This document shows, piece after piece, positions 1 to 48,994 of a stretch of DNA of 48,994 nucleotides. A program made the translations under genes and the position numbers. Source of the stretch: Rhodospirillaceae bacterium (lineage in GTDB: Bacteria > Pseudomonadota > Alphaproteobacteria > CACIAM-22H2); assembly GCA_022843945.1 (NCBI GenBank), contig JALHMR010000039.1:1-48994 (forward strand). The letters are read 5' to 3'. Every line of letters begins with the position of its first letter. Within the stretch, counting starts at the first letter, position 1. Under the pieces are notes generated by a model. The model saw nothing but the letters and a program-made list of their open reading frames with translations, was not told the DNA's origin and ran no database searches.

Positions 1-702
1 CGGATGGGTCTGCGCCCGGACGTGGTCCGCCTGCCGATCTTCGGTCTTGGCTGTGCCGGCGGCGTGCTGGGCCTGGCGCGGGCCGCGGCGCTCGCCCGGG
101 TTATGCCGGGGGCGCGCGTCCTGTTCCTGGTCGCGGAGCTCTGCGCCCTCACCTTCCGCAAGGCCGACCAGTCGAAAAGCAACATCATCGCCGCGGCGCT
201 GTTCGGCGACGGCGCGGCGGCCGCGCTCATCGGTCCCGCTCCCTCGCCCGGCAACGGCGCCAGCCCGCCGGCGCTCGGCGTCTCGGGCGAGCATACCTGG
301 CCGGGATCGCAGCAGGTCATGGGCTGGCATGTCGAAGACGACGGGCTCGGCGTGCTGTTCTCCCAGGATATCCCGGCGCTGGTCCGGCGTGATTTCCGGC
401 CGGCGCTCGACGGTTTCCTCGCCGCCCACGACCTGCATCGCAGCGACATCGACGCCTTCGTCTGTCATCCGGGCGGCGCCAAGGTGATCACGGCGCTCGA
501 GGAAGCGCTGCAGCTGCCACCAGGGACGCTGCGCGAGGCGCGCGAGGTCCTGCGCCAGTACGGCAACATGTCGGCGGCGACCGTCCTGTTCGTGCTGGAG
601 AAGATGCTGCGCAAGCGGCGCGAGAAGGGGCCGCGCCGCTGGCTGCTCTCGGCGCTCGGGCCGGGGTTCACCGCGGGATTCCTGACCCTGGACTGGCGAT
701 GA
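1..702 (+). CDS. Type III polyketide synthase (chalcone/stilbene synthase family), 5' truncated
   Basis: The gene is cut by the window start: 233 residues are visible where the family usually has 350-390, so roughly the first third is missing. All three catalytic residues can be seen, numbered from the first visible Met: Cys17 in GLGCAGG, His155 in CHPGGAK and Asn188 in YGNMSAA. The enzyme family condenses a fatty-acyl or other CoA starter with malonyl-CoA to give alkylpyrones, alkylresorcinols or similar phenolic lipids in the cytoplasm. The next gene is a membrane methyltransferase of the kind often found beside bacterial type III PKSs, which favours a lipid-like polyketide product. The exact starter and ring closure cannot be read from the sequence. 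The identification is firm; the product is inference. Confidence 0.93.
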   Translation, partial: RMGLRPDVVRLPIFGLGCAGGVLGLARAAALARVMPGARVLFLVAELCALTFRKADQSKSNIIAAALFGDGAAAALIGPAPSPGNGASPPALGVSGEHTWPGSQQVMGWHVEDDGLGVLFSQDIPALVRRDFRPALDGFLAAHDLHRSDIDAFVCHPGGAKVITALEEALQLPPGTLREAREVLRQYGNMSAATVLFVLEKMLRKRREKGPRRWLLSALGPGFTAGFLTLDWR

Positions 703-726
703 CCGGGGGACTGGCGATGACCGAGG
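691..726 (+). repeat. 18-bp tandem duplication across the PKS stop / methyltransferase start
   Basis: Positions 691-708 and 709-726 are the same 18 bases (GACTGGCGATGACCGGGG, then ...GAGG) with one mismatch. The unit contains both the stop and the start codon of the junction, so it supplies two in-frame ATGs for the downstream gene and places a purine-rich ribosome-site-like run before the second one. Confidence 0.85.
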
Positions 727-1220
727 TCCAGGTCATCCTCGGCCTCGTCCTGCTGCAGCGTCTCGCCGAGCTGTGGCTCGCGCGGCGCAATACCGAGCGC
801 CTGCTGAGCGAGGGCGCCGTGGAGATCGGCGCCGAGCACTATCCCTATTTCGTCGTCCTGCACGCGACCTGGCTGGCGGCTCTCGTCCTACTCACACCCG
901 ATCACGCCGAGGCCGACTGGAACTGGCTGACGGTCTACCTGCTGCTGCAGGCGGCGCGGCTGTGGGTGATGCTCTCGCTCGGCCGCTTCTGGACGACCCG
1001 CATCCTGACGCTGCCCGGGGTGAAGCTGGTGCAGCGCGGGCCTTACCGCTACGTCCGGCACCCGAACTACCTGGTGGTCGCCGGCGAGATCGCGGTGCTG
1101 CCGCTGGTCTTCGGGCATTGGGGCCTGGCGGTGCTGTTCACGGTGCTGAACGGCGTGCTGCTCAGTGTGCGCATCCGCCGGGAAAACGAGGCTCTGGCCC
1201 AACGGCAGGCGCTCGATTAA
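717..1220 (+). CDS. Isoprenylcysteine carboxyl methyltransferase-family membrane protein (polyketide O-methyltransferase-like)
   Basis: This is a 167-residue membrane protein with several hydrophobic segments and the C-terminal family signature GPYRYVRHPNY followed by a conserved RIRRENEAL stretch, which in ICMT-like enzymes forms the SAM-binding site. In Bacillus and Streptomyces, proteins of this family beside type III PKSs methylate alkylpyrone or resorcinol products, so the substrate here is probably the product of the preceding gene (inference). Two starts are possible. ATG 699 overlaps the PKS stop as ATGA but has no visible ribosome site. ATG 717 is preceded by GGGGGA at a good distance, and I chose it. 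The two starts lie in two copies of an 18-bp tandem duplication. Confidence 0.85.
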   Translation: MTEVQVILGLVLLQRLAELWLARRNTERLLSEGAVEIGAEHYPYFVVLHATWLAALVLLTPDHAEADWNWLTVYLLLQAARLWVMLSLGRFWTTRILTLPGVKLVQRGPYRYVRHPNYLVVAGEIAVLPLVFGHWGLAVLFTVLNGVLLSVRIRRENEALAQRQALD

Positions 1221-1231
1221 TCTCCGCCGCC

Positions 1232-1918
1232 ATGCTGAACAAGATCGTTCCCTCCCTCGCGGCGGCCGTCGCGGATATCCAGGACGGCTCCACCATTCTG
1301 GTCGGCGGTTTCGGCAATGCCGGAATCCCGGTCGAGCTCATCGATGCGCTGATCGACCAGGGCGCCAAGGACCTGACCGTGGTCACCAACAACGCCGGCT
1401 CCGGCCGCACCGACGTCGCCAAACTCCTGGCCACCGGCCGGGTGCGCAAGATCGTCTGCTCCTACCCGCGCTCCGCCGGCTCGGTGGTCTTCGAGGAGCT
1501 TTTCGCGGCGGGCAAGATCGAGCTCGAGCTGGTGCCGCAGGGTACGCTCAGCGAACGCATGCGCGCCGCCGGGGCCGGCATCGGCGGGTTCTTCACGCCG
1601 ACCGCCGCCGGCACGCGCCTCGCCGAGGGCAAGGAGACGCGGCGCATCGAGGGGCGCGAATACGTCCTGGAGAAGCCGCTCAAGGGCGACGTCGCCCTGA
1701 TAAAGGCCGAGACGGCGGATCGCTGGGGCAACCTCACCTTCCGCCTGGCGGCCCGCAACTTCGCCCCGACCATGGCCATGGCGGCGGCGCTCACCGTGGT
1801 CCAGGCGCGCAAGCTCGTCGATCTCGGCGGCATCGATCCCGAACAGGTGGTCACCCCGGGCGTGTTCGTCGATCGCGTGGTCGAAGTTTCCAACCCGGCC
1901 CCGGCCGGCCAAGCCTGA
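1232..1918 (+). CDS. pcaI: 3-oxoacid (3-oxoadipate-type) CoA-transferase subunit A
   Basis: The 228-residue protein has the subunit A layout of family I CoA-transferases: GGFGNAGIP near residue 26 for CoA binding, the NNAG turn, VVPQGTLSERMRAAG, and the FFTPTAAGT segment. It pairs with the next gene as a two-subunit enzyme that moves CoA from succinyl-CoA to a 3-oxoacid. The closest remembered pattern is PcaI of the beta-ketoadipate pathway, but acetoacetate transferases (ScoA) are very similar, so the substrate is not certain. The ATG at 1232 fits the family start; an open frame running further upstream is only overlap with the methyltransferase. It starts 11 bases after the methyltransferase stop and is 10 bases from the next gene, so co-transcription is likely. 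Confidence 0.9.
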   Translation: MLNKIVPSLAAAVADIQDGSTILVGGFGNAGIPVELIDALIDQGAKDLTVVTNNAGSGRTDVAKLLATGRVRKIVCSYPRSAGSVVFEELFAAGKIELELVPQGTLSERMRAAGAGIGGFFTPTAAGTRLAEGKETRRIEGREYVLEKPLKGDVALIKAETADRWGNLTFRLAARNFAPTMAMAAALTVVQARKLVDLGGIDPEQVVTPGVFVDRVVEVSNPAPAGQA

Positions 1919-1928
1919 GGAGCGAGCC

Positions 1929-2597
1929 ATGACCTACAAGCCCCTCGCCCGCGAGGCCATCGCCCGCCGCGTCGCCCTCGACGTGCCCGACGGCGCCTTC
2001 GTCAATCTCGGCATCGGCCTGCCGACCCAGGTCGCCAACTACGTGCCCGCCGACCGCGAGGTCATCTATCACAGCGAGAACGGCATCCTCGGCATGGGCC
2101 CCGCCCCGGCCAAGGGCCAGGAGGACCCGGACCTGATCAACGCCGGCAAGCAGCCGGTGACCCTGATGCCCGGCGCCTCGATCTTCCACCACACGGATGC
2201 CTTCGCCATGATCCGCGGCGGGCATATCGACCTGGCGCTGCTCGGCGCCATGCAGGTCGGCGCCACCGGCGACCTCGCCAACTGGGCGACGGGCGACGAG
2301 AAGTTCCCGCCGGCCGTGGGCGGCGCCATGGACCTCGCCGCCGGCGCAGCGGGTGTGTGGGTGCTGATGGAGCACACCACCAAGGAAGGCGAGCCCAAGA
2401 TCCTCGAGCGCTGCACCTACCCGCTGACCGCCGAGCGCGTGGTCGACCGCATCTACACCAACCTCGCGGTGATCGACGTCACCGACGAGGGGCTGCTGGT
2501 GCGCGAGATGGTGCCCGGGCTCGACTTCGAGGAGCTGCAGAAGAAAACCGGCGCGCGGCTGCGCCTGGCCAACGACTGGCGCCAGATCCCGGCCTGA
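1929..2597 (+). CDS. pcaJ: 3-oxoacid (3-oxoadipate-type) CoA-transferase subunit B
   Basis: This 222-residue partner subunit carries the catalytic glutamate, Glu50, in the signature SENGILGMGP, which forms the enzyme-CoA thioester in family I CoA-transferases. The GIGLPT loop near residue 28 and the NLAVIDVT segment are also typical. GGAGCGAGCC precedes the ATG. With the preceding gene it makes the complete enzyme. No other beta-ketoadipate genes (for example a thiolase or dioxygenase) lie nearby, so a role in ketone-body or short-chain 3-oxoacid activation is an equal possibility. A 3-hydroxybutyrate dehydrogenase occurs about 6 kb away, which would fit that reading, but the two are not in one operon. 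Confidence 0.9.
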   Translation: MTYKPLAREAIARRVALDVPDGAFVNLGIGLPTQVANYVPADREVIYHSENGILGMGPAPAKGQEDPDLINAGKQPVTLMPGASIFHHTDAFAMIRGGHIDLALLGAMQVGATGDLANWATGDEKFPPAVGGAMDLAAGAAGVWVLMEHTTKEGEPKILERCTYPLTAERVVDRIYTNLAVIDVTDEGLLVREMVPGLDFEELQKKTGARLRLANDWRQIPA

Positions 2598-2604
2598 CCC
2601 CCGC

Positions 2605-3561
2605 CTAGACGACGGGGGTGAGGAGCGGCTTGCCCTTGAGATGGGCGCGCAGGTTCTCGACGACCAGGTCGCCCATGTCGGTGCGCGTCTCGAAGGTGGC
2701 GCTGGCGATGTGCGGCACGACCACCACGTTGGGCATGCTGAACAGTTCGTGCGCCGCCGCCGGTTCCTTGGCAAAGACATCAAGCGCAGCACCGCCCAGG
2801 GCGCCCTCCTTGAGGGCCTTGATCAACGCCGGCTCGTCGACCGTCGAGCCGCGCGACACGTTGACCAGCAGCCCCTTCGGGCCGAGCGCCCGGATCACCT
2901 TCTCGCTGGCGATGTTGCGCGTCGCCTCGCCGCCCGGGCAGATGACGATGATGATGTCGGAGCTCTTCGCCAGCTCCACCGGGTCGGCGTAGTAGGTGTA
3001 GGGCACGTTCTGCTTGTTGCGCCCATGATAGGCAATGGGCATGTCGAAGGCGGAAGCACGCTTGGCGATGGCCTTGCCGATATTGCCCAGGCCGATGATC
3101 CCCAGCCGCTTTCCGGTCACGCGCGACGAGAGGCCGAATGAGCCGTCATGCGTCCACTTGCCGCCGCGTGTATAGGCATCCGCCTCGGCGATGCGCCGTG
3201 AGGCGGTAATCATCAGGCCCATCGCCAGATCGGCGACGCAGTTGTTCAGCACGTCCGGCGTGTTCGTGACCCTGATGCCCCGCGCCTTCGCCGCCGCGAG
3301 ATCGACCTTGTCGACACCGACGGCGAAGCAGGCAATTATCTCGAGCTTCGGCAGCGAATTGATCAGCGCCGCATCGGCCCCCAGCGAGCCGCTCGTCTGG
3401 ACGAAGCGCAGCCTGTGCGCGTAGTCCTTCATGGCGGCGGCGCGCTCCGCCGGCGGCAACATGTCGGGCATGTAGTAGACGGTGAAATCCTCGGCAAGCT
3501 TCGCCTTGTGCGAGTCCAGCAGCATCTTGCCGATCGACAGCAGTTCCGGCTTCTCCGCCAT
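2605..3561 (-). CDS. D-isomer-specific 2-hydroxyacid dehydrogenase (hydroxypyruvate/glyoxylate reductase-like)
   Basis: The 318-residue protein has the two-domain D-2-hydroxyacid dehydrogenase plan. The NAD(P)-binding motif GLGNIG is at residues 157-162. The catalytic triad is recognisable as Arg237 (NVSRGST), Glu266 (AKEPAA) and His284 (VVPHIAS). These enzymes interconvert 2-oxoacids and D-2-hydroxyacids in the cytoplasm; glyoxylate and hydroxypyruvate are the commonest substrates of this branch. The aldolase gene ends only 6 bases upstream on the same strand, so the two form an operon in which the reductase could act on a 2-oxoacid or on the aldehyde released by the aldolase (inference). 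Its stop faces the pcaJ stop 7 bases away. Confidence 0.9.
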   Translation of the reverse strand: MAEKPELLSIGKMLLDSHKAKLAEDFTVYYMPDMLPPAERAAAMKDYAHRLRFVQTSGSLGADAALINSLPKLEIIACFAVGVDKVDLAAAKARGIRVTNTPDVLNNCVADLAMGLMITASRRIAEADAYTRGGKWTHDGSFGLSSRVTGKRLGIIGLGNIGKAIAKRASAFDMPIAYHGRNKQNVPYTYYADPVELAKSSDIIIVICPGGEATRNIASEKVIRALGPKGLLVNVSRGSTVDEPALIKALKEGALGGAALDVFAKEPAAAHELFSMPNVVVVPHIASATFETRTDMGDLVVENLRAHLKGKPLLTPVV

Positions 3562-3567
3562 TGGTGC

Positions 3568-4332
3568 TTACCCCTTGAACGTCTTGGCGAGCGCGTCGCC
3601 GTGCTTGGTCAGTAATCCGACATCCGAGCCGACGGCCACGAACGTGTATCCCCATTGGATGTAGCGCCTGGCATCGGCCTCCACGGGCGTGAGGATGCCC
3701 GCGGCCTTGCCCAGTTTCTTCAAGCGGCGGCCGGCTTCCTCGATCGCCTTCTGCACGTCCGCATGCAGCTGGTCGCCGGTATGGCCGAGCGAGGCCGCGA
3801 GATCGGCCGGGCCGATGAATACGCCGTCCACGCCCTCGACCGCGGCGATCGCCTCGAGCTGGTCGAGCGCCGTCTTGGTCTCGATCTGAACCAGGAGCGC
3901 GATCTCGCGGTTGGCGGCCTGCAGGTAGTTCTTGATCCGGCCGTAGCGCGCAGCGCGGTTGCTGCCCGAGACGCCGCGGATCCCCTGCGGCGGATAGCGC
4001 GTGGCGGCAACGGCGCGCCTGGCCTCCTCGGCGTTCTGCACGAAGGGGATGAGCAGCGCGGTGGCGCCTGAATCGAGGATGCGCTTGATGAGGACCGTGT
4101 CGTTCCAGGCGGGGCGCACCACGGCCGTCGCCGTGCCGCGCATCATCGCCTGGAGCTGGGTCACCAGGATGGGGACTTCGTTGGGCGAATGCTCAGTGTC
4201 GAGCAGGATCCAGTCGAAGCCGCAATCGGCGATGATCTCGGCGCCGATATTGCTGCACAGGCTGCTCCACAGGCCGATCTGCATGCGGCTGGCGGCCAGG
4301 GCTTGCTTGAAGGTGTTGGGAGTAAGGTCCAT
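3568..4332 (-). CDS. HpcH/HpaI family class II aldolase (4-hydroxy-2-oxo-diacid type)
   Basis: The protein has the HpaI (beta/alpha)8 fold markers: IGLWSSLCS near the N-terminus, DTEHSPNE with the catalytic His, VVRPAWND with the pyruvate-binding Arg, QIETKTAL with a metal-binding Glu, and VFIGPADLAASLG with the metal-binding Asp. The family cleaves 4-hydroxy-2-oxoacids to pyruvate plus an aldehyde using a divalent metal. I chose ATG 4332, which gives the usual MDL-type N-terminus; an upstream GTG at 4344 would add four residues. It is the first gene of a two-gene operon with the 2-hydroxyacid dehydrogenase. The natural substrate, aromatic-catabolic or sugar-acid derived, cannot be told from sequence alone. 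Confidence 0.88.
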   Translation of the reverse strand: MDLTPNTFKQALAASRMQIGLWSSLCSNIGAEIIADCGFDWILLDTEHSPNEVPILVTQLQAMMRGTATAVVRPAWNDTVLIKRILDSGATALLIPFVQNAEEARRAVAATRYPPQGIRGVSGSNRAARYGRIKNYLQAANREIALLVQIETKTALDQLEAIAAVEGVDGVFIGPADLAASLGHTGDQLHADVQKAIEEAGRRLKKLGKAAGILTPVEADARRYIQWGYTFVAVGSDVGLLTKHGDALAKTFKG

Positions 4333-4529
4333 CGCTCCGGTCACAATCCGTCGAAAAAGTCGGCCATCATGTCGCGCGCGAGGTCAGGCCGCAAGCCCGG
4401 CCACGCCGGCGTCAATGACGACGCAGTCCACTTTTCCCAGTGAGAGCGCTGGTTCGTCCGGCGCGGCGGGAGGCGCCGAGGGGCCCAGGAAGTTGTTTCC
4501 ACGCGACGGGGGCCAAGGTAAAACACGTC

Positions 4530-5051
4530 ATGCGTGGGGCGAAGCAAATTCTGGGGACAACGCTGGCGGCCGCCGCCGTATCGGTCCTGGCAAACTGCGC
4601 CAATGATCGCGGGCCCTACCCCAACCTGCCGCCGATCGGCGTCCACGCGGAATTCACCTCGCGCAATCTCTGCGGGCTCGGGGTTTCCCCGGAGATCGCC
4701 CTAGGGAGCGTCCCACAGAACGTGGCGATGTATCGACTGCTCATTACCGAAGTAAGCACTTTGCGCAGTCCGCGCTGGCAGGCGGACTTCCCGGCAACCG
4801 GCTCGTCGATTCCCGAAGCCGCACTGGAGGGGTTCGACCTCCCCTGCCCCGGCGAAAGGCAGATACTGACCTACCGGCTGGAAGTCATGGCGCTTGCCGC
4901 CAATGGCCAGCCGCTCGGGTATGGCTGGGGCTTCTCAAACGCCACATCGCTCCCGGAGCAGATCCAGTACGAACAGCGCCGTGCGAAGAATCGCGGCCCT
5001 CAGCCGCCGGTGAGCGCTCCAACCGGCCGGCCGTCCTTCTTCATCCACTAG
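4530..5051 (+). CDS. Putative lipoprotein, possibly a divergent PEBP/YbhB-like protein
   Basis: This 173-residue protein begins with a basic stretch and hydrophobic segment ending in VLANC, a lipobox-like site (Asn before Cys is unusual), so it is probably exported and lipid-anchored. The middle has GVSPEI followed by a VP-containing strand, and a later PCPGERQILTYRLEVMAL segment. These loosely recall the YbhB/PEBP pattern (SPE..., PCP...HRY...AL), but the conserved Asp-Pro-Asp and Gly-x-His-Arg-Tyr motifs of that family are not present. I regard the link as weak. The tail is proline- and arginine-rich. The ATG at 4530 is chosen because the longer frame from 4440 would put the signal sequence internally. 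The small gene at 5062 follows 10 bases later. Confidence 0.6.
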   Translation: MRGAKQILGTTLAAAAVSVLANCANDRGPYPNLPPIGVHAEFTSRNLCGLGVSPEIALGSVPQNVAMYRLLITEVSTLRSPRWQADFPATGSSIPEAALEGFDLPCPGERQILTYRLEVMALAANGQPLGYGWGFSNATSLPEQIQYEQRRAKNRGPQPPVSAPTGRPSFFIH

Positions 5052-5061
5052 GGGGCACACA

Positions 5062-5280
5062 ATGGCCAGACGCAAGACCCCACGGCCCGAAAGCGAAGCA
5101 CTGGCCATATCCCGGGCCCTGCGCAAGAAATATATCTCGCCGGAGGCCGAGGCGACGGCCAAGCGCCTGCTCAGCGAGCAGGGCCTGGTGCCGAAGGAGA
5201 AGCCCTTCTCTGAAAGCGAGAAGCAGCGCGCCGCAGAGATCCTCGCCAGCATCCGCAAGAAGTATCCGCTCAAGCACTAG
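5062..5280 (+). CDS. Small basic protein with an internal duplicated helix
   Basis: I do not recognise this 72-residue protein. It is lysine-, arginine- and glutamate-rich with no membrane segment. It shows a duplicated motif: AISRALRKKYISPE near the start and EILASIRKKYPLKH at the end, separated by a helical charged linker, so it is probably an all-helical cytoplasmic protein. A GGGGGCAC ribosome-site-like run lies just before the ATG. It sits 10 bases after the lipoprotein gene and may be co-transcribed with it. No function is proposed. Confidence 0.6.
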   Translation: MARRKTPRPESEALAISRALRKKYISPEAEATAKRLLSEQGLVPKEKPFSESEKQRAAEILASIRKKYPLKH

Positions 5281-5353
5281 CGCCGCATTGCCGCCAGCCT
5301 CACGGCTCTGCATTCTCTTCCCGTCCTTCTGAAACCTTACTGGAGGTCGTTTT

Positions 5354-5680
5354 GTGCTGACCATCGCGCTGCTTGTCGCCTCGAACGTCTTCATGACCGT
5401 CGCCTGGTATGGGCATCTCAAGTTTCCCAATGCCCCGCTCTGGCAGGTCGTGCTGGTCAGCTGGCTTATCGCCTTCTTCGAATACTGTCTGATGGTGCCG
5501 GCCAACCGTTATGGCTACCTGGAGTTCAGCGGCGTGCAGCTCAAGACGATCCAGGAGATCATCACGCTGGTCGTCTTCGCCGGCTTCGCCGTCTTCTATC
5601 TCGGCGAGACGCTCAAGTGGAATCACCTGGTCAGCTTCGGCTGCCTGGTCGCCGCCGCGTTCTTCATGTTCCACGAGTGA
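5354..5680 (+). CDS. DUF486 / DMT-superfamily small membrane protein
   Basis: The 108-residue protein has four predicted membrane helices, the EYCLMVPANRYGY motif between helices 2 and 3, and TIQEIITLVVFAGFA after it. These match the DUF486 family, which is distantly related to the small multidrug-resistance and EamA transporters. Its substrate is unknown. The start is a GTG at 5354, supported by GGAGG at 5342-5346. The last 17 bases overlap the end of the converging EamA exporter gene, so the two coding regions run tail to tail with no room for a terminator. Confidence 0.87.
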   Translation: MLTIALLVASNVFMTVAWYGHLKFPNAPLWQVVLVSWLIAFFEYCLMVPANRYGYLEFSGVQLKTIQEIITLVVFAGFAVFYLGETLKWNHLVSFGCLVAAAFFMFHE

Positions 5681-6599
5681 GGCCAAGCCAGGCGAGCGGC
5701 CGCCCGTCGATCGCGGCGAGGCCGAGCCCAATCAGCGCCATGCCGGCGAAGTGCCGGGGCGCCAGCTGCTCGCCCAGCACGAAAAGACCCAAAAGCAGCG
5801 CGCTCACCGGGATGAGGAACGTCACCAGCATGATGTTGGTGGCGCCCGCCGCTGCCAGGATGCGAAAGAACAGGAGATAGCCGAGGGCCGTGCTGGCCAC
5901 GGCGAGCGCGACGATCGAGGCTATGGCCGCGCCCGACGGTATCGGCAGCGTCCAGGGCTGATCGACGAGCAAGGCGAGGGGCAGCATGATGGCCGACGAG
6001 CACAGGAGCTGGCCCGTGGCGGTTACCGCCGGCGCCGTGGTTGCGAAGCGGCGAATGAAGATACCCATGAGAGCATAGGTCGCCGCCGCGGTCAGCGAGG
6101 CGAGCTGCGCCAGGATCGCCAGGCCGATACCGTCCAACGCCTCTCTTCCCATCAGAACCGCGACGCCGCCCAGGCCCAGCAGCGCGCCGGCGATCCGGGC
6201 CGGTGTCAGCCTTTCCTCGCGCGTCAGGAAATGCGCAAATACCACCGAGAAGAGCGGCGTCGTGGCGTTGAGGATCGAGGCCAGGCCGCTGGGAATCTGG
6301 GTCTGGCTCCAGAAGATCAGGCTGAACGGCACGACGTTGTTGCCGATGCCCATGACCGCCAGGACCAGCCACGCCCTGAGGCCACGCGGAAGGTCAGCGC
6401 CGATGGCGTGGAGATAGATCAGCAAGGCTGCCGCCGCGAGCGTGACGCGCAGCAGCACGAGCGTCAAAGGCGGCACCTCGGGCACCGCGACCGCCACGAA
6501 AAAGAAAGTGCCGCCCCACAGGACCGAGAGGACAACCAGCATCGCCCATTCGGCCGTTCCCATCAGGGGTGGCGCAGCTGTCTGAGAGCGGTTCGCCAT
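5664..6599 (-). CDS. EamA-family (DMT) metabolite exporter
   Basis: This 311-residue protein has two EamA repeats with about ten membrane helices. Markers are VLWGGTFFFVAVAV in the first helix, LNATTPLFSVVFAHF in the first repeat, and the corresponding LVTFLIPVSALLLGLFVLGE in the second. EamA proteins export amino acids or other metabolites across the inner membrane; the substrate cannot be predicted. The ATG at 6599 is preferred over one 13 codons upstream because it starts close to the first helix. The gene lies 54 bases downstream of the fumarylacetoacetase-family gene on the same strand and may share its transcript. Confidence 0.88.
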   Translation of the reverse strand: MANRSQTAAPPLMGTAEWAMLVVLSVLWGGTFFFVAVAVPEVPPLTLVLLRVTLAAAALLIYLHAIGADLPRGLRAWLVLAVMGIGNNVVPFSLIFWSQTQIPSGLASILNATTPLFSVVFAHFLTREERLTPARIAGALLGLGGVAVLMGREALDGIGLAILAQLASLTAAATYALMGIFIRRFATTAPAVTATGQLLCSSAIMLPLALLVDQPWTLPIPSGAAIASIVALAVASTALGYLLFFRILAAAGATNIMLVTFLIPVSALLLGLFVLGEQLAPRHFAGMALIGLGLAAIDGRPLAWLGLTRGT

Positions 6600-6653
6600 G
6601 GATCGTTCTACAGACCCCACGGCCGGCCCGCGCGCCACCCGTTTCTTGCGCAG

Positions 6654-7514
6654 CTACTCCGCGGCGCGGATCTTGACGGTCATCCGGCCGACGCCGACCG
6701 CCTCGCATTCCATCACGTCGCCCGGCTTGACCGGCCCGACGCCCTCGGGCGTGCCGGTCATGATGATGTCGCCCGGGTAGAGCGTGTAGTACTGCGACGC
6801 CCAGGAGATGAGCTTGTGGACGTTGTAGTCGAGGAAGCGCGTATTCGACTTCTGGCGCGGCTCGCCGTTCACGGTCAGCCAGATGTCGATCGCATTGGGA
6901 TCCTTGACCTCGTCGGCCGTTACCAGCCAGGGGCCGAGCACCCCGTACGTATCGATCGACTTGCGGAAGCTCGGCACCTCGGGCCCGCGAACGGTCATGT
7001 CGAGGCCGATGGCATAGCCGGCGACGTAGTCGAGCGCCCGCTCCTCGGACACCCTGTTGGCTTTCCTGCCGATGATGACGGCCAGTTCCATTTCGTGGTC
7101 GTTGCGTTTGTCGGTGAAGCGCAAGGCAACCCCCTCGCCCGCTCCAACAAGGGTCGAATTCGCCTTCAGAAACAGCCCGAACTCGCCGATGCTCTTGATC
7201 ACCCGGCCGTAGGCGATGGTCTGGTCCTTCTTCGATTCCTCGATGTGCTCCTTGTAGTTGATCGGCGCGCCGATAATCTTGTTCGGGTTGGCGACCGGGC
7301 TCAGCAGCTTCACCGAAGCGATATCCTTGCCGCTGGCCTTGCCGGCGGCCTGCTCGAGCTTGTCGCGCAGCCGGGGCAGCGCCTCGACGAAGAGATCGTA
7401 GTTGGGCAGCGGCCAACGCACGGCCGGCAGTTCGTTCAGGACGGCGGTCACGTCGTGGACCTGGGTCCCGCGGACCACGCCAAGGCGATTATCGTCGAAG
7501 CGACAGAGTCTCAT
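6654..7514 (-). CDS. Fumarylacetoacetate hydrolase-family protein
   Basis: The 286-residue protein carries the FAH signatures: IGAPINYKEH, NDHEMELAVIIG with the metal-ligand glutamates, DMTVRGPE, and the C-terminal GDIIMTGTPEGVGPVKPGD. Members hydrolyse or decarboxylate 2-oxo or 2,4-diketo acids in aromatic and sugar-acid catabolism using Mg or Mn. The start ATG at 7514 is supported by GAGGAAAG just upstream on the coding strand; a frame extension of ten codons has no such site. With the aldolase and reductase near 3-4 kb it adds to a group of organic-acid catabolic genes, but it is not in the same operon. Confidence 0.92.
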   Translation of the reverse strand: MRLCRFDDNRLGVVRGTQVHDVTAVLNELPAVRWPLPNYDLFVEALPRLRDKLEQAAGKASGKDIASVKLLSPVANPNKIIGAPINYKEHIEESKKDQTIAYGRVIKSIGEFGLFLKANSTLVGAGEGVALRFTDKRNDHEMELAVIIGRKANRVSEERALDYVAGYAIGLDMTVRGPEVPSFRKSIDTYGVLGPWLVTADEVKDPNAIDIWLTVNGEPRQKSNTRFLDYNVHKLISWASQYYTLYPGDIIMTGTPEGVGPVKPGDVMECEAVGVGRMTVKIRAAE

Positions 7515-7596
7515 GCTTTCCTCGATGTGTGCAGTACGGCGCACTCACCCGGCGCCGGTAGTCGCGGCCTTCTCAATCAGATTCGCCGCAGGAGAA

Positions 7597-7869
7597 TCAG
7601 CGGCAGCGCAACGTCCAGACGAGATAGACCCGCGAGCCGTCTTCGCGTGTCTCCTGGCGCCGGACCTGGTGCCCGGCCGGGCAGGCCCGTTCTGCCGCCT
7701 GCAGATCGAGCATTGGCGAGCCCACGATGCGGTCGCCGTCCCGGTACAGGCGCTCGACCGACGGCTCCTCGGCGCGAATCGAAGTGCCGGGAAAGGGCCC
7801 CCCCTCGGTACCGGCAACGATGCCACCGACGGCAAAGGCCGCGACGCCCAACGGAAATACAGGCACCAT
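7597..7869 (-). CDS. Hypothetical small exported or membrane-anchored protein
   Basis: I do not recognise this 90-residue protein. It begins with a hydrophobic segment of about 20 residues (PVFPLGVAAFAVGGIVAG) that could be a signal peptide or anchor. The rest is polar and ends with two cysteines, Cys63 and Cys89, in ACPAGH and TLRCR, which might form a disulfide in the periplasm. A purine-rich GGAAGAGG lies about 10 bases before the ATG. It is 82 bases upstream of the FAH-family gene on the same strand. Confidence 0.55.
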   Translation of the reverse strand: MVPVFPLGVAAFAVGGIVAGTEGGPFPGTSIRAEEPSVERLYRDGDRIVGSPMLDLQAAERACPAGHQVRRQETREDGSRVYLVWTLRCR

Positions 7870-8034
7870 GATTTATTAACCTCTTCCGCGCCAAGATGTG
7901 TCTTGCCTGATGATACGAGGGCGGCGGCGGGCCATCAACCTATCTGCGGCCCATCAATGCGTTTGACCTGGCCCAGACATTTTGGGTTACTCTGACAACG
8001 CTCAAGCCTGACACCGCCTGAATGCGGGATTGCC

Positions 8035-8376
8035 ATGCCGGATAGCCAAGCCACCCCCGACCCCGACCGCGCGATGTTGATTCTGGCCAACGCGGTGGCC
8101 GAGATCGTCGGGCCGAAGAGCCCCGCTTTCCAGCATCTCCTGCTGGCTGCGGGAAGCCAGGCGGGCGGTGATCATGCCCGGGCGCGCGAAACCTTCGACA
8201 ATCTGCCAGGTGCCCAGCGCCGCGCGGTTCAGGGCAAGGCCGAGACCACCGCCGTCGCCGTGCGGCAGCAGAACGTTCTGCGCGGCGTGCTGCGCAATCT
8301 GCCGCGTTGGCGGCCGGACAATGTCGAATGGGTCTGGCCGGCCGGAGAACGCCCGGTACCGAGGCCGACTCGCTAG
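8035..8376 (+). CDS. Hypothetical protein
   Basis: This 113-residue, mostly helical, soluble protein is not recognised. It has a helix-rich centre (AMLILANAVAEIVG, HARARETFDNL) and a tryptophan- and proline-containing tail (LPRWRPDNVEWVWPAG). No signal peptide or membrane helix is visible, and the ribosome site is weak. It is a single-gene unit reading toward the hairpin terminator at 8430-8451. Codon use looks like that of its neighbours, so it is probably real. Confidence 0.5.
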   Translation: MPDSQATPDPDRAMLILANAVAEIVGPKSPAFQHLLLAAGSQAGGDHARARETFDNLPGAQRRAVQGKAETTAVAVRQQNVLRGVLRNLPRWRPDNVEWVWPAGERPVPRPTR

Positions 8377-8400
8377 CCAAAACCGTAGGCGGGAAAAACC

Positions 8401-8427
8401 CCAGTCCCAAAAAACCAGTCCAAAAAA
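8401..8427. repeat. Short direct repeat of CCAGTCC plus an A-run
   Basis: Two near-identical copies of CCAGTC(C)CAAAAAA lie side by side just before the terminator hairpin. On the minus strand these A-runs become the T-tract of the terminator that follows the proline-rich micro-ORF. Confidence 0.6.
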
Positions 8428-8456
8428 CCAAGGGGCCCGAGAGGGCCCCTTGTTCT
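8421..8456. terminator. Bidirectional intrinsic terminator
   Basis: AAGGGGCCC at 8430-8438 pairs perfectly with GGGCCCCTT at 8443-8451 around a GAGA loop. On the minus strand the stem is followed by TGGTTTTTTGG, a good T-tract, which ends the micro-ORF at 8482-8643. On the plus strand the tail is the weaker GTTCTTGAT after the 113-residue gene. Confidence 0.85.
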
Positions 8457-8481
8457 TGATGCACCGGGTTGGTCGCGCCGT

Positions 8482-8643
8482 TTAAGCGCTGACGTCCACC
8501 TCTTGGCCGCGACCGGAGTCGGGCGGCGGCGGCGGCGGTTCTTCCGGAGGCGGCGGCGGTGCCGAAGCCTCAGGCGGCGGGGGTTCCGGCGGAGGAGCCG
8601 GGGGCGACGCCGGCGGCGCGGGGCCCACACTGTCGATGGCCAT
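8482..8643 (-). CDS. Proline-rich 53-residue micro-protein
   Basis: This ORF encodes 53 residues, of which about 24 are proline, mostly in runs of three to six separated by Ala or Glu. It ends in a different, polar tail, DSGRGQEVDVSA. The ATG has GGAGAG five bases upstream, and the frame closes 31 bases before a strong terminator whose T-tract lies on this strand, so it has the parts of a complete one-gene unit. Reading the other frames of the same DNA gives only arginine-rich or broken products. No family is recognised. Extended polyproline suggests a stiff, unstructured protein and would be expected to need elongation factor P for translation (known of polyproline stretches). No function is proposed. 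Confidence 0.6.
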   Translation of the reverse strand: MAIDSVGPAPPASPPAPPPEPPPPEASAPPPPPEEPPPPPPDSGRGQEVDVSA

Positions 8644-8807
8644 TGCTCTCTCCAATAATCGATACGTTACCCATAGACTGGCACAGCCAAGCTTCCATCA
8701 CAATCGAATTCAACCTTGCCGGAAGGTTAAGAGTCGCGCGCAAACCTCTTGTTTTGTCGACTTATTTTGTCCATTTTGATCGTCAAATAACCGTGAGGAA
8801 TCAGGCC
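8644..8807. promoter_or_regulatory. Divergent intergenic region with repeated TTTTGTC
   Basis: This 164-base region separates the micro-ORF on the minus strand from bdhA on the plus strand and must hold both promoters. TTTTGTC occurs at 8752-8758 and again at 8765-8771, with a related TTTTGAT at 8774-8780, in an unusually AT-rich stretch 30-60 bases before the bdhA start. The spacing suggests an operator, but this is inference. Confidence 0.35.
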
Positions 8808-9590
8808 ATGCTGAAGGGCAAAGTAGCGGTCGTGACCGGCTCGACGAGCGGCATCGGCCTGGGTGTGGCCCGAGCCCTTGGCCGTCAGGGCGCCGACCTT
8901 CTGCTGAACGGCTTTGGGGATGCCGGGGAGATCGAGAAGCTGCGGAGCGGCCTGGCGAAGGAGATGGGGATCCGCGTGGCCTATTCCCGCGCCGACATGT
9001 CCAAGCCGGCCGAGATCGCTGGCATGATCGAGCAGGCCACCAAGGAGCTCGGGCGGGTCGACATCCTGGTCAACAACGCCGGCATTCAGCACACCTCCCC
9101 CATCGAGGCCTTCCCGGCCGAAAAGTGGGACGCCATCATCGGGATCAACCTCTCGGCCACCTTCCACGCCATTCGCGCCGCCCTGCCCCAGATGAAGAGC
9201 CGCAACTGGGGGCGCATCATCAACATCGCCTCGGCGCACGGCCTGGTCGCCTCGGTCAACAAGGTCGCCTATGTCGCCGCCAAGCACGGCGTCGTCGGCC
9301 TCACCAAGGTGGTGGCCCTGGAAACCGCGACTACCGGCGTAACCTGCAATGCCATTTGTCCCGGCTGGGTCCTGACGCCGCTCGTGCAGAAGCAAGTTGA
9401 CGACTGGGCGGCACGCGACAACATTTCCAACGAGCAGGCGAAGCTCGCGCTGCTCTCGGAGAAGCAGCCATCCAAGGATTTCGTTACACCCGAGCAGCTC
9501 GGCGGCACCGCCGTGTTCCTCTGCTCCGATGCGGCCGCGCAGATTCGCGGCGCCTGGCTGAGCGTGGATGGCGGCTGGACATCGCAGTAA
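8808..9590 (+). CDS. bdhA: 3-hydroxybutyrate dehydrogenase (SDR family)
   Basis: The 260-residue protein matches D-3-hydroxybutyrate dehydrogenase in length and pattern. It has GSTSGIG near residue 10 for NAD binding, NNAGIQH, the catalytic Ser in NIASAHGL, the YVAAK motif, CNAICPGWVLTPLV and a C-terminal LSVDGGW. It oxidises 3-hydroxybutyrate from poly-hydroxybutyrate breakdown to acetoacetate. GAGGAA at 8795-8800 supports the ATG at 8808. The CoA-transferase at 1.2-2.6 kb would be the natural next step if it accepts acetoacetate. The MFS transporter starts 61 bases downstream on the same strand. Confidence 0.93.
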   Translation: MLKGKVAVVTGSTSGIGLGVARALGRQGADLLLNGFGDAGEIEKLRSGLAKEMGIRVAYSRADMSKPAEIAGMIEQATKELGRVDILVNNAGIQHTSPIEAFPAEKWDAIIGINLSATFHAIRAALPQMKSRNWGRIINIASAHGLVASVNKVAYVAAKHGVVGLTKVVALETATTGVTCNAICPGWVLTPLVQKQVDDWAARDNISNEQAKLALLSEKQPSKDFVTPEQLGGTAVFLCSDAAAQIRGAWLSVDGGWTSQ

Positions 9591-9651
9591 GCGTCCTCGC
9601 CCCAGCGCGTCGTCCGCCTCGCCGGCCCGCTCACCGGCAGCAACAGTCCCC

Positions 9652-10797
9652 ATGAACTCGGTCGTCGTTCTCTGCATGGCGGGTTTCGCGAGTGCCGTGG
9701 CCCTGCGCGCCATGGATCCGATGCTCGGCGTCATCGCGCATGACCTGGGGGTCAGCTTTTCCGATGCCGCCGCGCTGGTCAGCGCCTATAGCGTGCCCTA
9801 CGCCGCGATGCTGCTGGTGCTTGGCCCAGTCGGCGACGCCGTCGGCAAAGCCCGCCTCCTGCGCGTCTGCATCGGCGGTTTTACTGTCGCCATGGCGCTC
9901 TCGATCATCGCTCCAAGCTACGGCTGGCTCTTTGCCGCGCGCGCCGTCGCCGGGGCCTGCGGCGGCGGATTGATTCCCGTGGCCCTGGCCCTGATCGGTG
10001 ACCGCGTGCCCTTCGCGGACCGGCAGGTCGCCATCAGTCGTTTTCTGATCGTCACGATCATGGGCCAGATGGCCGGAGCCTTCGCCTCGGGCGTCCTGTC
10101 CGAGCCGCTCGGCTGGCGGGCGGTCTTCGCCGTGCTGGCGTCGGTCGGTGCCGGCGCGACTGTCCTCGTGGTCCTCAATCTCGAGACGGCCGGCGATTCA
10201 CGTAAACGTCTGACGGTCAGCGGCATCGCGGCCGATTACCGAACCGTATTCTCCAACCCCGTCACGCCGGTGGTTCTCGGCATGGGCGCGGCGGAAGGTG
10301 CGCTGATCCTGGGGTTGTTTCCGTTCGTGACACTGCTGGTCAGCGCCCACGGGGCGAGCGGCGTGCTCGAAGCGGGCATCGCGATCGCCGGCTTTGCCCT
10401 TGGCGGCATCGCCTACGGGACGATCGCGCGCTTCCTCATCGGCAGGTTCCGCCAGCGCCAGCTGATTCGCGCCGGCGGCCTGATCGCCGGCGGCCTCTAT
10501 GCGCTCAGCGCCATGCCCATGGCGTGGACCGGGGTGGCGCTCTGCTTCTTCGGCGCCGGCTTCGGGTACTTCATGCTGCACAACACATTGCAGACCCAGG
10601 CCACCGAGCTGGCGCCGGGCGCGCGCGGATCCGCGATGGCGCTGTTTGCGGCCGCGCTATTCCTGGGCCAAGGCATCGGCCCAATTGCGGGCGGCGCGCT
10701 ATCGCCGGCGATCGGCAATAACGCGTTGTTCGTCGCCTCCGGCCTGCTGATCGCCGGCCTCAGTCTCGCCGTCGCCGGTCTGGTCAAGGAGCGCTAG
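9652..10797 (+). CDS. Major facilitator superfamily transporter
   Basis: The 381-residue protein has about twelve membrane helices and the MFS motif A-like loop GPVGDAVGKARLLR between helices 2 and 3. The pattern (AMDPMLGVIAHDLGVSFSDAAALVSAY at the start, split to keep short here as the first helix and loop) is like small-solute or drug exporters of the DHA1 type. Substrate unknown. The frame is open upstream into bdhA, but ATG 9652 gives a normal short N-terminus before helix 1. It may be read through from bdhA. Confidence 0.87.
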   Translation: MNSVVVLCMAGFASAVALRAMDPMLGVIAHDLGVSFSDAAALVSAYSVPYAAMLLVLGPVGDAVGKARLLRVCIGGFTVAMALSIIAPSYGWLFAARAVAGACGGGLIPVALALIGDRVPFADRQVAISRFLIVTIMGQMAGAFASGVLSEPLGWRAVFAVLASVGAGATVLVVLNLETAGDSRKRLTVSGIAADYRTVFSNPVTPVVLGMGAAEGALILGLFPFVTLLVSAHGASGVLEAGIAIAGFALGGIAYGTIARFLIGRFRQRQLIRAGGLIAGGLYALSAMPMAWTGVALCFFGAGFGYFMLHNTLQTQATELAPGARGSAMALFAAALFLGQGIGPIAGGALSPAIGNNALFVASGLLIAGLSLAVAGLVKER

Positions 10798-10853
10798 CCC
10801 AGCCGCCTACCCCAACGGGCAGGCGCCAGTCCGAACGGGTAGGCCCGATCGTC

Positions 10854-11084
10854 CTAACGGATACGGATGCCGAAGATACGCAAGCCGCGGCTACGGCTGC
10901 TCCCCGACGTGCTGCCGCCGGAAGACACCTGCGCGTAGCTGCGTTCTGTATTCGCCAGCAGCAGGACCACCGCCGGCGGCGTCGCGACGGAAAGCCGCCC
11001 GCATGCCGCCAGGAAGCGCCGGCGCGCCTGGTTATCGCCCGTCATAGCCGCCGTCTGATCTGAGGATTTCGATTTAGACGTCAT
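10854..11084 (-). CDS. Tat-signal small protein with a short cationic mature part
   Basis: This 76-residue ORF has GAGG six bases before its ATG. Its N-terminal half contains a twin-arginine motif (ARRRFLAACG), a hydrophobic core (TPPAVVLLLAN) and a likely cleavage site after SYA. Short alphaproteobacterial proteins with this RRRFL...TPP...LLL layout are familiar as unnamed Tat-signal proteins. If cut after SYA, the mature product is only about 25 residues: a Ser/Gly-rich stretch followed by RSRGLRIFGIRIR, strongly cationic and amphipathic. The longer frame reaching 11243 runs into the tRNA gene and is not used. Function unknown. Confidence 0.65.
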   Translation of the reverse strand: MTSKSKSSDQTAAMTGDNQARRRFLAACGRLSVATPPAVVLLLANTERSYAQVSSGGSTSGSSRSRGLRIFGIRIR

Positions 11085-11194
11085 CTCAACCTCGATACTC
11101 TCTCCCACGCTCCTAAGAGTGGGGATGAGTACCGCCAAGCTGTAGCGGCGCTTTTGTGGCAAAAATCGGCGACTCGGGTCGGTGTCTGGGGAGA

Positions 11195-11269
11195 TGGTGA
11201 GCCCGGTGGGGATCGAACCCACGGCCCCATGATTAAAAGTCACGTGCTCTACCGCTGAGCTACGGGCTC
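11195..11269 (-). tRNA. tRNA-Lys (anticodon UUU)
   Basis: On the minus strand the sequence folds as a 75-nt tRNA including an encoded CCA end. The acceptor stem is GAGCCCG/CGGGCTC, the D stem GCTC/GAGC, the anticodon loop CTTTTAA (anticodon TTT), and the T arm GTGGG-TTCGATC-CCCAC. All four stems pair. It lies 69 bases downstream of coaD on the same strand. Confidence 0.97.
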
Positions 11270-11338
11270 GGAGTGGCGTTTATCTAAGGCTGTGACAGGC
11301 GCGTGGCAATGACAATCACGCGCGCGACCGATACCCTT

Positions 11339-11906
11339 TCAAATCGGTTTTCGACCGGCAGGCGCCGGGATCGTCGTGCCGATGCCGTCATCCTCCGGCT
11401 TGGCGGCGTCGCCGCCGCGGGCGATCGCCCGCCGTACGTGCTGCGCCACCCGGGGACTGACGAAGGGGGAGATATCGCCGCCCAGCCGGGCGATCTCCTT
11501 GACGAAGCGCGAGGAGATGAACTGCTGGCTCTCCGCGGCCATGAGGAACACCGTGTCGACCGAGACGTCGAGCCGACGGTTCATCGCGGCCATCTGGAAC
11601 TCGTACTCGAAATCCGACACGGCGCGCAGACCGCGGATGATGACATTGGCCCCGTTCGACTTGGCGAAATGCATGAGCAGCGTCTGGAACGGCTTCACTT
11701 CGATGCGCGAGGCGGCATTGTTGTTGAGCATGCGCACTTCCTCGCGCACGATCTCCACCCGCTCCTCGAGCGGGAAGAGCGGGCCCTTGCCGGCATTCAC
11801 CGCCACGCCGACGACCAGGCGGTCGACCACGCCCGCCGCGCGGCCGATGATATCGAGATGTCCGTTGGTCGCCGGGTCGAAGGTCCCGGGATAGATACCG
11901 ATCCGC

Positions 11907-11914
<8 letters not shown>
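11339..11914 (-). CDS. coaD: Phosphopantetheine adenylyltransferase
   Basis: The protein starts [19 protein letters not shown], with the nucleotidyltransferase motif TNGH, and has the expected [14 protein letters not shown] and [10 protein letters not shown] segments, so this is CoaD, the fourth step of coenzyme A synthesis (4'-phosphopantetheine plus ATP to dephospho-CoA). It is slightly longer than the usual 160-170 residues because of a C-terminal tail rich in Pro, Ala and charged residues. Its ATG overlaps the gyrA stop by eight bases, so the two are translationally coupled, as in many alphaproteobacteria. A frame extension six codons upstream lies inside gyrA and is less likely. Confidence 0.96.
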
Positions 11915-14663
<2,749 letters not shown>

Positions 14664-14976
14664 GGGAATGAATGACCTTAGCGAGAGAGGCGCGGGGGCG
14701 GTCCGGACGACGCCCGGGAGCCGAGTCTGGAAACTGTCAAAATCTAGCCTTTCCCGCAGGTGCGAGCAACGCCGCGTTGGGCCCGGGTGTGGATGAAAAT
14801 GGCCCGTTTTTATGTTGAAAAATCAATATATTATAGGACCTCAGTCAAGGCCTGGAGCGCCCCTCGCGAGACGCCCGCGAAGCCCCCAGAAGCGGGGCGA
14901 TTACGGCCTCGAAAAACCGCACCGAATTTCGTACGATGTCCGATGGCCTGACCAATTAAAAACCGGGAGGAATACG
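14664..14976. other. Intergenic region between divergent gyrA and the Bug-family gene
   Basis: These 313 bases contain no convincing gene. They should hold the gyrA promoter on the minus strand and the promoter of the binding-protein gene on the plus strand. The stretch 14805-14835 is markedly AT-rich compared with its surroundings and is the best candidate for a promoter core, but I could not match a clear -35/-10 pair with normal spacing. An open frame from 14812 continues into the binding-protein gene but lacks coding character. Confidence 0.5.
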
Positions 14977-15954
14977 ATGAAGACTGCCCTGCTCGCCCCG
15001 CTGGCGGCGCTGGCCCTGACCGCCGCGCTGACGGCGGGCGCCGCCGCCCAGTCGAAATTTCCGGAACGCCCGGTGCGCATCATCGTCCCCTTCGGACCCG
15101 GTGGCTCGTCCGACATCCTGGCCCGCGCGCTCAGCCCCAAGCTGCATGAGACCTTCGGCCAGCCCTTCGTGGTGGAGAACCGCACCGGCGCCAACGGCAA
15201 TGTCGGCGCCGACCATGTGGCCAAGTCGCGCCCCGACGGCTACACGCTGCTGCTCACCGACGTGGCGAGCGTGGCCATCAGCCCGGCGCTCTACCCCACC
15301 CTGTCTTTCGATGTGCAGAAGGAACTGACGCCGGTCTCCATGATCGCCTACGCCCCCCACTTGCTCGCGGTGAAGACGGCGTTGCCGGTCAAGTCGCCGC
15401 AGGAGCTCGTGGCCTACGCCAAGGCCAATCCCGGCAAGCTCAACTTCGCTCATAGCGGCAACGGCTCGGCGCCGCATCTCGCCGGGGTGGTGTTCAAGCA
15501 GCGCAGCGGCGTCGACTGGGTCGACATTCCCTATCGCGGCGGCGCCCCGGCAATTGCCGACGTGGTCAGCGGCCAGGCCGATTTCCTGTTCAACGGCGCG
15601 CTCGCGACGCTCTCGTTCGTGCAGAACGGCCAGCTCAAGGCCATCGGGGTCTCCGGCAAGTCGCGGCTGCCGCAGTTGCCCGACGTGCCGACCATTGCCG
15701 AATCAGGCCTGCCGGGATTCGAGACCGGCACCTACCAGGGCTTGATGGTTACCGGTGGCACGCCCGCCGACATCGTGATGCAGATCAATCGCGCGGTGCA
15801 CGCGGCCTTGCGCCAACCGGATATCACCAGCCGTCTGGCCAGCCTGGGCACCGATCCGACGCCGAATTCGCCGGAGGAGTTCAAGACCTGGTTCGATGCC
15901 TCGGTGCTCTCCTGGGCGAAAATCGTCAAGGATGCAGGCGTGAAGGTGGAGTAA
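14977..15954 (+). CDS. Tripartite tricarboxylate transporter (TctC/Bug) periplasmic binding protein
   Basis: The 325-residue protein begins with a clear signal peptide (basic start, LLAPLAALALTAALTAGAAA, cut after AAAQ). It has the Bug family signatures FPERPVRIIVPFGPGGSSDILAR (residues about 28-50), VVENRTGANGNVG and PDGYTLL. Bug proteins bind carboxylates, amides or aromatic acids in the periplasm. Many are orphans without TctAB, as here, where no membrane partners lie nearby. GGGAGGA at 14965-14971 marks the ATG at 14977. The gene ends at a bidirectional terminator shared with ssb. Confidence 0.94.
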   Translation: MKTALLAPLAALALTAALTAGAAAQSKFPERPVRIIVPFGPGGSSDILARALSPKLHETFGQPFVVENRTGANGNVGADHVAKSRPDGYTLLLTDVASVAISPALYPTLSFDVQKELTPVSMIAYAPHLLAVKTALPVKSPQELVAYAKANPGKLNFAHSGNGSAPHLAGVVFKQRSGVDWVDIPYRGGAPAIADVVSGQADFLFNGALATLSFVQNGQLKAIGVSGKSRLPQLPDVPTIAESGLPGFETGTYQGLMVTGGTPADIVMQINRAVHAALRQPDITSRLASLGTDPTPNSPEEFKTWFDASVLSWAKIVKDAGVKVE

Positions 15955-15976
15955 CCGGCCGCATCGCTCGACGGCT

Positions 15977-16012
15977 AAAAAGAACGGGCCGCTTTTCGCG
16001 GCCCGTTTGATT
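15977..16012. terminator. Bidirectional intrinsic terminator between the Bug-family gene and ssb
   Basis: AACGGGCCGC (15983-15992) and GCGGCCCGTT (15998-16007) form a perfect 10-bp stem with a 5-base loop. The plus-strand tail is TGATT. On the minus strand the stem is followed by CTTTTTA, so it serves ssb better. Confidence 0.85.
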
Positions 16013-16485
16013 CAGAAGGGGATATCGTCGTCCAGGTCGGCCTTGCGGCCGCCACCGCGCGAGCCGCCACCGCGCTCCGGCGGGCTGCCGCCGCCCATCT
16101 CGTCGTCCGGCGGGCCACCCGCACCGCCCCCGCCGCGCCCGTCGAGCATGGTGAGCTCGCCGCGGAACTGCCGCAGCACGACCTCGGTCGAGTATTTCTC
16201 GACGCCGGACTGGTCGGTCCATTTGCGGGTCTCGAGCTGACCTTCGAGATAAACCTTGGCGCCCTTCTTCAGGTATTTCTCGGCCACGTCGACCAGGCGC
16301 TCGTTGAAGATCGCCACGCGGTGCCACTCGGTCCGCTCCTTGCGCTCGCCGGTCGCCTTGTCGCGCCAGTTCTCGGAGGTCGCGAGCGACAGGTTGCAGA
16401 CCTTGCCGCCGTTGGCGAAGGTCTTCACCTCGGGATCGCGACCCAGGTTGCCGATAAGAATCACCTTGTTGACGCTGCCCGCCAT
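16012..16485 (-). CDS. ssb: Single-stranded DNA-binding protein
   Basis: This 157-residue protein has the OB-fold start [15 protein letters not shown] and the conserved W-H-R region ([10 protein letters not shown]), then a glycine- and arginine-rich linker, and ends with the acidic tip DLDDDIPF that docks repair and replication partners. It coats single-stranded DNA as a tetramer. The tail length is typical. Its stop lies just beside the terminator. cobH lies upstream on the same strand, 56 bases away. Confidence 0.97.
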
Positions 16486-16541
16486 GGCCGGATCCTGTGG
16501 ATAAGTTGTGGTCTAGATTGTCTGGGGAGTCGGCGGCGACT

Positions 16542-17171
16542 TTAGCCGCTCGCCGGGGCCTGGGCCAGCGCGTTCACCGCGGCTGCCGCCATGGCGCTGC
16601 CGCCCCGCCTGCCGCGCAGGGCGACGAAGGGCACGCCGCGGCTGTCGCGCGCCAGCTCGGCTTTCGATTCCGCCGCGCCGATGAAGCCGACCGGGAAACC
16701 GAGGATCAGCGCCGGCCTGGGCGCGCCGGCATCGAGCAGCTCCAGCAGATAGAAGAGTGCCGTCGGCGCATTGCCGATGGCCACCACCGCACCCGCCAGA
16801 TGCGGCCGCCAGAGTTCCAGTGCAGCCGCCGAGCGCGTGCTCCCGAGACGCGCCGCGGTAGCCGCGGTGTCGGGATCGTTCAGCGTGCAGATCACCTTGT
16901 TACCCGCCGGTAAGCGGCTGGCGATAACTCCCTCGGCCACCATGCGGGCATCGCACAGCACCGGCGCGCCACCGGCCAGCGCCTGCCGGCCGGCCGCGCC
17001 GGCGCCCGGCGAGAACACCAGGTCCCCGATCACATCGACCATGCCGCAGGCATGAGCCACGCGGATCGCGACAGTTTCGAGGTCGGCCGGGATACGACTG
17101 AGATCGGCCTCCGCGCGGATCGTCGAAAACGACCGGCGGTAGATCTCCTCGCCGTCACGTATGTAATCCAT
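16542..17171 (-). CDS. cobH: Precorrin-8X methylmutase
   Basis: The 209-residue protein matches CobH/CbiC. It starts [20 protein letters not shown], has the catalytic His40 in [10 protein letters not shown], then [10 protein letters not shown], and [14 protein letters not shown] and [14 protein letters not shown] near the C-terminus. It shifts a methyl group from C-11 to C-12 in precorrin-8X to give hydrogenobyrinic acid in cobalamin synthesis. No other cobalamin gene is in the window, so this copy stands apart from any cob cluster. It sits between ssb and uvrA, which are often divergent neighbours in bacteria. Confidence 0.95.
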
Positions 17172-17261
17172 CGCTCGCTCTATCCACAGCCAAGCTATCG
17201 AGTCGGCGTTCTCCCGCGAGAAAAACGAGCCGCCGGGGTCGCCTTTTGCGGTGCAGCACCC

Positions 17262-17298
17262 TATATTACGCGTGGGCCTTCGGGCCCTTTATTTTTTC
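17262..17298 (+). promoter_or_regulatory. Hairpin and U-tract in the uvrA leader
   Basis: GGGCC (17274-17278) pairs with GGCCC (17283-17287) around a TTCG tetraloop and is followed by TTTATTTTTT, the form of an intrinsic terminator, only 27 bases before the uvrA ATG. A TATATT box at 17262-17267 would place the transcript start at or next to the hairpin. No plus-strand gene lies upstream that would need stopping, so it is a leader structure or attenuator of uvrA, or the end of a short leader RNA (inference). Confidence 0.55.
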
Positions 17299-17314
17299 CC
17301 GGTTTGCCACGGTA

Positions 17315-20170
17315 ATGCAGTCAAAAATCGTTATTCGCGGCGCGCGCGAGCACAACCTCAAAAACGTCGATGTCGAGATGCCCCGCGACAGCCTCGTCGT
17401 GGTCACCGGGCTCTCCGGCTCCGGCAAATCGTCGCTCGCCTTCGACACGATCTACGCCGAGGGCCAGCGCCGCTACGTCGAAAGCCTGTCCGCCTACGCG
17501 CGTCAGTTCCTCGAGCTGATGGAGAAGCCGGACGTCGACTCAATCGAAGGGCTCTCGCCGGCCATCTCGATCGAGCAGAAGACCACCTCGCGCAACCCAC
17601 GCTCGACCGTCGGAACGGTCACCGAGATCTACGACTATCTGCGCCTGCTCTACGCGCGCATCGGGATCCCCTACTCGCCGGCCACCGGCCTGCCGATCGA
17701 GGCCCAGACCGTCAGCCAGATGGTCGACCGCATCATGGCGATGAAGGACGGCACGCGGCTCTATCTGCTCGCACCCATCGTGCGCGGCCGCAAGGGCGAG
17801 TATCGCAAGGAGCTCCAGGATCTGCAGAAGCGCGGCTTCCAGCGCGTCAAGGTCGACGGCAAGCTGCACGAGATCGACGCCGTCCCGGCGCTCAACAAGA
17901 AGCTCAAGCATGATATCGAGGTGGTGGTCGACCGCCTGGTGGTGCGCCCCGACCTCGGCAACCGCCTGGCTGACTCGATCGAGACCGCCCTGTCGCTGGC
18001 CGACGGGCTGCTGTTTGCCGAGAACGCGGACACGGGCGAGCGCACGACCTTCTCCGCCAAGTTCGCCTGCCCGGTTTCGGGGTTCACCATCGACGAGATC
18101 GAGCCGCGGCTGTTCTCGTTCAACAACCCGTTCGGCGCCTGCCCGGCCTGCGACGGCCTGGGCGAGAAGCTCTACATGGACCCCGAGCTCGTGGTCCCCG
18201 ACGCGCGCCTCAGTCTGCGCGAAGGCGCGATTGCGCCGTGGGCCGCCACGCCCTCGCAGTATTACGACCAGACCCTCGACGGCCTGGCCCGGCATTTCAG
18301 GATCGCGGTGGAGACGCCCTTCAAGGAGCTGAAGAAGGACGTCCAGCAGCAGATCCTGTTCGGCACCGGCGACAAGGCGGTGAAGATCGCCTATTCCGAC
18401 GGACTGCGCTCCTACACCACCGACAAGCCCTTCGAAGGCGTGATCACCAATCTCGAGCGCCGCTGGCGCGAGACGGACAGCGCCTGGATCAAGGACGAGC
18501 TCAGCCGCTACCAGTCGGCGAAGCCCTGCGAGGTCTGCCAGGGCGACCGCCTGAAGCCGGAAGCGCTCGCGGTCAAGATCAAGGGCAAGCACATCAGCCA
18601 GGTCACGGCGCTGTCGATCGACGAGGCGGCCGCCTGGTTCGGCGAGCTGTCGCCGTCGCTCTCCGCCAAGCACAAGGAGATCGCAGCCCGCATCCTCAAG
18701 GAGATCAACAGCCGGCTCGGCTTCCTGGTCAATGTCGGCCTCGAATACCTGACGCTCTCGCGCGCCTCGGGCACGCTGTCGGGCGGCGAGAGCCAGCGTA
18801 TCCGCCTCGCCTCACAGATCGGCTCCGGCCTGACCGGCGTTTTATATGTGCTGGACGAACCTTCGATCGGCCTGCACCAGCGCGACAATGCGCGGCTGCT
18901 GGCAACCCTCAAGCGCCTGCGCGATCTCGGCAATACGGTGATCGTCGTCGAGCACGACGAGGACGCCATCCGCGAGGCGGACTACCTGGTCGATCTCGGG
19001 CCGGGCGCCGGTATCCACGGTGGCAAGATCATCGCCGCCGGCACTCCGGAAGAGGTCATGCGCCGGCCGGAAAGCCTGACCGCGCAATATCTCACCGGCC
19101 TGAAGCAGATCGAAATCCCGCGTACCCGCCGTCCCGGCCACAAGGGGCAACGCATTCGTGTGCGCGGCGCCAAGGCCAACAACCTTGCCAATATCAGCGT
19201 CGATTTCCCGCTGGGCACCTTCACCTGCGTGACCGGCGTGTCGGGCGGCGGCAAATCCACCCTGGTCATCGAAACGCTCTACAAGAGCCTCGCCCGGCGC
19301 CTGCACGGCGCGCGCGAGCTGCCCGGCACCCATGACGGGATCGACGGCATCGAGTTCATCGACAAGATCGTCGATATTGATCAGTCGCCCATCGGGCGCA
19401 CCCCGCGCTCCAACCCGGCGACCTATACTGGCGCCTTCACCCCGATCCGCGACTGGTTCGCCGGCCTGCCGGAAGCCAAGGCGCGCGGCTATGCCGCCGG
19501 CCGCTTCTCCTTCAACGTCAAGGGAGGCCGCTGCGAGGCCTGCCAGGGCGACGGCGTCATCAAGATCGAGATGCACTTTCTCCCGGATGTCTACGTGCAG
19601 TGCGATGCCTGCCACGGCAAGCGCTATAACCGCGAGACGCTCGAGGTGAAATTCAAGGACAAGTCCATCGCCGAGGTCCTGGAGATGACGGTCGACGAAG
19701 GGGCTGACTTCTTCGCGGCCGTGCCGGCGATCCGCGAGAAGATGGTCACCCTTAAGCGCGTCGGCCTCGGCTACATCCATATCGGGCAGCAGGCCACGAC
19801 GCTTTCAGGCGGCGAAGCCCAGCGCGTCAAGCTGGCCAAGGAGCTGGCGCGACGGGCGACCGGCAAGACGCTCTACATCCTCGACGAGCCGACGACCGGC
19901 CTACATTTCGAGGATGTGCGCAAGCTGCTCGACGTGCTTCACGCCCTGGTCGAGACAGGCAACACGGTGCTGGTCATCGAGCACAACCTCGAAGTGATCA
20001 AGACCGCCGACTGGATCATCGATATGGGTCCGGAGGGCGGCGCCAAAGGTGGCCGGGTCGTCGCCAGTGGTCCGCCCGAGGCGATCGCCGCCACCAAAGG
20101 CAGCTATACGGGCCAGCACCTGGCGCCTTATCTCGCGCGCACCGGCCAGAAGACCCGCAAACGAGCCTGA
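17315..20170 (+). CDS. uvrA: UvrABC excinuclease subunit A
   Basis: The 951-residue protein is a full-length UvrA with two ABC ATPase halves: Walker [10 protein letters not shown] near the start and GVSGGGKST in the second half, two LSGGE signatures, and the zinc-finger cysteines ([35 protein letters not shown]). It finds DNA damage and loads UvrB. ATG 17315 gives the usual [17 protein letters not shown] start; the open frame 23 codons upstream crosses the leader hairpin and is not coding. I looked for the alphaproteobacterial LexA box (GTTC, seven bases, GTTC) upstream and found only an imperfect TTCTC/GAGAA palindrome near 17216-17230. Confidence 0.98.
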
Positions 20171-20579
20171 TACCGGCCGCGGGGCACCGCGCCGCAGAGC
20201 GGCAAAGCGCCGTGATTCCTCTGAAACAACGCGACCGATCAGGGAACTCCCGTGCCCGGCGCGCCGCCCATCCATTAGAGGTAGTCTTCGCCGGGCTTTC
20301 GGCACTAGGCCCGGTGCTTCGGCGTCAAGCGACACCATAGGCGGCCCTCTGCTCAACCGGCCGGTGCTCAACAGCCGGGCGGGCCGGCGAATTGCAACCC
20401 ACCCCTTACTTTTGTCGGCGCCCATGTTTGTCTCGGGCTTATCCCCTTTTGTCCGGCCTTTCCACGGCACCCCTTCCCGCGTGAATTCGTTATTGGGTTC
20501 GTTAGTGAACAGACGCCCCGCCATCATTTCGTCACCGTGCGCCCCGGGGACGGAGGTGGCCAACCGAGTCGCCTCGCGT
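20171..20579 (+). other. Intergenic region upstream of the Crp/Fnr-family gene
   Basis: These 409 bases follow uvrA. The frame of the downstream regulator stays open through the whole stretch, but its translation is Arg/Pro/Ser-rich without any recognisable domain, so I treat it as non-coding. The part from 20390 to 20500 is less GC-rich and probably holds the regulator's promoter. No repeat, tRNA or terminator with a T-tract is evident. Confidence 0.5.
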
Positions 20580-21329
20580 ATGGAACAGGGACTGGTTTCC
20601 GAAATGGCTCGAACGAAAGCCAAGCCGCACGACGGCAACCGGCTGCTCGCGGCCTTGGGCCGGGAAGACGCCGAACGCCTCGGACCGCATATGCAGGAGG
20701 TCGAGGTGGAGCCACGCCAGGTTCTGCTCGAACCCGGGCGCGCGGCGTCGCGCACTTACTTCCTTCACGACGCTTTCGTCTCCGTGCTCACCTCATTCGA
20801 GGACGGCCCGGCCATCGAGACCGCGACCATCGGGCCGGAGGGTGCGGTTGGCCTGCCGCAGTTCAGCAGTCATCACGTCTCGCCCAGCCGGGCGGTGGTT
20901 CAAAGTGCCGGCAAGGCGACCGTGATCACCGCCGACAAGCTGCTGAAGGCGATGAACGAAAGCGCCAGCTTGCGTGTGCTGTTCGGAAAGTACGCCCAGG
21001 CGTTTGTCGCGCAGATCCAACAGACCGTCGCCTGCAACGCCGTTCATTCCACCTCGGAGCGGATGGCGCGCCGGCTTCTGATGTCGGCCGACCGCACCCC
21101 GCCGGGCGGCTTCCCCCTGACGCATGAATGCCTGGCGGACATGCTGGGCGTTGGCCGGCCGACGGTCTCGCTCACCGCGCGCACGCTGCAGACGGCCGGC
21201 TTGATCGAGTACCGGCGCGGCATGATGAAGGTCGTCGACCGGCGTGGCCTCGAGGAGGCGTCATGCCAGTGCTACTCGGTGATCCGCCGCGCCTACGAGC
21301 AGCTCCTGCCGCTCACCTTCAAACGCTAA
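20580..21329 (+). CDS. Crp/Fnr-family transcriptional regulator
   Basis: The 249-residue protein has an N-terminal cyclic-nucleotide-binding-like beta roll (EVEPRQVLLEPGRAASRTYF, then an IGPEGAVGLPQF turn), a long dimer helix, and a C-terminal winged helix-turn-helix (ECLADMLGVGRPTVSLTARTL). Fnr-type iron-sulfur cysteines are absent from the N-terminus, and the cAMP-binding residues of Crp are not conserved, so the signal is unknown. Alternative start: ATG 20604 (MARTKAK). It stands alone between uvrA and the converging 407-residue gene, which it overlaps by four bases at the stop. Confidence 0.9.
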   Translation: MEQGLVSEMARTKAKPHDGNRLLAALGREDAERLGPHMQEVEVEPRQVLLEPGRAASRTYFLHDAFVSVLTSFEDGPAIETATIGPEGAVGLPQFSSHHVSPSRAVVQSAGKATVITADKLLKAMNESASLRVLFGKYAQAFVAQIQQTVACNAVHSTSERMARRLLMSADRTPPGGFPLTHECLADMLGVGRPTVSLTARTLQTAGLIEYRRGMMKVVDRRGLEEASCQCYSVIRRAYEQLLPLTFKR

Positions 21330-22549
21330 GTGGCGATCCCGAGCTTGCTCAGCTGATCGCGGCGGATGGCCTGCGAACGCTTGTTCGTCGCTTCCTCGAA
21401 TTCGGCGCCGAACAGGTGACGGCCGTTGGCGTCGGTGATCTTGGCGACCAGCGCGTTGAGTCCCTCGCGCTCCACCGTTGGATCGTTGGTGCGGACCAGC
21501 GGCTTGTTGGTCGTGTATTCCCGACGCAGGCGATCGAGCAGCACGGCCTTGCTGGAAGGCATGCCGCGGCCGTTGAGCAGGCCGTGGATCATGACAAGCT
21601 GCGGCGTCGCCTTCTTGACCTTCGCGATATCAAGCTTGTTCATCACGAGATCCGCCAGCACGCCCAGGGCGGTGGCCAGGCTGGGCTGCTCGCCCAGCAT
21701 GTCCTGGACCGATGAGCCCGAGCCTAGAAGATCGGAGAGGATATCGTCGAGATGGGCGACCTGAGCGTTGTCGACGTCTTCGGTGACCAGGGCGGCGATC
21801 TGCTCGAGCTTACCGGCGAGACTGCCGGCGCCGTTGAGATAAGCGGTCAGCGCCGTCTTCACCATGTAGCCGCGATCCGCCTCCGGGAACACCGCCTCGA
21901 CGCGGCGGCAGAGCATGGCGAATTCCTTCTCGACGAGCACCGGGATACGCTTGCGCTCGGACATCGTCTCCTGCGCCTTGTACATCACCTGATTCACGAG
22001 CTTGTAGATCTCGTCGATGCGGCCGCGGATATCGCCGTGGCCGGCACCCGACTGCGCCTGCGCCAGCTGAGCCACCGCGCTGGCGATCAGCCCCATGCTG
22101 TCGAGCTTCTTCTGGTAGCTGTAGTTGTGCAGCAACTCGGTCGGCGTGATCATCAGATGGTCAAGGAACTCACGCAGGATGCGGTTCATGACGATGCGCG
22201 ATTCAAGGCCCATGAACTCGGCCATCGTCGTGCAGACCCGCGTCTCCGTGATCTTGCTCGACAGCGTGATCGCCTTCTTCGCCTTCGGCGCCCTTTTCTC
22301 GGTGAAAATCTCCTTCTTGAGCGACAGGCCGCCGCCCATCATTCCGCGGAAGCGGATGACCTTGACCTCTTCGACCTTGTCATCGCTGAACAGCGATTTG
22401 GCGCAGGCAATCGCGTCCTTCTCCGAATCGAAGGAGTTCTCGGTCACCCAATGCTTTTCGTAATAGGCGTGGACTTCGAATTCGACCTGCCGGCCTGGAA
22501 TGGCCGGCCCGCGCTTGCCCCAGCCCGGCGCCCCCGTTGCGTCGCTCAT
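21326..22549 (-). CDS. Conserved-looking protein of unknown function
   Basis: I do not recognise this 407-residue soluble protein. Residues 20-85 look like a small separate domain (VEFEVHAYYEKHWV, then a Ser-Glu-Lys-Asp-Ala helix and VEEVKVIRFRG) that resembles small alpha/beta sensor-like folds. The remainder is helical with no signal peptide, membrane helix or nucleotide-binding motif. It starts six bases after the Sel1-repeat gene, with GAGGGGGC just before the ATG, so the two are almost certainly co-transcribed. No function is proposed. Confidence 0.75.
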   Translation of the reverse strand: MSDATGAPGWGKRGPAIPGRQVEFEVHAYYEKHWVTENSFDSEKDAIACAKSLFSDDKVEEVKVIRFRGMMGGGLSLKKEIFTEKRAPKAKKAITLSSKITETRVCTTMAEFMGLESRIVMNRILREFLDHLMITPTELLHNYSYQKKLDSMGLIASAVAQLAQAQSGAGHGDIRGRIDEIYKLVNQVMYKAQETMSERKRIPVLVEKEFAMLCRRVEAVFPEADRGYMVKTALTAYLNGAGSLAGKLEQIAALVTEDVDNAQVAHLDDILSDLLGSGSSVQDMLGEQPSLATALGVLADLVMNKLDIAKVKKATPQLVMIHGLLNGRGMPSSKAVLLDRLRREYTTNKPLVRTNDPTVEREGLNALVAKITDANGRHLFGAEFEEATNKRSQAIRRDQLSKLGIAT

Positions 22550-22555
22550 GCCCCC

Positions 22556-23617
22556 TCAACCCCCGCGGCGCGCAGGCGCGCCGCCCTTCTTCGCCGTATC
22601 GGCCGGCGGCGCATCATATACCGGATCGGGCCGCACTCCCGGGATCGGTTTCCAGGCGCGGGCCCGTGTCTGCGCCTCGGTAATCTCGCTTGGCATCATG
22701 TTCTTCTGCAACTCGCGCTGGGCCTGCTGGGCCAGCGTACGAACCTCGCCCTGGCCGCGCTGCACCGCGAGGTTGAGCCAGACCAGGGATTCGACGTTCG
22801 TCTCCGGCGAGGCGCTGGAGCCCTCCGCGATCGAGCCGAGCAGCAACTGGGCGCCCGGATGGCCGCGCATCGCCGCGAACTTGAACCATTCCATGGCTGC
22901 GCGCTCGTCCTTCTCGGCGCCGAAACCGGTGTTGAGCCGACGGGCATACTCGTAAGTAGCGTCGACGCTGCCCAGCTCGGCGGCCTTCTTGATCCAGGCG
23001 CTGCCTTCGACGGGATTGAACGGCACGCCAAGACCGCGATCAAGGACGGCGGCCATGGCGATCATCGCCGGCATGTACTCGTTCTCGGCCGCCTTGCGCA
23101 GCCAGTAAAGCATCTGCTCCGGATTCATCGCCACGCCGCGGCCGACCGCATAGGCATTGGCCAGCGCGAACTGGGCCTCGGCATGGTTCTGCGCGGCAGC
23201 CAGCCGATACCAGCGCAAACCCTCGTCGACGTCCCGCTGGACCGGGCCGGCGCCGTTATCCGACATCAGCGCCAGGTAGTACTGCGCCTTGGCGTTGCCG
23301 CGCTGGGCCAGCGGCAGCAGGCGCAAGTAGGCGTCCTGGTAGTTCTTTGAGAGGAACAGGGCCTCGGCGTCGATGAATTCCTTATCGGCGGCGCTGGGCG
23401 GCTTGAATTGGGGCGCGGCCGAAGCCGGCGGCGGGGAGACGGGCCGCGCGGCCTGCGGTGCCGCAGTAGGCGCGGCTGTCGCGGCGGGTGCCGCGGGTGC
23501 AGTGGGTGCGGGCGCTGCCGGGGGCGTGTTCCAGGGCAGCGGTGCCTGAGCCGCTCCAGGACCCGCTAGCAATGCTGAAAAGGCTATTCCAGCAATAACT
23601 TGACGACAAACAGCCAC
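22556..23617 (-). CDS. Exported Sel1-repeat (TPR-like) protein
   Basis: The 353-residue protein has a signal peptide (VIAGIAFSALLAGPGAAQA), then a Pro/Ala-rich linker to about residue 70, then about five Sel1-like repeats from residue 85 to 270 (for example AQYYLALMSDNGAG, AEAQFALANAYAVGRGV, ATYEYARRLNTGFG, AQLLLGSIAEG). Such repeats form a helical protein-binding scaffold in the periplasm. Partners are unknown; the next gene, a 407-residue protein with no signal peptide, is co-transcribed. RidA lies upstream, 74 bases away on the same strand. Confidence 0.9.
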   Translation of the reverse strand: MAVCRQVIAGIAFSALLAGPGAAQAPLPWNTPPAAPAPTAPAAPAATAAPTAAPQAARPVSPPPASAAPQFKPPSAADKEFIDAEALFLSKNYQDAYLRLLPLAQRGNAKAQYYLALMSDNGAGPVQRDVDEGLRWYRLAAAQNHAEAQFALANAYAVGRGVAMNPEQMLYWLRKAAENEYMPAMIAMAAVLDRGLGVPFNPVEGSAWIKKAAELGSVDATYEYARRLNTGFGAEKDERAAMEWFKFAAMRGHPGAQLLLGSIAEGSSASPETNVESLVWLNLAVQRGQGEVRTLAQQAQRELQKNMMPSEITEAQTRARAWKPIPGVRPDPVYDAPPADTAKKGGAPARRGG

Positions 23618-23691
23618 GCGCGCTCCGGCATTCTCCGAGGGCTTGCCCCCTTGTTAAGCCAGAATCGGTTAACGAAGCGTTGTTTTTTAAA

Positions 23692-24084
23692 TCATTTGGC
23701 GGCTTTTGCCGCGACGGCATCGATCTCGATCAGCCAGGCCGGGCTGGCCAAACCGGCCACGATCACCAGGGTCGAGGCCGGTCGGCCGTTGCCAAGGGCC
23801 CGCTCCCGCGCCGTTCGGGTGGAGCCGACATGGTTCTTGTTGGTGATGTAGGTCGTGATCTTGACCAAGTCCTCGACCCCCATGCCGGCAGCCGCGAGGA
23901 TGTTGCGGATATTGGCCCAGCATTGGTCGGCCTGGGCATCGATGCCCTCGCGCGGGGTGCCGTCGGGAGCCACCCCGATCTGCCCTGAGATATGCAGCCA
24001 ACGCGCATCCGGCGGCACCTCGACAGCCTGGCTGTAGCTGCTCGCCGGTTTCGCAACCGTGTTCGGATTGTGAATGGTGTTCAT
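23692..24084 (-). CDS. RidA/YjgF-family protein lacking the catalytic arginine
   Basis: The 130-residue protein has the YjgF fold signature: [38 protein letters not shown], and LIEIDAVA near the C-terminus. In active RidA enzymes an Arg (Arg105 of E. coli, in PARSCVEV) binds the carboxylate of the imine substrate. Here the aligned stretch is PASTLVIV, with Ser in its place. Subgroups of the family without this Arg are known and do not show the usual imine deaminase activity, so I do not give it the gene name ridA. It may bind another small ligand. Confidence 0.88.
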
Positions 24085-24176
24085 GCCAGCCCCCTTTAAC
24101 CGAGAGCGCAGGGGTGCTTTTGTACGGCGTTACCGCAATGGTTGCAACCCGCCCTCGCCAGCGATATCTCAACGGG

Positions 24177-25529
24177 ATGCCTTCCTCCAAACCCGTCCAC
24201 GTTATCGGCGGCGGCCTCGCCGGCTCCGAGGCCGCGTGGCAGCTCGCGCGCAGCGGCGTTGGCGTGGTGCTGCACGAGATGCGACCGACGCGGCGTACCG
24301 AAGCGCACGTCACCGATCAGCTGGCCGAGCTCGTCTGCTCCAATTCCTTCCGCTCCGACGACAGCGAGACCAATGCCGTCGGCCTGCTCCATGCCGAGCT
24401 TCGCCGCTGCAACTCGCTGATCCTCAAGGCGGCCGACGCCCACCGCGTCCCGGCCGGCTCGGCGCTCGCCGTGGACCGCGAGGGTTTCGCCGAGGCGGTG
24501 ACCGAAGCACTCGCGGCCGAAGAGAACATCACCGTGTCCCGCGAAGAGATCGCCGCACTGCCGCCCGCCGAATGGGACAATGTCATCATCGCCACCGGCC
24601 CCCTCACCTCGCCCGCACTGGCCGAGGCCGTGCGCGAATTGACCGGCCGCCAATACCTGGCGTTCTTCGATGCCATCGCGCCGATCGTGCACCGCGAGAG
24701 TATCGATTTCTCCAAGGCCTGGTTCCAGTCGCGCTATGACAAAGGAGACGGCAAGGACTACGTGAACTGCCCGTTGGACAAGGAGCAGTACGAGGCCTTC
24801 GTCGCGGCCCTGCTCGACGGCGAGAAGACAGAGTTCAAGGAGTGGGAGTCCAACACGCCCTATTTCGAGGGCTGCCTGCCGATCGAGGTGATGGCCTCGC
24901 GCGGCGTCGATACCTTGCGCTTCGGCCCGATGAAGCCGGTGGGCCTGACCGATCCGAACACCGGCCGGCGTGCCCATGCGGTGGTCCAGCTCCGCCAAGA
25001 CAATGCGCTGGGCACCCTGTTCAACATCGTCGGCTTCCAGACCAAGCTGAAGCACGGTGAACAGAAGCGTGTGTTCCGCATGATCCCGGGCCTGCAGGAC
25101 GCCGAGTTCGCGCGGCTCGGCGGCCTGCATCGCAACACGTTCCTCAATTCACCCCTCCTGCTCGACGGCACTTTGCGGCTGAACGCCGACCCGCGGCTGC
25201 GTTTTGCCGGACAGATCACCGGCGTCGAAGGCTATGTCGAGAGTGCGGCCATCGGCCTGTTGGCCGGGCGTTTCGCCGCCGCCGAGCGCCTCGGCGGCGC
25301 TCCGCAAGTGCCGCCGCAGACCACGGCCCTGGGGGCGCTGCTCGCCCATGTCACCGGCGGCGCCGATGCCGAGACCTTCCAGCCGATGAACTGCAACTTC
25401 GGCCTGTTCCCGCCGCTGGCCGACACGCCGGGCAAGAAGATCCGCGGCGATGACCGCAAGCGCCTGATGAGCGCGCGCGCCCTGGCCGATCTCGACACCT
25501 GGCTCGGGGCAAAAGCGGCGGCGGAATAG
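24177..25529 (+). CDS. trmFO: Methylenetetrahydrofolate--tRNA-(uracil-5-)-methyltransferase
   Basis: The 450-residue protein has the FAD-binding start [39 protein letters not shown], and the C-terminal [20 protein letters not shown] and [10 protein letters not shown] of TrmFO. It makes 5-methyluridine at position 54 of tRNAs with methylene-tetrahydrofolate as carbon donor and FADH2 as reductant. ATG 24177 gives the family N-terminus; the open frame 21 codons upstream is not conserved-looking. It is transcribed divergently from the RidA-family gene, with 92 bases between, and converges with the P450. Confidence 0.97.
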
Positions 25530-26747
25530 CTAGCTTGCGGTGAAGCGCAGCGGGATTTCCTTGGCGCCGCGCAGCACCAGGTTGTCGCTCCACTCCAGAT
25601 CACTGCGCTCGAGCTCGATATTGTCGAGACGGGCTAACAGCCGGGTGAAGGCGATCTCGCCCTCCAGCCGGGCCAGCGGCGCGCCGATGCAGTAATGCGC
25701 CGAATAGCCGAACGCGATATGGCGGTTGTCGGCGCGCTCCAGATCGAGCCGGTCGGCATCCTTGAACTGCTCGCCGTCGCGGTTGGCGGCGTTGATCATC
25801 AGGAACATCCGGTCGCCGGCGGCGATCCGCCTTCCGCCGTAGGTCACGACCTCCTTGGCGACGCGGGTGACGCTGGCCGCCGGACTGTCGTAGCGCAGCA
25901 GCTCCTCGACCGCTGATTCGGCGATCTCCGGCCGCGCGCGCCACTTGGCGATCTGGTCCGGATGGTTGAGCAGCGCGATCATGCCGTTGCCGATCAGGTT
26001 CGCCGTCGTCTCGTGGCCGGCGAACAGGATCAGCACCGCGGTCGCCACCAGCTCGTCCTCGCTCAGGACCCGACCGCCCTCCTCCGCCGCCACAAGCCCG
26101 CCGATCACATCATCCCGGGGCGCGGAGCGGCGCCGGTCGCGAACGATGGCCCGGAAATAGGCATCCATCTCCGACAGGCCGTAGCAGGCGCGCTCGTATT
26201 TCTGCGGTGTCGCCTGGGCGCCGCCGACAAAGGCCGCCAGGTCGTCCGACCAGCTCTTGAAGCGCCCGACGTCTTTCTCCGGCACACCGAGCATGCCGGC
26301 GATCACCGTGGCGGGCAGCGGATAGGCGAAGTCCGCGATCAGGTCCATGCGGCCGCGCGGCGCGATGCGATCGATCAGCTGATCGACGATCTCACCGATG
26401 CGGCTGCGCAGCTTTTCGATGGCGCGCGGCGTGAACGCCTTGTTCATCAGGCCGCGCAGCCTCGTGTGCACCGGCGGATCGACGAACACGGCCCAGCGGG
26501 TGAGGATGCGCTCCAGCCCGGACATCGCGACGCGGCGCGCCGGCGGCAGGCTTTCCATGAACGGCGTGATGCGATCGGCGGAGAGCTTGGGATCGTGCAG
26601 CGCCGTCCGCACATCGGCGTAGCGCGTCAGCACCCAGCCCTTGAGCACGGGGCTCCAGTAGACCGGGTTCGTCGTCCGCAGCGCGCTGAAGATCGGATAC
26701 GGATCGGCCATCACCTCGGGCCGGCGCGGATCGAAGACGTCGTTCAT
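25530..26747 (-). CDS. Cytochrome P450
   Basis: The 405-residue soluble bacterial P450 has the I-helix oxygen-activation motif AGHETT (243-248), ExxR as ELLR (282-285) and the heme-thiolate loop FGYSAHYCIG with Cys353. The usual second Gly of the loop (FGxGxHxCxG) is Ser here. Overall it looks like the CYP107/CYP109-type class that needs separate ferredoxin partners; none are adjacent. The substrate is not predictable. Stop codons of the P450 and trmFO are adjacent and converging with no gap. Confidence 0.94.
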   Translation of the reverse strand: MNDVFDPRRPEVMADPYPIFSALRTTNPVYWSPVLKGWVLTRYADVRTALHDPKLSADRITPFMESLPPARRVAMSGLERILTRWAVFVDPPVHTRLRGLMNKAFTPRAIEKLRSRIGEIVDQLIDRIAPRGRMDLIADFAYPLPATVIAGMLGVPEKDVGRFKSWSDDLAAFVGGAQATPQKYERACYGLSEMDAYFRAIVRDRRRSAPRDDVIGGLVAAEEGGRVLSEDELVATAVLILFAGHETTANLIGNGMIALLNHPDQIAKWRARPEIAESAVEELLRYDSPAASVTRVAKEVVTYGGRRIAAGDRMFLMINAANRDGEQFKDADRLDLERADNRHIAFGYSAHYCIGAPLARLEGEIAFTRLLARLDNIELERSDLEWSDNLVLRGAKEIPLRFTAS

Positions 26748-26786
26748 GGGCCTGACGTTAGCGCCTCGCCCTGCGAATGCCCAGCT

Positions 26787-27632
26787 TCAGTAGCGCCCTC
26801 GCCAGGCAGCGATGGTCAGGCGCAGGGCGTCACACGGCAGAGGCTGCTGGAGCGACGCGGCAAAGGGATCAAACCCGGCTTTCTGCAGGCGTCGGAGATG
26901 GGCTTCCGCCAGGACCGCGGGCAGCAGCGCCGGCATGGCCGCCCTGGGAACCTCGCGTCGATACTCGCGAGCCGAGACCAGGTGCAGGCGGGCCCGCTCC
27001 GCGACCATGGCCACGACCTCACGCAGTTCCGGTCCGTGCCGCCCCTCGAACAGCAGATCGGTCGACACGCCGGCCGCGCTCATCAGATCGGCCGGCAGGA
27101 ACGAGCGCCGGCGCTGGGCGTGGAACGGCAGGGCCCGCAGCAGCCCGATCAGCGACCAGGCGATTCCCACATGCCGCGCCGCCTCGTCCGCGGCGGGCGT
27201 TGCAGCCTGCAACAGGTCGAGGGCGGCCTGCTGCAGCGCTCCCGATGTCCCTTCGGCGTAGTCTTCCAGCGCCGCGAGGGTCGGCGGTGCCGCATCGTCG
27301 AGATCGAACTCGCGGGCGGTGAGGATGCGCTCTATCAGCGCCGGACGGAGCGGCGTCTCCGCCAGGGTCACGGCCAGGGCCTCGGCCACGGGATGGGCGC
27401 GGATCTTTCCGCCGGCGAAATCGCCGATCGTCTCCCGCCACCACTGCAGGCGCATCTGGCCGATCAGGCTCTCGCTGACCGTCTCCCGGACGCGTGCCAC
27501 TTCCAGGTTGAAGGCGTAAAGCACGAACAGCCGGGAGATCGCCGGCTCGGGCGCCAGCAGCGCGCAAAGGTAGCGCTCGCGGTCGAAGCGCCGGACCTGC
27601 TCCAGGCAGTAGGTTTTGGGATCGTGCGACAT
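26787..27632 (-). CDS. Squalene/phytoene synthase-family protein, NDUFAF6-like (catalytic Asp motifs missing)
   Basis: The protein has the trans-isoprenyl synthase fold but reads LYAFNLEVARVRETVSE and QMRLQWWRETI where true squalene synthases have the first Asp-rich motif DDxxD; this is the pattern of mitochondrial NDUFAF6, an assembly factor of respiratory complex I. It probably is not an enzyme of squalene synthesis. Start ATG 27632 (MSHDPKTYC) or 27647 (MAFPAMSHD) are both plausible. It is divergent from hpnC with only about 50 bases between, so shared regulation with the hopanoid operon is possible. The match to NDUFAF6 is from memory of the pattern. Confidence 0.82.
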   Translation of the reverse strand: MSHDPKTYCLEQVRRFDRERYLCALLAPEPAISRLFVLYAFNLEVARVRETVSESLIGQMRLQWWRETIGDFAGGKIRAHPVAEALAVTLAETPLRPALIERILTAREFDLDDAAPPTLAALEDYAEGTSGALQQAALDLLQAATPAADEAARHVGIAWSLIGLLRALPFHAQRRRSFLPADLMSAAGVSTDLLFEGRHGPELREVVAMVAERARLHLVSAREYRREVPRAAMPALLPAVLAEAHLRRLQKAGFDPFAASLQQPLPCDALRLTIAAWRGRY

Positions 27633-27682
27633 CGCCGGGAAAGCCATAGACTGCGCCCTGTATAGCGCGAATCCGGATCGCC

Positions 27683-28513
27683 ATGGCCACCACGCTTGCC
27701 CCGCCCGCACGGACCGCGTCGACCGAGAATTTCCCGGTCGGCTCGTGGCTGATCGCGGCCGAGCGCCGGCCGGTGGTCGCCGCCTATTACCGGGTGGCCC
27801 GGGCGGCCGACGACATCGCCGACAACCATGGCTTCGACGTGGCCGAGAAGCTCCGCCGCCTCGACACCATCGACGCCAACCTCACCGGGCGCATCCACGA
27901 CGACCCGGATGCCGTGGCCCTGCGCGAGATGTTCCTGGCGCGGAACCTGACCCTCGAGCATGTCCGCCACCTGCTGCAGGCCTTCAAGGCGGATGCCGCC
28001 AACCGCCAGTGCCGAAGCTGGAGCGACCTCCTCGCCTACTGCCGGTATTCGGCAGCGCCGGTCGGCCGCTTCCTGCTGGAGCTGCACGGTGAGTCGAAAA
28101 ATGCCTGGCCGGCCTCCGACGCGCTGTGCTCCGCCCTGCAGATCCTCAACCACCTGCAGGACTGCCAGGCGGACTGGCACCATCTGCGCCGCCTCTATAT
28201 TCCCAGCGACTGGCTGCGCGACGCGGGCTTGACGACAAACGCCCTGCTCGAGCCCGGGACCTCGCCTGCCCTGCGCCGCGTCATCAACCGCGTGCTCGAT
28301 GGCGTCAACCAGCTCAACCTGACGGCTGCGATGCTGCCGCGCCAGATATCCGACCGCCGCCTGCGCATGGAGGCGACCGCAATCATCTTCATCTCCCGGC
28401 GGCTGGCGGCGCGGCTGCGCAAGCGCGATCCCATCGCCTTCCGGGTAGAGCTGCCGGGCATCGAGAAGGCGGCCGCCCTGGTCTGGGGCGCGGTGCGGGG
28501 ATTTCGAGCATGA
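27683..28513 (+). CDS. hpnC: Hydroxysqualene synthase
   Basis: This 276-residue squalene/phytoene synthase-fold protein carries ENFPVGSWL at the N-terminus, characteristic of HpnC, the first Asp motif DDIAD (43-47) and the second NHLQDCQAD (156-164). HpnC converts presqualene diphosphate to hydroxysqualene in the three-gene bacterial route to squalene. Its stop overlaps the hpnD start as ATGA, so hpnC-hpnD-hpnE are translationally coupled. Confidence 0.95.
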   Translation: MATTLAPPARTASTENFPVGSWLIAAERRPVVAAYYRVARAADDIADNHGFDVAEKLRRLDTIDANLTGRIHDDPDAVALREMFLARNLTLEHVRHLLQAFKADAANRQCRSWSDLLAYCRYSAAPVGRFLLELHGESKNAWPASDALCSALQILNHLQDCQADWHHLRRLYIPSDWLRDAGLTTNALLEPGTSPALRRVINRVLDGVNQLNLTAAMLPRQISDRRLRMEATAIIFISRRLAARLRKRDPIAFRVELPGIEKAAALVWGAVRGFRA

Positions 28514-29325
28514 GCAAGACCCGCACCCGCTCCACCTTCTACTGGGCCATGGCCCTGATGCCGCGCGAGCGGCGATCGGCGATGTTTGCGCTCTACGATC
28601 TCGCCCGGGCCATGGACGACGTCGCCGATGGTGATGGAACGGCAGAGAGCAAGCGCGCCGCCCTCGACGAGTGGCAGAACGAGATCGGCCGCCTCTATGC
28701 GGCCAAGCCCACGCATGAACTCACTCGGGCTTTGTTGCCGGTGATTCGCCGCTTCGACCTGCCGCGCCGCGAGTTCGAGGAGCTGGCGCGCGGCATGCGC
28801 ATGGATGTCGACGGGCCGATCGTCGCGCCCGAGCGCACGACCCTCGACCTCTATTGCCGGCGGGTAGCCGGCACCATCGGGCGGCTGTCGCTGCCGATCT
28901 TCGGCGCCGACGGGCCCGCCGAGCAGGAATTCGCCCTTTATCTCGGCCGGGCCCTGCAGCTCACCAATATCCTGCGCGACATCCATCCCGATGCCGCCAT
29001 CGGGCGCCTCTATGTTCCGGCCGAACATCTGGCTGCGGCCGGCATCAATTCCCGCGACATCGCGATGGTGCTCAAGGATCGGCACTTCAACGAGGCGGCG
29101 CAGCGCCTGGTGGCCGATGCGCATGCCGCGTTCGCCGCCGCCGAGGCGCTGCTCCCTCACTGCAATCGCCGCGCGCTGTGGCCGGCGCTGGCCATGCGCT
29201 CGGCCTATCGCGCCCTGCTCGACCGCCTCACCCGTTCCCGCCTGCCGGCGCTCGAGCGCCAGCATGTCAGCCGCATGGCGGCGCTCGGTGCCGCCTTGCG
29301 CGCCGCCCTGTTCGCCCGCGCCTGA
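28510..29325 (+). CDS. hpnD: Presqualene diphosphate synthase
   Basis: The 271-residue protein has both intact Asp-rich motifs of the family: MDDVADG (36-41) and NILRDIHPDA (153-162), with LTRALLPVIRRFDLP between. HpnD joins two farnesyl diphosphates to presqualene diphosphate. The ATG at 28510 overlaps the hpnC stop by four bases. The gene order C-D-E is the standard one in alphaproteobacteria. Confidence 0.95.
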   Translation: MSKTRTRSTFYWAMALMPRERRSAMFALYDLARAMDDVADGDGTAESKRAALDEWQNEIGRLYAAKPTHELTRALLPVIRRFDLPRREFEELARGMRMDVDGPIVAPERTTLDLYCRRVAGTIGRLSLPIFGADGPAEQEFALYLGRALQLTNILRDIHPDAAIGRLYVPAEHLAAAGINSRDIAMVLKDRHFNEAAQRLVADAHAAFAAAEALLPHCNRRALWPALAMRSAYRALLDRLTRSRLPALERQHVSRMAALGAALRAALFARA

Positions 29326-29341
29326 TGCGCCTCCCCCTCTG

Positions 29342-30583
29342 ATGCGCATCCATGTGATCGGCGCCGGGCTGGCCGGGCTCGCCGCCGCCTGGCGGCTGGC
29401 GGAAGACGGCTACGCCGTCACCCTCTACGAGGCCGCTCCGCAGGCCGGCGGGCGCTGCCGCTCCTTCCTCGACCTGCAGCTCGACCGGGTGATCGACAAC
29501 GGTGGCCACGTGGTGCTCGGCGCCAACCGCGCCGCGTTGGCGTACCTGCGGGCAACCGGCGGCATCAAAGCGATGACCGAGGTCGCGCCTGCCGCCTTTC
29601 CCTTTCATGACCTGTCCACCGGCGCGAGCTGGACCGTGCGACCCAATGCCGGGCCGCTGCCCTGGTGGATATTCAGCCCCGGGCGGCGGGTTCCGGGCTC
29701 GCGGGCCCGCGACTATCTCGGCGCGCTGGCCTTGTGGCGCGCCGGCCCCGACGCCGCGCTGGCCGACTGCCTGCCGCCCTCCCTCTTGCGACAGCGGCTC
29801 TGGGAGCCCTTTTCCACCGCTGTGATGAATACCGGCCCGAACCATGCGGCCGCCCGGTCGCTCGGCCGGGCGCTCCTCCAGGTCTTCGGCCTGGGTGAGC
29901 GCGGCTGCCGCGCCTGGCTCGCCGCCTCAGGGCTGTCCACGGCCTTCGTCGATCCGGCGCTGCGGCGCCTGGCCCAGCGTGGCGCCGATTTCCGGCCGGG
30001 CTGGCGGCTCGCTCGTTTTCACACCGCTGACGGCACCGTGACGGCGCTCGAATTCGATGAAGAGCGCATCGCGCTGACAACGGGCGAGCGCGTCGTGCTG
30101 GCAGTGCCGCATCAGGTCGCCGGCGAGCTTCTGCCCGGCCTGACCCTGCCGAGCGGCGACAGTCCCATCGTCAATGCACATTACCGCCTCGAAGGCCCGG
30201 TGACGCTGCCGGGCGGCCAGCCGCTGCTGGGTATCATCGGCGGCACGGCGCAATGGCTGATCGCGCGCGGTGATATCGTCAGCGTCACGGTCAGCGCGGC
30301 AGGCGATCTCGTCGACCGGCCGGCCAGCGACCTGTTGGACCTGCTGTGGTCTGATGTCGGCCGCGTGCTTGGCATCGCCACGCCACGGCCCGCTTCGCGC
30401 CTGATCAAGGAGCGGCGCGCCACCTTTTCTCAGACGCCTGAGAATATGCGGCGGCGGCAGGCTACGGTCAGCCCGTGGACGAACCTGTTCATGGCCGGCG
30501 ACTGGACCGACACGGGCCTACCGGCGAGCATCGAAGGCGCCGTCCGTTCCGGTCTCGCCGCGGCCCGCGCCGCGACGCGTTAG
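29342..30583 (+). CDS. hpnE: Hydroxysqualene dehydroxylase (amine oxidoreductase-like flavoprotein)
   Basis: The 413-residue protein starts with the FAD dinucleotide motif VIGAGLAGLAAAWRLAE, has GGRCRSF and ends with FMAGDWTDTGLPASIEGA, the FAD-binding C-terminal signature of HpnE and of phytoene desaturases. It reduces hydroxysqualene to squalene with FADH2. It is the last gene of the hpnCDE operon. Squalene-hopene cyclase is not in the window. The TAG stop (30581-30583) shares bases with the TAA stop of the converging TRAP permease gene (30580-30582). Confidence 0.95.
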   Translation: MRIHVIGAGLAGLAAAWRLAEDGYAVTLYEAAPQAGGRCRSFLDLQLDRVIDNGGHVVLGANRAALAYLRATGGIKAMTEVAPAAFPFHDLSTGASWTVRPNAGPLPWWIFSPGRRVPGSRARDYLGALALWRAGPDAALADCLPPSLLRQRLWEPFSTAVMNTGPNHAAARSLGRALLQVFGLGERGCRAWLAASGLSTAFVDPALRRLAQRGADFRPGWRLARFHTADGTVTALEFDEERIALTTGERVVLAVPHQVAGELLPGLTLPSGDSPIVNAHYRLEGPVTLPGGQPLLGIIGGTAQWLIARGDIVSVTVSAAGDLVDRPASDLLDLLWSDVGRVLGIATPRPASRLIKERRATFSQTPENMRRRQATVSPWTNLFMAGDWTDTGLPASIEGAVRSGLAAARAATR

Positions 30584-33186
30584 GCAGCGGCGGCAGCCGG
30601 TCTCGGCAAACCTTCGGCCGCCCGGCGTCGCCACTGCAGCAGCACGATCAATGCGAGTAACGCCAGTGCGGGAAGGTAGAGCCAGTATTTGGATGGCCGG
30701 TCAGCAGGCAGCAGCATCGTCGTGACGGTGAAGCCGGATTCCAGGCCTACGCGCTTGGCGTAGGAACCGAACTTGACGGCACCGACCTTTACCTGGCTGC
30801 CGAGAACGGTGAACTGTGCGCCAGCCCGGTCGATGCGCTCGCGGCCCGGGCCAGGGTCTCCCATCGGCAGGCTCATGGTCTTGCGCACATCCTCGCCCTC
30901 GATGTTCGTGCCCTCGACCACGAAAGTCAGGCGTCCGTTGTCCGGCAGCCGTTCGGCAACCTCGAAGATCCGCGACGCCGGCGCATCAAGATACGGCGCA
31001 TAGAAGAGGTCCATCCAGAAGCCCGGCCGAAAAAGCGTGAAACAGACCAGCAGCAGCACCACGGACTCCCAGATCCGGCTGCGGGTCAGGAACCAGTTCA
31101 TGGTGCCGGCCGCGAACAGAAGGATCGCGACGGTCGATGCGGCAATGACCAGGATCGTTTCGGCCCAACTCTCGATGTCGATCATCAGGAGGGCGGGGTT
31201 GAAGATAAAGACGAACGGCAGAATGGCCGTGCGCATGCTGTAGATCGTGCCTTGCAGCCCTGTCTTGATCGGATCCTCGCCGGAGATCGCCGCGGCGGCG
31301 AAACTCGCCAGCCCAACGGGCGGCGTCACATCGGCCATGATGCCGAAATAGAAGACGAACAGGTGCACGGCGATCAGCGGAATGGCCAGCCCGGCCTGTG
31401 CGCCGAGCTCGACGATCACCGGCGCCATCAAGGTCGCGACCAGGATGTAGTTGGCCGTCGTGGGAATACCCATGCCAAGCAGCAGGCAGATCACCGCCGT
31501 GAGCAGCAGCATGAGGATGACGTTGCCGCCGGACAGGAACTCGACGAAGTCGGTCATCATCAGGCCCATGCCGGTCAGGGTCACGGTGCCGACGACGATG
31601 CCAGCGGTGGCCGTGGCTACGGCAATGCCGATCATGCCGCGCGCCCCAAGATTGAAGCCGTCGATCAGGTCCCAAAGCCCGGCCCACGCCGCCGGCGCGA
31701 TAGCCTGCTTGCGGAAGAAGGCGATCAGCGGCCGCTGCGTGACGACGATACCCATGATCGTCGCCGTCGCCCAGAAAGCCGAGAGCCCCGGTGACAGTTC
31801 CTCGACCATCAGGGCCCAAAGCAGGACAAAGATCGGGAGCAGGAAGTGCAGGCCGGTCCGGGTCACCGGCCAGGTCTCCGGCAGATGGATCACGGGCGAA
31901 TTGGGATCGTCGAGCGCCAGGTCGGGAAAGCGCGCGGCATAAGCGGTCAACCCGACGTAAAGCACCAATGCGCTGACCGCCAGCACCGGACCGGCACCGC
32001 TGCCGAAAACCGACTGAATGCCATTGATCAAGTAATAGAGGCCGCAGACCACGGCGATGGTGCCAGCCCAGCCCATGGCCAGGCGGACCGCGCGCTGGCT
32101 CAGCGGCCGCTCTACGGCGCGCTTGAGCGGCTGAGCACCGATCTTCAGCGCCTCAAGATGGACGATATAGAACAAGGCCACGTACGAAATAACTGCTGGA
32201 AGAAGCGCGTGCTTCACGATCTCCGAATACGGGATGCCGACATACTCGACCATGAGGAACGCTGCCGCTCCCATCACCGGCGGCATGATCTGGCCGTTGA
32301 TCGACGAGGCGGTCTCGATGGCGCCGGCCTTCACGCCGGACAAGCCGGTGCGCTTCATCATCGGGATGGTGAAAATGCCGCCCGATACGACGTTGGAAAC
32401 GGAGGAGCCGGAGATCACGCCGTTGAGCGCCGAGGAGACGACGGCGACCTTCGCCGGACCGCCCCGCAAATGCCCCAGCAGCGCGAACGAGATCTGCATC
32501 ATGTAGTTGCCGGCACCGGCTTTCTCGAGCAAGGCGCCGAACAGCACGAAAAGGAAGACGAAGCTGGTGGACACGCCCAGCGCCACCCCGAACACGCCTT
32601 CGGTCGTGATCCACTGATGCTGCACGAACTTGGAGATCGAGGCGCCCTTGTGCTGGATCACTTCCGGCATGTGGGGACCGGCGAACGTGAACAGGATGAA
32701 GACGAGAGCCACGCCTACCATCGGCGGCCCCAGCGAGCGCCTCGTGGCCTCGAGCAGAAGCAGCAGGCCGACCGCCCCGGTCGCGAGGTCGAGGGTCGTC
32801 GGCTGTCCCGGCCGAGTAGAAAGCTGCACGTAAAAGAGAAACAGGTAGCTGCCGGCCAGGGCTCCCACGATGGCCAGGATCCAGTCCACGGCCGGAACGT
32901 GATCGCGCGGTGATTTTCGGAAGGCCGGATAGGCGGTAAAGGCGAGGAACAGCGCGAAGCCGAGATGGATGGCTCGCGCCTCCGTATCGTTGAGAATGAA
33001 GACACCGAAGACGAAAGGCAGCGGCGAGGCGTACCAGACCTGGAACGCCGACCAGGCGACAGCGACCCAGAGCAGCAGGGCGCCGACCCATCCCTTCGGT
33101 TCGCGCGCCCCGGTGTCCGCTTCCTTGACCAGCTCGAGGAGCTCCTGCTCCGTTGCCGGCCGCCTCGTGGCTTCCCTCTCAGCCAT
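30580..33186 (-). CDS. TRAP transporter fused permease (TAXI type, 4TM/12TM with DUF3394 tail)
   Basis: The 868-residue membrane protein fuses the small DctQ-like and large DctM-like subunits. Many membrane helices are visible; conserved loops include SSALNGVISGSSVSNVVSGG, ASSINGQIMPPVMGAAAFLM and the second repeat version GMGIPTTANYILVATLMAP and VTPPVGLASFAAAAISG. A C-terminal soluble part (about 730-830) of DUF3394 type precedes a last helix. TRAP permeases import organic acids with a sodium or proton gradient. The paired binding protein is 95 bases upstream. The ligand is unknown; TAXI systems commonly take dicarboxylates or amino acids. Confidence 0.94.
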   Translation of the reverse strand: MAEREATRRPATEQELLELVKEADTGAREPKGWVGALLLWVAVAWSAFQVWYASPLPFVFGVFILNDTEARAIHLGFALFLAFTAYPAFRKSPRDHVPAVDWILAIVGALAGSYLFLFYVQLSTRPGQPTTLDLATGAVGLLLLLEATRRSLGPPMVGVALVFILFTFAGPHMPEVIQHKGASISKFVQHQWITTEGVFGVALGVSTSFVFLFVLFGALLEKAGAGNYMMQISFALLGHLRGGPAKVAVVSSALNGVISGSSVSNVVSGGIFTIPMMKRTGLSGVKAGAIETASSINGQIMPPVMGAAAFLMVEYVGIPYSEIVKHALLPAVISYVALFYIVHLEALKIGAQPLKRAVERPLSQRAVRLAMGWAGTIAVVCGLYYLINGIQSVFGSGAGPVLAVSALVLYVGLTAYAARFPDLALDDPNSPVIHLPETWPVTRTGLHFLLPIFVLLWALMVEELSPGLSAFWATATIMGIVVTQRPLIAFFRKQAIAPAAWAGLWDLIDGFNLGARGMIGIAVATATAGIVVGTVTLTGMGLMMTDFVEFLSGGNVILMLLLTAVICLLLGMGIPTTANYILVATLMAPVIVELGAQAGLAIPLIAVHLFVFYFGIMADVTPPVGLASFAAAAISGEDPIKTGLQGTIYSMRTAILPFVFIFNPALLMIDIESWAETILVIAASTVAILLFAAGTMNWFLTRSRIWESVVLLLVCFTLFRPGFWMDLFYAPYLDAPASRIFEVAERLPDNGRLTFVVEGTNIEGEDVRKTMSLPMGDPGPGRERIDRAGAQFTVLGSQVKVGAVKFGSYAKRVGLESGFTVTTMLLPADRPSKYWLYLPALALLALIVLLQWRRRAAEGLPRPAAAAA

Positions 33187-33229
33187 CGATCTCCCCCCGC
33201 CTGTCTTTATCGTCTTGGCTTTTGCTTAC

Positions 33230-33276
33230 GCAAAAACAAACCGGCCCGCTCCCTGGGGAAGCGGGCCGGTCTTCGT
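33230..33276 (-). terminator. Intercistronic terminator between the TAXI binding protein and its permease
   Basis: ACCGGCCCGCT (33240-33250) and AGCGGGCCGGT (33260-33270) form an 11-bp GC-rich stem. On the minus strand it is followed by TTTGTTTTTG. It follows the binding-protein stop by 12 bases and precedes the permease, so it would lower permease expression relative to the binding protein by partial read-through. Confidence 0.85.
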
Positions 33277-33281
33277 CGGGC

Positions 33282-34256
33282 TTACATCCAGCCCTTTTCC
33301 TTGTAGTACTTCACCGCGCCGTCATGCAGCGGCGCCGAGTTGCCGTCCTTGATCATGTTCTTCGGATCGAGGTTGGCGAGCGCCGGATGCAGGCTCTTGA
33401 ACTCGTTGAAGTTGTCGAACGTCGCCTTGACCACCTGGTAGACCGTCTCGGCCGGGATCTTGGACGAGGAGACCATGGTCGCCAGCACGCCGTAGGTCTG
33501 GGTCGGGTTCGGGTTGTTGGCATAGATTCCGCCCGGGATCGCGACCTTGGCGTAGTACGGCTTGGCGGCGACCAGCTTGTCGACCGCAGCGCCGGTCAGC
33601 GGTACCAGCTTGGCGCCGCAGGTCGTGGTCGGGTCCTGGATGTTGGCCGAGGGATGGCCGACGCCGTAGAAGAAGCCGTCGATCTTGTTATCGCAGAGCG
33701 CCGGGCCGTGCTCGTCGGCCTTGAGCTCCGAGGCCAGCGAGAAGTCGCTGAGCTTCCAGTTCAGAGCCCCGAGCAGTTCTTCCATCGAGCTGCGCGTGCC
33801 CGAGCCGGGATTGCCGACGTTGAAGCGCTTGCCCTTGAGGTCCTCGAACTTGGTGACGTTCGCTTCCTTGCGGGCCAGCACGGTGAACGGCTCGGGATGG
33901 ATCGAGAACACGGAGCGCAGGTCGCCGTAGGCGCCGGCCTCCTTGAACCCGCCCTCGCCCTTCAGCGAGTTGTACTGCACGTCGGACTGCGACATGCCGA
34001 AGTCGAGCTCGCCCGCCTTGATGGTGTTGACGTTGTAGGTCGAGCCGCCGGTCGACTCAACCGAGCAGCGGATGTTGTGGGTCTTGCGATCCTTGTTGAC
34101 CAGGCGGCAGATGGCGCCGCCCGCGGCGTAGTACACGCCGGTGACGCCGCCCGTGCCGATGGTCACGAACTTCTGCTGCGCCATGCCTTGCGAGGGCAGC
34201 GCCAGCATCGCCGCACCGAGCGCCGTGCCCGCCAGAATTTTTCCCAGATACGTCAT
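33282..34256 (-). CDS. TAXI-family TRAP transporter periplasmic binding protein
   Basis: The 324-residue protein has a signal peptide ([19 protein letters not shown]), then [25 protein letters not shown], the TAXI family start, and [37 protein letters not shown]. It binds the substrate in the periplasm and delivers it to the fused permease encoded downstream. GGAGGAAG before ATG 34256 is a strong ribosome site, and a 13-codon upstream extension is not used. A terminator sits between it and the permease. Confidence 0.95.
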
Positions 34257-34345
34257 CGTGTCTTCCTCCAGTTGAACTGCTTGCGCGAAAGCCAACGGCC
34301 TCGCCTGTCCGGCATCATAGGGGCCGGACTGCCCCGGTTAAAGCT

Positions 34346-35680
34346 TCAAGCCGCCGCCTGGGCGATGGCGGCATCCACCGCCTCGCCCAGCCGATCGACA
34401 ATGGCCTCGAGATCGGCCTCGTTGACGATGAAGGGCGGCGCCAGCAGCACGTGGTCACCTTGCCTTCCGTCGATCGTGCCGCCCATCGGATACACCATCA
34501 GACCGCGATTCATTCCTTCTTTCTTGATCCGGGCGTGCAGGCGTAGCGCCGGATCGAACGGCGTTTTGGTTGCCCGGTCGCGCACCAGCTCGATGGCCTG
34601 GAACAGGCCGCGGCCGCGGATGTCGCCGACATGATGATGGTTGCCGAAGCGCTCCTGCAGCTTCGCCGCCAGGTTGGCGCCCTGGCGCTTGACGTTCTCC
34701 AGCAGGTTGTCGCGCTTGATCACCCGCTGCACCTCGAGCGAGGCGGCGCAGGCCAGGGCGTGGCCGAGATAGGTGTGCCCATGCTGGAAGAAGCCGGAAC
34801 CCTTGGCAAAGGCGTCATAGACCTTCTTCTGCAGCAGCACCGCGCCGATCGGTTGGTAGCCGCCGCCCAGCCCCTTGGCGATGGCCATGAGGTCCGGCGC
34901 CACGCCTTCCTGCTCGCAGGCATGCAGGGTGCCGGTACGGCCCATGCCGCACATCACCTCGTCGAGGATCAGCAGCACGCCGTGCCGGTCGCAGACCTCG
35001 CGCACTTTCCTGAAATAGCCAGGCACGGGAGGGATGGCGCCCGAGGTCGCCCCGCCGACCGTCTCGGCGATGAAGGCGATCACCGTATCGCTGCCAAGCG
35101 CGCGGATCCTGGCATCGAGTTCCTGCGCCAGTCGCTCGCCATAGGCCTCGGGCGTCTCGTTGGCCTGCCGGTCGCGATACTCGTAGCAGGGTCCGACATG
35201 CGCCACGTCGATCAACAGTGGCGCGAACTGCTGGCGCCGCCACTCGTTGCCGCCCACGGCCAACGCGCCCAACGTGTTGCCGTGATAGCTCTGGCGGCGG
35301 GCGATGAAGTGCCGGCGCTGGGGCTGACCGGCCTCGACGAAATACTGGCGCGCCATCTTGAGCGCCGCCTCGATCGCTTCCGAGCCGCCGGAGACGAAAT
35401 AGACGTGGCTCATGCCGGGCGGCGCATCCTTGATCAAGGTGTCCGCCAGTTGCTCCGCCGCCTCGGTGGTGAAGAAGCTGGTATGGGCATAGGCGAGCTG
35501 CGCCATCTGCGTCTGCATGGCGCGCAGCACGTCGGGATGATTGTGACCGAGGCACGAGACCGCCGCGCCGCCGGAAGCATCGATATAGGCCTTGCCGTCG
35601 CGATCGAAGATGCGGATACCCTCGCCGCCGACGGCCTGAGGCAGGTTCATGCGGGTGTCGCGATGCAGGATATGGGTCAT
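34346..35680 (-). CDS. Class III pyridoxal-phosphate aminotransferase
   Basis: The 444-residue protein has the class III pattern: YIDASGGAAVSCLGHNHP, FVSGGSEAIEAALKMAR, ILDEVMCGMGRTG with the PLP-binding Asp, and AIAKGLGGGYQPIGA with the Schiff-base Lys. Omega-amino acids, polyamines or amines are the usual substrates; the true donor is not known, although it resembles the group often labelled aspartate aminotransferase family. It faces the PuuD-like gene divergently with 195 bases between. It stands 89 bases before the TAXI binding protein on the same strand, so co-transcription is possible and could hint at an amino-acid-like TRAP substrate (inference). Confidence 0.93.
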   Translation of the reverse strand: MTHILHRDTRMNLPQAVGGEGIRIFDRDGKAYIDASGGAAVSCLGHNHPDVLRAMQTQMAQLAYAHTSFFTTEAAEQLADTLIKDAPPGMSHVYFVSGGSEAIEAALKMARQYFVEAGQPQRRHFIARRQSYHGNTLGALAVGGNEWRRQQFAPLLIDVAHVGPCYEYRDRQANETPEAYGERLAQELDARIRALGSDTVIAFIAETVGGATSGAIPPVPGYFRKVREVCDRHGVLLILDEVMCGMGRTGTLHACEQEGVAPDLMAIAKGLGGGYQPIGAVLLQKKVYDAFAKGSGFFQHGHTYLGHALACAASLEVQRVIKRDNLLENVKRQGANLAAKLQERFGNHHHVGDIRGRGLFQAIELVRDRATKTPFDPALRLHARIKKEGMNRGLMVYPMGGTIDGRQGDHVLLAPPFIVNEADLEAIVDRLGEAVDAAIAQAAA

Positions 35681-35875
35681 GCCAAATTCCGACTCATAAG
35701 AGGGTCTGGTCTTGCGGCCCGATCTTTCACGACGTGGGGGCCAATAGGTGTTGAACGCCGCCAGTTGATCCTTGCTATCCTACCCCGGCCGGGCGTTTGT
35801 GGCTGGGCCATTCCCTGTTATTGTTAACCAACGGCGTCGACTCGGATGACGCCTTTGGGAGTTTGGGGGAGCATC

Positions 35876-36481
35876 ATGGTGAACCTTCTCGACAAGATCG
35901 GCTTGGGCAAGCTCAACAACGCGCTGATTTACGGCGTAGTGATTGCCCTGGTACTTGCTATCCTGACCCGCGGCCTCGTATTTGACGATACGTGGTTCCG
36001 GTTCTTCTTTCGCTGGCTGCACGTCCTTTCGGGTGTGATGTGGATCGGCCTGCTCTGGTATCTGAATTTTGTCCAGATCGAGACGATGCCGAAGATCCCC
36101 GCCGAGTTGAAACCGGCGGTCGGCAAGTTCATCGCTCCGGCGGTCCTGTTCTGGTTCCGCTGGGCGGCACTGTCGACGGTGATCACCGGGCTGATCCTCG
36201 CGATGCTCAATAAGTATCTGGTCGACGCGCTGATGCTGAACAAGTTCATGGGCGGCCCGTCAATGGCGATTGGCATCGGCATGTGGCTCGGCCTGATCAT
36301 GGCTTACAATGTGTGGATGATCATCTGGCCGAACCAGCAGAAGGCGCTGGGTCTTGTGGACGCGACCGCCGACGAGAAGGCGGCGGCCGCGAAGGTCGCG
36401 ATGCTTACCAGCCGCGTCAACACGATGCTCTCCATCCCGATGCTCTACTTCATGGTCGGAGCGCAAAACCTGCCGTTCTGA
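35876..36481 (+). CDS. PuuD-like (urate oxidase N-terminal-like) membrane protein without cytochrome domain
   Basis: The 201-residue protein has four to five membrane helices. The stretch FRFFFRWLHVLSGVMWIGL, with a conserved His after Arg-Trp-Leu, and FWFRWAALSTVITGLILA match the membrane part of the urate hydroxylase PuuD family. Known PuuD is about twice as long and ends in a cytochrome c domain with CxxCH; no such motif is here or just downstream. Short versions with this exact pattern are widespread and are often named PuuD in annotations, but urate activity is not shown by the sequence. GGGGGAG marks ATG 35876. A strong terminator follows. Confidence 0.82.
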   Translation: MVNLLDKIGLGKLNNALIYGVVIALVLAILTRGLVFDDTWFRFFFRWLHVLSGVMWIGLLWYLNFVQIETMPKIPAELKPAVGKFIAPAVLFWFRWAALSTVITGLILAMLNKYLVDALMLNKFMGGPSMAIGIGMWLGLIMAYNVWMIIWPNQQKALGLVDATADEKAAAAKVAMLTSRVNTMLSIPMLYFMVGAQNLPF

Positions 36482-36500
36482 CGCATCGGTCGTCGCGGAC

Positions 36501-36537
36501 GGTAAAACGGGGCCCTCGCGGGCCCCGTTTCTTTTTG
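36501..36537 (+). terminator. Intrinsic terminator after the PuuD-like gene
   Basis: AAACGGGGCCC (36505-36515) and GGGCCCCGTTT (36520-36530) form a perfect 11-bp stem with a 4-base loop, followed by CTTTTTGG on the plus strand. Confidence 0.92.
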
Positions 36538-36556
36538 GGCCTGCAGGATCGTGCCG

Positions 36557-36742
36557 ATGAATCAGCGCGCCGTCGCCGCCCTCTGGGTCCTCGCCAGCAC
36601 CTTCGCCTTCTCGCTGGTCTTCGCCGCCCTGCTCGGTTTCATGAACCAGGGGGAAACACCGGGCATCACAACCTGGCTCGGCTCGACGCTCATCGTGGCC
36701 GGCGGACTGCTTCTGCTGCGCGGCGGCAAGAAACCCGCTTGA
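36557..36742 (+). CDS. Small two-helix membrane protein
   Basis: This 61-residue protein has two membrane helices (ALWVLASTFAFSLVFAALLGF and TWLGSTLIVAGGLLLLRGG, each near 20 residues) and a short lysine-rich end. I do not recognise a family. AGGA lies 9 bases before ATG 36557; a GTG two codons earlier is an alternative. It lies between the terminator of the PuuD-like gene and the MerR-family operator, which starts at its stop codon. Confidence 0.55.
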   Translation: MNQRAVAALWVLASTFAFSLVFAALLGFMNQGETPGITTWLGSTLIVAGGLLLLRGGKKPA

Positions 36743-36768
36743 CTTTGACGCTACGTAAAGCTGGATCG
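36739..36768 (+). promoter_or_regulatory. MerR-type promoter/operator
   Basis: The interrupted palindrome CTTTGACG-CTACGTAAAG (36743-36760) follows a TTGACT -35 element at 36739-36744, leaving a long spacer to a weak GGATCG/GATCGT -10 region. A palindrome within a stretched 19-20 bp spacer is the hallmark of promoters controlled by MerR-family proteins. It is 36 bases before the merR-type gene, so it is likely autoregulated. Confidence 0.65.
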
Positions 36769-36803
36769 TCCTGGCCATCGGACGAACGAGCGGATGCAGA
36801 CCC

Positions 36804-37637
36804 ATGTTCCGGATCGGTGAATTCTCCCAGATCGCGCGAGTCAGCGGGCGCCTGCTGCGCTACTACGACAGCATCGGTCTGCTGCGGCCAAAGCATACCG
36901 ACCCCTCCACCGGTTATCGCTACTACAGCGCCAGCCAGCTGGCCCGGCTCAATCAGATCCTGGCCCTGAAGGATCTCGGCCTGTCGCTCGACCAAGTCGC
37001 GCGGCTGCTCAATGACAAAGTCTCGGCGGACGAAATCCGTGGCATGCTCACCCTGAAGAAGGCCGAGCTTGAGCGCACGCTGAATGAAGAGGCAGTGCGC
37101 CTGCGCCACATCGAATCGCGTCTGCGCCAGATCGAGGAACAGGGGTCGCTGGCCAACTACGACGTCGTGGTCAAATCGGTCCCGGCGCAGCCCTACCTTT
37201 CGGCGCGCGCCACCTTCCCGCAGTTCGGCGATGTGATCGCGACGCTCCGCCAGGTGGTTCACGCCGCGGGCAACCGGGCCTCGGGCCCGCTCGACAACCT
37301 GGTCGTGGTCGCGCATTCGGACTTCGAGGATGAGAATCTCGACCTCGAGATCGGTTACGCGCTCGGCCGCGACGTCCGCAAGGCGGTGCCGCTCTCGCCG
37401 CAGCTCACCCTCACCGCCCGCCAGCTGCCCGCCGTGCCGACCCTGGCCACGGTCGTGCGCAGCGGCCCGGCGCCGGAACTTCACCTTGCCTTCGGTGCGC
37501 TCGGCACCTGGATGGAAGCCAATGGCTATCGCGTGGCCGGGCCTTGCCGGGAGGTCTTCCTTGAGCCGCCCTTCCAGACACCCGGCAGCGACCACGTGAC
37601 GGTCGAGATCCAGTTCCCCGTGAGCAAGGCCATCTAG
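36804..37637 (+). CDS. MerR-family regulator with GyrI-like effector domain
   Basis: The 277-residue protein starts with a MerR winged helix (FRIGEFSQIARVSGRLLRYYDSIGLL is its first 26 residues; the key Arg-Tyr-Tyr-Asp is at 19-22), then GYRYYSASQLARLNQI, a coiled coil of about residues 75-115, and a C-terminal GyrI/BmrR-like domain that usually binds hydrophobic cationic compounds. A MerR operator lies upstream. The downstream GST could be its target: it is 91 bases away and on the same strand. Confidence 0.93.
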   Translation: MFRIGEFSQIARVSGRLLRYYDSIGLLRPKHTDPSTGYRYYSASQLARLNQILALKDLGLSLDQVARLLNDKVSADEIRGMLTLKKAELERTLNEEAVRLRHIESRLRQIEEQGSLANYDVVVKSVPAQPYLSARATFPQFGDVIATLRQVVHAAGNRASGPLDNLVVVAHSDFEDENLDLEIGYALGRDVRKAVPLSPQLTLTARQLPAVPTLATVVRSGPAPELHLAFGALGTWMEANGYRVAGPCREVFLEPPFQTPGSDHVTVEIQFPVSKAI

Positions 37638-37728
37638 CGCCTCGCGCCCACCCCACCGGCAAACCGCGGCAGCGGAACGGATACGCCGTTCCGTAACGGG
37701 AGCGGCTTGCCAGAAAATGGAGAAACCG

Positions 37729-38409
37729 ATGCTGAATATCCATGGCGTGCCGATCTCGGTACACACCCGCAAGGTCATCGTCGCGGCGCTCGAGAAGAAC
37801 CTCCCCTACCAGAACGAACCTGTGATCCCGTTCAAGCCGCCGGCCGGCTGGGACCGGCTGAGCCCGACGGGCAAGATCCCGGTGATGAGCGACGGTGATT
37901 TCGAGCTGGCCGATTCTTCGGTGATCTGCGCCTATCTCGAGCGCGAGTATCCGCGTCCGCCGCTTTATCCCGCCGACACGCGCGGCCATGTCCGCGCGCT
38001 GTGGCTGGAGGAATACGCGGACGGCACGGTGTTCCGCGAGGTCATCCACGGCCTGTTCTTCCAGAACGTCATCCGGCCCAGGATACTCGGCCAGGCGATC
38101 GACAAGGCGGCGGTGGAGGCCATCCAGGTCGAGGCGATGCCGCGTGTCTTCGGCTATCTCGAGAGCCAGACCGCCGGCGACTGCCTGGTCGGCGGAAAGT
38201 TCGGCATCGCCGACCTTGCGATCGTGTCGAACCTCATCAACTACCACTACCTCGGCTACCGCATCGATTCGCGCTTTCCGAAGCTCGCTGGCTACTTCAA
38301 GGCGATGCTCCGGCGGCCGTCGATCACCAGGGCGCTGGCGGCGGAACAGCCCTTCGCGTCGGGCATGGGTCTAGACTCGCGATTCGTCGAGACGACCGTC
38401 CCGGTCTAA
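37729..38409 (+). CDS. Glutathione S-transferase-family protein
   Basis: The 226-residue protein has the thioredoxin-like N-terminal domain (ISVHTRKVIVAALEKNLPYQ, a Ser-containing active-site region), the SPTGKIPVMSDG cis-proline loop, DSSVICAYLE for the glutathione carboxylate, and a helical C-terminal domain with FGIADLAIVSNL. It probably conjugates or reduces electrophiles with glutathione. ATG 37729 with GGAGA seven bases upstream is better than ATG 37717. It may be under the MerR-family regulator encoded upstream. Confidence 0.91.
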   Translation: MLNIHGVPISVHTRKVIVAALEKNLPYQNEPVIPFKPPAGWDRLSPTGKIPVMSDGDFELADSSVICAYLEREYPRPPLYPADTRGHVRALWLEEYADGTVFREVIHGLFFQNVIRPRILGQAIDKAAVEAIQVEAMPRVFGYLESQTAGDCLVGGKFGIADLAIVSNLINYHYLGYRIDSRFPKLAGYFKAMLRRPSITRALAAEQPFASGMGLDSRFVETTVPV

Positions 38410-38419
38410 TCCCGGACGC

Positions 38420-38452
38420 GTGGAAACGGGGCCTTCGGGCCCCGTTTTCATT
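38420..38452. terminator. Bidirectional UUCG-loop terminator between GST and response regulator
   Basis: AAACGGGGCC (38424-38433) and GGCCCCGTTT (38438-38447) enclose a TTCG tetraloop. The plus strand continues with TCATTCC after four Ts. The minus strand has AAACGG at the base, so the stem ends in TTT followed by CCACG, a weaker tail. Confidence 0.82.
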
Positions 38453-38457
38453 CCCGG

Positions 38458-38871
38458 CTACAGCTTCTTCACCTGCTCGCCCACGGCATCGAGCCTGGCC
38501 TTGAGAGCGTTCAGCGAGATCGGCTTGACGAGGTAACCGTTGGGTCCGTTCTCCTTCGCGAACTTGACCGTGTCCGGCTTTGAGTCGGCGGTCAGGAAAA
38601 TCACCCCCGTGTTCCGCAGGGATGGCTGCGGGTGCTGTCTCAGCTTCTCGAGGAACTCGAGTCCGTTGATCGGGCTCATATGGATGTCGCAGAGCACGAT
38701 ATGCGGCTCCCATTCGGCGACCTTCAGCAGGCCTTCGCCGCCGTTGGTGGCTTCGGCGATGTCCTTCACGCCGATCTGCCGCAGCAGGGTGCGGGTAATG
38801 ACTCGCGTATACGCCTCGTCTTCGACGATCAGGACACGCAGGGACTTGTAGTCGACGCCGACCGTTGTCAT
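38458..38871 (-). CDS. CheY-like single-domain response regulator
   Basis: This 137-residue receiver has the acidic pair Glu17-Asp18 (VEDE), the phosphorylation site Asp62 (LCDIHM), Thr94 (FLTAD) and Lys116 (LVKPIS). It has no output domain, so it works by protein contact, as in chemotaxis or in phosphorelays. The histidine kinase gene ends 6 bases upstream on the same strand, so it is very probably the kinase's partner and can accept phosphate from its HPt domain. Confidence 0.95.
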   Translation of the reverse strand: MTTVGVDYKSLRVLIVEDEAYTRVITRTLLRQIGVKDIAEATNGGEGLLKVAEWEPHIVLCDIHMSPINGLEFLEKLRQHPQPSLRNTGVIFLTADSKPDTVKFAKENGPNGYLVKPISLNALKARLDAVGEQVKKL

Positions 38872-38877
38872 TGGGAT

Positions 38878-41800
38878 CTATGCCTTGGCTAATGCGGGTT
38901 GCAGTCGCGGCAGGGTGAGCCGTATTTCGTCGTACGCGGCGTGCAAGGGCGGCTCGAGCGCCTGGGCCGCCGGCATGTTATCGGCGTCCAGATGGTCCTG
39001 GATGGAAGCGGCCACGTCGCCGAGGCGCGTGAAGCCGGTGGAACGCGCCGCCCCTTTCAGCGAGTGCGCGGCCTCGCGGGAGGCGACCCGGTCGCCGGCG
39101 GCGAAGCCGTTCGTGACCTCGCCGATCATGTTCGGCAGGTTGTCGACGAAGTCTTTCAGGAACGACAGCGCTTCATCGTTCACGCCGCCGAATATCTCGG
39201 CCACACGCGCGACATCGAGAACCGCCGGATCAATCCCGCCGGCGCCCTTCTCCTTGGGCGCGGCCGCAGGGGCGCCGCCGCCTGACCGCCGCCGCAGCGG
39301 CAACGCCTGGGGCAGGAACTTCTCGAGAGCGTCATTCAGCGCCCGCGTATCGATCGGCTTGGTCAGGTAGCCGTCCATTCCGGCGGCCAGACACTTCTCC
39401 TCGGTGCCCGGCAGGGCATCGGCGGTGAGCGCGACGATCGGCAGCCGGCCGCCGCCTGTCCGTTCCCGGACGCGGATCTCCCCGGTAAGCTCGAACCCAT
39501 CCATGTTCGGCATGTGAAAATCGGTGAGCAGGAGCCCATGGCCCCCGCCCTCGAGCAGGCGCAGGGCTTCCACGCCGTCACCGGCGATCTCGTGCGCGAA
39601 TCCCCGCTGGTTCAGCAGCCGGTGGATGACCGTCTGGTTGGTCGTGTTGTCTTCGGCGACGAGCAGCAGCGCGCCCGCGGCTCGCGCCTCCTCGACCGAC
39701 GGCGGCGCCCAGCCGATCGCATCGTCGGCCGTCCCGGCCTCCCGATCCGCGAGGGTGGCCCGGCCGAGGGCCGCCGCCAGGACGTGCCAGAGCCGGTGCC
39801 GCCGCAGCGGCAAGGTCAGGGCCGCAAAGAATCCCCGCTGGGTGGCGGAGCTGAGCGTCGAGGACAGGCCGCGCGGCGCGAGAAGAATGACCCGGCGTTC
39901 GACGCCGCCTTCAGAGACCAGCGAGACAAGCTCCATGGTCGAGGCGACGTCGGTCCCGGCGCGCAGCAGGACGATGGGCCGGTCGCCGATGGACGAGGCA
40001 ATCGATTGTCCGGCCTCGTGCCAGAGCACATCGCTGATGCCCGCGGCTTCGAGGAGCCTGCCGAGCGTGGCCCGCCTGATTCCCTGAATGCCGATAACGG
40101 CGACCCGGGCATCGGAGATATCGATCGTCGGCTTCTCGGACACGGTGTCGAGCACGCCCAAAGGCAGCTTGAACCAGAAGGTGGAGCCGACACCGGGCGT
40201 GGACTCCACGCCGATCGTGCCGCCCATCATCTGGCAGAGGCGCTGCGAGATCGACAGGCCGAGTCCGGTGCCGCCGAACTTGCGCGCGGTGGAGTTGTCG
40301 GCCTGGGTGAAGGGCGTGAACAGGCGCGTCTGCTGCTCGGGCGTCAGCCCGATGCCGGTATCGGAGACCTTGAAGCGGAGACGTATGGTTCCGTCTTCCT
40401 GCCCAACTGGCGTGACTCTCAGCATGACGTGGCCGGTCTCGGTGAACTTCACGGCGTTACCCATCAGGTTGAGCAGGATCTGCCGCAGCCGCGTCGGGTC
40501 GCCTTTGAGCCGGTCCGGAATGGTTGGATCGAGATCGATGATCAGGCTGATGCCTTTCTCCTCGGCCCGGCTGGCGATCAGCTCTCCCGTGCCCTCGATC
40601 AGGTCGAGCAGCGAGAACGGCACGTTCTCGATCTCCAGCCGGCCCGCCTCGATCTTCGAGAAATCCAGGATGTCGTTGATGATGATCAGCAGCGTCGACG
40701 CCGATCCGCGGATCACCGCCGACATGTCGCGCTGATCCTTGCTGAGGTCGGTCTGCTCGAGCATCTCAGCCATCGACATGACGCCGTTCATCGGCGTGCG
40801 GATCTCGTGGCTCATCATCGCCAGGAAGGAGGACTTGGCCCGTGTCGCCGCTTCGGCGGCATCGCGGGCCTCGGCCAGGGCGATCTGGGTGCGCTTGCGG
40901 ACGATGACCTCGTGACGCAGCTTCGCCGCATAGGCGACGACCAGCAGCATGCCCGCGACCAGAAGCGCCAGCACGGCGATATTCCACCGCAACCGGGTAA
41001 ACGCATCGCCGACGATGGCATCGACCGGCTGGCCGACATAGACGAACATCGGCAGCTGGACAGCCTTCTCGAGCGGCAGCCGGACGCCGAGGACGTCGCG
41101 CGCGCCGTTATGGGCCCGGTAGATCTGCCCGGTCTCCTCGATGGCATGGAAGAGGACCAGGTCGTCGCTGTTGGTACGCTCGATCTTGCGGATATCCAGG
41201 CCGCCGCCGCCGACCAGGGTGTGGAGCAGGCGCGAATGGGCGATCAGGCGCCCGGTCTCGCTCCCGATGAACAGGAAGCCTTCCCTTAGAATTTCACGCC
41301 AGCGATAGTCGCGGACGACCTCGGAGAGGAACGACGCCGCGATGTCGACGCCGATCACCCCCCACACCTCTCCCCCGGGCAAGACGACCGGCATCGAGAA
41401 CGTCATGCCGATATCGCCCGACGAGGCGAGCACATAGGGATCGCTCCAGGCCGCCTCCTTGCGCTCGGCGGCGCTCTTGTACCAGGACTGCTGGCGCGGA
41501 TCGAACTCCGGCGGAGTGACGCGCGAGCGCCGCCATTCCCCCGATTCCTTGTGCCGGTGGTACCAGGAATCGCGATCGGTCGCGCGCCGGATGACATGGC
41601 GCAGCAAGTGGTCGTAGCCCATCGGCACCAGGCCGAACAGGTCGGATGGGATCACATTCTGGACCTGGAGAAACGAGCCGTCCGCCATGCCGACATGAAC
41701 GCCGATGAGATGGGGATTGGCGAGTACCGGGTGGGAGGCAACGGCAAAGAAAACCCGCTCGGCCTCGGCGAGATCGAGGTCCGGCAGATCAGCGGCGTGC

Positions 41801-42000
41801 AGCTGGTTTGCCGTCGCCACGGCCGCGAGGAAGACGCGATTGGCTTCCTTGGCAGCATCGCTAACCGCCTGGTTGAGATGGTGCTCGGCGTCATCGATCA
41901 GGGCATCCCGGGAGAGCGTGTACTGATGGAAAATGAACCCACCGCCCAAAACGAGCATCACCAGGATCGCCAGCACCGTCAATGTTGTGCGCTGGACCAT
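38878..42000 (-). CDS. Hybrid histidine kinase with periplasmic sensor, degenerate receiver, receiver and HPt
   Basis: The 1,040-residue protein begins with a membrane helix (8-25), a large periplasmic region (about 30-335) with the double-Cache pattern ([21 protein letters not shown] and [10 protein letters not shown] are its key blocks), and a second helix (343-360). Then come the kinase core with His398 ([11 protein letters not shown]), Asn515 (N-box) and DTGIGL/GGTGLGL, a degenerate receiver-like segment (about 630-745) that has no Asp at the phosphorylation place, a full receiver (778-897, Asp827, Lys881), and an HPt domain with His979 ([10 protein letters not shown]). It should pass phosphate to the adjacent CheY-like protein. 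GGAGGG supports ATG 42000. Signal unknown. Confidence 0.94.
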
Positions 42001-42151
42001 GCGCCCTCCCCCCACGGCGCGGGATTGTGAAGGCCCGGCCCGTATTTGACAAACCTATTGCGCGGTGCGGGGCGGGCCATCTGCGCGCATTTGCGCATAT
42101 TTCGTCTGGTCACGGCAGCGCCTGGGCACGATAGCCGCTATACTGGCCGCC

Positions 42152-42706
42152 ATGTTCGATCTTGATCGCTTCATCGAGAATTGCCGCGCCGCGGTACGCG
42201 AGGATCCTACCCACAAGGCCGCGCGCGAGGTCGTCGCCCGCGCCGTATCGGAGCCCGGTTCGGTGCTCAAGGCCCTGGGCGAGCCCAGACGCGCCGAGAT
42301 CCAGAAACTCTACCGCGCCGAGGATCTGACGATCATCAACGTCATCTGGGCGCCGCGCATGACCATCATGCCCCACGATCACCGCATCTGGGCGGTGATC
42401 GGCGTCTACACCGGCCGCGAGGACAACATCTTCTGGCGCCGGCTGGAGGATCAGCCGGGCCGGGTCGAGGCCGCCGGCGCCAAGGCGCTGAGCGCGGGTG
42501 ACGCAGCGCCGCTCGGCCGCGACGTCATCCATTCGGTGACCAACCCGATCCCGCGCCTGACCGGCGCCATCCACGTCTACGGCGGCGACTTCTACGCCAC
42601 CCCGCGGAGCGAATGGGACCCCGAGACCCTGCGCGAGGCACCCTACAGCGTCGACAAGACGCTGCGCCTGTTCGAGGAAGCGAACTCCATCTACGCCAAG
42701 GCTTGA
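42152..42706 (+). CDS. Cysteine dioxygenase-like cupin
   Basis: The 184-residue protein has the cupin metal motif [18 protein letters not shown] with His75, His77 and a downstream Glu90, and a second motif with His127 (GRDVIHSV) and His141 (AIHVYGG). This pattern is that of the predicted cysteine-dioxygenase-type enzymes (double-stranded beta helix), which oxidise thiols with iron and oxygen. The specific thiol is not predictable. It starts a three-gene operon with a pirin and an acetyltransferase, 8 bases apart from the pirin start. The ATG at 42152 removes an open upstream stretch of no coding character. Confidence 0.86.
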
Positions 42707-42714
42707 GGGCCCCG

Positions 42715-43609
<895 letters not shown>

Positions 43610-43617
<8 letters not shown>

Positions 43618-44086
43618 ATTCCGTATCACGCCGGTCGCCACGAAAGACGACCTCGCCGCCACTATCCGCCTGATCCGGGCCTACGCGGCGTCGCTGGATG
43701 TCGATCTGTCCTACCAGGATTTCGAGGCCGAGATGGCGGCCATGCCGGGAAAATACGCCCCGCCCGCCGGCGCGCTGCTGCTGGCCCGCGCGGCGGACAA
43801 TCAGGCGGTCGGCTGCGTCTGCCTGCGCCCGATCGAGCCCGAGGGCTGCTGCGAGATGAAACGCCTCTATGTCGCGCCGGCAGGTCGCGGCGCCGGGTTG
43901 GGCAAGACTCTGGTCGAGGCCGTGATCGACGAGGCGCGGCGCATCGGCTATCGCGAAATGAAGCTCGACACGCTGCCGTCGATGGCCTCGGCCAAGGTGC
44001 TCTATCGCCGGCTGGGCTTCGAGCCGACCGAGGCCTATTACGAGACGCCCGTGGTCGGCACCGCCTTCATGCGCCGCGCGCTCTAG
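43610..44086 (+). CDS. GNAT-family N-acetyltransferase with a non-canonical (AUC) start or frameshifted start
   Basis: The reading frame translates as a complete GNAT domain. Its first part, [15 protein letters not shown], followed by [20 protein letters not shown], is clearly homologous-looking N-terminal sequence of this family, then [23 protein letters not shown] and [14 protein letters not shown] for acetyl-CoA binding. The first in-frame ATG is only at 43733, which would delete about 40 residues of the domain. No ATG, GTG or TTG exists in frame before it. An ATC at 43610 (Ile-Pro-Glu-Phe-Arg) sits six bases after AAGGTG and may be the start; or ribosomes may shift +1 at CCC-TGA and make a pirin-acetyltransferase fusion. 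Substrate unknown. Confidence 0.75.
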
Positions 44087-44102
44087 TCGACCAATCAACA
44101 GT

Positions 44103-44191
44103 CGTCACCCCGGACAAGCACGCAAAGCGTGCGCGATCCGGGGTCCATCGTGCCGAAGGAACCATGGGCCCCGGCTTTCGCCGGGGTGACG
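44103..44191. repeat. Two-hairpin REP-like element with exact terminal inverted repeats
   Basis: CGTCACCCCGG (44103-44113) and CCGGGGTGACG (44181-44191) are exact 11-bp inverted repeats. Inside are a first hairpin, ACCCCGGA with TCCGGGGT (44107-44114 and 44137-44144) holding an inner GCACGC-AAA-GCGTGC, and a second hairpin, CCCCGGC-TTTC-GCCGGGG (44169-44186). It is intergenic, between converging genes, as REP-like or MITE-like units typically are. It resembles dispersed palindromes of other alphaproteobacterial genomes by memory only; I see one copy here. Confidence 0.75.
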
Positions 44192-44202
44192 ATCTGTTTC
44201 TT

Positions 44203-44221
44203 GGCTCCGCCGAGCGGAGCC
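44203..44221. repeat. 8-bp stem hairpin next to the REP-like element
   Basis: GGCTCCGC (44203-44210) and GCGGAGCC (44214-44221) pair perfectly around CGA. No T-tract follows on either strand, so it is not a standard terminator. It lies 17 bases before the peroxiredoxin stop and could still act as a transcript 3' end. Confidence 0.65.
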
Positions 44222-44237
44222 GATGCTTGCTATCGCC

Positions 44238-44897
44238 TTACTTCGGCATCGGCACGATCCGCAGGTAGGGCTTGGGCGCCTTCCAGCCCTGCGGATACTT
44301 CACCTTCGCCTGCTCGTCCGAGACCGAGCCGGCGATAATCACATCCTCGCCGTGCTTCCAGTTCACCGGCGTGGCCACCTGGTGCTTGGCCGTGAGCTGG
44401 ATGGAATCCAGCAGCCGCAGGACCTCGTCGAAGTTGCGGCCGCTGGTCATCGGATAGGTCAGCATGGCCTTGACCTTCTTGTCCGGGCCGATGATGAACA
44501 CCGAGCGCACGGTGGCGTTGTCGGCCGCCGTCCGGCCGTCCGAGGTGGTGCCCGCCCCTTCCGGCAGCATGTCGTAGAGCTTCGCCACCTTGAGCTCGGG
44601 GTCACCGATCATCGGGTAGTTGACCGTCGAGCCTTGCGTCTCCTCGATGTCCTTCGCCCATTTCGAATGGTTGGTCACCGGATCGACGCTGAGGCCGAGG
44701 ATCTTGGTCTTGCGTTTCTCGAACTCCGGCTGCAGCCGCGCCATGTAGCCCAGCTCGGTCGTGCAGACCGGCGTGAAGTCCTTCGGATGAGAGAACAGGA
44801 TCGCCCAGCCATCCCCAATCCACTGGTGGAAGTCGATCTTTCCCTGTGTCGTCTCGGCCGTGAAGTTCGGCGCTTCGGCATTGATTCGCAGTGACAT
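44238..44897 (-). CDS. 1-Cys peroxiredoxin (Prx6 type)
   Basis: The 219-residue protein has the peroxidatic Cys45 in HPKDFTPVCTTE and the Prx6-type extra C-terminal domain (VATPVNWKHGEDVI, YPQGWKAPKPYLR). No resolving Cys is obvious in the remaining sequence, so it is of the 1-Cys class, reducing peroxides with an external thiol. A ribosome site AAGGAGCAACC lies before the ATG. It is a single-gene unit, convergent with the acetyltransferase. Confidence 0.95.
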   Translation of the reverse strand: MSLRINAEAPNFTAETTQGKIDFHQWIGDGWAILFSHPKDFTPVCTTELGYMARLQPEFEKRKTKILGLSVDPVTNHSKWAKDIEETQGSTVNYPMIGDPELKVAKLYDMLPEGAGTTSDGRTAADNATVRSVFIIGPDKKVKAMLTYPMTSGRNFDEVLRLLDSIQLTAKHQVATPVNWKHGEDVIIAGSVSDEQAKVKYPQGWKAPKPYLRIVPMPK

Positions 44898-45020
44898 GTG
44901 GTTGCTCCTTTGTTGGACTGATGGAGGTGAGTTGAGTTACCAGATGGGAAACGCGGCGCCGCGCTGCCAGTACCGCCGTGTGCCAGAGCGCGACCACGGC
45001 CGTCGGATCAGTGACGACGC

Positions 45021-45332
45021 TCATGGGCGGAACCAGAATTCGATTTCCTCGGTCTCGACGGCGAAGCGCGCCGAATGCAGCGCCTGCGCCGGAACGTGAT
45101 ACCACTCGCCCAGTCCGTAGCGCATTTCACGACCATCGACGGTGATCTGCAATTCACCTTTGGTGATGACGCCCCAGTTATCGGTGTCATGGCTGTGTGG
45201 CTCGACCGCCGTGCCGGCCGGGTACATGGCAAACAGGACATCACAGTCACGCGCCGGCAGTCGATAGGCCTCAAAGCGCTCCGAGAAGCGCTCAAGGGCA
45301 CGAAACCGTTCAGGGAAATCGATCGTTCTCAT
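45021..45332 (-). CDS. Small cupin-domain protein
   Basis: The 103-residue protein is a single cupin barrel: VLFAMYPAGTAVEPHSHDTDNWG supplies the PHSH metal motif and an acidic residue (key residues His-Ser-His-Asp-Thr-Asp), and YGLGEWYHVPAQALHSARF the second motif with one His. Small cupins of this kind bind metals or small organic ligands; the role is unknown. GGAG six bases before ATG 45332 supports the start; longer frames upstream are not needed. It is divergent from a LysR-family gene with 98 bases between, so it is a likely target of that regulator. Confidence 0.85.
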   Translation of the reverse strand: MRTIDFPERFRALERFSERFEAYRLPARDCDVLFAMYPAGTAVEPHSHDTDNWGVITKGELQITVDGREMRYGLGEWYHVPAQALHSARFAVETEEIEFWFRP

Positions 45333-45430
45333 GCGAACTCCAGGGGTTGGGGGCGCGGACCTTAGGGTTTGCATTTTTGAAATAGAAGCCTCTAATATCG
45401 TGTCTCTCTCTTTCATTTTCGAATAGCTCG

Positions 45431-46357
45431 ATGGATTGGGACGACCTCAAGGTTTTTCTCGCCGTGGCCGAGGCCGGCAGCCTGGCCGGAGCCGGCCGGC
45501 GCCTGCATCTGTCGCAGGCCACAGTGTGGCGCCGGGTGCAGGGGCTCGAGCTGGCGCTCAACACGACGCTTTTCGAGCGCCGGGCCATGGGCTACGTGCT
45601 GACTCCGGCGGGCACGGTGCTGCTGCGTCGCCTCGGCGGCCTGCACGGCAAGATGGAGGCGGCCTGCCACGGCCTGAGCAACGAGATCGATGCCGCCGAT
45701 GGCGAGGTGCGCGTCACCGCACCCGAATTCGCGGGCCTGATGATCGTCGGCGGCCTCAAGGAGCTGGGGCGCCGCCATCCCCGCCTGGTCGTCGAGCTGC
45801 TGACGCGCAGCCCGATCGCCGCCCTGATGGCACGCGACGTCGACATAGCGCTGCGCATCGAGCCGATGCCGGCGGGCACCTTCGCGCTCGAGGACATCTA
45901 TCAGATCCCATTCAGCCTCTATGCAGCCCCGGCCTATATCGAACGCTTCGGCCAGCCCGTGGCGATGGACACGCTCGAAGGGCACCGGCTGATCGATTTC
46001 GACTACTCGATGGCGCATCTCGCGCCACGGCCGTGGCAGCGTTTCGCGGGCCGGGATGCGACGGTGGTCTTTCGCAGCAACAGCCCGAACTGCCGCCTCG
46101 ATGCGGCGCGCAGCGGGCTGGGTCTCGCCCTGCTCCCCGAGCCGCTGGTCGGCGACAGTGCCGGCCTGCAGCCGGTCATCGGCAGTGACGATATCGGTCA
46201 TCTGGAACTGCGCCTGTTCGTGCGGTCCGACATGCAACGCGACGCGCGCATCGGCGCCGTGCGCGATTTCCTGGCCGGCATCTTTGCGCCTTACCGGCGG
46301 GCGGGTGCGGTGAAAGGAAAGGTCGCCGGCCACCGACGCCCGACGCGCGCCGCCTGA
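45431..46357 (+). CDS. LysR-family transcriptional regulator
   Basis: The 308-residue protein starts with the LysR helix-turn-helix (DWDDLKVFLAVAEAGS, then GAGRRLHLSQATVWRRVQGLE) and has the periplasmic-binding-like effector domain from about residue 90. The Trp-Asp-Asp-Leu start and Trp in the recognition helix are of the AmpR/GcvA-like branch. It lies divergent from the small cupin gene, the usual arrangement for a LysR regulator and its target. The effector is unknown. Confidence 0.93.
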   Translation: MDWDDLKVFLAVAEAGSLAGAGRRLHLSQATVWRRVQGLELALNTTLFERRAMGYVLTPAGTVLLRRLGGLHGKMEAACHGLSNEIDAADGEVRVTAPEFAGLMIVGGLKELGRRHPRLVVELLTRSPIAALMARDVDIALRIEPMPAGTFALEDIYQIPFSLYAAPAYIERFGQPVAMDTLEGHRLIDFDYSMAHLAPRPWQRFAGRDATVVFRSNSPNCRLDAARSGLGLALLPEPLVGDSAGLQPVIGSDDIGHLELRLFVRSDMQRDARIGAVRDFLAGIFAPYRRAGAVKGKVAGHRRPTRAA

Positions 46358-46542
46358 GTCGCGCGCTTGAAGCGGAATTCGATGCCCTCCGCGACCCGCC
46401 AGGCGGCGTCCGACAGGATTCCGCCCCCGGCCGGCGGCTCCGACGCGCCGATCGTCACCTCGCAGCGCTCGCCGCGCCGGTGACGGGCCGTGAAGTCGTC
46501 GGCGAAGGTCTGAATCTGTCGGAGATGCGCGAGCCAACTCAT
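46291..46542 (-). CDS. Possible small protein overlapping the LysR gene end
   Basis: This frame encodes 83 residues from ATG 46542 (or 103 from 46602). The N-terminal half looks protein-like (SWLAHLRQIQTFADDFTARH) but the end, which overlaps the last 67 bases of the LysR gene on the other strand, is Arg/Ala-rich. Neither start has a good ribosome site. I do not recognise it. It may be real but poorly supported. Confidence 0.35.
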   Translation of the reverse strand: MSWLAHLRQIQTFADDFTARHRRGERCEVTIGASEPPAGGGILSDAAWRVAEGIEFRFKRATQAARVGRRWPATFPFTAPARR

Positions 46543-46625
46543 ACCGGCAACGCTAGGCCCGGCGCCGACATCTGTCCGATATATGGAAGCGGAATAGTTC
46601 ATACGTTTTCAGTATGCCTCTACCG

Positions 46626-47780
46626 TTACTGCATCTGCCGGCCGAAGCCGGCATCCCGGGCGCGCACGATCGCCTCGGCGCGGTGCCTGACCCCAAGCTT
46701 GGCGAAGACACTGGTCAGGTGATTCTTCACCGTCTTGGTGCTGAGCGACAGGCGCGCGGCGATCTGGGCGTTGTTCAGTCCCTGGGCGACATGCTCCAGC
46801 AGCTCCCGCTCGCGCCGTGTGAGTTCGGCAAACTCCTTGCTCGTGCCCGGACACACCGGCAGGAACCCGCACACCTCATCGAGCCATTGCCGCCAGGCCG
46901 GCTCGTGCGGCAGCAGGAAATGGTTGCGGCTGTTGAGCGTCACCAGCCGGGCTCCTGGAATGAGGCCGGCCAGCCGGCGGCCCTCCTCGAAGGGCACCCG
47001 GACGTCGCGGTCGGAATGCAGCAGAAGCGTCGGACAGGCGACGCGCGGCGCCAGCGTGCTGACGTCGATCTCGAACATCTGCCGGATATCGCTCGCGGCG
47101 TTCTGCGGCGTCGCCGAGAGACGGGCGATCTCGTTGAAGCTGCGATGCTGCTCGGATGTGCCGTCGGGCATGTTCTGGGTGGCGAAGAACTGCCGGCCGG
47201 CCGGATTGTCCTCGCCCCAGCCCAGCTCGACGAGCTTGGCCATCATCTCGGCCTCGTCACGGTGCTTCTGATCGACGCTCCGCTTGAGCCGGCCGCGCGC
47301 GTAGCCGCCGTGCAGGACCAGGTGCGAGACCCGTTCGGGGTGCCGGGCGGCATAGGCGATCGCCACCGCCACCCCGCGGCAGATGCCGAGCAGCGGAAAG
47401 CGCGTCAGGCCGGCGGCGTCGACCACGGCCTCGAGATCGTTGACCCAACCCTCGAAGGTCAGTGGAGGAAACATCCAGTCCGACAGGCCCGAGCCGCGGC
47501 CGTCATAGCGGATGAGCGTGTTGCTGCGCGACAGCCCGTCAAGCCAGTGCTGCCAGAGCGGACTTTCCCAATCGAGCTCGATATGGCTGAGCCAGTTCGC
47601 GACCTTGACCAGTGGCGCGCCCTGCCCCGTCGTTCCGTAGGCGATACGCACACCGTCGCTGGTCGAGGTGAAGCGCACCTGTTGGCGAGAGCTCATGCGC
47701 GGGCCTTGCTGTTCCGGCCGCGCGACGCGGCGGACGCTCGGCTCAGGGTTTCGGCGGAATGCCAATGGCAGCGTCGTCAT
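46626..47780 (-). CDS. Alpha/beta-hydrolase fused to a LuxR-type DNA-binding domain
   Basis: The 384-residue protein has an alpha/beta-hydrolase domain (about 35-310) followed by a LuxR helix-turn-helix (about 320-375, LTRRERELLEHVAQGL, IAARLSLSTKTVKNHL). The nucleophile elbow reads LGICRGVA, with Cys134 where most hydrolases have Ser; Asp257/Asp259 (HSDRDV) and His287 (SRNHFLL) complete a possible triad. It may therefore sense a small molecule by binding or reacting with it and control transcription. GGAGG before ATG 47780 chooses the start; an upstream extension of 21 residues is unlikely. Its ligand and targets are unknown. Confidence 0.9.
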   Translation of the reverse strand: MTTLPLAFRRNPEPSVRRVARPEQQGPRMSSRQQVRFTSTSDGVRIAYGTTGQGAPLVKVANWLSHIELDWESPLWQHWLDGLSRSNTLIRYDGRGSGLSDWMFPPLTFEGWVNDLEAVVDAAGLTRFPLLGICRGVAVAIAYAARHPERVSHLVLHGGYARGRLKRSVDQKHRDEAEMMAKLVELGWGEDNPAGRQFFATQNMPDGTSEQHRSFNEIARLSATPQNAASDIRQMFEIDVSTLAPRVACPTLLLHSDRDVRVPFEEGRRLAGLIPGARLVTLNSRNHFLLPHEPAWRQWLDEVCGFLPVCPGTSKEFAELTRRERELLEHVAQGLNNAQIAARLSLSTKTVKNHLTSVFAKLGVRHRAEAIVRARDAGFGRQMQ

Positions 47781-48224
47781 GTCAGCGCCTCCGGTTCTGG
47801 AATCCACTGTCTTGGATCCCACAGTACGACGGGGTCGAGGCACTGCTTAAAATCGTATGGCGCCGTTTCATTTTTGAATGGGTTGATCCCTCTGCCTCTT
47901 CGCCAGGGTGTGTCCCGCTGCGTCATTGAACGCCAGCCCTGGTGCCGATCAATGCGTCATTCCCCGTGAGTCTATCGGCATTTCTTAACCTGACGTGAGG
48001 CGATGGTCCCGCTTGCCTCCTGATATCCACGTCCCGTTCGCCAAAACTCGGGACCCTGGTCCCCGGGGGCCCGGCACCCGGAAGCACCGCCCGAAAAAGT
48101 CGCCCCCCGGAAGCGAATAACCCGCCCGCCCGGTTGTAAGTGCGCGCCAGGAGCGGATCACAAAAATAACGTTCCACGACCCGGGAGAACCTCGAGGTCC
48201 GACCCCCTAGAAAAGGAGAGCTTC
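47781..48224. other. Intergenic region upstream of the flagellin gene
   Basis: These 444 bases lie between the divergent hydrolase-LuxR gene and the flagellin gene. I see no convincing gene; an open frame at 47923-48177 on the minus strand lacks a ribosome site and a recognisable composition. A perfect palindrome GGGACC-CT-GGTCCC is at 48050-48063. I looked for sigma-54 (GG-N10-GC) and sigma-28 flagellar promoters and found no clean match. The flagellin leader just before the ATG holds AAGGAGAG. Confidence 0.5.
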
Positions 48225-48994
48225 ATGACGTCGATCAACACCAATACCGGCGCGCTCGTGGCGCTTCGGAATCTCAACTCGACGAACATGCTTCTCGAGC
48301 GCACCCAGGACCGGGTGTCGACCGGCTACAAGGTCATAGGTCCCAAGGACGATGCTTCCAGCTTCTCCATCGCCCAGGGCCTGCGCGGCGATCTCAAGGC
48401 GTTCGATGCCGTCCAGCAGTCGCTCTCGTCGGGCCGTGGCGTCGTCGCCGCCGCCATTGCCGGCGCCACCTCGGTCTCCGATCTTCTTGCCGATATCAAG
48501 AAGAAGATCATCGAATCCTCGAACCCGGCCAACACGGCCACCCAGCAGTCGATCCTCGCGGCCGACTTCACCTCGATGCTCGAGCAGCTCAACACCTTCG
48601 TCAGCAACGCGATCTACAACGGCCGTAACCTGATCTCCTCGGCTTCGGCGAGCGTGTCCATCACCTCGACGATCACCGGCGGCCAGCTGACGGTGACCAA
48701 CGCCTCGGCGCTCGGCGGCGTATCCACCGCCCTCAGCGCCGGTGTCGCCAGCACGGCGGCAGCCCTCTCGCTGCTCACCGCGATCGACGCGCAGGAGCTG
48801 ATCGTCGGTCAGGCCCTGGGCACGCTGGGCGCCAACTCCAAGAACATCGAGTTCCTCTCGACCTTCACCAAGACCCTCTCTGACGCCGTCACAGAAGGTC
48901 TGGGTGCGCTGGTCGACGCGGATCTCGCCAAGGAGAGCGCGCAGTTGCAGGCCCTGCAGGTCAAGCAGCAGCTTGGCATCCAGGCTCTCGGCAT
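48225..48994 (+). CDS. Flagellin, 3' end cut by the window
   Basis: The first 256 residues of a short flagellin are present. The N-terminal D0/D1 helix has the conserved LNSTNMLLERTQDRVSTG and DDASSFSIAQGLR (the usual Asn-Asp-Ala turn), and the C-terminal heptad helix LAKESAQLQALQVKQQLG is reached just before the window ends, so only about 15-20 residues are missing. The variable central part is very small, like compact alphaproteobacterial flagellins of about 270 residues. AAGGAGAG at 48213-48220 marks the ATG at 48225. The protein is exported by the flagellar type III system and assembles the filament. Confidence 0.95.
   Translation, partial: MTSINTNTGALVALRNLNSTNMLLERTQDRVSTGYKVIGPKDDASSFSIAQGLRGDLKAFDAVQQSLSSGRGVVAAAIAGATSVSDLLADIKKKIIESSNPANTATQQSILAADFTSMLEQLNTFVSNAIYNGRNLISSASASVSITSTITGGQLTVTNASALGGVSTALSAGVASTAAALSLLTAIDAQELIVGQALGTLGANSKNIEFLSTFTKTLSDAVTEGLGALVDADLAKESAQLQALQVKQQLGIQALG

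What the first reader, a model, noticed from the sequence alone, without database searches (positions are those of the whole stretch)
43599..43740. Acetyltransferase gene with no normal start codon, overlapping the pirin stop
The GNAT domain is continuous in frame from 43616, but there is no ATG, GTG or TTG in frame before 43733, which lies about 40 residues inside the domain. An ATC at 43610 follows AAGGTG at a normal ribosome-site distance, giving Ile-Pro-Glu-Phe-Arg at the start. The alternative is a +1 frameshift at the pirin end, where CCC-TGA could slip to give CCC-(T)-GAA and a pirin-GNAT fusion; CCC-U is a known shift-prone quadruplet. Either would be an unusual gene-expression device in a three-gene redox operon. 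A plain sequencing error that removed a start is also possible.
Basis: partly seen in the sequence, partly recalled or inferred. Interest (0 to 1): 0.55.

Follow-up and report, generated by a model that had tools for sequence, protein, structure and literature searches.

The report
Acetyltransferase gene without normal start codon
An apparently intact bacterial acetyltransferase gene begins on the stop signal of the gene before it and has no ordinary start codon; the odd-looking signals there can be explained as the tail of that earlier gene, so this looks like a one-off rearrangement that is at best weakly translated, not an evolved device.

Summary
The acetyltransferase (GNAT) frame is open from 43433 to 44086, has no ATG/GTG/TTG before 43733, and runs through the pirin stop (TGA 43615-43617). 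A start at 43733 would remove strand 1 and helix 1 of the predicted fold, so the true N-terminus lies near 43610. An evolved device is not supported: no second junction was found. None of 60 other pirin loci has this GNAT behind it, and 38 of 38 testable GNAT homologues have a canonical start. "ATC", "AAGGTG" and "CCC-TGA" are codons of a pirin tail; V-R/S-Y-P-stop occurs in 5 of 60 other pirins, one with the identical 12 bases and no GNAT. That argues against a lost ATG there and against a purpose-built slip site. Best reading: a lineage-specific junction left the GNAT without its own ATG, and AUC at -8 spacing to the pirin stop is its most plausible, weak, coupled start. Rivals: decaying gene, assembly error, +1 slippage. 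The same genome has an infC without a canonical start and a classical prfB +1 site, so both routes are plausible in this cell. Without a close relative carrying the junction it cannot be settled here.

The parts
42152..42706 (+). upstream gene of the putative operon, 184 aa from ATG 42152 (213 aa from GTG 42065); no Pfam match
42715..43617 (+). pirin family gene, 300 aa, ending V-R-Y-P-stop
   Evidence: PF02678 6e-34 and PF05726 8.7e-26; tail shared with five other pirins
43600..43605 (+). AAGGTG, Shine-Dalgarno-like; also codes Lys-Val of the pirin tail; 129 of 760 windows inside pirin pair at least as well
43610..43612 (+). ATC, most plausible (weak) start codon of the GNAT; -8 spacing to the pirin stop
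   Evidence: position fits the N-termini of homologues; initiation itself inferred
43612..43617 (+). CCC TGA, pirin last sense codon and stop; possible +1 slip site
   Evidence: sequence; slip-proneness of CCC_UGA from PMC5009743 passages
43610..44086 (+). GNAT acetyltransferase frame, 158 codons plus stop, no ATG/GTG/TTG before 43733
43733..43735 (+). first canonical in-frame start; lies past strand 1 and helix 1 of the predicted fold, so unlikely to be the functional start

Best explanation
A GNAT gene lies directly against the 3' end of a pirin gene in this genome and has no ATG/GTG/TTG of its own (shown). The first codon that is invariant among aligned homologues, Ile 43625, comes 8 bases after the pirin stop (shown). 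The junction probably arose by a small rearrangement that took the original start codon (inferred). Translation, if any, most likely begins at AUC 43610: ribosomes ending pirin at UGA 43615-43617 restart slightly upstream (-8 spacing), helped by AAGGTG, giving (M)PEFRITPV... at a low, pirin-dependent level (inferred). None of these signals needs to have evolved for the purpose, because they are the coding sequence of the pirin tail.
For: Homologues begin 6 to 28 residues up to and including the invariant Ile (window Ile6), 16 of 20 at 7-9; AUC gives 6, equal to L062. Codons 3-41 are nearly as conserved as the rest: 777 of 1337 (58%) against 2637 of 4189 (63%) identical over 36 homologues. The frame has no stop up to a C-terminus that aligns with those of homologues, with third-position GC like pirin's. 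-8 spacing (NTGNNTGA) is one of three enriched overlap spacings in prokaryotes (PMC12548453, passages); here the first codon is ATC. AUC is the infC start in Streptomyces and sigR starts with GTC (PMC5472188, passages). The own genome's infC frame has its first ATG/GTG/TTG only at codon 52 after the preceding stop. V[RS]YP-stop occurs in 5 of 60 other pirins, L129 with identical CGCTATCCCTGA and no GNAT.
Against: No expression data. AUC is expected to initiate poorly when IF3 is present: in vitro, AUC with the mismatched initiator anticodons UAU and AAU gave no product at 1.5 uM IF3 (PMC10158994, passages; AUC with the natural CAU anticodon was left out there). SD pairing is unremarkable. In L047, L051, L058 and L067 the only canonical start in reach lies 1 to 4 codons after the ATC position, so a later start, such as ATC 43625, is not excluded. 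No second genome shows the junction, so selection is not shown, and a recently dead gene would look the same.
Confidence: 0.45

Rival explanations
1. A gene in early decay: a small deletion or mutation took the start codon and the GNAT is now essentially unexpressed, with the rest of the frame not yet eroded.
For: The junction was found in this genome only; the signals at the junction can be explained by pirin coding; no notable RNA structure (z +0.84).
Against: No stop or frameshift in the whole domain, an R-G-A-G-L-G acetyl-CoA loop is kept (motif recalled; letters), and GC3 is host-like. Some translation by AUC or slippage is still expected from the sequence.
Confidence: 0.3
2. Sequencing or assembly error at or near the junction in a draft genome (82 contigs); the true sequence has an ordinary start.
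For: Only one assembly is available and no second junction was found. NTG starts at -8 spacing are enriched (PMC12548453), so a one-base miscall is a simple account. Only 9 of 60 other pirins have a tail of 8 or more residues here, and 4 of those 9 do not end in YP, so the tail is not strongly fixed in the family.
Against: The base in question belongs to the pirin's final proline codon. All five other pirins that have V-R/S-Y near the end continue with P-stop; an error would have had to recreate that proline by chance. The stop is at the same place in those five, so an indel inside the tail is unlikely.
Confidence: 0.15
3. +1 slippage of peptidyl-tRNA-Pro on CCC-U at the pirin stop makes a pirin-GNAT fusion of about 456 residues.
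For: CCC_UGA shifts +1 at 15% in E. coli pheL and 1.9% in Salmonella, is used in Listeria phage tsh, and half of 19 E. coli genes ending in it shift above 1% (PMC5009743, passages). This genome's prfB has the classical cassette AGGAGG CAT CTT TGA C, so its cells very likely use +1 shifting there.
Against: The SD-like AAGGTG ends 6 nt before CCC, against 3 nt before CTT in the own prfB; the base after UGA is A, not C; no notable RNA structure. Five of 60 other pirins (L129, L142, L147, L148, L151) end in CCC TGA and none of these has this GNAT behind it, so the site can be incidental.
Confidence: 0.1

Closest known systems
infC (AUU in E. coli, AUC in Streptomyces) and Streptomyces sigR (GTC)
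   Same: apparent use of a rare non-NUG start codon, here with an SD-like sequence upstream
   Different: those starts are tied to IF3 control (PMC5472188, passages); here there is one genome, no conservation and no experiment, and the ATC overlaps an upstream gene
Overlapping, translationally coupled gene pairs (NTGA, TGATG, NTGNNTGA)
   Same: downstream frame begins at -8 spacing to the upstream stop
   Different: the first codon is ATC and not NTG; coupling not measured
Programmed +1 frameshifting at CCC_UGA (Listeria phage tsh) and CUU_UGA (prfB)
   Same: shift-prone codon before UGA, +1 frame open into a conserved domain
   Different: no conserved cassette, SD-like element at a longer spacing, A after UGA, site explained by pirin coding

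Membership tests
GNAT acetyltransferase (PF00583) | domain match above curated cut-off | tested here: met
   62.4 bits against 20.7
Pirin (PF02678, PF05726) | both pirin domains above cut-off | tested here: met
   116.8 and 90.8 bits against 26.1 and 27
Genes with a non-NUG start codon (infC, sigR type) | no ATG/GTG/TTG where homologues start | tested here: met
Genes with a non-NUG start codon (infC, sigR type) | non-NUG start shared by relatives | tested here: not met
   38 of 38 testable homologues have a canonical start; no second junction found
Genes with a non-NUG start codon (infC, sigR type) | initiation shown by N-terminal peptide or start-codon mutation | not testable with these tools
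   needs experiment
Translationally coupled overlapping pair | stop and start within a few bases at an enriched spacing | tested here: met
   -8 spacing if ATC is the start; spacing classes from PMC12548453
Translationally coupled overlapping pair | downstream output depends on upstream translation | not testable with these tools
   needs reporter test
Programmed +1 frameshifting | shift site conserved together with the downstream frame | tested here: not met
   CCC-TGA at 5 of 60 other pirin ends, none of the five with this GNAT
Programmed +1 frameshifting | stimulatory SD at prfB-like 3 nt spacing, or stable structure | tested here: not met
   AAGGTG at 6 nt against 3 nt in the own prfB; fold of 43590-43700 z +0.84

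The most novel reading that the evidence does not exclude
The GNAT is deliberately kept on an AUC start overlapping the pirin stop, so that its output is low, tied to pirin translation and sensitive to IF3, as for infC and Streptomyces sigR; or a small, useful share of pirin is made as a pirin-GNAT fusion by +1 slippage on CCC-U.
Probability: 0.1. Interest if true: 0.5.

Novelty: new member of a known kind. Interest (0 to 1): 0.25.

Why it matters
If AUC is really used, it adds a case to the few characterised bacterial genes with non-NUG starts, which gene finders restricted to ATG/GTG/TTG cannot call correctly. It also shows how the tail of one protein can supply SD-like, start-like and slip-like sequence by chance, a caution when such signals are read from one genome.

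Tried and rejected
Rejected: start at 43733, because it removes strand 1, helix 1 and most of helix 2 of the model and codons 3-41 are conserved. Rejected: the closest GNAT homologue (L034, Microvirga massiliensis, 72%) as a second start-less case; it showed no canonical start from 20 codons before to 11 after the ATC position but has an ATG 22 codons upstream. Rejected: a conserved pirin-GNAT operon; of 93 GNAT loci and 60 pirin loci outside the window only L061 (Xanthobacter) holds both, with the pirin downstream of the GNAT.

Led nowhere: viral contigs (no relative); plasmids gave pirin tails and GNATs but no junction in the five regions opened; class and phylum searches for the GNAT (2 of 385 genomes at E 1e-45, one of them the window's own; 4 of 398, one of them the own); NCBIfam (no family above its cut-off for GNAT or pirin); solved structures (distant GNATs, best 3lod_A at 2.3e-15; pirins, best 6d0g_A at 5.7e-53); a paper search for pirin with GNAT and frameshift returned 0 papers. 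The SD comparison was not informative, and the reading-frame list of the window in the same call was not followed up.

Mended on checking: one search had counted CCC-TGA at 3 of 60 pirin ends because it looked past the stop in some loci; the recount gives 5 of 60. One search also showed that 4 of the 9 other pirins with long tails do not end in YP. Odds were kept.

Limits: GNAT starts were counted only for loci with a tblastn score of at least 150 bits: 39 besides the window's own, of which L050 is cut by a contig end, giving 38. Two pairs (L056/L126, L059/L124) look like the same locus fetched twice. The 60 pirin loci are all those fetched with a pirin match apart from the window's own three; 58 have at least 1 kb after the pirin stop, two have 958 and 965 bases. 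Class and phylum searches draw only a part of each group, and only the 30 best pirin loci were returned per search. Alignment A1 and the model used 20 homologues chosen by hand from those fetched; row L005 was entered one codon too long.

Full report
What is there. The window's pirin gene (42715-43617, 300 aa) ends GTG CGC TAT CCC TGA. The next frame, an acetyltransferase of the GNAT family, is open stop-to-stop from 43433 to 44086 and runs through the pirin stop; its first ATG, GTG or TTG is at 43733. Read from ATC 43610 it is 158 residues and matches Pfam Acetyltransf_1 at 6.3e-17; the pirin matches both pirin domains.

Where the protein must begin. Homologues up to 72% identical were found in other bacteria, the closest mostly Alphaproteobacteria by record title. 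Over 36 of them (score at least 165 bits) the N-terminal part (codons 3-41) is 58% identical (777 of 1337) and the rest 63% (2637 of 4189). An AlphaFold2 model from 21 sequences (mean pLDDT 94.4) puts strand 1 at residues 5-8 and helix 1 at 12-28. A start at 43733 (codon 42) would remove both. In 20 homologues aligned, the chosen start lies 6 to 28 residues up to and including an invariant Ile, 16 of 20 at 7 to 9; ATC 43610 gives 6, as in L062 (row L005 was entered one codon too long and is really 6). ATC 43610 is the only ATN codon in the GNAT frame between 43433 and that Ile codon, which is itself ATC 43625. Against a strict reading: in L047, L051, L058 and L067 the only canonical start in reach lies 1 to 4 codons after the ATC position, so a somewhat later start is not excluded.

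Is it conserved? No second junction was found. The one genus-mate held (G001, 93% complete) has no pirin at E 1e-60 and only weak GNAT matches, best E 1.4e-8. Of 93 GNAT loci and 60 pirin loci outside the window, L061 alone holds both genes, with the pirin downstream of the GNAT; so none of 60 other pirins is followed by this GNAT within the fetched stretch (at least 958 bases). All 38 testable GNAT homologues with a score of at least 150 bits have an ATG, GTG or TTG between the preceding in-frame stop (or the end of the stretch) and codon +8. So the missing start is particular to this genome as far as could be seen.

What the 'signals' are. Five of the 60 other pirins end in V-R/S-Y-P-stop (L119, L128, L129, L130, L139), with TAT CCG or TAT CCC before the stop; L129 (Indioceanicola profundi) has the identical CGCTATCCCTGA and no GNAT match. 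51 of 60 end within five residues of the F-I-P-L-P-like motif; of the nine with longer tails, five end in YP and four (L061, L095, L122, L131) do not. ATC (from TAT CCC), AAGGTG (from AAG GTG, Lys-Val) and CCC-TGA are thus readily explained as pirin coding sequence. Two consequences follow. First, a lost or miscalled ATG at 43610 is disfavoured, because an ATG there would replace the proline that follows V-R/S-Y in all five other cases. Second, the slip site and the SD-like element are not by themselves evidence of a device; CCC-TGA ends 5 of 60 other pirins. Pairing with a typed 16S tail gives -6.5 kcal/mol, reached by 129 of 760 windows within pirin. The RNA from 43590 to 43700 folds no better than shuffles (z +0.84).

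What the host can do. The same genome's infC frame has its first ATG, GTG or TTG only at codon 52 after the preceding stop, inside the conserved protein; ATT and ATA precede the conserved part, in line with the AUU and AUC starts of infC elsewhere (PMC5472188, passages). Its prfB carries AGGAGG CAT CTT TGA C, the classical +1 cassette (features from PMC5009743, passages). Both rare routes are therefore plausible in this cell. At the pirin end the SD-like element sits 6 nt before CCC, not 3, and the base after UGA is A, not C. It sits 4 nt before ATC, which suits initiation better than slippage (my inference). The -8 spacing of ATC to the pirin stop is one of three enriched overlap spacings (PMC12548453, passages). 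CCC_UGA is inherently slippery at about 1 to 15% in the enteric cases quoted (PMC5009743, passages), so a trace of fusion protein would be no surprise.

Judgement. The frame is intact and host-like in composition (GC3 0.873 for both genes), so the junction is either recent or the gene is still of use. I hold weak AUC initiation coupled to pirin termination as the likeliest reading (0.45), a decaying gene next (0.30), then error (0.15) and +1 slippage as the main route (0.10). The arrangement is unusual but isolated, and every signal in it has an ordinary possible origin; interest 0.25.

Literature seen: passages only of PMC5009743, PMC12548453, PMC5472188, PMC10158994, PMC6397469 and PMC9845219 (the last two not used for any claim); search listings otherwise. 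The study of initiation from all 64 codons is not held and no number is taken from it.

Noticed in passing
L160 (G000:C49, around and upstream of 1115): prfB of the same genome has a classical +1 frameshift cassette (AGGAGG CAT CTT TGA C).
   Followed up: partly
L159 (G000:C1:141962-142171, minus strand): infC of the same genome has no ATG/GTG/TTG before codon 52 of its frame; ATT or ATA is the likely start codon.
   Followed up: partly
44100-44195: Between the GNAT and the peroxiredoxin gene lies a GC-rich stretch with inverted CGTCACCCCGG / CCGGGGTGACG-like segments that looks like a dispersed palindromic repeat (by eye); copy number not tested.
   Followed up: no
L061 3001-4857: In a Xanthobacter autotrophicus MAG the GNAT and a pirin lie about 550 bases apart on one strand in the opposite order, pirin second.
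   Followed up: no
L034 2037-3471: In Microvirga massiliensis the GNAT start is separated by one base from the stop of a gene whose translation looks like MarR plus GNAT (by eye).
   Followed up: no
42152-42706: The gene before pirin, 8 nt upstream of it, has no Pfam match at E 0.1.
   Followed up: partly
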